Positions 1 through 64,000 of a stretch of 64,000 nucleotides of DNA are shown piece after piece. The position numbers and the translations under genes are program-made. The DNA comes from Sinotaia quadrata (taxonomy: Eukaryota; Mollusca; Gastropoda; Architaenioglossa; Viviparidae): the NCBI GenBank assembly GCA_028829895.1, contig CM054178.1:19361501-19425500 (forward strand), written 5' to 3'. The notes under the pieces were generated by a model. That model ran no database searches and was not told the DNA's origin. It worked only from the letters and a program-made list of their open reading frames with translations. Numbering within the stretch: position 1 is the stretch's first letter; every line of letters starts with the position of its first letter.

Positions 1-253
1 AGTGAGGTTTTGCAGAGTAGAAGCCGCAGGGTAGGAATCTTGTCAGAGTAGGAATTGTTTGTGTGATGCTAGCTCTTTGGTATCTTCGCATTGTGCTGTT
101 ATTTTACATAGTTTACATTGGTAGTCTTTATTTTTTAATCGAGTTAACCCACATAAGAGCTAATCATGACTGATAAAAATACAAGCAAGATGAAAAGATT
201 GCATGCTGCTACTATGTGTGCGAGAAGAAATCGAGAACAATTAATCGCCATAG

Positions 254-274
254 ATAGATAGACATATATAGATT

Positions 275-336
<62 letters not shown>

Positions 337-417
337 CAGAGAGAGATAGGTAGATAGATAGATAGATAGATAGATAGACAGAGAGAGATAGGTAGATAGA
401 TAGATAGATAGATAGAA
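254..417. repeat. (TAGA)n microsatellite
   Basis: Tetranucleotide TAGA array with GAGA interruptions. Its counterpart at about 60320-60460 differs in length and carries a (CATA) insertion. The rest of 1-1566 has no recognisable exon. It also holds three degenerate repeats of roughly 60 bp at 895-1080 that share the motif tagctattgtgacg, likewise duplicated near 60940-61110. Confidence 0.9.
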
Positions 418-1566
418 GGAGAGAGGGGGAGGGACGTATGTCTCTTACTTTTCTACCAACATCTGTAGCAATCCCGATCTAAGGTGATTACCTAGAACTT
501 GGATCTTCGGTTTCGACATATAAGTGGACCTAATTCCCCCACCCCACCCCCTAAAACAAAACTCCAGGAAGAGTTTGGTTTTTTTAATACGAAAATGAAC
601 CCTCTTTTCTATTTTATTCCTGTCTTTCTTCCTTTTTCAATAAATTAAGTATAGGTTAGTAATCTTCTTAAGAGATTAGAACTAAGAATTAATAAATACC
701 CTTTCCGTCGATGAATTATGCCGAAGCTATTTGTCTTTGGGACTTTTTTTTTGTAAAGCATGTATATGATGAGTTGGTCATTCTTTTGTTAAATGTTTGT
801 TCAGTGTAGTGGATAAAGTTAAATAAATGCATAGACGGTAATCTTGTAAATAATTTCAGAATTGACATCTCGTTAATCTTGCTTTAAATGAAATGTTGTG
901 TTCATGTTCATTTAGATTGGTCTTGTCTGATGTTTTAGATGTAGCTATTGTGACGTAATAATGTTGTGTTCATTTAAATTGATATAGTTTTAGATATAGC
1001 TATTATGACGAAGTAATGTGTTCATTTAGATTGGTCTTGACTGAGGTTTTAGATATAGCTATTGTGACAGAGTAATGTTGTAAAAGAATGCGCTCAACTG
1101 ACACAAACGCATACGTGGTACCGGCATTGACAGAATAATTTTCATAATAACACATTATTATATTATATTATTATATATGACAAAAAGTCCTTCTAAGGGT
1201 AAGTTATTCATCTAGTTTGAATTGATACAGAAAATAGTAATAAGTAACTTAAAGAGGGATTTTATTTGAAAACTGAAGACTTGCAATGTAACAACATAAT
1301 CTAAAAGAATGGTAATTTCATTACAAAGTTTGTCCTTGTGGTTGTTTCATTTATAAACTATTTTAAAATATCAACGTCATGTTCCGTTTCAAGTGTTATT
1401 AGAATTTGTATATTAATTATTTATATAATCGAATTATATATAAAGTAAACGGAAGAGGGGTCTTATTCAGAATTGGGTCAGCAGGTGGAACAGTTACTAT
1501 TTTGCAAATTGTTAATTTTAAAGCAAAATTGTGGACAAAACTCGTTGCTATTGGTGGTATGCTTAC

Positions 1567-1701
1567 TTTCGACACAGAGTGGAGGTTGAAACCCTGCTTG
1601 ACATGTTGGGCAGTGGCCACTAACGATGTCACAAGAGGCCATATTCTCACAAGAGCCACATTTTTGCAAGCAATCAGATCCGAATGTTCCTTGTGTGCAA
1701 T
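1567..1701 (-). CDS. Gene 1 exon 7: EGF-like module A
   Basis: A 135-bp phase 1-1 exon with acceptor cttttgcag and donor gtaagc, both on the minus strand. It encodes 45 residues, DCTQGTFGSDC followed by KCGSC and GHCPTCQAGF. This matches the MEGF/laminin-type EGF pattern C-x-G-x-(Y/F)-G-x2-C...CG-x-C...G-x-C...C. Joined to exon B it reads KLN-C. The next exon would lie to the left of the window. The right-hand duplicate (61603-61737) differs by one Ser-to-Asn change. Function is inferred: an extracellular module of a cell-surface receptor of the MEGF10/SCARF/Draper type. Confidence 0.9.
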
Positions 1702-2033
1702 CTGCAAAAGAGTAAGAAACATAAAATGTGTTCACTCCATCAAGGAAACAAATAAAACTAATTTAGCAACTGCTATTAAATTATACACAAATAAACGTCT
1801 TACCTTACCTTATTCGTAGTCTTAATTATAAATACTATATATTTTAATATAAAGAAAAAGACAGAGGTAGAAAGAGCCGAGTAAATGCATAAATGATCTT
1901 CGCCTGTTTGCGACAATTTGCATGCGTGCACGAAATTCATAATAATATAAAATAAATAATGTTTGCAATTGGTTTTTAATTATGATGGACTTGTATAATA
2001 TATCACAAGTTGTACTTTTCACAAAATACACAC

Positions 2034-2168
2034 TCAGCTTGCAAAGTGGAGGCTGTTTTCCCCTTGAGCATGATGAGCAATGCCCACTGGACTTGTTGCA
2101 AAATTCTCCACCTTGGCACTGACCACACATCCGAGCGCAGTTTCGTCCATAATATCCATCATCACACT
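2034..2168 (-). CDS. Gene 1 exon 6: EGF-like module B
   Basis: A 135-bp phase 1-1 exon with acceptor ctgaacag and donor gtgtgt. It encodes ECDDGYYGRNCARMCGQC and then a second half with CSSCSRGKQPPLC, six to eight cysteines in the MEGF pattern. The donor gtgtgtattt is weaker than in neighbouring exons but is the only one that keeps the shared phase. The duplicate at 62070-62204 appears identical. Confidence 0.88.
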   Translation of the reverse strand, partial: SVMMDIMDETALGCVVSAKVENFATSPVGIAHHAQGENSLHFAS

Positions 2169-2601
2169 CTGTTCAGACATGTATGTGCATAGCACATGCC
2201 AAAATAACTTAAATTATTTGAAGACTTTCACAAACAAATAAAGTAATACACTGCTGTGTAATGCAACTGTAAGGCATTTCTTTGGGGACAAAGTGAAAAG
2301 AACAGTCATTGAACAGTTAATTGACTGGTAAGGATAATGGAAGTTATATATCTGCTCAAGAATTCCATATCGATAAAATGTTATTAGTAATTTATTAGTT
2401 GTGTTATTTATCTGATGGATAATTTTACAATTTTTCCTTATACTACTCTACCACCATCGACGCAAGAAATGGTTTGTACAATCTGAGAAATTTAGTTTAT
2501 ACACGGATCCATTTCATACGTTGTGTGACGATTCAAGTATTGATGTTCATACTTCAGACGAGGAGTAAACCTTAAACGAAATAAACTGACGAGACAAATA
2601 C

Positions 2602-2736
2602 CTGTAGTACAATTTGGTAGCTTCTTTCCTTCCACACAATTCTGACAGGAACCATTTACATGGTGACAGGTTTCACCTTCAGCACACTGACCACACGCAA
2701 TGCTACAATCCTCCCCATACATTCCTCCTACACATT
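2602..2736 (-). CDS. Gene 1 exon 5: EGF-like module C
   Basis: A 135-bp phase 1-1 exon with acceptor cattgcag and donor gtattt. It encodes ECVGGMYGEDCSIACGQC and ends KKLPNCTTG. It has the same cysteine frame and length as modules A, B and D, which points to origin by tandem exon duplication. The duplicate at 62638-62772 looks identical. Confidence 0.9.
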
Positions 2737-3360
2737 CTGCAATGCACATAAATATTATGTATATTATGTAAATTGAATTATATTTAACTCGTTTATCATA
2801 ATTAAGTTTATTTACTCATTATGTGCTTATTAGACAAAGAAAACTAAATTGTATCGCACATTATTATTTTCATGTTATTTAATATGCCTAAAAGTGAGAG
2901 ATGGAGAGAATTTATATTTTATACTGATTAAGCATTTATAGTAATGAGGTGATATCATTCGATATGAATCATACCAAATGACAAACAAGGATGATTTGTC
3001 AAACGTTACACCACAAATAAAATAAATCATCACAAAGATATGTTTGCTCAAATAGGATATATAATATATGAATATTTGTTCCTTCTAAATGGATCATTGT
3101 TGAAAAGTAATAAAAATGCAATCTTCTCACTCTTAAAATATTTTTTTCGAAGAAAAGAAAGAGTTGGTGACAATCAGTGTAAAATTTCAGCTTCTTTAAC
3201 ATATAACACTAGAGGGACCATTTTACCTGTTGTTTATGGTCTTGCCAACCATTGCCCCTTGATTGTATCAGTCTTTATATATTAAAATAGTTATTATGAT
3301 TCAGAATTAAACGTATTGTTAGACGGAGAGAATTTATCCAATCAAATGGCTAACTGAATG

Positions 3361-3425
3361 AAAGAGAGATACAGACAAAAATTCAGAGACAGAGACAAGG
3401 TCAAGAGAGACAACGAGAAACAGAT

Positions 3426-3456
<31 letters not shown>

Positions 3457-3600
3457 TACAGGCAGAGAGTGACAGGCAACAGAGACAAATCGACCTAAAT
3501 AACATAAAGACAGAGACTGCGAGTGAGAGGCAGACAGAGCGAGAGAGGCAGACACAGAGAAAGACAAGAGACAGAGAGAGCGAGAGATGGTAAGAAATGG
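3361..3600. repeat. GA-rich low-complexity tract
   Basis: Purine-rich repeat of gagaga and gacaga units in the intron between EGF modules D and C. The apparent long open frames on either strand are repeat translations (Leu/Ser or Arg/Glu runs) and not genes. The matching tract at 63394-63700 is about 80 bp longer. Confidence 0.85.
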
Positions 3601-3681
3601 TTTCCATGTTTGCAGGTGTGTTTCTAACATAACAGTAGTTTAGTTGAAAAATAAATTTATTTCAAACAATATCATACTCAC

Positions 3682-3816
3682 TATCTGTACACATCGGCTT
3701 AACAAATCCTGCCTTGCAGCGAGGACAATATCCAGTAACTCTATCACAGGCAGTGCCTTCATAACAATTACCACACATCAAATCGCACTTTTCTCCGTAA
3801 AATCCTTCCAAACATG
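3682..3816 (-). CDS. Gene 1 exon 4: EGF-like module D
   Basis: A 135-bp phase 1-1 exon with acceptor ttattag and donor gtgagt. It encodes CLEGFYGEKCDLMCGNC, then GYCPRCKAGFVKPMC. It follows lectin exon 3 directly in transcript order; the joint reads VVW-A-C, so the lectin domain passes straight into the EGF array. The copy at 63793-63927 differs by six substitutions within 31 bp, all changing amino acids, while the flanks are almost identical. Confidence 0.9.
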
Positions 3817-3889
3817 CTAATAACAAATATCAGACAGAAGCAAAAATATCATTCATAATATATGTAAAGATACGTGAAAAAATAGCATT

Positions 3890-4174
3890 GCAGTTTTAAT
3901 TATGATATTAATCCATAATATTAATATTTCTTTATCTTTCTGTTTGAATTTAGTTAATCATACTTTTGCACTTATTGATTGTATGTATACTCGTTTTTCT
4001 AATTATGGTTATTTTGTATAAGCACTATTAAGATTTTCTTTAAAAAAAAATCTTTCTCTAGCAGAATTCGACTTCGTTTGCATTGTCGTATGCCTACATG
4101 TGAGCGCGCGCATGTGTGTGAAGATTTCGTTTCACTGTTATTTACGTTATCTTCTGGTCGTAGTAAACGTGCCC

Positions 4175-4248
<74 letters not shown>

Positions 4249-6264
4249 TGTGTGTGTGTGTGCGTGCGTGTGTGTGTGCTGTGAGAGACCGTGTACTATT
4301 TTTGGGGACACTTGTGAATGAGTGGTGCTCCATGCTGGCTAATCTCACTGATTGAGCCCGATGTTGCCATATGCACAAAGTAGCGACCACCACTTGGAAA
4401 AATTCCAGCAATACTGTTAACGGTTTTATTCAAACTTCTGGAAATCAGCAAACGACCTGCCAGTGTCGCAGCAAAACCAAATTCATACCTCTTGTGTCGG
4501 ACGTTGTTATGTTTCAGACAGCCGACACACGAGCGTCATCGGAACATATCGTAGTAAACGTCACCGACGGTGATGCTCAGTCTCGCGAACAAGCGTCAGA
4601 CTCCTGGAAACCCCTTGTGCATAAACGTTTGTGATTGGCCTGACTTTTGTCACACCCAACGCCTTCCAGCCGAAATTGTTTTCCAGTACCATGACGTGCA
4701 AACAGCAGACACTAGTCCATGCCAGACGATCTCAAATTTCCTACTCGTGCGTACCATTGCGGTATGATGTTGTGTTCTGACTGCACTGAAAACCATGGTT
4801 TGTTATATACCTGTTGGCGTTGACTTAGTGTAGAATTTCTGTAGACGTAGAGAATTGTTTAAGGCAGAAAATCTCTGTATTATTGGTTGTAACAAGCTTT
4901 ACTACTTGTTGCACTGTAGTAAGTGGTGCTGAACATAATGTGATGTTGTTAATTAGATAAAGTATCTTAGGTGTGTTTTGGATGGAAGGAGTCATTAGTA
5001 TTTTCTGTCTCCACACAATATTGTATTTTGGTTTCAGCAGCTGCTGGAGTATAATTATGTCTGAAAGTTTGTAATTTGTGTTTCGGGCAGAATAAACGGA
5101 GAAGTATTGATAAATACTGATGTCGAGCTTTAAATAATGTGTATGGTGGTGTGGTTGTGAACTAAGTTCTTTACTCTTTACCTTTTTATACTCATAAACA
5201 TCTAATCAGGGCGGTTAATTGGACATGAAAGTGTTTGAATGAAGCCTTCACTTTCGTCCTGTGAGGTGAGCGCTTATTTAAAATGATGATTATATACTAA
5301 ATTCATATTTTCCTGTAATGCTTAGAAATGATTAGCAATTGACATAATGTTTTATTAATTTGACGAACTGCTGTTGAACTCTTATATATATTTTGGACAT
5401 TTTATACGGGTACTATTTTATTACCTTCACTCGTGAGATAAATTGTAAATGTCTGAACTACTCTTTGATTTCATTTCTATTGAGCGTGTAATATTTTATA
5501 GTTTAGTAACTTTACTAAATTGTAATTTTACTTAGAGTTGCTTTGTCATTGTATGTGATTCTGTTTAATGTTCATGTAACTTATACGTTCTTTAGTCGCT
5601 CTTTAATCCGTCTATAAATATGCCATTAGGTTGTTTCGTTTTAAAGCGTCATTGACTTTCCAAGCATAATAAGCCAATCAGATGGTGAAATGAGCCATAC
5701 ACTATATCAGTTTGGTATAGTTGCTTTTGAGATAGGAAATTGGTGCCCACGATTTAGGTAGCTGCAATTCGACACTATTGTGACGTTTCGCTGATAGATG
5801 GGTAAGAGGTTAATTCTCCACCACCTCGGGCCGCCCGTAACCTTAGACTAATCCCCAAATCACAACTTCTGGCTCTCTACATGTGATTAAAAATGAATTA
5901 TAGATAATGTAGAATAGAATAGTGATCGTTCTAGAAGAATGATCGAGTCTCCTGATAAACAGAGCCAGGATAATATGTAAATATATATAGGTAACCAATT
6001 GTAATATATAACGTGTGAGCATGTGGTGTCGTATATGAATGTCCATTTGAGTCCTATGGTCCTGTAGTAGTGATTTGGTCTGTTCATAAGAGCATATGAT
6101 AAGTGAATTTATAAGATAACTGTCACAGGAAGGGAGGTAGACACCAAACTATTTTTTTAATTTATTGTTTACGTCAACCGAGGTCTAGGTCGCCGACCAC
6201 CGCATAACACAGTCCATCCATCCATCCATCCATGCATCTATCTATCTATCTATCTATCTACCAT

Positions 6265-6316
<52 letters not shown>

Positions 6317-6728
6317 CACACAAAACAAACACACACATACACACAACCAAGAACACACAACCTACGTAGTTGTGTGTGTAATATAGATAGAAAGATACAT
6401 GCTATTAATATACCTTGATTAAATATATTTCTATTACTCATAATATCATAACTAGAAGTGTTGTTTAATACCTTTGGACGAAACTTCAAAATAGGTTTCC
6501 ATTAATACTTTCACTAATGTAACAGATCTCCCAAACTGAATTTTAAAATTGAAAATAACTCTACTTATGAAAATGAATAATGAATACATACTAATTAATG
6601 TTTTAACCATTTAAATTTAAAACATTTCAGTGTGCCAAATTCAATGCCTACTACAAAATCTGAAGAATTATTAATAAAAGATTCGCTATAGAAAATTTGT
6701 TAATAAACTCTTTAAAAATATTTCTTAC
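3890..6728. other. Gene 1 intron 3, no exon recognised
   Basis: Holds an (AG)n then (TG)n microsatellite at 4180-4279 and a (TCTA)n array at 6230-6315. The 4280-4770 segment is visibly richer in CG than its surroundings, with an open frame of 87 codons, but matches nothing I recognise. No EGF or lectin exon pattern was found on either strand. Confidence 0.6.
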
Positions 6729-6914
6729 CCCAAACTACAAACTCTACAATTTGAAGGTATTTATCGCTGGCATCATCAAGTTTCTTTATGTTAATCCTCC
6801 GTCCGTACAAAATGCTGGAGCATTTGATTTTGGGTGGATTATTTACATTCTCGGAAATTCTTGCACACTCTTGTTCATCTACTGAAATTAGTGCTGAGGC
6901 AATTCTTTGAAATT
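6729..6914 (-). CDS. Gene 1 exon 3: second half of F5/8C or F-type-lectin-like domain
   Basis: A 186-bp phase 1-1 exon with acceptor ttattaccag and donor gtaaga. It encodes FQRIASALISVDEQEC, a PPKIKC...LYGRRINI stretch and LQIVEFVVWG at the end. The last part fits the C-terminal signature of discoidin and F-type lectin domains (G-R-x-V/I-x-I ... L-x-x-x-E-V-x-V-x-G). Such domains bind glycans or lipids outside the cell. The canonical fucose-binding RxD motif is not evident, so ligand specificity is open. Gene M exon 3 (35253-35432) is the paralogous exon. Confidence 0.88.
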
Positions 6915-7193
6915 CTGGTAATAAGGCAGATGCACAAAAACAACAATTATAATACATGACATTTGAAATTCATTTTCTTAATATATACATAAAAATACAA
7001 TAGGCTGAGAGAAAGAGAGAGGCTGTTAATTTTATAGCCCAATAGTTTTGATATAGTAATTTGCTTTTATTTGTTGGAACATGTCATGTTTCTCTCGCAC
7101 TTTTTCCAGTGTTTGATTTGGGATAAACGTTTAGAACAATAAAAATTTCGTCTTTTGTAGATAATGTCTTTTAGTAGTGTATTATTTATTGTT

Positions 7194-8690
7194 TGTGACA
7201 CAAATGCCACCTAGTTAATGGTTATGATTGTTATTATTTATTAATCATTCATGACTTATTACAAGTGATGAAAATCTTAATTTAGGCTATTAATAACTCT
7301 CCAGAAAACACTTCACGTCTCTCTCACTTGGAGCATATGCAGGTGCTATAAACTTTTTCTCTGTTCCACAACATTATAGACAACCATTTACTGTCACACT
7401 ATATTTCCGTAAGTGGAAAGCTTTTTAAAGGAGAAGACAATTAATCATTAATCTATATTTAGCGAACCCCCATCGACTCACTTTCTTCTCCATGAAAATG
7501 TTATCAATATGTGTAAGAAGGTCAATAAATTAAACAATAATTTTTTTGTTAAACAATAAACAATCAACTATACATATAACAAATAAAATGAAAAAGGTTA
7601 CTTTACATATTTCAATAAATGCACGTTTAAATAATTTTTATTTATTATACAGACTTTATCCTAAAATACAACTCAACAGATTAGTGTCAAAACAAATCAC
7701 AAGACAGTTCCTATCAGAAAAGAAAAGAAGTTATTAGATATATGAGATAATAGTTTCTTTGTAACCTTGTTTACGTGAAGATGCATTAGTCCTTTTTCAT
7801 GCTTTTTTGTAACAAATTCACAATTTAATTGTTCACATTATTACTATCAATTCAACGTGTTTCCATTCTATATTGTAGAACACTGATTAGCTGCTATTCT
7901 TTAAGTCTAACCTGGATGTCTTTCCCTGTATTAAGTCTCTCAAGCAGAACAACAATTATGGTAATTTCAAGTAATTTACTTGTACCAGAAATTCCTCGAT
8001 GTAGTCAGCATATTTTGCCAACAACATCAACAGAATGCAGTGTATTCCTTACGTGTACACACTACAGGAGATATGTCTCACTTCTACTATGGTCATAGTG
8101 GTTTATTGTCAAAAAACCAGGAGATTCAGGTAAAGCAAGGAACGACCACTTATTCCCTATAAAATATAATCAGGGAAAAAGACTAAGTTCCCATGTTCTT
8201 CATCTTTTAACTCCATTCTCTCTTACATTCAAATCTCAACTTACAGTTTCCTGCAACAGTATTTATTAGCCCGATACATGCGAACGACATACTAAATACA
8301 TATTATCATTTTTATTAGCGCTTTCACTAGAAACAATATCAAGTGTTTAGCATACTACATACGAGCATCTTACTTCAAAACATTGTATAAATAATAATCT
8401 ACTTACATAATACATCTCTATGTAAAAAACACGCATAATATATCAATAGTAAGTCCATTCTCTCTCACTGCGTCAGTTAACTCACCATGAAGCTAACGGC
8501 TGCCTTTAATGGCAAGTGATAGGCAATACAATTCTCTTCTGTAGGTAAACTATTGATTTCAACCACTTAGCTGGTCTACTTCTTATAAATCTTAACCATT
8601 GGATAATAAAACTACTCATTCTCTCGGAATTGCTTTGGATTGCATCAGCCATATCCAGCAAATTTGGGAAGGGAACAAATAAAAGAGTAC
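7194..8690 (-). repeat. LTR-family copy, minus orientation, in gene 1 intron 2
   Basis: Begins with TGTGACACAAATGCCACC, the inverted end of the LTR family also seen at 42772-44227 and 34512. It shares the ccgccaagt/gacgagt region and later the attaaccattggataataaa block found at 11560 and 31570. The far end is degraded and its position approximate. It contains no gene. Confidence 0.65.
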
Positions 8691-8879
8691 ACTAATAAGG
8701 TGTCCAAAGTAAACAAATATTCACAAGAAAAATAATCACTTCCTACTCAAAAGAGGAAGGACTCTTATAGTGGATTAATATACATGTAACCTATGTACCA
8801 TGAGCTGCACATAAAATACATTTTATAGAGGGGTTCCAGAGAATACAAAATTATTGAAGATTGAGAAATCTAGTTTAGA

Positions 8880-9018
8880 GACACGAACTACTAGTAGTAA
8901 TAGTAACAGTAGTAGTAGAAATAGTAGTAGCAATAGTATTAGCAGCAGCAGCAGCAGCAGCCGTAGTAGTAGTAGTTGTAGTAGTAGTAGTAGTAGTAGT
9001 AGCAGTAGTAGTAGTAGT
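8880..9018. repeat. (AGT/AGC)n trinucleotide repeat beside lectin exon 2
   Basis: Trinucleotide array starting about 60 bp beyond the donor of exon 9081-9275. Read in the exon's frame it would encode poly-Thr/Ala, but the gtaagt donor at 9075-9080 separates it from the coding sequence. Confidence 0.9.
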
Positions 9019-9080
9019 GTTAACTTTGCAGTTACAAACGTAATCACATGTATAGTCTCCACTTTCGTTTATATACTTAC

Positions 9081-9275
9081 TTTGGTAAAGTGGGAAGATC
9101 TGTATGAACAAAACAGGATATACGCCACCTAGGTCTACCTCCCACCATTCATTGATGTTGTTTCTTGTGTGACTAAAGGTGGTAGTATCGTTGTCAACTG
9201 CCTTAGATGCAGCATAAATGTCCATGTTTCCAAACGTAGAACTTTGCATTGTCTCCTTCGCAAAGGCGATATTGA
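9081..9275 (-). CDS. Gene 1 exon 2: first half of F5/8C or F-type-lectin-like domain
   Basis: A 195-bp phase 1-1 exon with acceptor tgcaatag and donor gtaagt. It encodes NIAFAKETMQSSTFGN, then AASKAVDNDTTTF and NEWWEVDLGGVYPV. This is the standard opening of discoidin/F-type lectin domains: N-(I/L)-A-x-x-K-x-x-x-Q-S-S, A-V-D-x-(N/D), and W-W-x-V-D-L-G. Together with exon 3 it gives one complete domain of about 127 residues. It follows the signal peptide exon with a Val codon created at the splice joint. Confidence 0.92.
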
Positions 9276-9674
9276 CTATTGCAACATAAGACACATAAAT
9301 CGTTATATTAAACTTCCTTCAAGTAATGTGACATATAACATACCGAATATGTTGTCCAGTGTGTTATTAAATAACAGACGATTGATATTATGACACAAAA
9401 TCTTCACATTATCTCCATTTCACAAATGAAATTAAAGTTGAAAATAATAAACTTGTGAATACATAATGGTAGTGCTTACATTCCTTTTAATAATTACTTT
9501 CTTTAAATGCAAAATCATCCAGAACTTCAAGTATAATTAAATATAGTAAACATCTCCATCATGTTTATGAAATTTTAGATTTATCTACTTCACAAGGTGC
9601 TGAAACAAGATGCGTTTTCTCAGTTACTCACATATCAAATAGAACGAGATTCAAGTAGGTTACAAAACACTCAC

Positions 9675-9747
9675 CAAAATTTCCCTCTGCACAAACAAGC
9701 GTCAGGAATAAAATGCAGAGTATTGTCTGGAAAACCCGTTTGTTCAT
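9675..9747 (-). CDS. Gene 1 exon 1: start codon and signal peptide
   Basis: ATG at 9747 on the minus strand, 24 codons and one base, then donor gtgagt. The residues MNKRVFQTILCILFLTLVCA form a basic N-terminus, a hydrophobic core and a plausible signal-peptidase site after the Cys-Ala. EGNF precedes the lectin domain. The phase (1) fits exon 2 exactly, and the gene M signal exon (47873-47939) has the same layout, which supports this start. Gene 1 is therefore predicted to be secreted or a type I membrane protein; the visible part covers about 330 residues. Confidence 0.88.
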
Positions 9748-9852
9748 TATTTCGCTGTAAATATTTCCCACTAAGCAACGTCAACTACATGCCGATCTAA
9801 CCACCGCCATTGTGAACTGTCCACATCAGCGTACAAGACAGTAAACGAAGAC

Positions 9853-9860
9853 GAGGAAGT
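9853..9860. promoter_or_regulatory. ETS-like GAGGAAGT motif about 106 bp upstream of gene 1 start
   Basis: GAGGAAGT (plus strand) lies 106-113 bp upstream of the gene 1 ATG. The same octamer lies 90-97 bp upstream of the gene M ATG (48029-48036). A related ACTTCC occurs at 16632-16637, about 107 bp before the corresponding position in the inverted promoter relic. The GGAA core is the binding core of ETS factors; actual factor binding is inference. Confidence 0.4.
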
Positions 9861-10392
9861 ATATTGCTAAAACGTTTTTTCTACTCCTTTGACTGACAGG
9901 ACATTAACGAGAAACAAAATGAAACAAAGCACACCTAACAATTCATTTTAAGCATTAAAACATTTTGACTTTTGTAAGTGTGTAATTTTAACCGTTAACA
10001 TTTACAAACCGCTGAAAGGAATAACGATTGTGAAATTTGAGATGACAAAATCTCATTTATTCTATTAAAAGCGCCTAATGAAATATTTGTTTAGCTTCAA
10101 GCATTTGGTCCGGTAGTATTGCAGGGATATGTTGCCCTTTTATTCGGATAGTAGAGTAGTAGAGGAAAAAGAAGTACTATTTACTGCAAAAATCTAGTTA
10201 GAATAGAACATACACCTTAGCAAAAAAAACCCACAGTACAGTTAATGAAGAGAGAACCTAACCCGCAAAGCTGTAAAAATGGAAAGTTTCATTGTGCTAA
10301 GTCATGCGTGTCGTATTTCGTGTCACGGTTCGTGAACCTAGACAGACAGTGTGGATTCACTTATTCATGCACTTTGATTAATAAGAGACAAG

Positions 10393-10565
10393 AGAAATAT
10401 CTCTGTGTTTCATGATTCCTTAAAATATATCTGTGTTTCGTGATTCCGTAAAACATCTATGTGTTTCGAGATCTCGTTCCAAATCTCTCTGTTTCTAGAT
10501 CTTGTAACAAATCTCTGTTTCATGATTCAGTAGTAAATCTTCGTGTTTTGAGATTTTGTAACACA
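10393..10565. repeat. Degenerate minisatellite, unit about 33 bp
   Basis: Around five imperfect tandem units built on the phrase ctctgtgtttc(a/g)tgattc(c/t)gtaa. A (GT)n microsatellite follows at 10740-10800. No coding potential beyond repeat-derived frames. Confidence 0.75.
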
Positions 10566-10734
10566 GCAACGATAAATATAGATATACTATTTCTTTTAGA
10601 AATCATTAGAGACGTGAATGTTGAAATAAATGCCTTCTTGTATTTTATGATTTAGATTTTAAATGTTGTGGCTGCTTTTAAATATTATTCTAGAGGAGTC
10701 GATGTGTATGAATACGTGCAGATGTGTTAGTCTG

Positions 10735-10786
<52 letters not shown>

Positions 10787-11238
10787 TGTGTGTGTGCGTA
10801 TGTGAATGTATAACTAACTTCATACGTATTGATCAGACATTTATCATTCTGAAATCTGAAATAATTTTAGGGAAACATAATATATTTACCTTATAATTTT
10901 AAAGTACGATTCCTATCTAAATATAGCATAGCTCACGCTGCGTACGGAGGTATACTTAATCAACGATAGAGGGGACAAGTTGAATTGCGTGTAGGAAGTA
11001 ATGTTTAATCTTAAGTTGTGACGTATGCATCGCAACAATATATTCAAGTGTGTTAGATGGCTTCATGAATCATAGATCTAACAATCACTATGACTGTGTA
11101 AATAATATTATTTCCAATAATCCGAATTTGCTTCTCTTGATACTTACATGCATCGAACATCGAAATGAAAACAATCTTGGGGTTTTAAAAGAATGCAAGT
11201 TTTCGTCAAACTTTGTTAGAAGTTGCATGCATGCATTC

Positions 11239-11700
11239 TGTGATGCTAACGCCATCTAGATAATGGTTATGATTATTATTATTATTTAATTAATAATCCA
11301 TTACTAATTACGAGTGATGAGTATCTTATTTATGTTATTAATAATTCTCCAGCAGACACCACTCGTCTCTCTCACATATCAAACGAATGAAACATTTCTG
11401 CCCATTCTCTCTCAATCAATCAACTCACCATTACACTAATGGCTGACTTTCATGACCGGACTTCTTGCCACTCCAAATTCAAGGGATTAGACAAAAGAAT
11501 TCTCTACAGCATGTAAACTTTTTATCTCAGCCTGGTTGGTCTCCTTCCCGTAAATATTAACCATTGGATAATAAAGACTACTCGCCCAGTTGAAACTGGC
11601 TTGCATTGCATCAGCAATTTCTAACATATTCTCAGTTCGAGTTGTTTCCCCAAGTCTGGTATTTACAAACATGTCATCATCATGAGTGCCCACAGTCGGA
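11239..11700 (-). repeat. LTR-family fragment, minus orientation
   Basis: Starts TGTGATGCTAACGCCATC, related to the family end at 7194 and 34512, and continues with the attaaccattggataataaag block. A 68-codon minus-strand frame inside it (11487-11693) looks like a cytoplasmic tail at first sight, but the same sequence recurs at 8560-8680 and 31550-31660, so it is repeat sequence. Confidence 0.65.
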
Positions 11701-11931
11701 TCACTTCGAAAATTTTACAGTTTATATAACAATTAAGTCTAGAAATAGGGATAGTCAAATTAACTATGCCACAGCTGCTAATGAATATTGATCACTCTGG
11801 GAGTCTATGGGGTGAGCTAGATGTATTTTGTCAGAAACTATTATAAACAGTTAATAAGAAGAGTCTTGTCATGCCTGAAACTATATTGAACAATCTATAT
11901 ATACTTTGGTTTGTATACTTTTCGGCATTAG

Positions 11932-12260
11932 TATGACATTAGAGGTAGTAGAAGTATTAGTATGACAGTGGAAGTAGCAGAAGTATTAGTATGACAGTAG
12001 AAGTAGCATTAATATTAGTATGACAGTAGAAGTAGCAGTGGTACTAGTATGACAGTAGAAATAGCAGTAGTACTAGTATGACAGTAGAAGTAGCAGTAGT
12101 ACTAGTATGACAGTAGAAATAGCAGTAGTACTAGTATGACAGTAGAAATAGCAGTAGTACTATTATGACAGTAGAAATAGCAGTAGTACTAGTATGACAG
12201 TAGAAATAGCAGTAGTACTAGTATGACAGTAGAAGTTGCAGTAATATTAGTATGAATTAG
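11932..12260. repeat. 29-bp minisatellite, about 11 copies
   Basis: Tandem units of the form agtatgacagtagaaatagc plus agtagtact. Copies in the middle are nearly identical and the edges diverge. A single related unit lies at 13893-13930. There are no spacers, so this is not a CRISPR-like array. Confidence 0.92.
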
Positions 12261-12608
12261 AAATAGCAGAAGTTAAAATCATTGCATAATATAGTAAAGT
12301 TACTAGCAATATATTGTTACTGTAGAGTGTAGATGACTAATAAAATAGCAATAACTTTATTTTCAGTAGACAAATATTAAGAGCAGAGGTCTGTTGTTGT
12401 ACTGGTTACAGCACTAATGTAATAATAATTAGTAATAACCAATACAAAGGAAAGACTATTCGTGGTAGAGAAGTGTGCTGTGTCATGGACAAGCGTACGG
12501 CATGTGTAATATAATAGCTATACTAATAGATGTCAAGCAATACTGAAATAAAAACTTACTGTAGCAATACAAGTAGTCGTTCTCATTGTTCCTGAATGAG
12601 GTATGAAA

Positions 12609-12691
12609 ACCATAACCATTATTAAGCATAACCATTATTAACCATAACCATTATTAAGCATAACCATTATTAACCATAACCATTATTAAGC
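12609..12691. repeat. Tandem repeat of accattattaa units
   Basis: Alternating accattattaagcata and accattattaaccata units in head-to-tail order, about five in all. Nothing else is recognised between here and 13080. Confidence 0.85.
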
Positions 12692-13085
12692 AAGAAAAGG
12701 AGAATCACTGCGTAAAGTCTATGGTAAAACCGCAACGTGTATTCTTAGACGAAAATTCACGACAGTAACAATCAAAATCGAAATATAATTTTACTTATTT
12801 TACTTTTATATTAAAATTACTTTATTGAAAAAATAAACGTATTACATTTAAATTTAGAATATTAAAAGCAATGCCTCTGCAAAATTGGAGAGAAATAAAA
12901 ATATTCACTGGACTCTAGCGCATCTAATAACATAAATACCGTCACACCCGAATGCATACGGGAAATAGTTCGTTTTCTGTCGTGTTTTATTTTTACATCT
13001 TCACTCAACACTAAACGCCCTTCTTTTAGTTCCGGTATTATGCATGTCTTTTTGTAAGGGCTAGCCCAATGTCATTTCACAACGG

Positions 13086-13089
<4 letters not shown>

Positions 13090-13168
<79 letters not shown>
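13090..13168. repeat. (TG)n microsatellite
   Basis: Nearly uninterrupted TG dinucleotide array of about 79 bp. The following 13170-16130 has no gene I can support: scattered short frames, no splice-bounded exon pattern, and poly-purine tracts at 13985-14000 and 16090-16124. Confidence 0.95.
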
Positions 13169-13169
<1 letters not shown>

Positions 13170-16139
13170 TTAACAAGTTTACCAGGCAGTTGAAAGTTAA
13201 TTTGTAAATATCATGTCGTGTATTTTAGCGAGGAACGTTGCAAGCCAGACAAGTGAATATCTGAAGAAAAGGGTCACTGATGCGTAAGTTGCCATAAGTT
13301 GCCGTGCAAGCAAATACTGTGATTAAACTGCCGTAATATATTAACACATTCGTTCGAATGCTGGCAAGTTTCGATTGTCATCATTGACGTCATGTCCGCA
13401 TAAATCTTGCTTCAGTGGCAACTACCAAAATCTTATGTGAGTTTAATTGAAAGATTCTTTATGGGAACAATTAGTTAACACTTAAACACCTGTTATTGTT
13501 TCATTTCTTCAAAGAGTATAGAGAATGTAGGCGACAATGACCCTTTTTCTTCAGATTCAATTGTATGTCACAGGTAGATAATATATGTTTAATATTTTCT
13601 TTCAACATATAGCGATATAATATATGGCTATTGCCTAATGGTTGAGAGTAATTGCAAAATATATTTCCAAGATTAATTATGCGAGAAAAAGTATATATGA
13701 AAATGCATATGTATACAGACACTCAATCATTAAAACAACATTTAACACCAACACATCCGCATGCATGCAAATGAAGCACAGTAGGTCAAATAATATTTAT
13801 TTATTTGTTTTAATTTAAAACCAAACATTTTTCTGCGTATAAATACAGAACATTTTGTACTTTTCTTTGTGACATTATTTTGTTTTCTGACATTAGTAAG
13901 ACAGTAGAAGTAGTAGAAGTATTAGTAACTAATCAAATGCATTTGTACACGACATGACCTACTGGGTGGGATTCGTAAGCGACCCCCCAAAAAAAAAAAT
14001 TGCAGACATTATGTTGTTGGTGACGAGGCCTGTCAGAAGCATGTCTAACTCCTACGTGGTTATAACAACAAGGATCTTCACTTGGGGGCGGGGGGAGGGG
14101 ACCGAGATCACGGCAACAACAAATATGTTTCTACATCAGAGGGCTACATTTCCACTTGACAGTGCGTGGAGGGCCGCCACATGGATGGTTCAGTAGAAAA
14201 AAAAACAACACAAATAATGAAATAATGTGCTTTACATTCGTAATAATGTTAACATCCAAAAGTCCTCAGGGGACCGCATTGAGCCCTGTCAAGAGCCGCA
14301 CCCCTGTTCTACATGCTCATTTATAGCAAAGAGCATGTCAGTTGAATTCGAGTGGCAATCGAACTCTCTCGATATTCTAGACAGTATCATTGCTCATTGC
14401 TATTATTGTCTGAAGAACAGACAGTCCATTATGGATGTGACTTATATTTAGATACGCAATCCCACGCACATGCATGCACCCCTACTAGTCACATGACCTT
14501 TTAAAAATCGAGATCTGGATCAATGAGTCCGAAGGACTTACACATCTCATTCGTAAAACAAACACGTTTCTGTTATTGAATGATACAGTTCTTAATGATG
14601 TCTAGCAACGAATGTTCCATTTTAGGGAAACTTCACTTTAAAGTAGAAAAAAAAGTATTATGACTGTTTCTACTGTTTCATATGAAGGAGCATGTATATT
14701 CGATATTGAATGCGTATAATTTCTTACTGACCACAATTATTTTTTTGTAATAAGACCACTTCCAAGATCTGTCACTGAATCAGTATCACATCTGTATGAT
14801 TAAACCAGAAAATGCTTCCTATATTAACTGAATAAATTTGACATTAAATATTATTTACTCTGTAATCTGCAATATATATTCCACGCAGTAAATGGAGAAG
14901 ACTGCTGTTATTTTTATGTCCATGCATCTGTACATACCCCAAACCTTGCTTAAATTAAAATCTCTACTATTGAATATGATCTCTCCACTCAGGCTAAAGC
15001 CATAAGAATCGCATGGGAAGGTCCCCAGTCAATATCCAACATCAGTGTTGTAGCCGAGAATGACAAAATCCATTTGTACATAAAAATCAGCCGGGTACTA
15101 CCCAAAACTACAGATCGCCAAATGACCACCAAGCCAAAATAATCACTGCCCAAACGTCAACCATTATAAGCAATGATTGTGTGCTTAAATTACTAGAGAT
15201 GAAGTGCGATTCGCGTTCAACTGACATGCGCTTTGCTACAAATGAGCATGAATGCATTGTGCGTGCGTTTCTGCATGTATAAACATATTTGTTGTTGTCG
15301 TCACCTCGAACATAACATACATGACTTGCATTTGTGTAAGGATTATTTGCACGTAGTATCTCATAATAGTGATCTTTAAATAAAATTATTAAGATTTGAA
15401 ATGCTTATTATATTATGAAGATCTTGGAGCTATATACGCACTGATGCACATTACAACTTTACGTTACACACTACTTCAAACACTCGTTGCAACTCACCAC
15501 CACCTCCACTACTGCTTGTACAGCGTAAGTACGTTTATTCACATTACGAATACGTACGTGTATGCACATTACGAATACGTACGTTTTAAGCGAAATGCTG
15601 CACAAAGTCCATTCATCAAGTGAAAGAAAACGGTCGATGGGACGTTATTATGCTTTGTTTCTGAACATTGTCAAGCTAATTGGTAGAATTGTGTGATACA
15701 TGTGCATCCACTTAATGATTATCATTTCCGAAAGAAATTGCAGGTATATAAAAGCACAATTTCACACAATGCAATTTTAAATCAAGTGAACATAAAGTCA
15801 TATTACTCATTCACTTATAAATACACGCACGCACGCTCACACTGGCGTATAACTGGATATAATTACACAATTAAACAGCTCAAGTATCTATTCAAAAGCA
15901 GTTTCAAACTTTAGATTGCTTAGTACAAGTAGATATCGAGTATCGATATGTTTGTCAACTCTTGGGGTTTCTAATTATTCGAACATCAACAAGAATAAGA
16001 TCACAATCTGTTCGCGTCTCTATGCCTTGGTACGAAATCTACAAACACACCATCCTTTCCCTTGTCACTCATTGATTAATGTACACGATCCCCCCCCCAA
16101 AAAAAAAAGAAAGAAAGAAAGAAAATGAATGTGAAACAT

Positions 16140-16750
16140 GTTGACTGCTTAGGTTCATGAGCCGTGACACAAAACACAGCACGCATGACTGAACATTGAG
16201 GACATTCCTCTTTGAAGCACTTACTCCTTCTTGTCGTTTGTTTCCCCTTCATTGTCGGTTCTGGAGCAATACCATAAGATGTATATGTTCTAGTCTAACT
16301 ATGTATATTGCCATAGATCGTTCTTTTCCTCTACTATCTCTAATCACACCACAAAAGGACAAAACATATAGCACTCAGGAGTCAAATTTTGGAAGCTAAA
16401 CAAATGCCTCATTAGTTTGCATAGAGTAAATGTTAAAACCCACTGTTTCCACAAACGGTATTTCTCTAAGTAGCTTGTACATTTTTGCTGTTATAAGTAA
16501 AATTCAAAAAGCTCATCTTTAAATTTCAATGCTTTAAATGAATTCACATATGTGCTTTGTTTGACATTCCGTCGTTGTGTATCGTAAATGTTCGGTCAGA
16601 CAAGGGAGTAGAATATATGCATTAACAATGTACTTCCGCGTCCTCGTTTAATGTCTTGTACACTGGTGTTGACGGTGTAGTATGGCGGTGGTTAAGTTGG
16701 AACACACTTGACGTTCGGGTGTGGGGGGGATAAACAAAGTAATATGGGTG
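16140..16750 (+). pseudogene. Inverted relic of the gene 1 promoter and first exon
   Basis: The reverse complement of this segment aligns with 9750-10340, the region just upstream of the gene 1 start. Shared blocks include atggcggtggtta (16682 here, reverse strand at 9806), ttgacgtt, tgtttagcttc, atagtagaggaaaa and gtcatgcgtg followed by gtgtcacgg. At the position of the gene 1 ATG there is ATG at 16744, but the frame stops after eight codons and encodes no signal peptide. It is therefore a diverged inverted duplicate of the 5' end, now on the plus strand, with no exon following that I can see. Confidence 0.7.
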
Positions 16751-16985
16751 TGATTGGAACAGTTAGGTGAACTGTACTTGTTTGTTTGAACTAATGAGAG
16801 TAAGCAGTTTATTTCAGTGCCTTATAAGGTAGATTAATTTAACATTAAAATATGTTACTGAACATTTCGCTAACAGAATTGAAAGTTTTCTGATCTGTAG
16901 CTAGTCGTTTATATACTGGATAAACATTCCTTAATTGTAGTAATATGTCGAATATTAAAACTACGATGTTGTAAAAACTCCTATC

Positions 16986-17349
16986 TTAACCTCTAATTAA
17001 AGCATCAGTCTCTAGCGGATTATGAAAATCTACAGGTAAAACATTATCTCATTCTAAAGAAGTACTTAAATGTAAACTACATACAATACCATGTTGTGAT
17101 ACTAAAGCTTCTCAAACAATAATCATAAAATATAATACAGCAACAAATGAAATCATTGATCCTAAGGAAGAAATAACATTTAATTTCATACAACAATCTG
17201 GGTAATCAGAGTACCGACGTGGTATACCACTTAACCCTAAAAAAGTTTGTGGGAAAAAAGTAACATTTACACCAATAAATATAATATAAAAATGAGCTTT
17301 TGTTCATCGTTCATGTAAAGTAATACCAGTTAATAAAGAAAATCAATAA
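16986..17349 (-). pseudogene. cox1: NUMT, cox1 C-terminal segment
   Basis: The minus strand encodes the C-terminal third of cytochrome c oxidase subunit [40 protein letters not shown] and SLEWDNVLP, ending in TAA at 16986-16988. Several tryptophans are TGA (for example in HERW and IVWEA), as in invertebrate mitochondria. It cannot be expressed as a nuclear gene. The segment ends at the transposon insertion at 17350 and continues in the same reading direction at 19342-19456. Confidence 0.93.
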
Positions 17350-17501
17350 CACTATGTAACAAATTTTCACTTTTGTTCTGTTCCTGGGTTGAAAGTGTGT
17401 TTTTCTAATCCGTTAGGTCTAGAACAGAAAGGAAATCACTGTTATTCCAGAAAAAACTTTGCTTCTGTGACCGGGACAATGAAATTTGGAAAATCGCGTG
17501 T

Positions 17502-17516
17502 GTTCGAGAAAATTCT
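17502..17516. promoter_or_regulatory. Distal heat-shock element (three units)
   Basis: gTTCgaGAAaaTTCt, three perfect alternating nTTCn/nGAAn units, the minimal binding site for an HSF trimer. It lies about 80 bp upstream of the large array. Confidence 0.75.
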
Positions 17517-17595
17517 CGATTTGCTTTCAATGCCGAGCTTCCTCCCTGAACTGCTAGAGTTGTCCACATGTTTCTACAATTCTCCTGAACACTCT

Positions 17596-17665
17596 AGAAC
17601 GTTCAAGAAACTTCCAGAACTTTCGAGAAACTCTCAGAACTTTCTAGAATGTTCTTGAACGTTCC
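17596..17665. promoter_or_regulatory. Heat-shock element array: 14 contiguous 5-bp units
   Basis: Seventy bases divide into 14 consecutive units that alternate nGAAn and nTTCn without a gap. Thirteen are perfect; only the eighth (17631-17635, ctctc) is off. Three units bind one heat-shock-factor trimer, so this array could hold four or more. It ends 17 bp before the TATA box and points at the transposase-like gene. This density exceeds typical hsp70 promoters. Binding and heat induction are inferred from the established HSE consensus. Confidence 0.9.
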
Positions 17666-17682
17666 AAAAGTAGCTGTACAAG

Positions 17683-17690
17683 TATAAAAG
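17683..17690 (+). promoter_or_regulatory. TATA box of the transposase-like gene
   Basis: TATAAAAG, a canonical animal TATA box. Transcription would be expected to start near 17713, just ahead of the coding region. The arrangement of HSE array, TATA box and short leader is that of heat-shock genes. Confidence 0.8.
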
Positions 17691-17736
17691 CACAGGTGTC
17701 TCAAACCAAGATTCCATGAGAAGTTATTTATTTGAT

Positions 17737-17944
17737 ATGGCATCAAGAGATTGTTTGCATCCAGCTGATTCATTCTGCTACGTGCGCGAACAATTCATAA
17801 AGACAAGAGCGAAAAAGTATTCCGTGGAAGCAAGTCATATAATGTGCGAGGCCTACAAGGCATACTTCGGCGTGCCGGTCGGGGACCAAGACAAATCTTG
17901 GGCACCGCATTTCACATGCGAATATTGCAAAAAACCACTTGAAG
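17737..17944 (+). CDS. Transposase-like protein, exon 1
   Basis: First coding exon of a two-exon gene, ending at donor GAAG|gtaaac. The in-frame ATG at 17716 would lie almost at the predicted transcription start. The ATG at 17737 (MASRDC, with G at -3 and +4) is therefore the better start, giving 378 residues overall. Near its end the exon has HFTCEYCKK, half of a likely zinc-binding CxxC...CxxC module completed by YFCMVN in exon 2. I recall homologous proteins as widespread uncharacterised, transposon-like genes in arthropods and other invertebrates. Codon use and GC are clearly unlike the AT-rich surroundings. Confidence 0.82.
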
Positions 17945-18167
17945 GTAAACTGAACAGTTGCTTCTCGCTTAGATGTGTTTTAATTTATATTCATAAAATT
18001 TCAATGCTTTAGATCGAGTTCATTTCAAAGAGTTGTAATTTACAAAGTTTTGTCATAAGTCGTGTACTGTAGGCAAATACGTTCCATCTTGAAATCATTC
18101 CATATTTTGAAATTTCCTGCCCTCAAATTATTATAATTCTTATGTATTATTATGTGCTATGTTACAG

Positions 18168-19096
18168 GTTGGTACAGAGGAGAGAAGCGAGCCATGAAGT
18201 TTGCTATCCCGCGAATTTGGCGAGAGCCGACGGACCACTCAAGCAACTGCTACTTCTGCATGGTAAACCCAAAAAATCGTCGCACCGGCAAAAATGCCCC
18301 TCAGATCGTTTATCCAGACATACCTTCTTCCATCACCCCAGTACCACACAGCCCCGATCTGCCTGTTCCGACTCCTCCTAGGCGGCATCGGCCATCTTCA
18401 GGAGACAGCAGCAAGTCAGATAGCGAGGCAGATACTGGAGATATGGACTACGATTCTGCAGATGAAGTTGGGGATAGAAAGCCATACTTCCCTAACCAGA
18501 AAGACGTGAACAATTTAATTAGGGACCTCGGGCTTATGAAATCGAATGCTGAGCTTCTGATATCCAGGCTCAAACAGTGGAACTTGGTTGATGATAGCGT
18601 ACAAGTCACGGATCAGAGGAAGTGGCATCAAAGATTCTCCAACTTCTTCAGTCAGCGTGATGGGCTGTGCTTCTGCAACGATGTTGCCAGTCTATTCCAG
18701 GCTATAGGTATCACATGTAATCCTATTGAATGGCGCCTATTCATAGACAGTTCATCCCGGAGCAGTTTCGTTGCAGTTGTTCAGGGCTTCCTAGGTAATC
18801 ACAAAGCTGAAAACTATGTGGAGTTGGTGCAGACTCTCATAAAGAATTACGCCACAATGGGATGCAGAATGTCTCTGAAAGTTCATATCCTTGATTTGCA
18901 TCTCGACAAATTCAAGGAGAACATGGGCGCTTACTCGGAGGAGCAAGGCGAGCGCTTTCATCAAGATGTATTGAACTTTGAGCGTCGTTACCAAGGACAG
19001 TATAACGAAAACATGATGGGGGACTACATTTGGGGGCTACTTCGAGAGAGTGATTCACAGTACAATCGTAAATCTAGAAAATCTACACATTTCTGA
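18168..19096 (+). CDS. Transposase-like protein, exon 2, central catalytic part missing
   Basis: Acceptor gttacag at 18167; the splice joint reads P-L-E-G-W-Y-R and keeps frame to TGA at 19094-19096. In order: the second CxxC (CYFC), a Pro/Ser/Asp-rich linker, a conserved block ending EWRLFIDSSSRS, then FLGNHKAENYVELV and the C-terminal block SEEQGERFHQD...YQGQYNENMMGDY. In full-length relatives, as I remember them, roughly 150 residues lie between the FIDSS segment and the NNKAENY-type segment, including a second conserved Asp (VDLKM). Here they are absent without breaking the frame. If FID, VDL and GERFH carry a DDE-type triad, this copy lacks one member and is catalytically dead, though it may still bind DNA. 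The triad assignment is inference. Confidence 0.82.
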
Positions 19097-19331
19097 ACCT
19101 TGTTGAGTGGTTTCCAACTGTGTTTGTCTATTCCTTATGCAAATTTTGTTTTTACCTGATCATAATGACGAAAATGAAAAAAAATCGTTCTATTTTCACA
19201 AAAAAAACGGGTTTTCTTCGTGCTGTTGTCATGTAAGCAAAGTTTGTGCTTAATGAAGTCATTTTTTCACGTACTTTAGACATAAGCAATTGAAATATAA
19301 CACTTAGAAGCCAGGAACAAAAATTGTGTTA

Positions 19332-20228
<897 letters not shown>

Positions 20229-23200
20229 CTTGTAAAATTAAAAAGTGGCAGCAACATTGGTTGCTCCTTAGAATGTACTAATTGATTCTTTCTTTTTCAG
20301 CATAGGGTACTGTAAAATGTCAAAATGAGAATAGCCCTGACTTTCACAATAATTTGTTTATAATTGTAAAAGAAATGTCTTTAAACGCTCTAAAATACTG
20401 CTTGCATGACTTTTATTCTTAGGTACAAAGTAATAGTAAGTACCATAGTTTCTGTTATCACTAGAAAGTGTGTTACAAGTACATACAACTGACTGTTAGG
20501 AAGGGGAATCGTGTGCTGCAACCTTAGGTCAGTGATTCTAACGTAACTAAGTGGAAAATTGAGGAATATAGAACCCTGATCTACTTAAGGTTTTGAGGTG
20601 TTTAGATTTGAAATCTGTTTTTGATGCCTTGATTTTGGCAACATTGTTATTGCATTGAATGTGTTTTTGGTGTTAGTGAGATCATAAATTATTCTTTTGA
20701 GGAATATTTGGTTAATTTGTGTTTTGATTTAATTTGAACTCTGCTGACGTTTACTTTCAGAGGCATTGTATAAATAATTACAAAGAAATAAATTAAATAC
20801 AGTGAAATGTTGTAAATTTACCCAAGATGAAACGTCAATCAGTATATCTTTATAAATGAGATGCAGATTTGTGCATACGTAGCAGAAGGCTATTACCGTG
20901 TGAAGAATGAAATGAACTGGACTGTGTCCTTATCAATGGGAAGATGGAAACCTTAAACCATGGGTCAAGGTGCCCTGTAGACATCCCGCAACAAAGTTGA
21001 TAACTTAATCAATAGACAAATTTGAATCACTTCTCCTAGAGACACCCTATGCTTCGGCAAGAGAAAGAGAGTCCGGAGTAAACTTAGAGCTTGTATAATT
21101 CTGTGTGAATGAATGAGTCTGAAAAAACCTTTGAGAAAAAAGAAGCAAATGATTCTGTAAGAAAATTAAGGATTAATTAATACAGCGTGTTTTTGCTTTT
21201 TGCTTTTGAAGGAATGAAAGTGTTTGGATTTTTCCATGATGCCATTATTGTTGTTGTTTACCCATTCTTTGTTTTGGTATGTTGTGATTTCTCACTTCCA
21301 GTTTACCCTGCCATCTAGTCTTTGTCTAAAGCACTTGTTGATACAAATCATATGATGTCAGCCACTCTCTGCCAAGTGTGTAGTGAGATATGATACGTCA
21401 CACTCAATGAGATTTAAAAAAAATCATTGATTGTGCATTCTATTTGTAATAAACCTTTATAAGAAACTGGTGAGTCAAAGAGAAAATCTGCAGAGAGACG
21501 ATCAACTCTCTTTGGAGAAAAATCTAATAGATAGAAAGTCTGACTTTTAGGGCAGGTTAGATCTTTCTGTGATAGCCAGATTATATATTTAAAATTATAA
21601 TTTTTTTGATCGTTTTCTGTTTTCTTTTCATAAATTCCTTAATAAGTTTCTACTCATCTTACTGTGTCATTCCTTATCGTCTTCATTTTATGTACAATTC
21701 ATCTTGTATAGCTGTCATGGAAAAGGGGAATAATCCATTGCCAAATTTATTTTTAATTCCTACGGTATTATTAATTCCCCTTGTTGGTCACAAGATGTAT
21801 TGCTATAGTTTGTGGAATAAATGCTTACATCCTTATATGCACAGTCAAGTGTGTATGAGATAAATTATTTGTATATTGTTCATGATTACTCAGGACTTTT
21901 TCAATTTATAAATTATTTCTAGTAATGTAAACATGTCTCACTAATAAAGAGATTTTCTATACTGAGCGTGTCCTCATCTGGCAGACTAAAATTACGTAGA
22001 TTGTATTTTAATTGTGAACTATTTTGCAAAATATCACAAGTGAATTCTGGTGATTTCTTAAAACAGAGCACAAAACAGACCATTCTTTGATGACCCGTCA
22101 ATGAAAAGAACCTAGAACCGAGTTTAATGTCCCTTTATAGCTTTATATTTACGGCTTAAAATATACTACTGCTTTATGGTTTGCATATCCACATTTGTAA
22201 GGGCAAAGAGGTGGTGCTATATCCCAAAGATAAAGTAATTATTTCAAATTTAGTGCATACCCTCTTCAGAAATGCATGTGCATTCACAAAGAAAATAATT
22301 CGCACAAGTTTAATGAATAGTCCTGAAAAACCCGCGAGAAGCAAAGATATCGTTTTTTAATTATCAATATAAAGCGTAATTTTCGCAATGGATTATGGTT
22401 TATATGCATATTTATTTATACTTTTGTTGCACAATAAAAACGTTAACAGAGGCAAATCTATGAAAACTCATCCGCACTGAACAAGAATGGGACTATTTCC
22501 CTTAGTAGTTCTTTCGCATGTAAGCGTGTCAGTCAAGTGAAGTAATTATGGAGTATCGGTTGGAATATCAGGCAACTAGTGTTTGAAATACAGGATGCGC
22601 AATCTCGAGTCGTTTCCTATACAGGAAGTGGTTATGTCTAAACTTCCGTTTTCTTTTATTTCAATTTGATTTAGCTTTGTACAATTAATAACAAATGAAT
22701 TCATCACGAAAATCTTAATAACTTTCTACCACTTTTTTTTATTTCGAAATTGGTATTAGCTAGTTTTGTAATTTATAATCCTACAAAGTAGAAACAATCA
22801 AACACGTGCATCTTGTGTTCACCACGTGATTAAAAAAAGCACAAAAAATATTAGACTGAATTTACCCAAGCAGCAAAGGAAGCAAAATGCACATCTACTA
22901 CAACCATTGTTTGAGAGAACATTAGTAAATGAACTAACACCCATGTCCTTGCGATGCTTTTAGAAATGACAGATGAGAACCGAGTAGAAAACAATATGTA
23001 ATAAACACATTGGCGTGCAATACGGAAATGGTCGCTTTGAAAGCAGGAAGCACAGGGTGAATGGTGTGGCTGGTTAGTCTTGATAAAGAGACAGATTTTA
23101 CACTATAATATTACTAAAGTAAATGATAAATTATTCAGCTGTTATAAAAGTAAATTGAATGAATGTGTTGTACATATTCGAATGTACATATATTAGCAAC

Positions 23201-24779
23201 ATCCATATGCACACGTTTAAACATATGTTGCACATACGGTATGAATCTATAGTCTTATCACTGAGTGTACGAATGCTGCTAAAGCGTGTGCATATGAGAT
23301 AAAGACTTAGGCCAACATGAACATAATCCAATTTAAATGCATGCCCACATTCACAAAGATGTAATCTTTGTACATGGAAATATATGTGAAAATTAAGACG
23401 ATTTTATGGAATACGGTGAGATTAGTCCAGCAATGTGTGATTAAAAGTAAGTAATATAAACTTAACTAGCTATTAATATCGATAAATAGATTATGATGTA
23501 ATGGGAAAACCTAAATAAAAATATGTCAAATCTTGAAGCAAAACCAAAATTCTTAGGTCTGCTCTCCAATACCTACTCTCCCTCTCCCTCTTCTTTTTCT
23601 CTCTTTCTCTCCTCATTCTTTTTCTCCTCTTTCTCCCAGGAAATACTCGTGTGACAATATACGTCAAACACGTGTAATCAACAATAACTTAACGAGCGAA
23701 CGCGTTTTCCGAGGGAACATTTATTTAGTACACAATTTCGCCATCAAATTAATTTTGAATCGTTTGGTTCTTTTTCGACTAATCAATTATGTTAAAGTTA
23801 GAGCAGTCCTGTCTCTACTGTTCTAATTATGCGCTAATCGGCCTAAACATCTTCAGCACTTTGAAAGGAAGGGTGTTTTCAAAGATCACACCACAGCACA
23901 CACAACACACGCATGCGCGCACATCTACACATTCAAACACACATAGAAACGCAACACACTAATAATCAAATGTGTCATAAAATGTTTTGTCTAGAGGAAT
24001 ATGGTTTTGATTTGTTTTAATTCATTACGTCATTGCACTTCACCTGAAGTCTGATGCTTCATACTGGTAACTTATTTTATTGTGTGGTATGGAAACAACA
24101 CTTCAAACTGACAACAAGCAGTATGATGTGGATACCATTTTTGTAATCGATGTTGTGTATTATATTTTTTAAAGAATAATTTGCTTATAACAATTTCCTC
24201 ATTACTTTTTTATTTGAGAAACTGTAATGCAATATTAAATGAACGTGTTTTGTTGCATAAATCTAAAAGAAATATTTTTAAAATGTTACGCTTATCAAAC
24301 ATGCACGCATGTTTAACGTGTACTGTAACGACAACAATTACACCATTACTAGGTGATGGTATACGTCATTGAAATAAGTATAATAGGTAAGGTGAAACAA
24401 CTGTCTGAACATTGGTGAAACCCAATATTATGTCTTATTATACACTATAAACACTGATGCTATACACATTCATATGTTGAAAACAAACTATTTTATATAC
24501 CTTTACTACCATAATATTTTATATACACGCAAAAACATATATACACTTTCAAGTACGTCATTTTAATAATGACAATGTTGTCATAGTCTATTCACTAAAT
24601 TGAGATTACTTTTATAACATTTAAGACACTACTGGACTTTCAGAAATGTTGCTCACATATTAACATTACGGTCTACAACCTGCGGATTCTCATGTACAAA
24701 TATTTTCTTTAGGTGTTAGGTAATGTTTGCCGTGGTTTCAATACCGAAATTTCTAAAATAGTTAAGTAACTTTACCTAC
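20229..24779. other. Gene-poor stretch, nothing recognised
   Basis: AT-rich sequence with only short random-looking frames. A pyrimidine-rich tract lies at 23570-23640. I saw no EGF, lectin or transmembrane exon on either strand, although gene M would need further EGF and transmembrane exons here if it were complete. Confidence 0.5.
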
Positions 24780-24905
24780 CATAGCACGTTCCTGTGTTTA
24801 CGTGACAAACACTTTTGTCTGGGCCTCCAATACAGTTTTGTGGACAACTCAAATTACAATCTGATCCATATTTTCCGGCATCGCATACGGAGATGAATTG
24901 TGGAA
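24780..24905 (-). pseudogene. Gene M exon 4: partial EGF-like module
   Basis: A 126-bp phase 1-1 exon with acceptor catgtag and donor gtaggt. It encodes FISVCDAGKYGSDCNLSC, then a CIGG...VCHVNTGTCYG end. Spliced to exon 3 it reads VQVWVPQFISVC, as expected for a lectin domain followed by EGF. Unlike the 135-bp modules it stops after the sixth cysteine, so the last EGF loop (C-x-x-G) should lie in another exon that I could not find. The exon itself is open and well preserved; it is labelled pseudogene because of the gene's broken exon 2. Confidence 0.75.
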
Positions 24906-26257
24906 CTACATGTCCAAAGACAAAAAAACAAAGACTATATTTCGTTAAAAACGAAAATATCTATGACGTCATAGCAAACCCGTTTATCTGCTTAGTTTAC
25001 TTTAGTAATTTGTTTCCTAGAATAAAAAATTTAAGCGCTGTTGTTTTGTGTAAAAGCATTTTTTAAAAAATTTAAATAATGTTTTCATTGATTTTTATTC
25101 TATATTTTCACTCTAATACTTTTCTACATTTACATTTGTGATGCGATCCAAAGATGACTAAAAACACAATAGTTTTGAATGTACTGCTATTAAACTTCTA
25201 ATTGTTGACTGGAATTTAAATAAAATTATTACTAATATTTTTACAAACAGATAAGTATCATTAAAAAAATAAACCTATATGTACTATTCCATGTGTGATC
25301 ACTTTAGTTTTCTTTCGGAGTTACAGTTTTAAATGATAAATTTAAATAATCATTGTGAATGTACCTTTAGTCGGAAGTGCAGATTTCCCGGAAATGGGGA
25401 GAAAGTTGAGAGAGATGGAACTGTGTAGCTTATGTAGGCGTATAAGCGAAAGAATATTGGTACGGGAGAAAAAATATTGTCAGAACCTAATAAGATGATC
25501 TGCCAGACGGTCAAATCAGGGTGTAGAAAAATATCTAAAATTAGAGTGGGAAGTGGAAGGGGGTGAATCGCACGCATAAACCCTTTGGCGCAATTGAATC
25601 ATTACACTCACAGCAGAAAAGCTGGGAAAGTGGTGTCCCTGGAATGGCCAGGTGAACAAAACGTGTTTAGGAACCTTTATGTACGTTTTTTTTTCTTTTT
25701 TTTTTCCCGGTGCACACATGGTACACGAGATGGACTTTTACAAGTCAAGCTAGCAGTGCGGAAGTCAGTTGACATGTATTGTGTGTGGAGGCCAATGAAC
25801 TACAATAACCCAACACAACGGAAGTTCGGGGGGGGGGGGGAGTGAAAGGAGAATTGTGGCCTCTGTATTCCCAGAAACAATTCCTAAAACTGTTTGTAAA
25901 CAGAGTAAAAAATAGATAAACAAGTTGAAAAATCCGATCAATGTAGGAAGATTTATTGGTGATTAAGTCCTGTATGATCATCTTTCTATACTGTGATTTT
26001 TACTTATAATGAAATTAAATTGTTAATCGTTCTATATTCACTCACTCATATTAATCTAGCTGTTAAATGTAAGTGTAAATTCGCGTCATAATTGTAGTGT
26101 ACTGCCTCTTGGGACGTTTGTGTTGTTGTTATGCCCCATGCGCGACCCAACCGACCAACCAACGCTCGCGTGGGGTCATCTAACAGGTTAATTAAATGTG
26201 CTGACAGCAAGTTTGTTCCCAATTGCCATCAGGGCTTTTGGCTTATTTTGTGTATAT

Positions 26258-27035
26258 TTTTTCAATGTATTAATGAGCGAGTGGTACGATGTTCATGCTT
26301 TGTCAGAGTGTTAGAGAGTGTGAATGCTTACTTTGTAATTTTACTTTTATAATTAAAATTACTTGTATATTTATTTATGTTAAAGTGGGCTAGTTATTTT
26401 AACAATAGATAGAAGTTATATTTAGTCAGTTTTTAGTCCTTAAATATAAATTTAGCTAGGGACTATTTTTTTAGTCAATGCACCACTAGAATGAATGCGC
26501 CAAAACCGAGAACAATAGCCTAAGCAGTCATAACTAATGAGTTTTTTTCTCTGGGAGGGAGAGAATATAAAAGGATTCGCCCGGCCATTTTGAATTAGTG
26601 TATGAACGTGTGGCCCGAGTACAAGACATATCAGAGCATTATGGCTGTTTGCTACATCACGAATGGTCTCCACACAAAGGCTTATTGCAAATTTTGCACA
26701 ATTTGAATTTGCCTAGAGTGTTTCCGCTTCAGTGGACAATGTAACGTATTAATGTCTTGATGCGAAGAGTTAATGACGTTAATTGTGGCACCTAAAGATG
26801 ACATTTTCATCACTCAACCGTCACGACTGCAATCTTTGCGCTCTTCAGCGAAAGACTGGGTGCTTTGGTCTTCACCAGCCCTAGAAATTGGCATTTTTCA
26901 GTGCAACCTCATGGTATGTCGTGTGTGGGACTTGTTTTCATTGTTACATGGATCCCATTCATCGTGTCAACGGGTTGGCGAGTTCGTTCATCAACGCGAA
27001 AGAGTCACCGGGTTCATCAGCCTGCGTGCCAGTTA
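26258..27035 (+). repeat. Interspersed repeat with TATA box (inverted partner 36330-37145)
   Basis: Aligns with the reverse complement of 36330-37145 over nearly 800 bp at roughly 80 percent identity by eye. Shared blocks include attaatgagcgagtggta, agatagaagtt and tcttcaccagccc. Both carry TATAAAAG (26568-26575 here), so it is probably an LTR, perhaps the 5' LTR of the decayed element that follows. The ends were not resolved. Confidence 0.65.
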
Positions 27036-27321
27036 ACGAGATCTGACGGTTCTACAACCTCAACTCGTCATATGTACTACGTACATCATCAGCGGTATCA
27101 TCGTGATTTTCTTTCTTCATCAGTTTGTTGGCCAGTATTACTACGTTTATTTTTTCGTCACGCAGACGTGCGTTTTCTGTTCTTTTATATTTGACATTAG
27201 TAAATAGGTTAAAGTGATTCAGGGTGCATTCATTTAGGTAGGTTAGTATAGTTTATTAATTATTTAGAACTCTATTGAAACATTATTGACATTTCTTTAT
27301 ATAAACATTGATGATTGATAT

Positions 27322-27587
27322 AGGGCATTTACCCTAAACGTTTTTCACCGACATTTAATTTGTTTGAGACAGTTTTGTCTTATATTTATTGTGGTAACTT
27401 TTGTGGTCATCACCACTTTCTGTGTTTATCTTTTGTGTGGGCTTTTACCCACAGATTGGTATTAGTAATTTTTCGATACTATTTGATATATTACCGCGGT
27501 TTTCACCGTGGCTCTTTTAGTGTTGATCTTTGTGGTCATCACCGCTCTTTTCCGTACATGATTTGATAGTATTGCGGTTTTCACTGC
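27322..27587 (+). other. Cluster of six short hairpins with recurring loops
   Basis: Six inverted repeats: 27322-27335, 27403-27416, 27436-27453, 27494-27511, 27534-27547 and 27574-27587. Examples are GTGGTcatcACCAC, TGTGGGcttttaCCCACA and CCGCGGttttcaCCGTGG. Loops fall into two types (catc, and a six-base T-rich loop such as ttttca). Stem sequences differ but pairing is kept, with occasional G-U pairs. They lie ahead of the gag-like remains, so a structured leader RNA is possible. Confidence 0.5.
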
Positions 27588-27754
27588 CAGACATATTATT
27601 AATTCTACTTGTCATTTTATTTCATTTATCATATCCATGTTCTTTCTTTCTTTCTTTTTTCCCCCTATCCCATGAATGTTGCTGAGTGGATGTATTTTTT
27701 TGAATGAATGATTAACACCGTACGAGAGAGTTAGCCCCAAGTTATTAGAATAAA

Positions 27755-28415
27755 TTTCTTCTTTTTTTAACTCTTCATCAAGAGTTGGATTTTTTTTTCT
27801 CTCTCTCTGTGGTACAAGTGCGGTGCTACGGTTGTTTGTTTGTCCATTCTGTCCGTCCCTCAAAATACATTCATCCCGCATTCATACATACACGCTGATT
27901 TTCACACTTTACCCCACATGCAAAATAAATATATTTCCCCACAAGACCAACGTGGTATTTGCATGTGAGAATGATTGTATAACACCTTAAGTCACTCGGT
28001 GTGATCCAGCAAGTCACGGTATCTGACCTGACCCCCCCCCCTTTGACCGAGGAGAGAGAGGCCAGCTACAGTCAGACAACAACAACAAAAACAGCGGCCG
28101 TGACAAATACATTTCTTTTTTTACTCTTCATCAAGAGTTGGGTTCTTCTCTCTCTCTGTTGTGAAAGTGTGTTGGTATGGTTGTTTGTTTGTTCGTTCCG
28201 TTCGTCCATCACAATACATTCAATCCGCATTCATACATACACACTGACTTTCACACTTTACCCCACATGCAGAATAAATATATTTCCCCCACAAGAACAT
28301 ACGTTGGTATTTGCATGTGAGAATGATTATTATAACACCCTAGTCATTCGGCGTGATCTCAGCAAGTTGCGATAGCTGACCTGACCCCCCCCCTACCCAC
28401 CGAGGAGGCGGCTCA
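27755..28415 (+). repeat. Two tandem copies of about 320 bp
   Basis: 27755-28075 and 28105-28415 are direct copies. Each begins with aactcttcatcaagagttgg, has a pyrimidine tract, then ttgtttgttt, cacactttaccccacatgc, ttgcatgtgagaatgatt and a run of C residues before a gaccgagg-like end. They lie between the TATA-bearing repeat and the gag-like remains and may be duplicated leader sequence of an LTR element. Confidence 0.75.
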
Positions 28416-28599
28416 ATAACCACCACCCAGCGACATAACTCATCATATATTGATTTGCTATATGCTATTAGAAGGAGTTAATAGTATATTTTGATTGTTC
28501 TAGTATTTAGTGAAAGAGTCTAGTACTTGCACAGATGTAAAATAATTATTTTTGTGAACAGTGGATTGTTTGCTCCATTTCGAAAAAACTTGTCATCGT

Positions 28600-30480
28600 T
28601 CATGAGATTTCAAATAAATATTGGGTATTACATTTATCATGTTTTCTTCACCATGAATCGCTAGAATGCTTCCACAAATTATCGGAAACAGATGCAGATA
28701 ATTATGAGACACTGAAAGAAAGTCTTTTGCGTCAGAACACATTACTGACAACATGTACCACAAACCTTTCAGAGAGTTCCATAAGAAACATTCAGAAAGT
28801 AACTACGAATTTCTGTATAGAATGCAAACACTGTTTGACCATTGGTTTGAAAGGGCAAGATGTAAAGCATACGAGAGATTATTTGCGAGCTCATTGTGGA
28901 ATGTTACCACCAATGGCTAGTTACATTCCTAGCAGAAAGAGATTTGAATGAGATAGTCAAATTGGCAGAAAGATAAGACGAAGCTCATCCTCCCCTACAT
29001 AAAACTACCAAAAAGAAACAGGAAATAAGTTAGTAATCATATTCTGTCACCGAGTGGCGAGAATAACGAGCAGAGTGAGAGAGCTATTAAAGTCTTGAGT
29101 GACAGGCGAATGAGTGAACCTGAGCCGAGACCGAAGGCGTGTTTAGACATAGGCAAGATGTGTTACAACAGTAAGGTTATAGGGCATGTATCAAAAGTAT
29201 GTCTTTGTAATCCAGAACTGATTTTTGCAGTGTAAGAGGTATGCCGAGGTTCCAACAGACCAACGAACAAAGTGATTGCTAAAATGAATGATATAATCAC
29301 AAATGTCTTGCTGAACAATGCATGTATGTATCCAGCAGTTGTATGTAGTAACTTAGTGCGGACAGAGGATATGAAGCAAGATTGAGTTTGTGTTAACTTT
29401 GCTAATGGGAAATGACAAAATGAACCCGCTGCGCATGTAGACATTGACTGAGGATATGTGACAGTTATAATTACTGACGCAGTAATAGAGAACATGCCCT
29501 TTAGTGCATTACTCAGGCGGATATATGTAAATTTTAGAGACAAAGTAGCCAGTGTGCAAGTGATGAGAATATAACTGCATAGAACTAGTAACAGTGAAAA
29601 GAAACCGTTATTCCCGCGGTGACCGATCCGTTAGAAAACACGCTATCTCGAAAGTAAACTTGAAACTTTAGAAAAGTTGGATGAGTTTGTGAGATACAAC
29701 GATAGAAAATAAGTATAGACTTGTTCAGTACTGGAAAGCGGTCTTGTCTAGAGAATTGAAAAATGGCAAAGAGTGTAGAAGACATAGGATAGTACTAAAG
29801 TGCAAGCACACTGACGTAATGCGGCATATGCTTGCTGACTTAGCAGATGTACATTTGATTAAGACCGTTACTGCAGATAGACTATGGAGAGATTTTTAAA
29901 GGCCGGGTATGCTCACAGAGATCAACAGATTCTGTAATAAATGTAGAGGGTGTACAGAGACGAAAGAAAATGAAAGAATGTTTGTCATTGTGTCTGCTGA
30001 TACCGACGAGAACATGCGTCAGAGAGAATGCTTTCGACCGTTCGTACTACTCATGAAAGGCTACGTGTAATTAAGTTTGCGTTCAAGAGTACACGCGTGA
30101 TCAGGTGTAGTGAACGAAGCAACGGAAAAAATAAATGTGTCAGACAGAAGGTTAAACAGAGAGCGTACGAATCATTTGTCCAGTCTGCTCAAGATTCACA
30201 AGAGAGGCTAGGTCAAGTTAGCCAGAAATCTATAGATTTGCATAAGGAGAAGCAACAGCGAACAGCTCATTTTAATAGGAAAAAAGTAGTTCTTTTAGGC
30301 AGGTGACAAAGAGTTGTTGCTGTCGTTTGAAAACCATCAGAAATTGCGAGTTAGATGGTGTGGCCCCTTTGAGGTCACAACTAATTTCAGCAGAATTATT
30401 GAGTCCTGATGGAAAGAGAAAACTTTCCACGTGACTTTGATGTGTCCATACGTTGCACAGAAAGGTGTATACATAGCAGT
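28600..30480 (+). mobile_element. Decayed Ty3-like LTR element: gag, zinc knuckle and integrase remnants
   Basis: Full of stops and frameshifts. In order: a gag-like stretch (28700-28950), a damaged zinc knuckle near 29155-29200 (CYNSKVIGHVSKVC, with Ser in place of the second Cys), an integrase zinc-binding end near 29860-29960 (TADRLWRDF, stop, RPGMLTEINRFCNKCRGC), and the integrase C-terminal part at 30180-30400 (SAQDSQERLGQVSQKS, later VRWCGPFEV). The integrase core and all of reverse transcriptase are missing. Too little space remains for reverse transcriptase between the knuckle and the integrase, which fits elements where integrase comes first. Confidence 0.7.
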
Positions 30481-30875
30481 ACAGATATATACTTATGCTG
30501 AAGGGAGCGAGTTAGCGGTGAATACATGACGAAACGTTGAGGCAGAGTAAAAAACGATACTGTTTGTGCTCTCAAATCAGCATGTCATGGTAATAATATG
30601 ATTGAAGAGCACCAGACAGGCCACATTCCATGAGTCAGTTTGATGTGATTTAGCATATTTAACAGTCATTGTTATTGAAAGATAGTTACACTGAAAAGCA
30701 ACACTGTAATTATTAATATTTAAGTAATTTTCCGATTATAACTAAACATGCTGTTGATATTTTTATTAGTGGCCTTTGGATGGCGGAAGGACGCAGAATG
30801 TTATATGTATATATTTAAGTGCATATAAACATAAATATTGATTTCTATTCTGATTGTGATCGGAACATTTACTGA

Positions 30876-33800
30876 ATGATGGAGTAAATTTGCCTATCCC
30901 TATTTCTAATTAATTGTTATATAAATTGTCAAAGTCCCCCGACCTTCGGCATTTCTCATGATGGTACTTTTGTAAGTGTCAAACTTAGAAGCAAACACCT
31001 TATGCGGAGAATATTCTGAAAATTGCTGGTGCAATCCAAACCAGTTCCAACTGGATGAGTGGGTTTTCTGACTAATAGTCTCACACTTGATCATAACAAA
31101 TTCATCTATTTGAGATGGATCGAATGTTTCATTGTTGAAGACGTACTCAATCCTAATAACTTTGAAATTGAACATAACTCACGTCCAGTCATAAAAACGA
31201 TAGTTAGCTTATGGTAAGTTAATTGACTGATAAAGGAAGAATGGACGTGGAATAGTTCGTAAATGCTAGCAATGTATATATGATTTGAACTGGAGAATGC
31301 TTTATGTAATTGAACCATTATTTCTGTGTTCACTAATTTGATTATGTTGTATATTATACTTGTGAATTTGGTCAATACTGTGGTGTAGTGAATTTGATTA
31401 TCCCTATATTTTAAATTAAATTGTTATATAACTTGTTAAATTGTCAGAGTAGCCCAACATTGGACACTCCTTATGACAGTATTTGTGAAAGTGTCTGAGT
31501 TAGAGTAAACACTCAAGTTGCTAGAAATTGATGTTGTAATGCAAATCAGTTCCGTCTGGCTTGGTAGCTTTTATTATTCAATGGTTATGATTTATGAGAA
31601 TGAGACCAGCCAACTGGCTGAGATGTAAAAGTTTACCCTCTGTAGAAAAAAATATTTTCTGATCACTTTAATTTGGTGTGGCAGAGAAATCCGGTATTAA
31701 AGTCAGCCATTATCTTGATGGTGATAATTGACTGCTTGAGAGAGAATATAATATTTTGAGCATTTTGCTATTGATAGGTCGCACTTTTGACTTTTGTTTT
31801 ATGTAAGATGTATTATGTGAGTAGATTATTATTTCCACATTTTTTTAGCTATGATGCTTATGTGTAATGTGCTAATATGTGCCATTGTTTTTATATACTG
31901 TATTTGTTATGTTGTGTGCGTGTATAGGGCTAATAAATAATGTTGCAGGATATTGTAATTTGTGAATTGAATGTAAGAAAGAATGGAGTTATATATAATA
32001 AACTGGGTACTTGCTCCCTGATTATATTTTCAGAGTAAAGCAGTATTTTTCTTCTTCCCTGGTGTTATTTGTATCTGCTGGTTCACTGAGAGTAAACTGC
32101 CAAGATCGGGTAGACATGGAAATCATCTGCCACAGTTTGTGTAACTGTAGAGAAATGCAATACACATATTCAGTGTATCCTTGCAAAATATGCTGATTAC
32201 ATTGGGAAATTTCTGGTACCATAACGCTGCTAGAAATCACTACAATTTTTATTCTGTTCAAAGAAAGTTACTTGGTGAAGAGCGAGCTCACGTTGGCTTC
32301 GAGGGTGTGAAAAACTGTTGGAAAATTATGCCAAGTTATGAAATGTATTTTTAATTTTGATCATATATTTTATTAACAGTTTCTACTGTTTATATAATTA
32401 TTGAGTAGACTTCTGTTAAGCAATTAAGATTAGCTGAGGCAGCAAACTTGTTTATGCACTTGGAAATATACAGTAAGCCAGAGGTGAAGGACGGGTTTAT
32501 AGATACGGGATGCCCATATTTGGACACTTGCGTTCCGTACCGTGACACCAGTTGACCTCAATTCATTCATATAGTTACCTGAATGAATCAAATTCGTCAG
32601 AAACACAGACATTTGACAGAGTGCCCATCGTCCACAGGTAAAGATCACATCCACCTTTGACAGTGCCTAACTTCACATAGTGGAAAATATAATCAGTTTC
32701 TCTAGAGGGTGTACTTCTTACTTGTAAAATTGATGTACGTTTATTCTATAAATATTGTGTAGAATAGTATGTGATTACTAATGTTTGCCAATGCTTGTTA
32801 TATTTTCCTTGCAGAAGCTACGTGGCATTAGTGATTGTTTCACTTGTAAAATGATGAAGTAAAGTAACAACGAGTATGCAGCCATGTGCCGTAAATTAAT
32901 TTTTTTCATGGAAGAGCTAATGATAGTTAAACAGGCTTTTCAAGAACCACTAGCTAAAGTGTATTATAATTATGATTGTATTATAAAGAAGGAAATATAT
33001 ATTGTAAAGAAATCATTTATTCATTTGAAGTCTTTCATTTAATTTGAAACTATGAATTAGCTAAAGCTAATTAGTGGAATTGTAAAGAGTAATATTGCTG
33101 CCACCATAAAGCCCATATAGATTGTTATTGCAACGCGATGCTGTAGCATGATGTATTCATTACAGCCAGTCCTTGGTTCAAGCTGAGGACGAAGGTGGGG
33201 CTAAGAAATCCACAGTCTTACAAAGACGAGAATCCAGAGAAGAACCGACCTTAATTCAACAACTTCTCTACTGGAGGCAGTCCGCATTCTATGCCAGAAT
33301 TCATAAACGGGCAGAAAAAGGTCACTAGATGATCTCTGCTGCATGACGTCAGGATGACATCGAACCTTCAAAGACAACATATTCAACTGTTACCTGAACT
33401 TTTAAAGCTAAGTTACCTGACCCATTTTGGGCCAGAACTGAGAAGTGTGTGAATAACAATCCGATAGCATGATAGTATACTCTGTTAGTCGTGATTCATA
33501 TTTGTTCATTTTTCTTTTCTATTTTAAATGAATTGTTATTAAATTTATTGTTATCTTACCTGCTGTTACATAATTGTTTGAAACTGACCAGAAGGGCTAG
33601 ATGTCTGGTGGCGAGCCGTAAAAAGGGATAAAGAATTATAAATAAAGGGGGAGATAACATTGCCAGCTGAGGCAAGTCAACTGATTTATCTAGGGAGGTG
33701 TTGTGAAGAATTGCTTGAATATTGCGACATTTCGTGAAATAAGTCAGGCCATCCGGCTGTCGCTATTGTTAGAAATTATTCAATAAATCAATAATAACTG

Positions 33801-34514
33801 AAATCTAAAATAGGACGTAGACCTGACATGTGGCAGAGGGAATAGAGTGTCAGTTTTGTTGACATGTGAGAAGAGAACAGGCATGGACATTGACGTGGAC
33901 AATGAACCCGTGACTTTGAAATGAAAAGAATGTGTGGAAAGGAGAATTGCAGCTTTGTCTATACAAGGTTACACAGAAGCCTTATCGCTTATCTCTAATA
34001 ACTCCATTTATGTTCTCTGATAAGAAAAATATCCTACGATTTGGATTGAAATTATTGTTGAATTGTATTTTAGGATATATACTGAGTAAAACAGAAATTA
34101 TTTGTCATTGTCAAGTAATATTGTTTCTTTGTATTTGTAATATGTATAATATGTATGTTGATTTGATAAATTTATTGTTAAATATTTTGACCCGTGTACG
34201 TCTATTGATAACCTTGTGCTGGAAAAGAACGTGGGTTGATGAGAGTTCGCTAATATAGATTAAAGACGGATTTATCTTCTCCTTTTGTAAGACGTTTTCC
34301 AGCTATGGATTTATTGTGTGGTAGTTATTTTAATGTTGGGGAAGGAGGAAAACGTTTACAGCGCCAACATAACCGCCAAGAAAGACGAGTTGTGTCTGCT
34401 GGGTAATTATTAATAACATACGTTAAGATTCTCATCACCTGAAATTAATTATTGATGATTAATTAATTAATAATAATCATAGCCATCCATTAACTTGGTG
34501 GCATTAGCGTCACC
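30876..34514 (+). repeat. LTR-family copies, plus orientation
   Basis: A partial copy (30876-31378) is followed by a second start at 31379 (TGTGG, then gaatttgattatccc). The sequence runs on to ggtggcattagcgtca near 34512. Blocks shared with 42772-44227 and 49230-51490 include gtcaaagt-cccgacc, gactaatagtctca, aatatagattgaaaga and cagcgccaacat-ccgcc. Length differences suggest nested insertions. No intact gene is seen in 30480-35250. Confidence 0.65.
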
Positions 34515-35252
34515 CAAACATTCTAATCTTATAAAGCGTGCAAGAATATTCATTAGCCCTCTGAAAACACTGCATAAGAAGTATAGCATCATGACAATGT
34601 ATTTCGCTAAATTAAGCGTTGCAATATAGCAAAGTGGTGTTGTTCGTTTCCTTAATTGTAGTACTTAATTTTCGATTGGATGCCTAATCTTTTTAAAGAG
34701 TAGGATTATTTTAAATATATGAATACTTTTAAACACACATCTACATATCGTCATTTATTAAAAGTAAATGTATGCATATAAATCTAAAGATGAAAACTTT
34801 GCATTGCATTGTCTTGAAAATATGTGTTACAATTAGCATTAGCGTAATTTACCTATGGCGAGAAACGAAATAATTAAATAAACTGAAGCAACACAGTTAT
34901 ACAAGGAATACGATGCTCAAAATGTCTAGGGACATGGGGAAAATTAATTACTATATCTCACATTGATTTAGCAAACTGAATATCAATTATATCAGATACG
35001 CTTTGTTTCTATTATTTTCACGAGAGCAAAATTATACCTGAGATAAGAAAGTATAAAATATTTACCTTTGAATAGCCAAATTTCTTTTTCAAAGACCGGA
35101 GTGCACAACGTTCGCAAAAAAATAAAATGACACTTTGCTTCTTCTTTTTTTTTTTACACAGAGGCAATTCTATAATAGTAACTAGTGATCATATTAGTTT
35201 AAAATTATAAACGAACATTTTGTATAAACTTTTATACATAAACATAGCTCAC

Positions 35253-35432
35253 CCCAAACTTGAACATCACAGAAATTCAGGAAGTTTCGATTTTTTCTAA
35301 TGACCTTGAATTTCTGGCCATACATCGTATGATTGCACTGAAGACTTATTGGATTGTCCGTTATTTGACTTCTTATTGTAGTGCACAGTTGTCCGTCCAA
35401 GAATATATCAGAAAATGCAAGTCGTTCGAAAA
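35253..35432 (-). pseudogene. Gene M exon 3: second half of lectin-like domain
   Basis: A 180-bp phase 1-1 exon with acceptor tgatttcag and donor gtgagc. It encodes FERLAFSDIFLDGQLC, PISLQCNHTMYGQKFKV and LNFCDVQVWG. It is paralogous to gene 1 exon 3 (FQRIASALIS...LQIVEFVVWG). It is intact by itself but belongs to a gene whose exon 2 carries an LTR insertion. Confidence 0.82.
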
Positions 35433-35554
35433 CTGAAATCAGTACAATAACAATATTAAACACCTCATTTAGCTCATAAGAGAAATATTGCAAAATTTGA
35501 ATATGAATATTATAGTTCAGAATTACATACATCTATATAAAAAAATGTGTTGTG

Positions 35555-36020
35555 GGGTAAATTTGCTTGTTCCTATTAAAAAATATATATAGTACATTTA
35601 ATGTCAACCTGACATGACCTATGGGTACTGCGCATGACGATAGTTTTGTAATTACCAGAGTGAAAATAGCCCTTTGATACTAATCTGAATTATGAACTAT
35701 GTGTTAAACTATAAGACAAAAGACATCTCAAAATGATCTCGTTGTTTCGTGGAATATTATTGTAAACAATCTTTTCATTGTATGTCATATCTATGTGTGA
35801 TAGTTGATTTCATAAATGTATTATATTTATTGCACATATTAATAAACAATATGTGTCATTCCACCATGGAAAAACTTAATATCCCTCAGATCGAAATCCA
35901 GTTATTAGTATGGTGTCGCCAAAGCCATTTAGTTAATGGATATTATTATAATTAAATAATTAATGATCCTCCAACAAACACCACTTGTCTCTCACTTGCC
36001 AGATGACACAATCAATGAAA
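35555..36020. repeat. LTR-family fragments
   Basis: A short plus-oriented LTR start (tgtggggtaaatttgc, about 35553) is followed by a minus-oriented LTR end from about 35914 (TGTCGCC...ccatttagttaatgg...cacttgtctctcacttg). Boundaries are approximate. Confidence 0.5.
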
Positions 36021-36329
36021 TAGATTACTTGACATCAACATTTCCATGAAACCACATTTGGAGAATTTTATACTTACTCAACCGATCATAGATGCAATTA
36101 AACAATAGGTGTCAATACAAATTACAGGACACTCAAATCAGAGAACAGACATGGAGATAAGTAATAACAGTTTTATGTATATCTTTTCGCCATGTCAACT
36201 CCTTATAAACAGAACAATAAATGTAGAGACGTCCAATAATTTCTGTACACTATAAATTGTTCAGGTAGTGTATGTATCTTGCTGCCACACATCAGTAAAG
36301 TGTAATGTGTTCTTACCTTTACCAGGGAT

Positions 36330-37145
36330 GGGGATAGAAGGCCCACCCTGGTACATCACAGACAAACTTACTGGCCCACTGGCACAACAAGTCACAGGAT
36401 AAATGCAGGCACGGCGTGCACTGGTGAATGGGGATGTGTATTAACAAAGGCAAATCCAACATGACATACTGTGAGATTACACTGAAAAAGGCCAATCTCT
36501 GGGGTGGTGAAGACCAGAACACCCAGTTTCTTCACTGATGAGTGAGGACGTCTATCTCTCATTGAAGAATGCAGATATGCCTTGTCGTGTGGGCTGAGTG
36601 TATGAAGAAATTTGAATTTTATGTACTACAATTAATGTCCTCAACTCTAGGCGAGAAGACCTTGATACATTACATTGTATACTAAGACGAAGGGAATGTG
36701 GTAATTTTGAATTTTGGTCAAATTTGTAATAAACTTATGCATGGCCTTATGTGTGGAAAAACAGCCGTATATTCTGACACATCAAGTCAAGCCACGCATT
36801 CATACACTACAGAAAATGTCTGGTTAAATGCTTTTATACTCCCTACACTTTCTAGAAACTTCCAAAGAACAAACTCGTGTTTTAATGGCTGCCTATGCTA
36901 TTCTTTTGGTGCATTCATGCTATGGTGTATACAAAGAAAATAGTTCCTAATTAAATTTATATTTAAGAACTAAAAACTGACTAAATACAACTTCTATCTA
37001 TTATTAAAATAATTATCTAACCCTAACATAAATAAATAAACAAATGACTTTAATTATAACACTAAAATTACAATATAATCATTCACACTCTCTAACATTC
37101 TGACAGCATGAACATCATACCACTCGCTCATTAATATATGATTAA
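36330..37145 (-). repeat. Inverted partner of the 26258-27035 repeat
   Basis: The reverse complement matches 26258-27035 through most of its length, including the TATAAAAG box (minus strand, near 36833) and the cagtgtaatctca block. It lies in the intron between gene M exons 2 and 3. The rest of 37150-38830 holds nothing recognised. Confidence 0.65.
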
Positions 37146-38837
37146 ACGTAAACAAAATCGTCACAGGTCAAAGGGCGGTAAGAGAGTAAATTTTTTTTAA
37201 ATGTTTTTTTTCTGGATACTCTCCCTTACCCTATGAATAAATGTGAATCATCTCTTTCTCATTTGCAATTATTTGTACTCTTTACCTCTGGGTTGAATAT
37301 ATTAATGTCTAAAATATTGTATTCACTGTTTGCAAATGGTAAAAATTGCAGTTTGTAATAGTACAACTGTACACATGCTTTGTTCATTATTTAAATAATA
37401 AGTAGAGGTAACATATTCCTTTATTAATCCCCACTGCCTGATTTTGCTCTTTAAATGACGTAGCACAGTACGCATGACACACAATAACAGTAACACTTCT
37501 TTTCAAAATCAAAGCATAATTAAAATTCGTAATTTCGATCCGTCATACGAGTCAAACCGTGCTTCAACAAACCAATCCGTGGAGAGCTTTATTACTGGTT
37601 TTGCTGTAAACTGGCCACATTACATTTATAAATCATTTCTGGTATCATTCTTACCATGGATAGAGAACTGGTGTTGGTAAATATGTGTAACCGTTAAGAT
37701 GGAAAGATGATAATTATTAATATTCATATTCGATTACTATTAACCAGTGGGTATTTTCACTTTTTTATGCATGTTTTCTTTCAACAATGAAAATGAAGAC
37801 ATTGAATCCACTTAAAATGAGGCACGACTTGTAGAAATATTTCTTTTCATTATACTTATTTTATTCATCTTAATTATAAATTAGGTGAGGTTTAAAAATG
37901 TTTATTTCACTTATTTAGTGAACATGGAATTTAAAATAACAACAATCACAATGTTCAACAGCAAGTTTCATGATTGGGAAAACTGATAGTATATATAGAT
38001 ATTGAAAATATTTATTAGCACTTTGCATAACATCCTGAATTTCAGTGATAAAGAAATTATCGCACTAAAGTCACACAAGTACGGATATGTCTTCACCTGA
38101 TCGTAAACTATAGTAAAATTATTAACGGTTATATATAATGGGGATGTTGATGGGGATTTGCAAGGCCCTGTGTATATATCAAACTAAGATTATACGCTTA
38201 TGTGCTATTTGATATGCTGTCTTGGGAGAATGCTGCAAGTGAATATACAGATGTGATAATTTTTAATTAGGTATTAGTGAAGGCAATGTAATCATTAACA
38301 TTAACATACCACTATCACAAGAAAAGCCGTGAGTGTTTGCATTGCGCCGTTTAGCTAGATTGTTACGCACGAAATAATTACTCAGTTCTCAGTAATTATT
38401 TATTATCTCGGCAAACCGTTCTACATTTGTATGTGAACGTTCATGCTTGATATTCCATTGCCGATCAGTTGTAATATTCTCTCCTTTAATAAAGCAAGAA
38501 ATATTTAAGGAACAATACATAATCCAATGAATTTCAGTTGCAATATTATCTTCTTCAACACAGTAAGAAATATTTATAATTAAATAATTTTACACGTTTT
38601 CCTATCTCATATATTTTTCTCATTTTATTTGCAATTAATGTAATACATATTTATTACTAATAATGTCGCAAATGTTATTATTACTATGATTATATATAAA
38701 GATATACACATTAAATAAATACAAATATAACAATTCACTATATAGCAAACTGGGGTTAAATATACGGATAAGTAAAGTTTTATAAAGACATGTCATAGCA
38801 ATGAACAAACAAATCTGAATGTTTAAAATTTGCTCAC

Positions 38838-38989
38838 ATCTAGGACGAGCATAGATCGTAATATTCAGAATTGGAACAATGTGTCCCAAATCAACCTCCC
38901 ACCATGGAGCATTTTCAATGTTCGTATTGATGCAGGTTGTTTTATTGCCATCCACACCATTTTCTGCTGGAAATTCTTTCGAATATAAG
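38838..38989 (-). pseudogene. Gene M exon 2, downstream part (lectin domain), cut by LTR
   Basis: Encodes SKEFPAENGVDGNKTTC and APWWEVDLGHIVPILNITIY, then donor gtgagc. This corresponds to the later two thirds of gene 1 exon 2. The reading frame continues upstream to 38989 and then stops abruptly at the LTR start. The ataag target copy (38985-38989) is the first part. A tandem acceptor-like ttccagcag at 38964-38972 could serve as a cryptic 3' splice site in the correct phase. Confidence 0.88.
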
Positions 38990-40665
38990 TGTTACGTTTC
39001 CAGTATTTATTTAGAGACCCTGCTTAGGAAATTATAGAACTTTAATTTACTATTTAAATTAATTCCCTCTCCTTTAACCTAAACGGACTGGTTGCTCAAA
39101 TCATCATTCGACTAAATTAAAAATGCATCTTTGTAGTCTAGATCACAGATTTACGAACTGATAATTTGCGTACATTAGCTAGATTGGAAATCGTTAAAAC
39201 TCTCTTAGATTCATATGCATTCATTACGTCATTCGTTTAGCTCAAACAGCCCCCATCCAATCCCATTTTGGTCTATATGCATACAAATTACTACAAAAAG
39301 AGGTTCTTAACAAGATGAATAAGATTTAATAAGTTTAACAATTAACAGCAACGATTAATCACGAGCACGAAGTCTATGATTCAACACAGAGGTTATCTCT
39401 TGTTCTACCGTCTTTGTTAATGGTTTTAACGAGAATTATCTTGCCAAATAGTCACTTGATCCTGGACCATAGTAGATATACTTAACTACACTCTTGGTCG
39501 CATGTGGGGTTCAACTGGTTAGAACTTGTCCACATCACTTTGGCTCATCGTCAGTACTGCATAGCATAACAGTCAATCGTCCACTCAATTACTGCATCGC
39601 TAATGTACTTGCGACGATCGTTAACCGTAGTTAACACAATGTACTTCAACGTAGTTCACGTATGGGTCATGAAGATACCCGAGTCGGCGTACGACTCAAG
39701 AAGTACGAAGGTAGAGAGGAATAACATAAGAACCCGGCTGAAACAAAGGATTTGGGCTCTGTAACTATTTGCGTCTATATTCGCAAAACCCAAGCACATG
39801 TTTCTTTGTTTAAGGTTCTGAATTTAGAATCTATGACTATCGTGTCGTTTACAATTCAAATATGGTTATATTTAAATATACATTGTGGTTCACGTGTGTG
39901 TTACATATAACATTACACGAACGTATGAATTCCCAAATATTTACAGCATTAAAAATTGGAATTCACACAAAGGATTAATTCAAAATGAAGCATGAATGCT
40001 TTACAATTTTACACGAAAAATTATATGCAAGAACAATTTGAATTACAAAGAAGAATTCACCACGTGCACAGACATACTGGCGGCACTAGGGAATTTAAGA
40101 TTTATATAAATTAAAGATAAGAAAAAGTTACAATAATTTATATACAATAACTTTTAGATTTGTCCTTTTACATCGAAACAAGTGCTTTGGCTAAAATAGC
40201 AATAAGCTGCACAAATACATACATCAATTCAATTACAAAATACAATCAATAAATGCAATAGATACTGTAAGAAGTAGACGTGTTATTGTTACCTCTCAAA
40301 AGTAGATTTACTGCTCTAGCGCGGGTTCATCTTTCTCTCGTACGACTCTGGTATGCGGCGGGACGGAGCTAATACAGCTGTCTTGTGCGTCTGCCGGTCT
40401 GGGAACGAGTGACGGATTTCGCGCGTGTGATCATATTTTATAAAACTGCATTGAACGCATCACGTGACCGCTCACGTGGTATGTTGTTGATCTCGAAGGT
40501 GCTGGACAATGGCTTAAAGTTATGCAACAATCTGACCTTGCTAGAAGCTTCTCGATACTGATGTATCACGGGTGAATTTCAACAAAGGTCCTTTCAAAAT
40601 TTTAATTTTGAAACGCGCAATTGGGTCACGAGGCCATGACACAGAATTTGTCACACATCGTCACA
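38990..40665 (+). mobile_element. Solo LTR inserted in gene M exon 2
   Basis: Runs from TGTTACGTTTCC to ATCGTCACA, so it begins TG and ends CA. It is flanked by identical ataag at 38985-38989 and 40666-40670. No internal gag or pol is present, so it is a solo LTR of 1676 bp. Its first 240 bp recur at 55209-55445. The insertion breaks the lectin exon between the Ser-Leu-Tyr and Ser-Lys-Glu codons. Confidence 0.9.
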
Positions 40666-40716
40666 ATAAGCTGCTTTGGTTGCTCGCCTTGTTGAGTGCG
40701 ACATTTACTGGTTCAC
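40666..40716 (-). pseudogene. Gene M exon 2, upstream part (start of lectin domain)
   Basis: Acceptor ctattgcag, then codons for EPVNVALNKASNQSS, the classical opening of F5/8C and F-type lectin domains, ending at the ataag target copy. Taken with 38838-38989 and counting the target copy once, the exon would be 198 bp and phase 1-1, against 195 bp in gene 1. It accepts splicing from the signal exon at 47873 in frame. Confidence 0.88.
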
Positions 40717-42736
40717 CTGCAATAGTCATTAGTACTTCCAAACTTACATACGTTTGCAAGTGAAAAAATCAGCTGATATGAAATATGAATATATTCTTTG
40801 ATTGTAAGTTACAAATCAACTAAAAAAATGTATACCTATAAATACAGTGATGTGTATATATTCGCATTTTGTACTTGTCATAGTACTAAATGAAAGCAAT
40901 TTTACCTTTGATCTTCTTAAGTATTAATTACGTACACAAATAATCAAGATAAAAAAAGGACGTGTGAAATCATACGGTTGTTCACTGGTCTAGATTGGTG
41001 ATAGGGTTCCAGAACCTAAACCTAGCCACATTCACGGATTCTCTTGAAACTTAAACACTATATACATAGTTTTGGATTGCTATGCTGGGCACGAAGCTAT
41101 GGAGTACGTGAAAGTGTATTAAAAAGAGACGCCTGCAAATTACATTTTTCAGAAAGGATTCTATAAGTAGTAATCAGTTGTGAATGGATAATTCCATTCG
41201 CGTGTGAATATGTCTTTTGGTGTGAATGTAATTGACTTAAATAAATTATGTTGAGTGACTAGTAAACATGTAGTACAGCTCTACTACTATTTCACTACTT
41301 CTACTCTAGCTATTTTATCTCTGAGTCTTCTACAACTTTTGCAAAGACACATGATTGTGCTAAGAACATTTAACTTTATAGAATTTGCTGTGTAGTTTAC
41401 ATAATGCACTACATTATTATAAATTCATTTATATTATAGCTAATTGCTTTTCTTATATGAGTATCAAAATCCCTACAAAGAATGACACTCTTTTGGATGA
41501 ACAAAAGTTGACAAAATGAAAGAGAAAATTACAACCACTAAAAAATTAAAAAGTATAACACATTCTACAGGTAATGAGTCGGATGTTACATTTTGTTATT
41601 GTTAGATCAACATAAAAGACTGCCAACCAGCATGTTTATCGACACAGTCAAAAGACAGTCATACCACGTATTTTACTTTCGTCTGCAAACTATTTTTTTT
41701 TTAAGCGATTGCTTTTTGAAAAAAATATTTCGAATTACCATATTTCAGCGGCCACCTATCATCTTTGGCATTTTTATTGCCGACACTAATTGAAGTTTAT
41801 ACATGTGTATCTTTCAGCACATTGCTGTAATTCAGAAATATTGTGAATTTCAACCGACACCTAGTTTCGGATGACAAATATAAAAGTGAGTGTCATAACA
41901 ATTTTGTTTTCAGAATATCCAATAGTTTCAATTTTACGTTGGTTGCAAGCATCTCTTTTGAATGAAAAAGGTAGAACAAATTTATATCGAATTTCATTAT
42001 AAAGTGCATTTATTTCCTTTAAATCCTGACACTTGTGCCTTTTTGAAGTTAACATTAGAATAGTATAATGTAGTTTAAAGAGGTCATCGATATAGATACC
42101 ACTGTTCTTAGAGCTCAGTCAGCAAGATAGTTTCTATAGATGTTCAAAATGATTACTTACATATGTAATGAAATACTTATTTCTTTATTAACATTTGCGT
42201 TTCTCCGTACAACAATTATATTAAATGTTATGACTGTATAAACGGACATTAGAAACAGTATGAACATCCTTATTCCAACTGGCGAAATTCCAACGCTCTT
42301 AAATCCGCATTATTTTCGTAGCAAAGTCAAAGAGCTGTTGCTAGTGAAGCAAAGTACTTTATATTATTTTCTTTATATCCCTCATTGCAGTATATCCTCA
42401 CCACTTCCTGGTCTGCCGTGCGTTTTTGGTGTTCCTTGTGCATTACATATTTTCATAATTACATTTAATAACATTCTTCTATAATTAAGGGTAATGCACT
42501 GGATGATGTATAAATTAAAGAAAATTTACAAATCGATAATAGTAAATATAAAATATTATAAAAAATATAAAATCTTAGTTGGAAACTGAAGAATTGCAGA
42601 AAAGACCAAATGTAAGACTAACTATTTACATAATTTGAAATCAGAGACACTTTAACACGTATAACCCGTTTACGAATACTTACCTAATTTAGGAGCCCGT
42701 GTTTGGTAATGAGAACAGACATTTAACAAAAATAAG

Positions 42737-42768
<32 letters not shown>

Positions 42769-42769
42769 A
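42737..42769. repeat. (TAGA)n microsatellite beside an LTR
   Basis: Short TAGA array ending three bases before the LTR start at 42772. The region 40717-42736 has no recognised gene. Confidence 0.85.
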
Positions 42770-42771
42770 CG

Positions 42772-44227
42772 TGTGGAGGAGTAAATTTGCTGATGCCTCT
42801 TTCTAATCTTAATTGCTTTATAAATTGTTAAATGTCAAAGTGACCCGACCTAGGCAAGGCTTATGATGATACTTGAGTTTGAATAAACAACTCAGTTGTA
42901 GAATACGCAATGCAAACTGTTTCCAGCTGGATTAGTAGTCATTCTGACTAATAGTCTCATATTTTTACATAACAATTTCATCCAATGGGAATTGACCGAA
43001 AATTACTTTGATGAAGAAATTCTATATACTAATCAATTTGAGTTGAACACAATATAAGTCCAGGCATAAGGGCGATCATTAGCGTATGGCAAATTATCGG
43101 ACTTTATAATGGACTTAATGTACTTAGAAATATTTCGTAAATGTTTGCCTTTGATCTATGGTTTGAATTGGTGAATGTTTTATGTAATTTTTACTTTCAC
43201 TAATTTGATTACGTTGTATATTGCACTCGTGATTTTTTATCAATTGCATGTTTCTTATGCTGTATGTGCATCGGGCTAAATAAATTGTTGCTGAATTTGT
43301 AAATTGATAATGTTTGTAAGAGAGAAATGAGTTTTAGAGATTAAATATGCATGAAATTAAGCACTGCCTTAATTTCACATTGGCAGAGAAAAGCAACCAT
43401 TTTTCTTTTCACTTCAGGCAACATTGACTACTGTACTTAACTAAAGTGGTGTGATAATTCAGCATTACAATCAAACTTATCAGTAAACGTTTGCTGTAAG
43501 TTGATTCCTGTGAATTCTGTTCGAGAGCCAATATGGCAGAAATGTGTGGCCTACATTTGGTCTCGAGAATTCAAGAAGATTATTTTGAACATAACTTATA
43601 GTGTGCTTGAGTAGTGCACACGAAAATTCGGGATTACATAGGGCCATCGCCTAAATAAGAAAGACATTGACTTGTTGCAAAGAAAATGATTAGTACATTA
43701 ACTTTCATTATTTCTCTAAACTCCACTCTCAGTTTTTGATGAATGATCTCTATGAACTTCATTATATATGTAATCTAATTTTCTGCTAATGTTTATGCTA
43801 CTATAAACCGAATGCTTGTCCAGCAATAATTGAACAATGTGTTGAAGTGATTGTAAATGTCAATGCTCATTTGATTATATTCATATTTGGTATATTTGAT
43901 TGTGGATTTAAGACATTTATTGGCCTTGATGGAGAGACAGTGGGAGGATGGGGGTTCGCTAAATATAGATTGAAAGACAGTTTTAACTGCTCCTTTGGTA
44001 AGATGATTGCCAGCTAAAGATTTGCTGTGTGATGGTAAATGTTTAATATTGTGGAAGATCATAAACTCTTACTGTGCCCATATATCCGCCAAGTGAGAGA
44101 GACGAGTGGTGTATTCTGGATAAATAATAATTACATAAATTAAGATTGTCATCGCATGTAATTATCTATGAGTGTTTAAATAATAATAATATTCATAACC
44201 AATATCTAAGATGGCATACGTATCACA
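42772..44227 (+). repeat. LTR-family copy, probable 5' LTR of the following element
   Basis: Starts TGTGGAGGAGTAAATTTGC and ends ggcatacgtatcaca, giving TG...CA ends and a length of 1456 bp. It lies about 470 bp before gag-like sequence in the same orientation. Related copies are at 30876-34514, 49230-51490 and 58020-59320 (plus) and 7194-8690 and 11239-11700 (minus). Confidence 0.7.
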
Positions 44228-44689
44228 AAAGTTGGTTGGATGTGTACAGTGATGAACTGATATTTTTTTCAAAATGGTTAAGCTTATTGTCATAGTGTTG
44301 AAAGTGTTAAATGTACAAAATGATTGTTGAATAGTACATAGAGTAAAAACAGATTTAGATAAGATATAGTTGACTAGCAAAGTAGACATTTGGAAAGTAG
44401 TCTCATCTCATTTAGTATTTTCATAAAATTATCTAGATGTTGTCTTGCTTTCTCAGTTCCCTTTTAGTCCTTTGAAATGTTTTGATTAACTTGTTCATTT
44501 ATATTATTAATTTCATACATTAATGATATATGCACTGCAATAGTTTCCGGTATTGATGTTTGGTGATTATATTTTTTACATCGATTGTGCATTTAAGTAA
44601 TTAGATTTAAAGTTTATCAGTTCCTTCAGTGTGTGTGAATAGAGGTTTGAAAATTCAGTCAGATAATGTGCTAATTTTTCGCTGGGTCA

Positions 44690-47345
44690 TTGTGGACTTC
44701 TTTTGCAATTTAAAATTGAAATTACTCCAGAAGAAAGAGAGAGGTGGATACATGAAGTGAAGGAAGAAGGTAGCACCTATGGTCTTTCACGATGCGATAA
44801 TGTAGAGCATGCTATAAAGTATGTGGATAAGAAAGAAATGTTGAAGACAGGACTAGAAAAAATAAGAAATGGAAATAAAAGATAAACATGAAAGAGAAGA
44901 ACAAGAAATAAAAAGGAACTCGAAAGCAAAGTAAGAGAAATCTAAAAGTAACAAATAAAAATAACAATAGAAATGAAGTGATAAACGTTTATAGATTGAA
45001 AGAATGAAATTGACAGAAGGTTAAAAATTGAATGTGATATTAACTGAGGTAGCATTTGCCTAATTAGATGCCGAGTATAAAAGGTACAGAGAGCTTGTCT
45101 TAAACCAACTGAAGATACAGGGAAAAGCTTAAAGATAAGTCAGAAGGCTGCTAAGGTTCAAAAAGTGAATAAAAAAATAATTTTAACAAATGACAAATAA
45201 CTAAGTACTGAGAATTTTGTGCTAAGCTTTTAACAATGTGCCATAGGATTAGGCCTACCAGAAAGATTTTGGCTTTCCCAGTTAGTGGCAGGTATGAACG
45301 ACAAGACATGTACTTTAATAGGCTCCCATAGGAAACAGTGAAGTGTGAGATGCATAAGTCCGAACTGTTGGCGTATGTCAGAGGGACTAGGAGACATACA
45401 CATCTTCTTTCACCACATTTTAATATTGAGCAGACTGATATATTTTTACAGACAACTAGTATCTATAGCATGATTTTTCCAGATGGTTAAATCTATATGA
45501 AGTAGAGATTAGCAAGTGTAAATATATTAGAGTTCACTTTGTGATTGACATGTTGGAGGCGTCATGTCCTCCAACATCTTTAGCTTATGTTAAGGACAAA
45601 ACACCGAAGGATTTCAAGGTATGGTTAAAAACAGCTGACAGGTATGAAGAAACAAATGGGATATGTGCAAATCTGACAGCTAGGCATAACTTACTCAGGT
45701 CAGATAAAGAGCAAGTGATGCCTAAATGACAGAGTGACAGGAAAAATAATAAACCTAACATGGTACCCTCCCTCGCAAATCCTCCATTTAGGAAGACGAA
45801 AGACAGGGCACCCACCCCTCACCAATATGGAAACAAAAACAAACACGAGTTGACACCCTGACAAAGATACTTAGAATGAACCTGTTGTGTGTTTCGAATG
45901 TGGCAAACCAGGCCATATCAGACGTTACTTCCCAGGTAAAATTAGGGTCATAGAACCTAGTGGTACACCTCGTTTTGACGTATAGACTTTGTGTCCCAGT
46001 TCACTCTGACAATGGTTGCGGAGTCGGATGTTAGTACACCCAACTGTGGAGGAAAAATATTATTACACTGGAGAGTGTCAAACAATCACTCTAGCCAATG
46101 GTGTAAAGGATTAGTCATCCATCGTGAAGGTAGACAGGGACAATATGTATATGGATGCATTGTGTCAAGAGTGTGTTCATGGGTTGCAAGTATATTCTGA
46201 GTGGAGAGAATGCTCCTGATTCTGTAGATAATGATTGTGTACTTACGCATAGGCAATTAGGCAGACATCTGCACAGGAAGCAGCACGAAAAGATAATGCA
46301 TGTGAATGTATACATGGTCAACCAGAAACGATTAGTAGTAAGTATGCAGGTTATGCGCAGACTACTTTGACTGAAACTGTCTTTGGAGGGGCATGTCACC
46401 AGGAAAAACATTCTGTGTAGAAGGATTACATGATTAGGGATGTGTATTTGCCAGCAATTTTGTTTGCATTGCGAGACGTACCACAGACTCAACCCTTTTG
46501 AATCCTTTCCTACTCTTGTACGGTAGAACCGTTAAGGGGCCCATGTCTATATTACGAAAATATTGGGCAGCGAGTGGGCTAGCAGAATCCATAAATAATA
46601 CGTATCAGCATGTAAATTGCAAAACATTTTGACACTTCTTGTCAAAAAAACAGCCAAAAACGTATTGCCAGACAAGAACACATGTACAAGACGAAATCGT
46701 CTACCATAGAAGACGGTACGAGGGTGTTGCTATTACCATTTCTCCAAAACAAGTTACAAGTATCATGGCAAGGACCCTATGATGTCATTGAAAAACTAAG
46801 TGGTTATAATTTCATAATTCAGACCTGATCTAAGGCGAATGATTTTCGTGCTAATCTAATGGAGACATATAAGGAAAGCCCGGATAATGTGTTTTTACCA
46901 ATGAACCATGAAAAAACAAGTCTGTATGAATTTACGGTCCCAGTAGCATAATCTGATCTGCATGAAACGTATGTTTTACCTTACGCTAAACGAGATGTTG
47001 TTAAGCAGAAAATTGACTATGTTAGCTGTGGGTCTGATTGAAAAGTAGAGTCCCCGTATAACTCTCTTATAGTCCTAGTTACAAAGAAGGATTGCACACA
47101 CTGATTTTGCGTGAATTAGACAACTAAATAAGTCAGCCAGTTTTTCATGCCTGAGTAAAAGCATCTGTTTGCTAGATTGGGTGGAGCTAAATATATATCC
47201 AAACTCGATCTTGTATAAGTTTTATTTTGTAAATTCCGGTCTGAGAGGCGACAAGCAGAAGTTAGCGCACACCTGATGGCCAATATCAATTGCGGGTGAT
47301 GCCAGTATGAAATGTCGACGGAGCAAGCAGTGTCCATAAAGCTTT
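44690..47345 (+). mobile_element. Decayed Ty3-like LTR element with integrase ahead of reverse transcriptase
   Basis: Broken by many stops. Gag-like sequence lies at 44700-45730 (for example DFKVWLKTADRYEETNG). A zinc knuckle at 45890-45931 reads CFECGKPGHIRRYF, with Phe where the last Cys belongs. The integrase C-terminal part is at about 46680-46920 (LQVSWQGPYDVIEKL). Reverse transcriptase begins near 47025 (GLIEK, stop, SPYNSLIVLVTKKD) and continues with FARLGGAKYISKLDL to about 47330. The rest of reverse transcriptase, RNase H and the 3' LTR are missing. It is dead. It sits in the long first intron of gene M. Confidence 0.75.
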
Positions 47346-47872
47346 AGACACACTTGAGGCCAAAAGCTTTAGACACACAAAATGAGGCCAAAGTCCACTA
47401 CCATTCATTCATTTAACGAGAGAAAAACTATGTAAACAGTCGACTACGACAGTAACCAAATACTACTACTGCTCATTTATTTTTTAACCTCAATACCACT
47501 ATCCTCAAACCAGTAGTACTGTGATTCAAGAGCTACTCAGTTATATTTCAGAGTTCTGCTACATCTAATACCATACTTCTAAAGGAAGAAACAATGTAAT
47601 CACGTGGTTTAGCACATTCGTGTGAAAATAATCCCGTTCTTTATTCTGATTAATATCATTCCTGTTGTCAACAGCACTCAGCAAAATTAATTTATTGTTG
47701 ACAAATATACTCAGAACTCTATAGTTATATTGACATGCGTTTACACATTTATAATGAACTCAGACAGTAGTTTACAATATTATAATATGATAATTAATAT
47801 TTTCAATAGCCATCAGTATTTATTAAATATCGATTTAACTATTTCCAATGCACGATCAGCGAGTCTACTTAC

Positions 47873-47939
47873 CAAAATCTTCACCGGAACAGAAGGCTAC
47901 CGAACACAAAACAAAGAAGATTTTTACTTTACACTGCAT
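47873..47939 (-). pseudogene. Gene M exon 1: start codon and signal peptide
   Basis: ATG at 47939 on the minus strand, 22 codons plus one base, donor gtaagt. MQCKVKIFFVLCSVAFCSG is a good signal peptide, and EDF precedes the lectin domain, parallel to EGNF in gene 1. The exon is intact and phase 1. An octamer GAGGAAGT lies 90 bp upstream, as in gene 1. Transcription may still occur, but the next exon is split by an LTR. Confidence 0.82.
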
Positions 47940-48849
47940 TTTACGTAAATGAATGCATATCCTAAGGAAACAACGTTTATGTTCAGAAAGCTGTTGGAAT
48001 GAAGTATACAGTGAGTATGAACGCCGATGAGGAAGTAAATTTTACTGGCCTCTAACACACCTTAGACACAATTCTCGCACGCGTTGTAATACACATCCTG
48101 TTAGACAGTGAACGAAAATTATTTGAAGAAAATAGCTTCAACGTTTATAAATTAGACTTTCGATCGATCTCTCCATGACGATATTGAAGTGATATTATTG
48201 AAAATCAGAGAGATATGGAAGGCGAAAAAGAACAAATACTGCGCTAGCGCTATCGAGTAGGGCTGCATCATAACATTGCATTGACGACCGAAATATACAA
48301 TTCAGATTCGTACTTTCCATTTTATTACGTACTAAAATGGCAGAGATCATTTCATTTCCTGTATAAATTGTAAAGATGTAGGCATGTGTTTTGTCAGCAT
48401 TTACTGAAGAATACTGCGGCTATTTCATACATTTAACATTAATTATACCTGAAGGAAACGTCCTTCTAGTTTCTTAAAACTGAATAAATAGTTTTGCTTG
48501 AATCAGGTCATTTGCAGATATATAATTATTAATAAGTAACAATTATTGCTAGATATGTTTGACCCTTCTAAGTAGTCATTTCAGTGCAGTCATAGCGTAA
48601 GCAGGACATTGAATAAAATATCCGGAACTCGCACTACGTATTACTAAAGCCTAATTGTGCCACTCCCTTCACTGAATTTCTGCTTTCCAAAAGCCTGACA
48701 AAACAAGAGAATAATAACGCTTTCTCATAGTAATAGTGTAGTGATGTTACGTGAGTAGAATGATTTAATCTAAAATCTTAAAATTAATATTTCTTGCAAG
48801 TATTCCAATCATGTATAATGTGCGGTTTACGAAACGAGCGACCTAACTA

Positions 48850-49061
48850 TCTCTCTCTCTGTCTCTCTGTCCCTCTGTCTCTCTGTCTCTTTCTTTCTTT
48901 CTTTCTTTTTACTTTCTTTCTTACTTACTTTCTTTCTTTCTTTCTTTTTTCTTTCTTTTCAACTTTCTTCCTTTCTTTCTTTCCACATTTCTTTCTTACT
49001 TACTTTCTTTCTTTCTTTCTTTCTTACTTGCTTTCTTTCTTTCTTTCTTTCTTTCCGCATT

Positions 49062-49093
<32 letters not shown>

Positions 49094-49101
49094 TCCGCAT
49101 T

Positions 49102-49163
<62 letters not shown>

Positions 49164-49168
49164 GCATT

Positions 49169-49203
<35 letters not shown>

Positions 49204-49205
49204 AT
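48850..49205. repeat. (TTTC)n microsatellite, about 350 bp
   Basis: Long TTTC array with interspersed ttac, ttcc and gcat interruptions. The 161-codon Phe/Ser/Leu frame across it is a repeat artefact. The region 47940-48840 upstream holds the gene M promoter area and no other gene. Confidence 0.95.
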
Positions 49206-49229
49206 TTTGTTCTTTCTTTAATTTTTTTG

Positions 49230-51490
49230 ACGAAGTAAATTGTTCCCTCCATATTTTTAATTTTAATTTAATTTGCTAAATTTTCAGAGTGACTTGACCT
49301 TGGGCAATCCTTATGGTGTTAGTTTGAAAGTGTATGATTTTGAAGTAAAATGCCTAAGGGAAGAATATTCTAGATCTGCTGACCTAGTGGAAAATGAGTG
49401 AGCAGGTTTTAAAAAAAATAGTATCATGAGATTATGATTTACGAGAGCGAGGCTAGCCAATGGGCTGTGTTTAAGGAGTTTACTTGCAGTAGAAAATGTT
49501 GGTTTCTAGTCACTTTTGAATTTGAAGACAAAGGGAGACGTCCGGCTCTAAGGCAGCCGTAGGCTGAGTGATTAGTTTAAACTGACTGATTGAGAGAGAG
49601 TGGATTTCATGCATTTTACTATGATATGTTACACTTGTTCTTGTGTAAATATGTACTATGTGATTTGATTTATTTACTACAAATGTTTGAACTAAGTTGC
49701 AACCATGTGGTGTATTACCATGTGAAATTGTTTGATACATTGTATTTATTGTATATTATGTGTTACAGGAGAAAATAAATTTTGAGAATAGATGTGAGAT
49801 AAAATGGAGTTAAATTGTAATGAATAAGAAACTTAGGCTTGCTCCTTGATTGTATGTTGCAGTCAGCAGACAGCCTTCTTATTTATTCTTCTTTTGGTTG
49901 TGGTTGAGTCTCAGCCTGAGTGTGAGTTCCACCCTGAGCTGTGAGTCTTAAGTTCGACTTTCAAGTTCCTAGCTACCCTTTATTTGTTCACTACTCATGA
50001 TTTGAGTGACCGGGAAAGTGTGGAAAACTTGCAAAGTGTGGTTGCAGGGTGTGCAAGCCCATGACACATGATAACACACATTTTGGTTCCTTTTTGACCA
50101 CGTTCTGACTCAGACTATGTGTTAATAACCCAGGCATATAATATTATTTGGCTACACTATTCTTATACTAGAGCACATTGTCATTTTCTCACCTACATGC
50201 CTCAGTCAGGTCTGGTAAGGCCATCTGAAACTATCACGTGCACAGGCGAAACAAGCAATGCATTTTTTTAAACTACAAAATTATGTAAACTATCATCTGT
50301 ATACACTCATTCAGGAATCTATACTGTAACTATAAAATTAGTAATCAGCCTTTATTCAGCATCTTTGTGAACTTGTAGTGTGTCAACTGTCGATATTATA
50401 GTGTCTTTTTTGTCTCATTAAGAAAACCAGTGATCTAATTTATCCCTTTATTTCATAATATTATATTAGAGACTCCTGTTAATTCTTTGTTTGGGTGTGA
50501 CTGAGTGTTAGTGAGGGTGAGGCAAATACATGTACTGTAGCCGACCAAATTCTATGGTTCAATGCACAGTTAAGTTGTGTCTAAGAATGTGTATTCCACA
50601 ATACTAACATCTACAGTCACATTCATCAACCCATCTAACTATCTGTTTGTCTAGCTAGCTAGCTGTCTATCTATCTATCTATATATCTCTCTATATATCT
50701 ATTCAGCCAACCAGCCAATGGGCTGTTGGAAAGAAATGAATTTTCTAATCACTTTGAATTTAGTGTGGCAGAAGACTAGCCATGAAAGTTGGCCATTAGC
50801 TTAATGCTGTGTTAACTGATTGATTAAAAGAGAATGGATTTCGTGCTTTTTTATTGTTATACTTTCATATATATAGAGATTATTAAATGAATCCTCTCGA
50901 GATAACAATTGTTTGTGGGACATTCTACAGCATTCTGGAGGGGTGTGCAAAATATTGACAATTCTATTGTGAACAATAAACTTGTGGCATTGTTATGAAA
51001 GCATGTGAATGACTATTGTGGCATTGTTTTCACAATGTTATGTACACATTATTATTTATTATATCTCTATAACTCCATTTCTGCTCGCTGATAAGAAGGA
51101 CCATGTGATTTATACAGAAAGTAATCTACTGAATTATGTGTTACGATAAGACTGTATAAGTATTGCAATTATTCGAACATATATTGATGGAAATTATGTC
51201 AAATAATATTTTCAATATATTACTTACATGTATATTCAATTGTTGATTTAATACATTTATTGTTATATATTTTTTTACATATATTGATAAACATGTGTTG
51301 CTGAGATAGTGGGTGGATGTGGGCTCATTAAATATAGATTGAATATGAATTTATATTCTCCGTTGGTAAGATGTTTTCCAACTAGAAAAATATTGTGACA
51401 GTAAATGTGTGTCTTTAATGTTGTGGAAGAGAGAAAAGGGTTTACTGCAAATGCATATCTGCCAAGTGACAGACAAGTATCTCCCATAAT
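49230..51490 (+). repeat. LTR-family copy, plus orientation
   Basis: Begins gtaaattgttccctcc and has the gagtgacttgacc, gccaatgggctg and tttagtgtggcagaa blocks of the family. It ends with the tctgccaagtgacagacaagt block near 51480. A small (ctat)n array sits at 50655-50700. It lies just beyond the 3' end of gene 2. Confidence 0.65.
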
Positions 51491-51646
51491 CTTGGTAAGA
51501 TTCTGAGAGCTTATTTACAAAGTGAAAGCAAGCCAACTATTATGATTTGATATTAGTGTTGAGAGTATTGAACACTAAGTTGAGGTCGTACCTAATTTGG
51601 AAATGGAACATACTCTGTAAAACATTATTGATAGAACTTGTACTAA

Positions 51647-51852
51647 TTAGGAGGAGATTTCATCATTGACATAAATTCGTTCGTCTTTTTGTGAGACATT
51701 TCCGATTTCCTTGAATACTATTGGTGTGTATGTCGATATCTCATTCTGAGCGTTAGGATCCAGTCTGTCATATGAGTTTGTGTTTTCACGTTCTTCATAA
51801 TTCACAATCTGCTGGACTGCATGAGGAGAATGAGTACTAATTTCCTCTGTTC
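51647..51852 (-). CDS. Gene 2 last exon: cytoplasmic tail and stop codon
   Basis: Acceptor tgtttgtgcag, 67 codons, TAA at 51647-51649. The tail is hydrophilic and tyrosine-rich: NYEE, NSYDRLDP, STYTPI and ERIYVND. YDRL is a YxxL motif of the ITAM/ITIM type and YVND a potential YxN (Grb2-type SH2) site. NPxY, seen in CED-1 and Draper tails, is absent. The phase fits the juxtamembrane exon at 52234 exactly. A signalling or endocytic role is inferred from the motifs only. No clear AATAAA was found just downstream. Confidence 0.85.
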
Positions 51853-52233
51853 CTGCACAAAACAAGCGATTTGATTTGTAGGAATACACTGCCATACTCG
51901 AAGCAGTAATTCAAAATAATCATACGTTACAATATAAAAAATCATGTGCGCAATATTAAAGTATTGCAACTTAATGTTTCCGTTCAGTGGCATAATTACA
52001 CTAAGTAATAATACATTATTTCAATTATACAATAGAATTTGTTCAATCAAATGTTTCTCTTTTATAAGTATTAGATAGGAATTGTACATTAGGAATGATG
52101 TGTGTATTAAAAGCTGAGAAGTATAGTTTGCTAAAGACAGAAAATGACATTCTCCTTTCTAGTTAATGTATTTTAAGAATAATAATAAGAAGAAGAAAAA
52201 TAATTATGAGTATAATAAGAGATAATGACATAC

Positions 52234-52310
52234 TCTCCTGTAACTCGGACAGACAGACTGCACTTGGTAGTGTCACTGTGTCCTGCCTGTTTCTTGAGCG
52301 ATTTACAAAT
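52234..52310 (-). CDS. Gene 2 juxtamembrane exon
   Basis: A 77-bp exon with acceptor tgtcatttag and donor gtatgt, phase 2 in and phase 1 out, which bridges the only phase change in the gene. It encodes FVNRSRNRQDTVTLPS then LSELQE. The Arg/Asn-rich start directly after the transmembrane helix fits the positive-inside rule and orients the protein as type I. Confidence 0.82.
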
Positions 52311-52439
52311 CTAAATGACAGAAATAATGTTCTCACAATAAGACAGAAAAAAGCGTTTAAGGAAACCTACAAATATTGTCAGTTATATATAGGCGTATAA
52401 TTATGGAGGATTTAATTTACAGCCAGTATCTTTTTATCA

Positions 52440-52470
52440 GTCTATCTATCTATCTATCAATCAATCTATA

Positions 52471-52568
<98 letters not shown>

Positions 52569-52680
52569 CCTACCTACCTTCCTACCTATCTATCTATCTA
52601 TCTAACTATCTATCTGTCTGTCTATCTGTCTTTCTATATGTCTGTCTATCTTTCAGCCTGTCTCTATCTGTCTCTCTCTC
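52440..52680. repeat. (TATC/TGTC)n microsatellite
   Basis: TATC array passing into TGTC and TACC units, in the intron between the transmembrane and juxtamembrane exons. The 123-codon frame through it is a repeat artefact. Confidence 0.95.
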
Positions 52681-52868
52681 TACTTATATGTGTGTTCTAG
52701 TATGTGCTTGTGATTTCAAGTGTAAAAATATTAATAAAATTCTATAGAGCCTATATACTGCTCTATGCGGTTACATTTTATTTTGTTAGTTGCTTTAAAG
52801 TGTTTAGCTATATACAAACTGTTAACTTCTAATTTTGCAATATAGTCTGCAGGCAAAGCTACACTCAC

Positions 52869-52950
52869 ACTGCGATTACAATGCTGGCTGCAATGATTAC
52901 AAATCCTCCTAGGATTGAACCAGCAATGAGTCCATCGGATGTCGTAGCAT
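52869..52950 (-). CDS. Gene 2 transmembrane exon
   Basis: An 82-bp exon with acceptor atgatacag and donor gtgagt, phase 1 in and phase 2 out. After DATTSDG it encodes LIAGSILGGFVIIAASIVIAV, about 21 hydrophobic residues and thus a single transmembrane helix with GxxxG-like small residues. It joins the last EGF exon to give ...DLCIDATTSDG. Confidence 0.87.
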
Positions 52951-53589
52951 CTGTATCATTAAAATAAAATATTATCAGATACGCTAAAACATATCTACAA
53001 AATACATCTTTATTTTTCGTTGTAGATATGAATTTCTATTTATTTAAATGTATACATCAATAATTCAATATATTTTTCTGGTTACAATTATTTTAAATCT
53101 ACACATTATATATGTGTATACGGTGCGTTTGATGAAAAGTGCTTATTTCGCATGATGTGCGTCTGTCTCACACTTAATAATGATAGATTTTCATAACTTC
53201 ACATCACAGCAGTAAGTCAGTTCATTTCATGCCTGGTACATGTCGGAATGCCGTTAAATATCATTTAGTGTCACATGTTACAGTATCATTCATATCATGG
53301 CGAAAACTTTGTACAGTATTTAACCATTCAATATCAGTGTAATATTGTGTTTCTCGTAAACAGCAAATGATTCTTGCTATGTACATCAATAAACGTATTG
53401 TTACAGAATGTTGTACTTTCATGCCAGGAACCTGCACATGATGTAGTAATGTATACTATTATATATCACACAACATTAAAAAATGCCTTGCAAAAACACA
53501 TCACATGCTCATCAATCTCATCGCGTCGTGCTTTCTCTTGTCTATATTTAATTGTCTATGTTATCGTAAACTCGTCTATCTAGCTGTCT

Positions 53590-53789
53590 ATTGCTGAAAC
53601 ATAAAATATAGAACATAACGCTGAAAGAAATAACATAAACTGTAGAACATAACGCTGAAAGAAATAACATAAACTGTAGAACATAACGCTGAAAGAAATA
53701 ACATAAACTGTAGAACATAACGCTGAAAGAAATAACATAAAATGTAGAACATAACGCTGAAAGAAATAACATAAAATGTAGAACATAAC
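53590..53789 (-). repeat. 34-bp minisatellite abutting an EGF exon donor
   Basis: Units start at 53611, 53645, 53679, 53713, 53747 and 53781, the last cut off by the exon at 53790. On the gene strand each unit contains tttctttcag, like a 3' splice site, followed by gttatg, which is also the real donor sequence of the exon. The large open frames over this array are repeat translations. Confidence 0.92.
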
Positions 53790-53924
53790 CGATGCATAAG
53801 TCTCCTTGGAAGCCTGCTGCACAACCTGCCGTGCAAAATCCGTTGTCATGTCTGCACTGCTTGATGAAGCGACAGTAGCCGCACGTCTGATTGCAACCGT
53901 CACCGTAATACCCCACGTCACATT
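53790..53924 (-). CDS. Gene 2 EGF-like exon, last before the membrane
   Basis: A 135-bp phase 1-1 exon with acceptor caccgattag and donor gttatg. It encodes CDVGYYGDGCNQTCGYC then FCTAGCAAGFQGDLC. It has the same length and cysteine plan as modules A to D. The donor gttatg is non-consensus at +3 and lies against a 34-bp tandem array. Confidence 0.88.
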
Positions 53925-54858
53925 CTAATCGGTGGACAGAATACATACGAATCCATTTTGTTAGTTTTGTATTTCAATGCTCTTTTCTTGTGTTAATTTT
54001 CTTGATTATTTATTTCTAATACCCTTGGTACATTCAGTTAAGTGTATTATAGAATTCGAACCCATGTAAAACATTACACTGAGATAGTATGAATCCCTAT
54101 TTTATGCCAAGTATTACATTCCTTTAAAGCGTTTTTATTATAGTAAGAGCAATTAATTCACATGCATCAAACGAGTCAAATAAAGAATACTAATACAAAG
54201 TCTTCAAACACACGCACGCGTACACCCATATCTCGAGAGTAACAGTTCAACCATGAGATGATCGTCATAGATATATATTTTAGTTGTTACTGATTACCTC
54301 ATATTACTTATCGTGCTTAGTCTGATTTGTTTTTCAGTACGTGGTGGCGTATTTGACACAATAAATTAATTCGAAATACTAGTACTCGAGAAAAAATGTT
54401 GTTATCGACGATGTAATTACTTTTCTTAAAATAATCGAAAGCTGTATTATTTTTCATTTAAGTAAACACAATCATGTGTGTTGTGATAAATATGTATTTC
54501 ATAGAACGAACAGTCCGCCAAGCCATCTGGTACTATTTAAAAGTCAAGCACAAACACGTGCTCAACTTCACAAAATAATGTTCATAATGGAGTTTTATTA
54601 TTGGAGAGCCTAGTTCGTACATCTTAATGTGTGTGCTTCGTGTTTATGTGAATCAAACCTATTTCTATATATTTTGCTTTAATGTTTCACAAGGCTTATA
54701 TAAAAAGATATATATTGGAGAATTGTAACTAAATGCACTATAAACGAATATAGATATGCTATTATTATAGCAGTTTTGTATTTTATTTCTATAACTTTAA
54801 CAGAATAAATCTTCATAAATTGCTACATCAAGTGAAATAATGCATTAAATTAACATAC

Positions 54859-54999
54859 TAATATTGCACATATCGGGTGGAAGCCATCCTGGATTGCAGC
54901 CTTCGGTGCATACCCCAGAAACAGAGTTACATGGCACTCCTCCTCTACATTTCCCGCAAGCCTTGCTGCAATTGACTCCGAAAGTCATTCCTTGACACT
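54859..54999 (-). CDS. Gene 2 EGF-like exon
   Basis: A 141-bp phase 1-1 exon with acceptor ttattcag and donor gtatgt. It encodes CQGMTFGVNCSKACGKC, then VCTEGCNPGWLPPDMC. It is two codons longer than the 135-bp modules. The intron to the next upstream EGF exon (57712) contains the LTR fragment and LINE at 55209-57613. Confidence 0.88.
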
Positions 55000-55208
55000 C
55001 TGAATAAAATTAAACAATAAATACTGAATTTTTAAAACCAAACAATTACGAATGATGTGTACATTAATTCATCCATCAGAGGATATTTAAATAAAATGCA
55101 TTAATAATATAAAATTAATATATGTTTGGACTTTTATTATTGCTTATTATAGTCTTTCAGTTTGCTATAAAGAGTTCATTTTAATCACATATTTATTGAT
55201 GCCCTATT

Positions 55209-55445
55209 TGTTACGTTTCCAGTATTTATTTACAGACCCTGCCTAGGATAATTAAGGACTTTAAAGATAATAGATAAATTAATTCCTTCTCTCTTATCCT
55301 ATACAGACTGGTTGCTCAACTTATCATTTGACTAATTTAAAAATGTGTCTTGTAGTACAGACGACAGATTTACAAACTGATAAATTGCGTACGTTAGTTG
55401 GGTTGGAGTCGTTAAATTCCTCTAAATTAATATGCATTCGTTATG
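55209..55445 (+). repeat. 5' fragment of the solo-LTR family
   Basis: Matches 38990-39230 from TGTTACGTTTCCAG onward, roughly 85 percent by eye. It breaks off where the LINE begins at about 55445. The remainder of the LTR was not found beyond the LINE. Confidence 0.85.
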
Positions 55446-57613
55446 TGAACAACTGCAAGACATACTAAACAAACCAGGAACCCTACCAGCATGGATGGTA
55501 AAAGGAAAAACAAGTCTGATTATGAAAGATCCACAGAAAGGCACAACACCAAACAACTATCGTCCAATCACTTGCCTATCAACCACCTGGAAGTTACTAT
55601 CAGGAATTATAGCTGACAAAATCATGACTCACCTTGAAACAAACAAACTTCTAAACAATGAACAAAAGGATGCTAGACCAGGCAGCAGAGGAACAAAGGA
55701 CCAATTGGCAATTGATAAGGCAATAGTGACTGACAGCAAGAAACGAAGAACAAATCTTGCAATGGCATGGATTGATTATCAAAAGGCCTATGACTCAGTC
55801 CCACATTCATGGATAATTGAAACATTAAAATTGTACAAAGTAGCGCCATCAATACAGAATCTAATTCAGGAGTCAATGAAAAACTGGAAAACCACCCTCA
55901 CATGCAACAACACAAATATTGCAGACATAGCAATAAATTGTGGAATCTTCCAAGGTGATTCCTTATCGCCACTGCTGTTCTGTATTGCCCTGAATCCTCT
56001 CAGTCAAGTGATCCAGAAAACAGGGTTAGGATACAAAATGAAAGCAGGACAGGTCATCAGCCATCTACTGTACATGGACGATCTCAAGCTGTACGGAAAA
56101 AATGAACGTGACATCATATCCCTGATCAATTCTGTCAAGATGTGCAGTGAGGACATCAACATGAAATTCGGCCTTGAGAAATGTGGACGAATTATCATCC
56201 AGAAAGGCAAGGTCAAAACAACAGAGGGCCTGCAATTCGACATCGGAAAAATCAACGATGTTTCAATGGAAAATGGATATAAGTATCTTGGGATATTACA
56301 ACATCAAGAAAATATGCAGAGAGAAGTGAAGTCCAAAGTTAAGAGAGAATATGAAAAACGTGTTAGACAAGTCCTGAAGTCCAAGCTAAATGGGGCAAAC
56401 AAAATACAAGCCCTTAATGCATACGCAATACCTGTAGTAAGCTACACTGGAGGTATCATAGATTGGACAGCAAATGAAATAAATGAACTGGACAGGAAAA
56501 CAAGAAAACTACTCACAATACACAAAGCCTTACACCCCAAAGCAGACGTAGACAGCTCTATGTATCTCGAAAAATGAGAGGCTGAGGTCTGAAGAAAATC
56601 AAACATGTCATTGAAGCAGAAGTCATTGGCCTTGTGGACTACATCTGGAATAACAACAAAGATGATCCACGGATAGAAGCAGTAAAAATGAGTGGACTAT
56701 TCCAACTCCCAGAAACAAACAAAGAAACATGGAAGAAAACAACGAAGCAAGAACTAGCACATACATGGAGCCAGAAACCTCTGCATGGCCAGTATGTACG
56801 ACAAGCCGACGAAATATCAACAAAGCAATCAACGTACAAATGGTTGAAAGAGGCAGGATTGAAAGCAGAAACAGAAGCACTCATAACAGCTGCACACGAT
56901 CAAGCACTCAACACCAAAGCACACAAAGCGAAAATCATGAAAATTTCAAATGATTCCAAATGTCGACTCTGCAAATCCATGGATGAGACAACAGAGCACA
57001 TACTATCTGGATGTCAGGTTCTGGCTGGAACGGAATACACCAAACGACACAATGAAGTGGCAAAACATATACATAGAAATCTGTGTGAGAAATATGGCAT
57101 AAAAACCCCAGAAAGAGCATGGATGCATCAAACAGAAGCAGTCACCGAAACAGAAGAAGACAAAATACTGTGGGACTTCGAGATAAGAACAGATTGGGTG
57201 ATTCCTGCACGAAGACCAGACATTGTAGTTCTCAATAAGGCTAACAGAACAGTATCAATCATTGATGTCGCTGTTCCAAGTGATAGAAACATAAAAACAA
57301 AAGAAAGAGAAAAAATAGAAAAATACCAAGACCTCAGATTAGAAATCCAGAGACTGTGGAATGTAAAAGCAGAAGTGATACCTATAGTGATAGGAGCCTT
57401 GGGGAACATAACATCTGAATTGGAAGGCTACCTGAATAAACTTCCTGGAAATCACAGAATCGCTCCACTACTCAAAGCAGCGCTCCCCGGAAGTGCCCAC
57501 ATCCTCCGTAAAACTTTGGATCTCCCAGAATCTTGGTAAGATTCCGAGACCTTGGATCACAACCGACAGTCAAACAGAAGTCGTGGAAAGAGGCTGAATA
57601 ATAATAATAACCA
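55446..57613 (+). mobile_element. 5'-truncated R2/R4-type LINE with restriction-like endonuclease
   Basis: Reverse transcriptase frame to 56577: NNYRPITCLSTTWKLLSG, MAWIDYQKAYDSVPHSW, GIFQGDSLSPLLF and the active-site LLYMDDLKLY. A one-base frameshift and a TGA near 56574-56592 separate it from a second open frame (56634-57539). That frame has a CCHC motif (CRLC...HILSGC) and a restriction-like endonuclease core (RPDIVV...IIDVAVP). The tail is aataataataataa at 57598-57613. The domain order and the RPD...D motif identify the restriction-like-endonuclease class of non-LTR elements (R2, R4, NeSL, Hero). The missing 5' end and the frame breaks make it inactive. No clear target duplication. Confidence 0.9.
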
Positions 57614-57711
57614 GTATCTAAATGGAGCTGGTGACACAGTGCATGCCCTGTTTTAGTTAATCAGCATTGTTTACATAAAGAAAAATTTAAAATCAATTCA
57701 GCAGCGCTTAC

Positions 57712-57849
57712 TCTGATCACACAAAGTGCCTTCCCATCCTGAACTGCATCCATCAAAGCATTGTCCAGTAACTGCATTACACGTTTTTCAGTCATTGCAC
57801 TGTCCACATAGATTCTTACAATTTTCACCATAAGTGCCATTATTGCACT
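57712..57849 (-). pseudogene. Gene 2 EGF-like exon with in-frame stop
   Basis: A 138-bp phase 1-1 exon with acceptor tgtaatcag and donor gtaagc. It encodes CNNGTYGENCKNLCGQCND, then TGA (57788-57790, minus strand), then KTCNAVTGQCFDGC and GWEGTLC. Everything except one codon is conserved. Read through in the gene, the stop would cut off the membrane anchor and tail. Because the exon is symmetric, skipping it would keep the frame. Confidence 0.85.
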
Positions 57850-58019
57850 CTGATTACAAAAGCAAAACACCATGTAAAGACAGGCTTTCAGAAACATATA
57901 AGTCAACATAAACAGTATGATTTTGCATGTTAATAACACCATATACATTACAGTGTTACTTCTTGTATTAATATTTTGGTTGTTATGCATCAGTGTATTT
58001 TACATATACCCATGCATGT

Positions 58020-59320
58020 GTGATCATATCTGTACGTGTGAGTATGGCATTCTTAATTTAATTATGGTTAATGTAAGGTTAACTGACAAATAAAAGAATG
58101 GTCTTTTCGTATATAGTTGCTATTGATTTATGATTTTAATTAGAGAATGCTTATGTAACTTAACCATTATTTGTATGTTCTTTAATTTGAATATGTTTTG
58201 CACTATAATTGATAATTTTGATCGATACTATATTTTGTATGCTGTGTGTATATCTGGCTAACAAAATTGTTGCAGGATTTGTAAGTTGGGAATTTTTGTA
58301 ACAGAAAAATGAGTTTAAAGATGAAATATCCCTGAAATTTAGTACTGCCTTAATTTCACTTTTGCACCGAAAGCACGCTTTTATTTCTATTGTCACTTCA
58401 AGCTGCAATGGCTGCTGATTCAGGTTTGGTCACATTGGTAAGTGAGTTCAGTATTATTTGTCAACGTATAGTAAAACGAGTTGCTGTATGTTGATTCCTG
58501 TGAATTCCAGTGGAATTTGTGTCTTTAGTGTGGTCTCACGAATTCAATAAGATCACCTTGAACATTCCTCATTGTGTGTTAATGAACGTTCACAAAGATT
58601 CAGGAACAACTGTGTGATATACTTTGATAGTGCATGTGAAGTTCAGAACGATTCTTCCAAGTGTGCTTGTGAGTGTATCCAAGATTATGGAACAGCTGTG
58701 TAACATATCTCAAAGGGGTGCATCGACGTGTGACTGAATAAGAAAGACAATGACTTGTTGCAAACACTCTACGATTGTGAATACGGGCCAGTGATAGCTG
58801 CCATCATTTGAAAGGTTATGATGTACATTGACTTTAAATATTTCTCTAAAACTCAAATCTCATTCCGTGATAATATCCTTGTGAACTTGATTATATAAAA
58901 ATAGTATTGACTGTTTATTTCTATTGTAGGTTAAACTGAACGATGGTCAACCATTAATTGAACATTGCTGTGAAGTGAGTAAATGTCAATGCTCTTTTGA
59001 TTTTATTCATATGCTTTATGTTAGATTGTTGATTTAATAAACTTATTATTAAATTAATTGAACTTCTTGCACTTATTGAAAACCATATGCTGGAGAATAC
59101 CGGGGGGGGGGGGAGGGAAGATCATCAAATAAGGAATGAAAGGATTTTTCTTATCGTTTTGTAAGAAATTTTCCACGTAAGGAAACAGTATATGATGGTA
59201 AATGTTTGTCTTTACTGAGGAAGAGAGAAAACGTTTACAGCGCCAATATACCCGCCAAGTGAAAGAGACGAATGGTGTCTTTGGGAGAATTATTAATAAC
59301 ATAAGCACCATTATCAACAT
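58020..59320 (+). repeat. LTR-family copy, plus orientation
   Basis: Shares the tgtatgctgtgtgtatatctggc, cacttgttgcaa and cagcgccaatata-cccgccaagtga blocks with 42772-44227. The start is lost. It lies in the intron between EGF exons A' and 57712. Confidence 0.65.
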
Positions 59321-59399
59321 GATAAATATCATCTTACTATCATCAGTCTTAATTGCTGTAGTAGTTTGAGTAAAAGTAATAAGTGTAGTAGATTAAATT

Positions 59400-59434
59400 A
59401 TCTCTCTCTCTCTCTGTCTCTCTGTCTCTCTCTC

Positions 59435-59496
<62 letters not shown>

Positions 59497-59655
59497 CCCC
59501 CACTCGTCTCTTTCTCTCTTAATTTTATTCTCATGCTTGAAATACAACTAACAATCATTGCATTTGTAGAAGGTGTCATTAACTTATATGATTAAATCTA
59601 ACATGAGAAGAACGGTTTTAACATTATAATCAATTCAACATTACTGTCTACACAA

Positions 59656-59731
<76 letters not shown>
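59400..59731. repeat. (TC)n and (TG)n microsatellites
   Basis: TC/TG-rich array at 59400-59500 ending in a C run, and a (TG)n array at 59658-59731. No exon seen in 59732-60051. Confidence 0.93.
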
Positions 59732-59735
<4 letters not shown>

Positions 59736-60325
59736 GGTATTATCTTGCTGAGTAATGTAAAATGCTAGGAAGTTGTATGAGAATACCGACTGAATGCCGT
59801 CATACCGTGTCCACTGTTGGCCATGCCATTCTAATTATTGTTGCGAATCAACATCTAGAGATTTCAAGTAGACAGTGTCGTAAAAGGGGGAATCCTCCCA
59901 CATACGTTTATAATACATTTTCACTTTTTATCTAGCATTTTAAAATATAATATTTGTAATTTGTCTGATTTGTAAATGTTATCATAAGATATTTCTGAAT
60001 TGAAATTTCAGGATGGGCAGGGGTGGAGGGGAAGATATGCTGTTTTGAGTGAGTGAGGTTTTGCAGAGTAGAAGCCGCAGGGTAGGAATCTTGTCAGAGT
60101 AGGAATTGTTTGTGTGATGCTAGCTCTTTGGTATCTTCGCATTGTGCTGTTATTTTACATAGTTTACATTGGTAGTCTTTATTTTTTAATCGAGTTAACC
60201 CACATAAGAGCTAATCATGACTGATAAAAATACAAGCAAGATGAAAAGATTGCATGCTGCTACTATGTGTGCGAGAAGAAATCGAGAACAATTAATCGCC
60301 ATAGATAGATAGACATATATAGATT

Positions 60326-60367
<42 letters not shown>

Positions 60368-60386
60368 CATACATACATACATAAAG

Positions 60387-60420
<34 letters not shown>

Positions 60421-61602
60421 ATAGGTAGATAGATAGATAGATAGATAGATAGAAGGAGAGAGGGGGAGGGACGTATGTCTCTTACTTTTCTACCAACATC
60501 TGTAGCAATCCCGATCTAAGGTGATTACCTAGAACTTGGATCTTCGGTTTCGACATATAAGTGGACCTAATGTCCCCCACCCCACCCCCTAAAACAAAAC
60601 TCCAGGAAGAGTTTGGTTTTTTTAATACGAAAATGAACCCTCTTTTCTATTTTATTCCTGTCTTTCTTCCTTTTTCAATAAATTAAGTATAGGTTAGTAA
60701 TTTCTTAAGAGATTAGAACTAAGAATTAATAAATACCCTTTCCGTCGATGAATTATGCCGAAGCTATTTGTCTTTGGGACTTTTTTTTTGTAAAGCATGT
60801 ATATGATGAGTTGGTCATTCTTTTGTTAAATGTTTGTTCAGTGTAGTGGATAAAGTTAAATAAATGCATAGACGGTAATCTTGTAAATAATTTCAGAATT
60901 GACATCTCGTTAATCTTGCTTTAAATGAAATGTTGTGTTCATGTTCCTTTAGATTGGTCTTGTCTGATGTTTTAGATGTAGCTATTGTGACGTAATAATG
61001 GTGTGTTCATTTAAATTGATATAGTTTTAGATATAGCTATTATGACGAAGTAATGTGTTCATTTAGATTGGTCTTGACTGAGGTTTTAGATATAGCTATT
61101 GTGACATAGTAATGTTGTAAAAGAATGCGCTCAACTGACACAAACGCATACGTGGTACCGGCATTGACAGAATAATTTTCATAATAACACATTATTATAT
61201 TATATTATTATATATGACAAAAAGTCCTTCTAAGGGTAAGTTATTCATCTAGTTTGAATTGATACAGAAAATAGTAATGAGTAACTTAAAGAGGGATTTT
61301 ATTTGAAAACTGAAGACTTGCAATGTAACAACATAATCTAAAAGAATGGTAATTTCATTACAAAGTTTGTCCTTGTGGTTGTTTCATTTATAAACTATTT
61401 TAAAATATCAACGTCATTTTCCGTTTCAAGTGTTATTAGAATTTGTATATTAATTATTTATATAATCGAATTATATATAAAGTAAACGGAAGAGGGGTCC
61501 AATTCAGAATTGGGTCAGCAGGTGGAACAGTTACTATTTTGCAAAATGTTAAATTGTGGCAAAATTGTGGACAAAACTCGTTGCTATTGGTGGTATGCTT
61601 AC

Positions 61603-61737
61603 TTTCGACACAGAGTGGAGGTTGAAACCCTGCTTGACATGTTGGGCAGTGGCCATTAACGATGTCACAAGAGGCCATATTCTCACAAGAGCCACATTTT
61701 TGCAAGCAATCAGATCCGAATGTTCCTTGTGTGCAAT
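61603..61737 (-). CDS. Gene 2 EGF-like module A'
   Basis: Duplicate of 1567-1701 with the same 135-bp phase 1-1 structure. The single coding change turns Ser into Asn before GHCPTC. The next exon in the transcript is 57712-57849 across a 3.75-kb intron. Confidence 0.9.
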
Positions 61738-62069
61738 CTGCAAAAGAGTAAGAACCATAAAATGTGTTCACTCCATCAAGGAAACAAATAAAACTAATTT
61801 AGCAACTGCTATTAAATTATACACAAACAAACGTCTTACCTTACCTTATTCGTAGTCTTAATTATAAATACTATATATTTTAATATAAAGAAAAAGACAG
61901 AGGTAGAAAGAGCCGAGTAAATGCATAAATGATCTTCGCCTGTTTGCGACAATTTGCATGCGTGCACGAAATTCATAATAATATAAAATAAATAATGTTT
62001 GCAATTGGTTTTTAATTATGATGGACTTGTATAATATATCACAAGTTGTACTTTTCACAAAATACACAC

Positions 62070-62204
62070 TCAGCTTGCAAAGTGGAGGCTGTTTTCCCCT
62101 TGAGCATGATGAGCAATGCCCACTGGACTTGTTGCAAAATTCTCCACCTTGGCACTGACCACACATCCGAGCGCAGTTTCGTCCATAATATCCATCATCA
62201 CACT
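62070..62204 (-). CDS. Gene 2 EGF-like module B'
   Basis: Duplicate of 2034-2168, apparently identical in coding sequence, with the same gtgtgt donor. Confidence 0.88.
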   Translation of the reverse strand, partial: SVMMDIMDETALGCVVSAKVENFATSPVGIAHHAQGENSLHFAS

Positions 62205-62637
62205 CTGTTCAGACATGTATGTGCATAGCACATGCAAAAATAACTTAAATTATTTGGAGAGTTTCACAAACAAATATAGTAATACACACCTGTGTAATGC
62301 AACTGTAAGGCATTTCTTTGGGGACAAAGTGAAAAGAACAGTCATTGAACAGTTAATTGACTGGTAAGGATAATGGACGTTATATATCTGCTCAAGAATT
62401 CCATATCGATAAAATGTTATTAGTAATTTATTAGTTGTGTTATTTATCTGATGGATAATTTTACAATTTTTCCTTATACTACTCTACCACCATCGACGCA
62501 AGAAATGGTTTGTACAATCTGAGAAATTTAGTTTATACACGGATCCATTTCATACGTTGTGTGACGATTCAAGTATTGATGTTCATACTTCAGACGAGGA
62601 GTAAACCTTAAACGAAATAAACTGACGAGACAAATAC

Positions 62638-62772
62638 CTGTAGTACAATTTGGTAGCTTCTTTCCTTCCACACAATTCTGACAGGAACCATTTACATGGT
62701 GACAGGTTTCACCTTCAGCACACTGACCACACGCAATGCTACAATCCTCCCCATACATTCCTCCTACACATT
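62638..62772 (-). CDS. Gene 2 EGF-like module C'
   Basis: Duplicate of 2602-2736, apparently identical in coding sequence and splice sites. Confidence 0.9.
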
Positions 62773-63792
62773 CTGCAATGCACATAAATATTATGTATAT
62801 TATGTAAATTGAATTATATTTAACTCGTTTATCATAATTAAGTTTATTTACTCATTATGTGCTTATTAGACAAAGAAAACTAAATTGTATCGCACATTAT
62901 TATTTTCATGTTATTTAATATGCCTAAAAGTGAGAGATGGAGAGAATTTATATTTTATACTGATTAAGCATTTATAGTAATGAGGTGATATCATTCGATA
63001 TGAATCATACCAAATGACAAACAAGGATGATTTGTCAAACGTTACACCACAAATAAAATAAATCATCACAAAGATATGTTTGCTCAAATAGGATATATAA
63101 TATATGAATATTTGTTCCTTCTAAATGGATCATTGTTGAAAAGTAATAAAAATGCAATCTTCTCACTCTTAAAATATTTTTTTCGAAGAAAAGAAAGAGT
63201 TGGTGACAATCAGTGTAAAATTTCAGCTTCTTTAACATATAACACTAGAGGGACCATTTTACCTGTTGTGTATGGTCTTGCCAACCATTGCCCCTTGATT
63301 GTATCAGTCTTTATATATTAAAATAGTTATTATGATTCAGAATTAAACGTATTGTTAGACGGAGAGAATTTATCCAACCAAATGGCTAACTGAATGAAAG
63401 AAAGATACAGACAAAAATTCAGAGACAGAGACAAGGTCAAGAGAGACAACGAGAAACAGATATGCAGAGAGAGAGAGAGAAAGAGAGAGATACAGGCAGA
63501 TAGTGACAGGCAACAGAGACAAATCGACCTAAATAACATAAAGACAGAGACTGCGAGTGAGAGGCAGACAGAGCGAGAGAGGCAGACACGGAGAAAGACA
63601 AGAGACAGAGAGAGCGAGAGAGAGGCAGACAGATAGAGAGAGGCAGAGACATAGACAAAGGGAGACCGAGAGAAAGGGACATGTCAGTTTATAGTGGAAA
63701 GTAAGAAATGCTTTCCATGTTTGCAGGTGTGTTTCTAACATAACAGTAGTTTAGTTGAAAAATAAATTTATTTCAAACAATATCATACTCAC

Positions 63793-63927
63793 TATCTGTA
63801 CACATCGGCTTAACAAATCCTGCCTTGCAGCGAGGACAATATCCAGTAACTCTATCACAGGCAGTGCCTTCATAACAATGACCACAATTCAAATTGCACT
63901 GTTCTCCGTGAAATCCTTCCAAACATG
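63793..63927 (-). CDS. Gene 2 EGF-like module D', diverged from D
   Basis: Same 135-bp phase 1-1 exon as 3682-3816, but reads CLEGFHGEQCNLNCGHC where D reads CLEGFYGEKCDLMCGNC. All cysteines and glycines are kept and only the residues between them change. Upstream exons (lectin domain and signal peptide) of gene 2 should lie to the right of the window. Confidence 0.9.
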
Positions 63928-64000
63928 CTAATAACAAATATCAGACAGAAGCAAAAATATCATTCATAATATATGTAAAGATACGTGAAAAAATAACATT

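Follow-up and report, generated by a model that had tools for sequence, protein, structure and literature searches.

A candidate heat-shock promoter shared by copies of a recently spread Chapaev3-like DNA transposon in Sinotaia quadrata

RESULTS

A transposon inserted in a nuclear COI copy

The window, by which we mean the whole 64-kb stretch of the Sinotaia quadrata genome that was analyzed, contains a DNA transposon that carries a transposase gene and, upstream of this gene, a dense array of heat-shock elements (HSEs) followed by a TATA box (Table 1). An imperfect inverted repeat spans about 110 bp at the element ends. The transposon landed in a rearranged nuclear copy of mitochondrial COI (16960–20300), whose pieces lie in both orientations and are largely readable with the invertebrate mitochondrial code. 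When the element and one TAA are omitted, the COI frame is continuous across the site and reads ...GAFNYWFSLLTG... (translation table 5).

Other features of the window include two long open frames at 55426–57539, the second in another frame, that by eye resemble a non-LTR reverse transcriptase. A nearly identical 59-bp tandem repeat of three units is located near both window ends (905–1078 and 60942–61115). Frames on the minus strand at 8875–9318 and 53548–53973 resemble, again by eye, discoidin (F5/8 type C) and EGF-like domains, and possibly belong to host receptor-like genes.

Table 1. Positions of the transposon, its parts and its insertion site in the window
Feature	Position	Strand	Basis
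Chapaev3-like DNA transposon, internal-deletion derivative, 1989 bp	17350–19338	+	Inverted ends CACTATGTAACA / TGTTACATAGTG, flanking duplication, transposase homology
Target-site duplication TAA, left copy, A before	17347–17349	.	Removing element and one TAA gives in-frame COI
Target-site duplication TAA, right copy, T after	19339–19341	.	End/flank comparison
5′ terminal inverted repeat with imperfect subterminal extension	17350–17463	+	Local alignment of both ends
3′ terminal inverted repeat with imperfect subterminal extension	19235–19338	-	Local alignment of both ends
Distal three-unit HSE, GTTCG AGAAA ATTCT	17502–17516	+	Three perfect units in 9/9 aligned promoter rows
HSE array, 16 phased 5-bp units, 14 perfect	17586–17665	+	Unit listing, shuffles, genome-wide pattern counts, copy alignments
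TATA box TATAAAAG, 17 bp past array	17683–17690	+	Sequence; TATAAAAG in 54/58 promoter rows
43-bp 5′-leader deletion junction, approximate	17715–17716	+	Absent from 8 other aligned rows; in L009, L016, L044, L045, L058
Transposase exon 1 from conserved Met (MASR)	17737–17944	+	Copy/protein comparison; one zinc-knuckle Cys to Arg
Intron, GT...AG	17945–18167	+	Splicing restores family sequence LEGWYRGEKR
Exon 2, open but without 184 residues of catalytic middle	18168–19096	+	314 versus 498 residues from same Met as P0003
Internal-deletion junction, approximate	18762–18763	+	Core-bearing copies about 546 bp longer here
Nuclear mitochondrial COI copy, left of insertion, outer limit approximate	16960–17346	-	Table 5 translation of joined flanks
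Nuclear mitochondrial COI copy, right of insertion, outer limit approximate	19342–19460	-	Joined-flank reading

The element is Chapaev3-like

The first-pass annotation described the element as CACTA-ended. Although its ends do read CACTA(TG), an assignment to CACTA/EnSpm was rejected because the transposase does not match the Tnp2 type and the duplication is a 3-bp TWA. Pfam searches with the window protein and with P0002, P0003 and P0006 gave nothing over the cut-off and no Tnp2 (PF02992); the best match was zf-AD in P0002, at 18 bits versus a cut-off of 28. Searches of the PDB with the deleted protein of the window found no significant match, and a protein search with the frame spanning the promoter found no match.

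Chapaev3 elements are described by Zhang et al. (2014; PMC4079192) as having CAC ends and a TWA duplication that lies between A and T. Of 20 copies taken from the genome, 18 have inverted ends reading CACTATG...CATAGTG, as does the window copy. The duplication is TAA or TTA in 18 of 19 elements and ATA in one (L010), with A before it and T after it in all 19. Garfield is described in the same source as having two exons, 556 amino acids and the motifs C(2)C, LH and H(4)H. Here, an intron divides the gene into two exons and the full-length relatives are 553–563 amino acids long. They have in common D263, D317, C336/C339, L384-H385, H493/H498 and the Glu of SEEQGERFH (A1 alignment columns), and thus carry a DDE transposase with all three motifs, which are partly deleted in the window copy. 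The motif names are those of PMC4079192, and their placement on the alignment columns is ours. Judged by its CAC ends, by the TAA duplication between A and T and by its two exons, the element belongs with Chapaev3 (CMC supergroup) and is Chapaev3-like rather than CACTA/EnSpm.

Protein searches returned 1047 related proteins at E ≤ 0.001. Named relatives among the matches listed (120 of 1047) come from fishes, lamprey, sturgeon, frogs, insects and crustaceans; the closest of those listed are from fish and mantis shrimp, followed by sturgeon and lamprey. No DNA of these relatives was found in scans of viral_contigs, genome_contigs and phages.

The window copy encodes a deleted transposase

A transposase-like gene had been reported directly after the array. 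The gene is present, but its catalytic middle is deleted and the ATG at 17716 is not the conserved start codon. The latter is at 17737, whereas the upstream ATG falls on the junction of the 43-bp leader deletion, which is common to all five other window-type copies looked at. About 550 bp of the catalytic core is gone, downstream of the first catalytic Asp and upstream of the segment that leads up to H(4)H. This removes 184 residues, among them the second Asp and the C(2)C and LH motifs. The Arg that replaces a zinc-knuckle Cys is found in none of 18 other aligned copies (L027 is frameshifted there). By its sequence, the window copy is a non-autonomous derivative that encodes a gutted protein.

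The array resembles a heat-shock promoter

The first-pass annotation listed 14 contiguous 5-bp HSF units at 17596–17665, 13 of them perfect, with a distal three-unit site at 17502–17516 and TATAAAAG at 17683, all inside the terminal repeats. Each of these observations was reproduced, and the array lies between the inverted ends. The units of the core tract alternate between nGAAn and nTTCn (AGAAC GTTCA AGAAA CTTCC AGAAC TTTCG AGAAA CTCTC AGAAC TTTCT AGAAT GTTCT TGAAC GTTCC), and the sole imperfect unit is that at 17631–17635. An extra perfect unit (17586–17590) precedes the tract, with one imperfect unit between them. The window copy thus has at least three phased nGAAn units near a TATA box, and array and TATA box stand in hsp-promoter order.

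The 64-kb window was shuffled 60 times with a first-order Markov model. Allowing one miss, none of the shuffled sequences had a run of more than four good units, and perfect runs of five or more units were absent. The window itself has six perfect runs of at least three units, of which two are the array split by its miss and one is the distal triple. A unit scan of the window found no run of at least three units near the 3′ end of the element, and the array is therefore confined to the 5′ side. TRF reports a 20-bp period with 85% matches over 17596–17649. When the array is divided into seven 10-bp repeats, differences are present at 12 of 28 non-core but only 2 of 42 core positions (Fisher p = 0.00014), a result that is suggestive only, since the register had been selected on the core itself, which makes the test in part circular.

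Steroid-receptor and STAT palindromes have a 3-bp spacer between their halves. Both were rejected as the identity of the tract, whose units abut at 5 bp without such a spacer.

The family is large and young

The assembly that includes the window (984,265,383 bp, 26 contigs) was searched for further copies, and the family size is estimated to be about 350. The promoter piece gave 377 first-look candidates, and all 40 that were scored match over 279–281 of 281 bases at 98–100%. Perfect seven-unit arrays match 371 times (178 + 193) versus three times (1 + 2) for the reversed pattern; these matches exceed the number of loci, since some loci hold several (the 100 listed represent 88 loci). A coding 30-mer from the 3′ part is found 366 times and a 31-mer from the 5′ end 348 times, each with at most three mismatches, and both reversed controls gave zero. 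Perfect five-unit runs number 1821 versus nine for the reversed pattern; among 100 listed, 90 are in the element's array and 10 are elsewhere.

Nineteen copies of the window type, that of the window included, differ pairwise by 0.05–2.7% (mean 1.8%), and the spread was therefore recent. The 378-amino-acid frame is open in eight of them. A rough omega of 0.69 (38 synonymous, 81 nonsynonymous and three stop variants in the 19 copies) indicates no strong coding constraint. From 2388 first-look candidates, 86 matches were scored, and three of them cover exon 2 (P0003 1–498) without a stop.

Structural types were examined in 30 copies on C1 that were picked by a mismatch-free coding 30-mer, with the array disregarded. 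Core sequence is present in 25 of these, three are of the window type without the catalytic core (L044, L045 and L058), and two end before the core (L039 and L055). Among the copies holding the core, about 13 lack roughly element positions 426–1037 and three lack 636–1233; L041, L043 and L062 have deletion limits of their own. Five copies are of the full-length type, and all of them are broken by shifts or stops.

Nearly all copies examined carry the array

Whether other copies have the array was the check proposed in the first-pass annotation, and three samples answer it in the affirmative. The first consists of 20 copies picked by promoter likeness, and hence is biased; both ends are present in 18 of them, with lengths of 1977–1994 bp, and 19 copies have 13 of 14 units, whereas L012 has eight of nine. 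In the 30 copies picked by coding sequence, the array is within reach and present in 22. It was found in separate stretches for four more, namely L036 (in L034), L065 (in L029), L046 (in L067) and L053 (in L096), of which the L053 element is interrupted by some 1.6 kb of foreign DNA. The sequence read for L039, L048, L055 and L064 lacks the 5′ part. The array is thus present in all 26 copies whose 5′ part was read (26/30 overall), and no internal deletion takes out the array or the TATA region in any of these. The third sample comprises 75 perfect 5′ ends on C1 and C2. A perfect seven-unit array lies at most 420 bp away in 70 of them, four of the remaining five have an array with mutated units, and L077 is a bare end, for a total of 74/75.

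Array and TATA box are therefore near-universal in the copies examined. Because 5′ ends, arrays and coding parts occur in similar numbers across the genome, a large array-less derivative family sharing the 5′ end is not to be expected.

Among 58 promoter rows, in which some copies are represented twice, the best phased run comprises 13 of 14 units in 43 when up to one miss is allowed; the extremes are 6 of 7 (L074 and L078) and 17 of 18 (L031). In aligned copies, unit number shifts mostly by whole 10- or 20-bp steps and phase is kept. Phase is lost in L012, and other copies have been shortened through substitutions. Four of the 58 rows have TATA variants: TATAAAAA (L030), CATAAAAA (L031), TATACAAG (L059) and ATTAAAAG (L074). 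Substitutions among the aligned young promoters affect both classes of position; counted by eye, four of 28 non-core positions vary, as do two of 39 core positions in perfect units. Since the copies are young, the arrays they share are weak evidence of selection.

Host hsp70 genes and other HSE sites

Five uninterrupted host hsp70 genes were found. HSEs were counted as strict three-unit sites over the 500 bp that precede the matched coding sequence; 123 background windows of 500 bp from the 64-kb window have a mean of 0.24 such sites and up to four. The hsp70 genes have one or two sites scoring 8/9 and none scoring 9/9, versus 14 sites of at least 8/9 in the element, ten of them 9/9, but this count probably misses looser true host sites and overstates the contrast, because the hsp70 promoters barely exceed the background windows. 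A 9/9 triple lies about 550 bp upstream of one hsp70 gene. Capture of a host hsp70 promoter by the transposon was rejected, as no like array lies within 1500 bp upstream of the five genes. The array may have been captured from a gene other than hsp70.

Two further observations were made. Three uninterrupted hsp70 genes are clustered at C6:82259717–82273088, with few strict HSEs upstream. Separately, a second dispersed repeat carries the perfect five-unit HSE GAATGTTCAAGAAACTTCnTGAA (L091–L095; C1 near 34515020, 56389067, 58070481, 24585205 and 47131411). Its five copies are more diverged, with about 70–77% identity over long matches, and have no long match to the Chapaev3-like element.

DISCUSSION

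A probable heat-shock promoter

The sequence and the copy samples support the earlier proposal of a heat-shock-type promoter within the terminal repeats of an animal DNA transposon. We consider it probable that the array serves as the heat-shock promoter of a recently spread Chapaev3-like cut-and-paste family. From these sequences we infer HSF binding, heat induction, mobilization by heat and effects on neighbors. Since nearly every copy examined has the array, heat probably switches the family on, and its arrays may reach neighboring genes.

The following mechanism is proposed. Trimers of the host HSF1 would bind the long phased array and bring Pol II to the TATA box, which lies 17 bp past the array. 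The transposase gene would then be transcribed mainly under heat or protein stress. Catalytically complete copies would supply the transposase, which would mobilize these copies and, through the shared ends, would also move the many internally deleted derivatives, of which the window copy is an example. Every insertion would deliver a strong HSE array able to act in both directions on neighboring genes.

Several other explanations were weighed. The promoter might once have been functional and now be hitch-hiking in a family that is silenced by the host and no longer heat-responsive. In its favor, the 378-amino-acid frame is open in 8 of 19 window-type copies, the rough omega is 0.69, and the five full-length-type copies are broken. 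However, the copies are very young by their pairwise differences, and stop-free exon 2 sequences persist in 3 of 86 scored matches. We regard this explanation as unlikely, although it is the best of the alternatives.

A different argument starts from the derivatives. Because these do not require a promoter of their own, its presence in them needs another reason. Since derivatives can borrow transposase, the lack of any deletion of the array or TATA region suggests either a second, cis role for the region or merely youth. The array could even be solely a subterminal cis-element for transposition, composed of palindromic transposase-binding repeats whose loss would stop movement, in which case its likeness to HSEs would be a by-product. 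The location of the array just inside the 5′ inverted repeat and its retention in 26 of 26 copies fit this proposal. Against it, the array is present only on the 5′ side, and its best phased run ranges from 7 to 18 units among copies. Moreover, alternating GAA/TTC cores phased at 5 bp, with the remaining positions free to vary, are the signature of HSF, and a TATA box then stands at the distance seen in hsp promoters. A purely cis-acting array therefore seems distinctly improbable to us.

Finally, tandem duplication did shape the tract, as is evident from its 10- and 20-bp steps and its TRF period, but an incidental short tandem repeat is very hard to credit because a 10- or 20-bp period need not contain inverted GAA/TTC cores at 5-bp spacing, the differences between repeats are mostly outside the cores, and the TATA box and distal triple make the promoter complete.

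The heat-shock promoter reading also has a bolder extension. Some 350 arrays, each with room for several HSF trimers, outnumber the hsp70 sites and by strict consensus outmatch them, and for this reason the transposon could be the main HSF target. The family would then be a heat-gated invader that titrates HSF, renders neighbors heat-inducible, and so rewires and partly saturates the host heat-shock system. Derivatives would keep the array since chromatin opened by HSF admits transposase. We offer this scenario as speculation that is quite unlikely to hold in full.

Comparison with known heat-responsive transposons

ONSEN is a heat-active copia LTR retrotransposon of Arabidopsis that confers a heat response on genes near its new insertions. 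The present element differs from this plant retrotransposon in being an animal DNA transposon. A closer precedent is provided by the Helitrons of Caenorhabditis, for which HSF-1 binding and heat induction have been demonstrated (Garrigues et al. 2019; PMC6927752) and which are cited in a sea anemone study (PMC13104882). According to PMC6927752, Helitrons contain almost two-thirds of the HSEs of C. elegans, and the autonomous Helitron1_CE copy F33H12.6 has 14 HSEs in its promoter region. Both systems are DNA transposons with many HSEs. Unlike the rolling-circle, Rep-helicase Helitrons, the element described here is a cut-and-paste DDE element from another animal and has one compact phased array.

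In Cryptococcus, putative HSEs are reported in the LTRs of TCN3 and TCN12 (PMC12810828). CNEST, from the same fungus, belongs to the CMC supergroup, as does Chapaev3, but the HSEs that this source reports are in retrotransposon LTRs and not in a CMC element. The accessible text of PMC12810828 and of PMC7922186 makes no mention of an HSE in a Chapaev element. The first-pass annotation knew of no description of such a dense HSE array in an animal CACTA-ended element. For Chapaev elements we know of none within the open-access literature consulted, where Caenorhabditis Helitrons and fungal LTRs come nearest.

With Merrow, Garfield and Conan (PMC4079192), the family has in common CAC ends, TWA between A and T, and internal-deletion derivatives. 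Merrow and Garfield, by their published description, also share two exons and a DDE transposase of about 556 amino acids. The Chapaev3 hosts of that study include lamprey and sturgeon, as do those of the relatives found here. Garfield_BM is 2,289 bp long, versus about 2.55 kb for a full-length-type copy of the present family (L029). The words "heat" and "promoter" do not occur in the main text of PMC4079192, whereas the present family has an HSE array.

Use of HSF by transposons was already known; the novelty lies in an hsp-like promoter that is widely shared within a recently amplified family of Chapaev3 type. A single assembled genome contains this promoter, numerous young copies, some copies whose exon 2 is unbroken and a landing in a recognizable mitochondrial insert, and thus stress-activated transposition and HSE dispersal are directly testable. 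If our interpretation is correct, heat-driven transposons are no longer limited to LTR elements and Helitrons but include a cut-and-paste superfamily of animals that is known for jumping between species.
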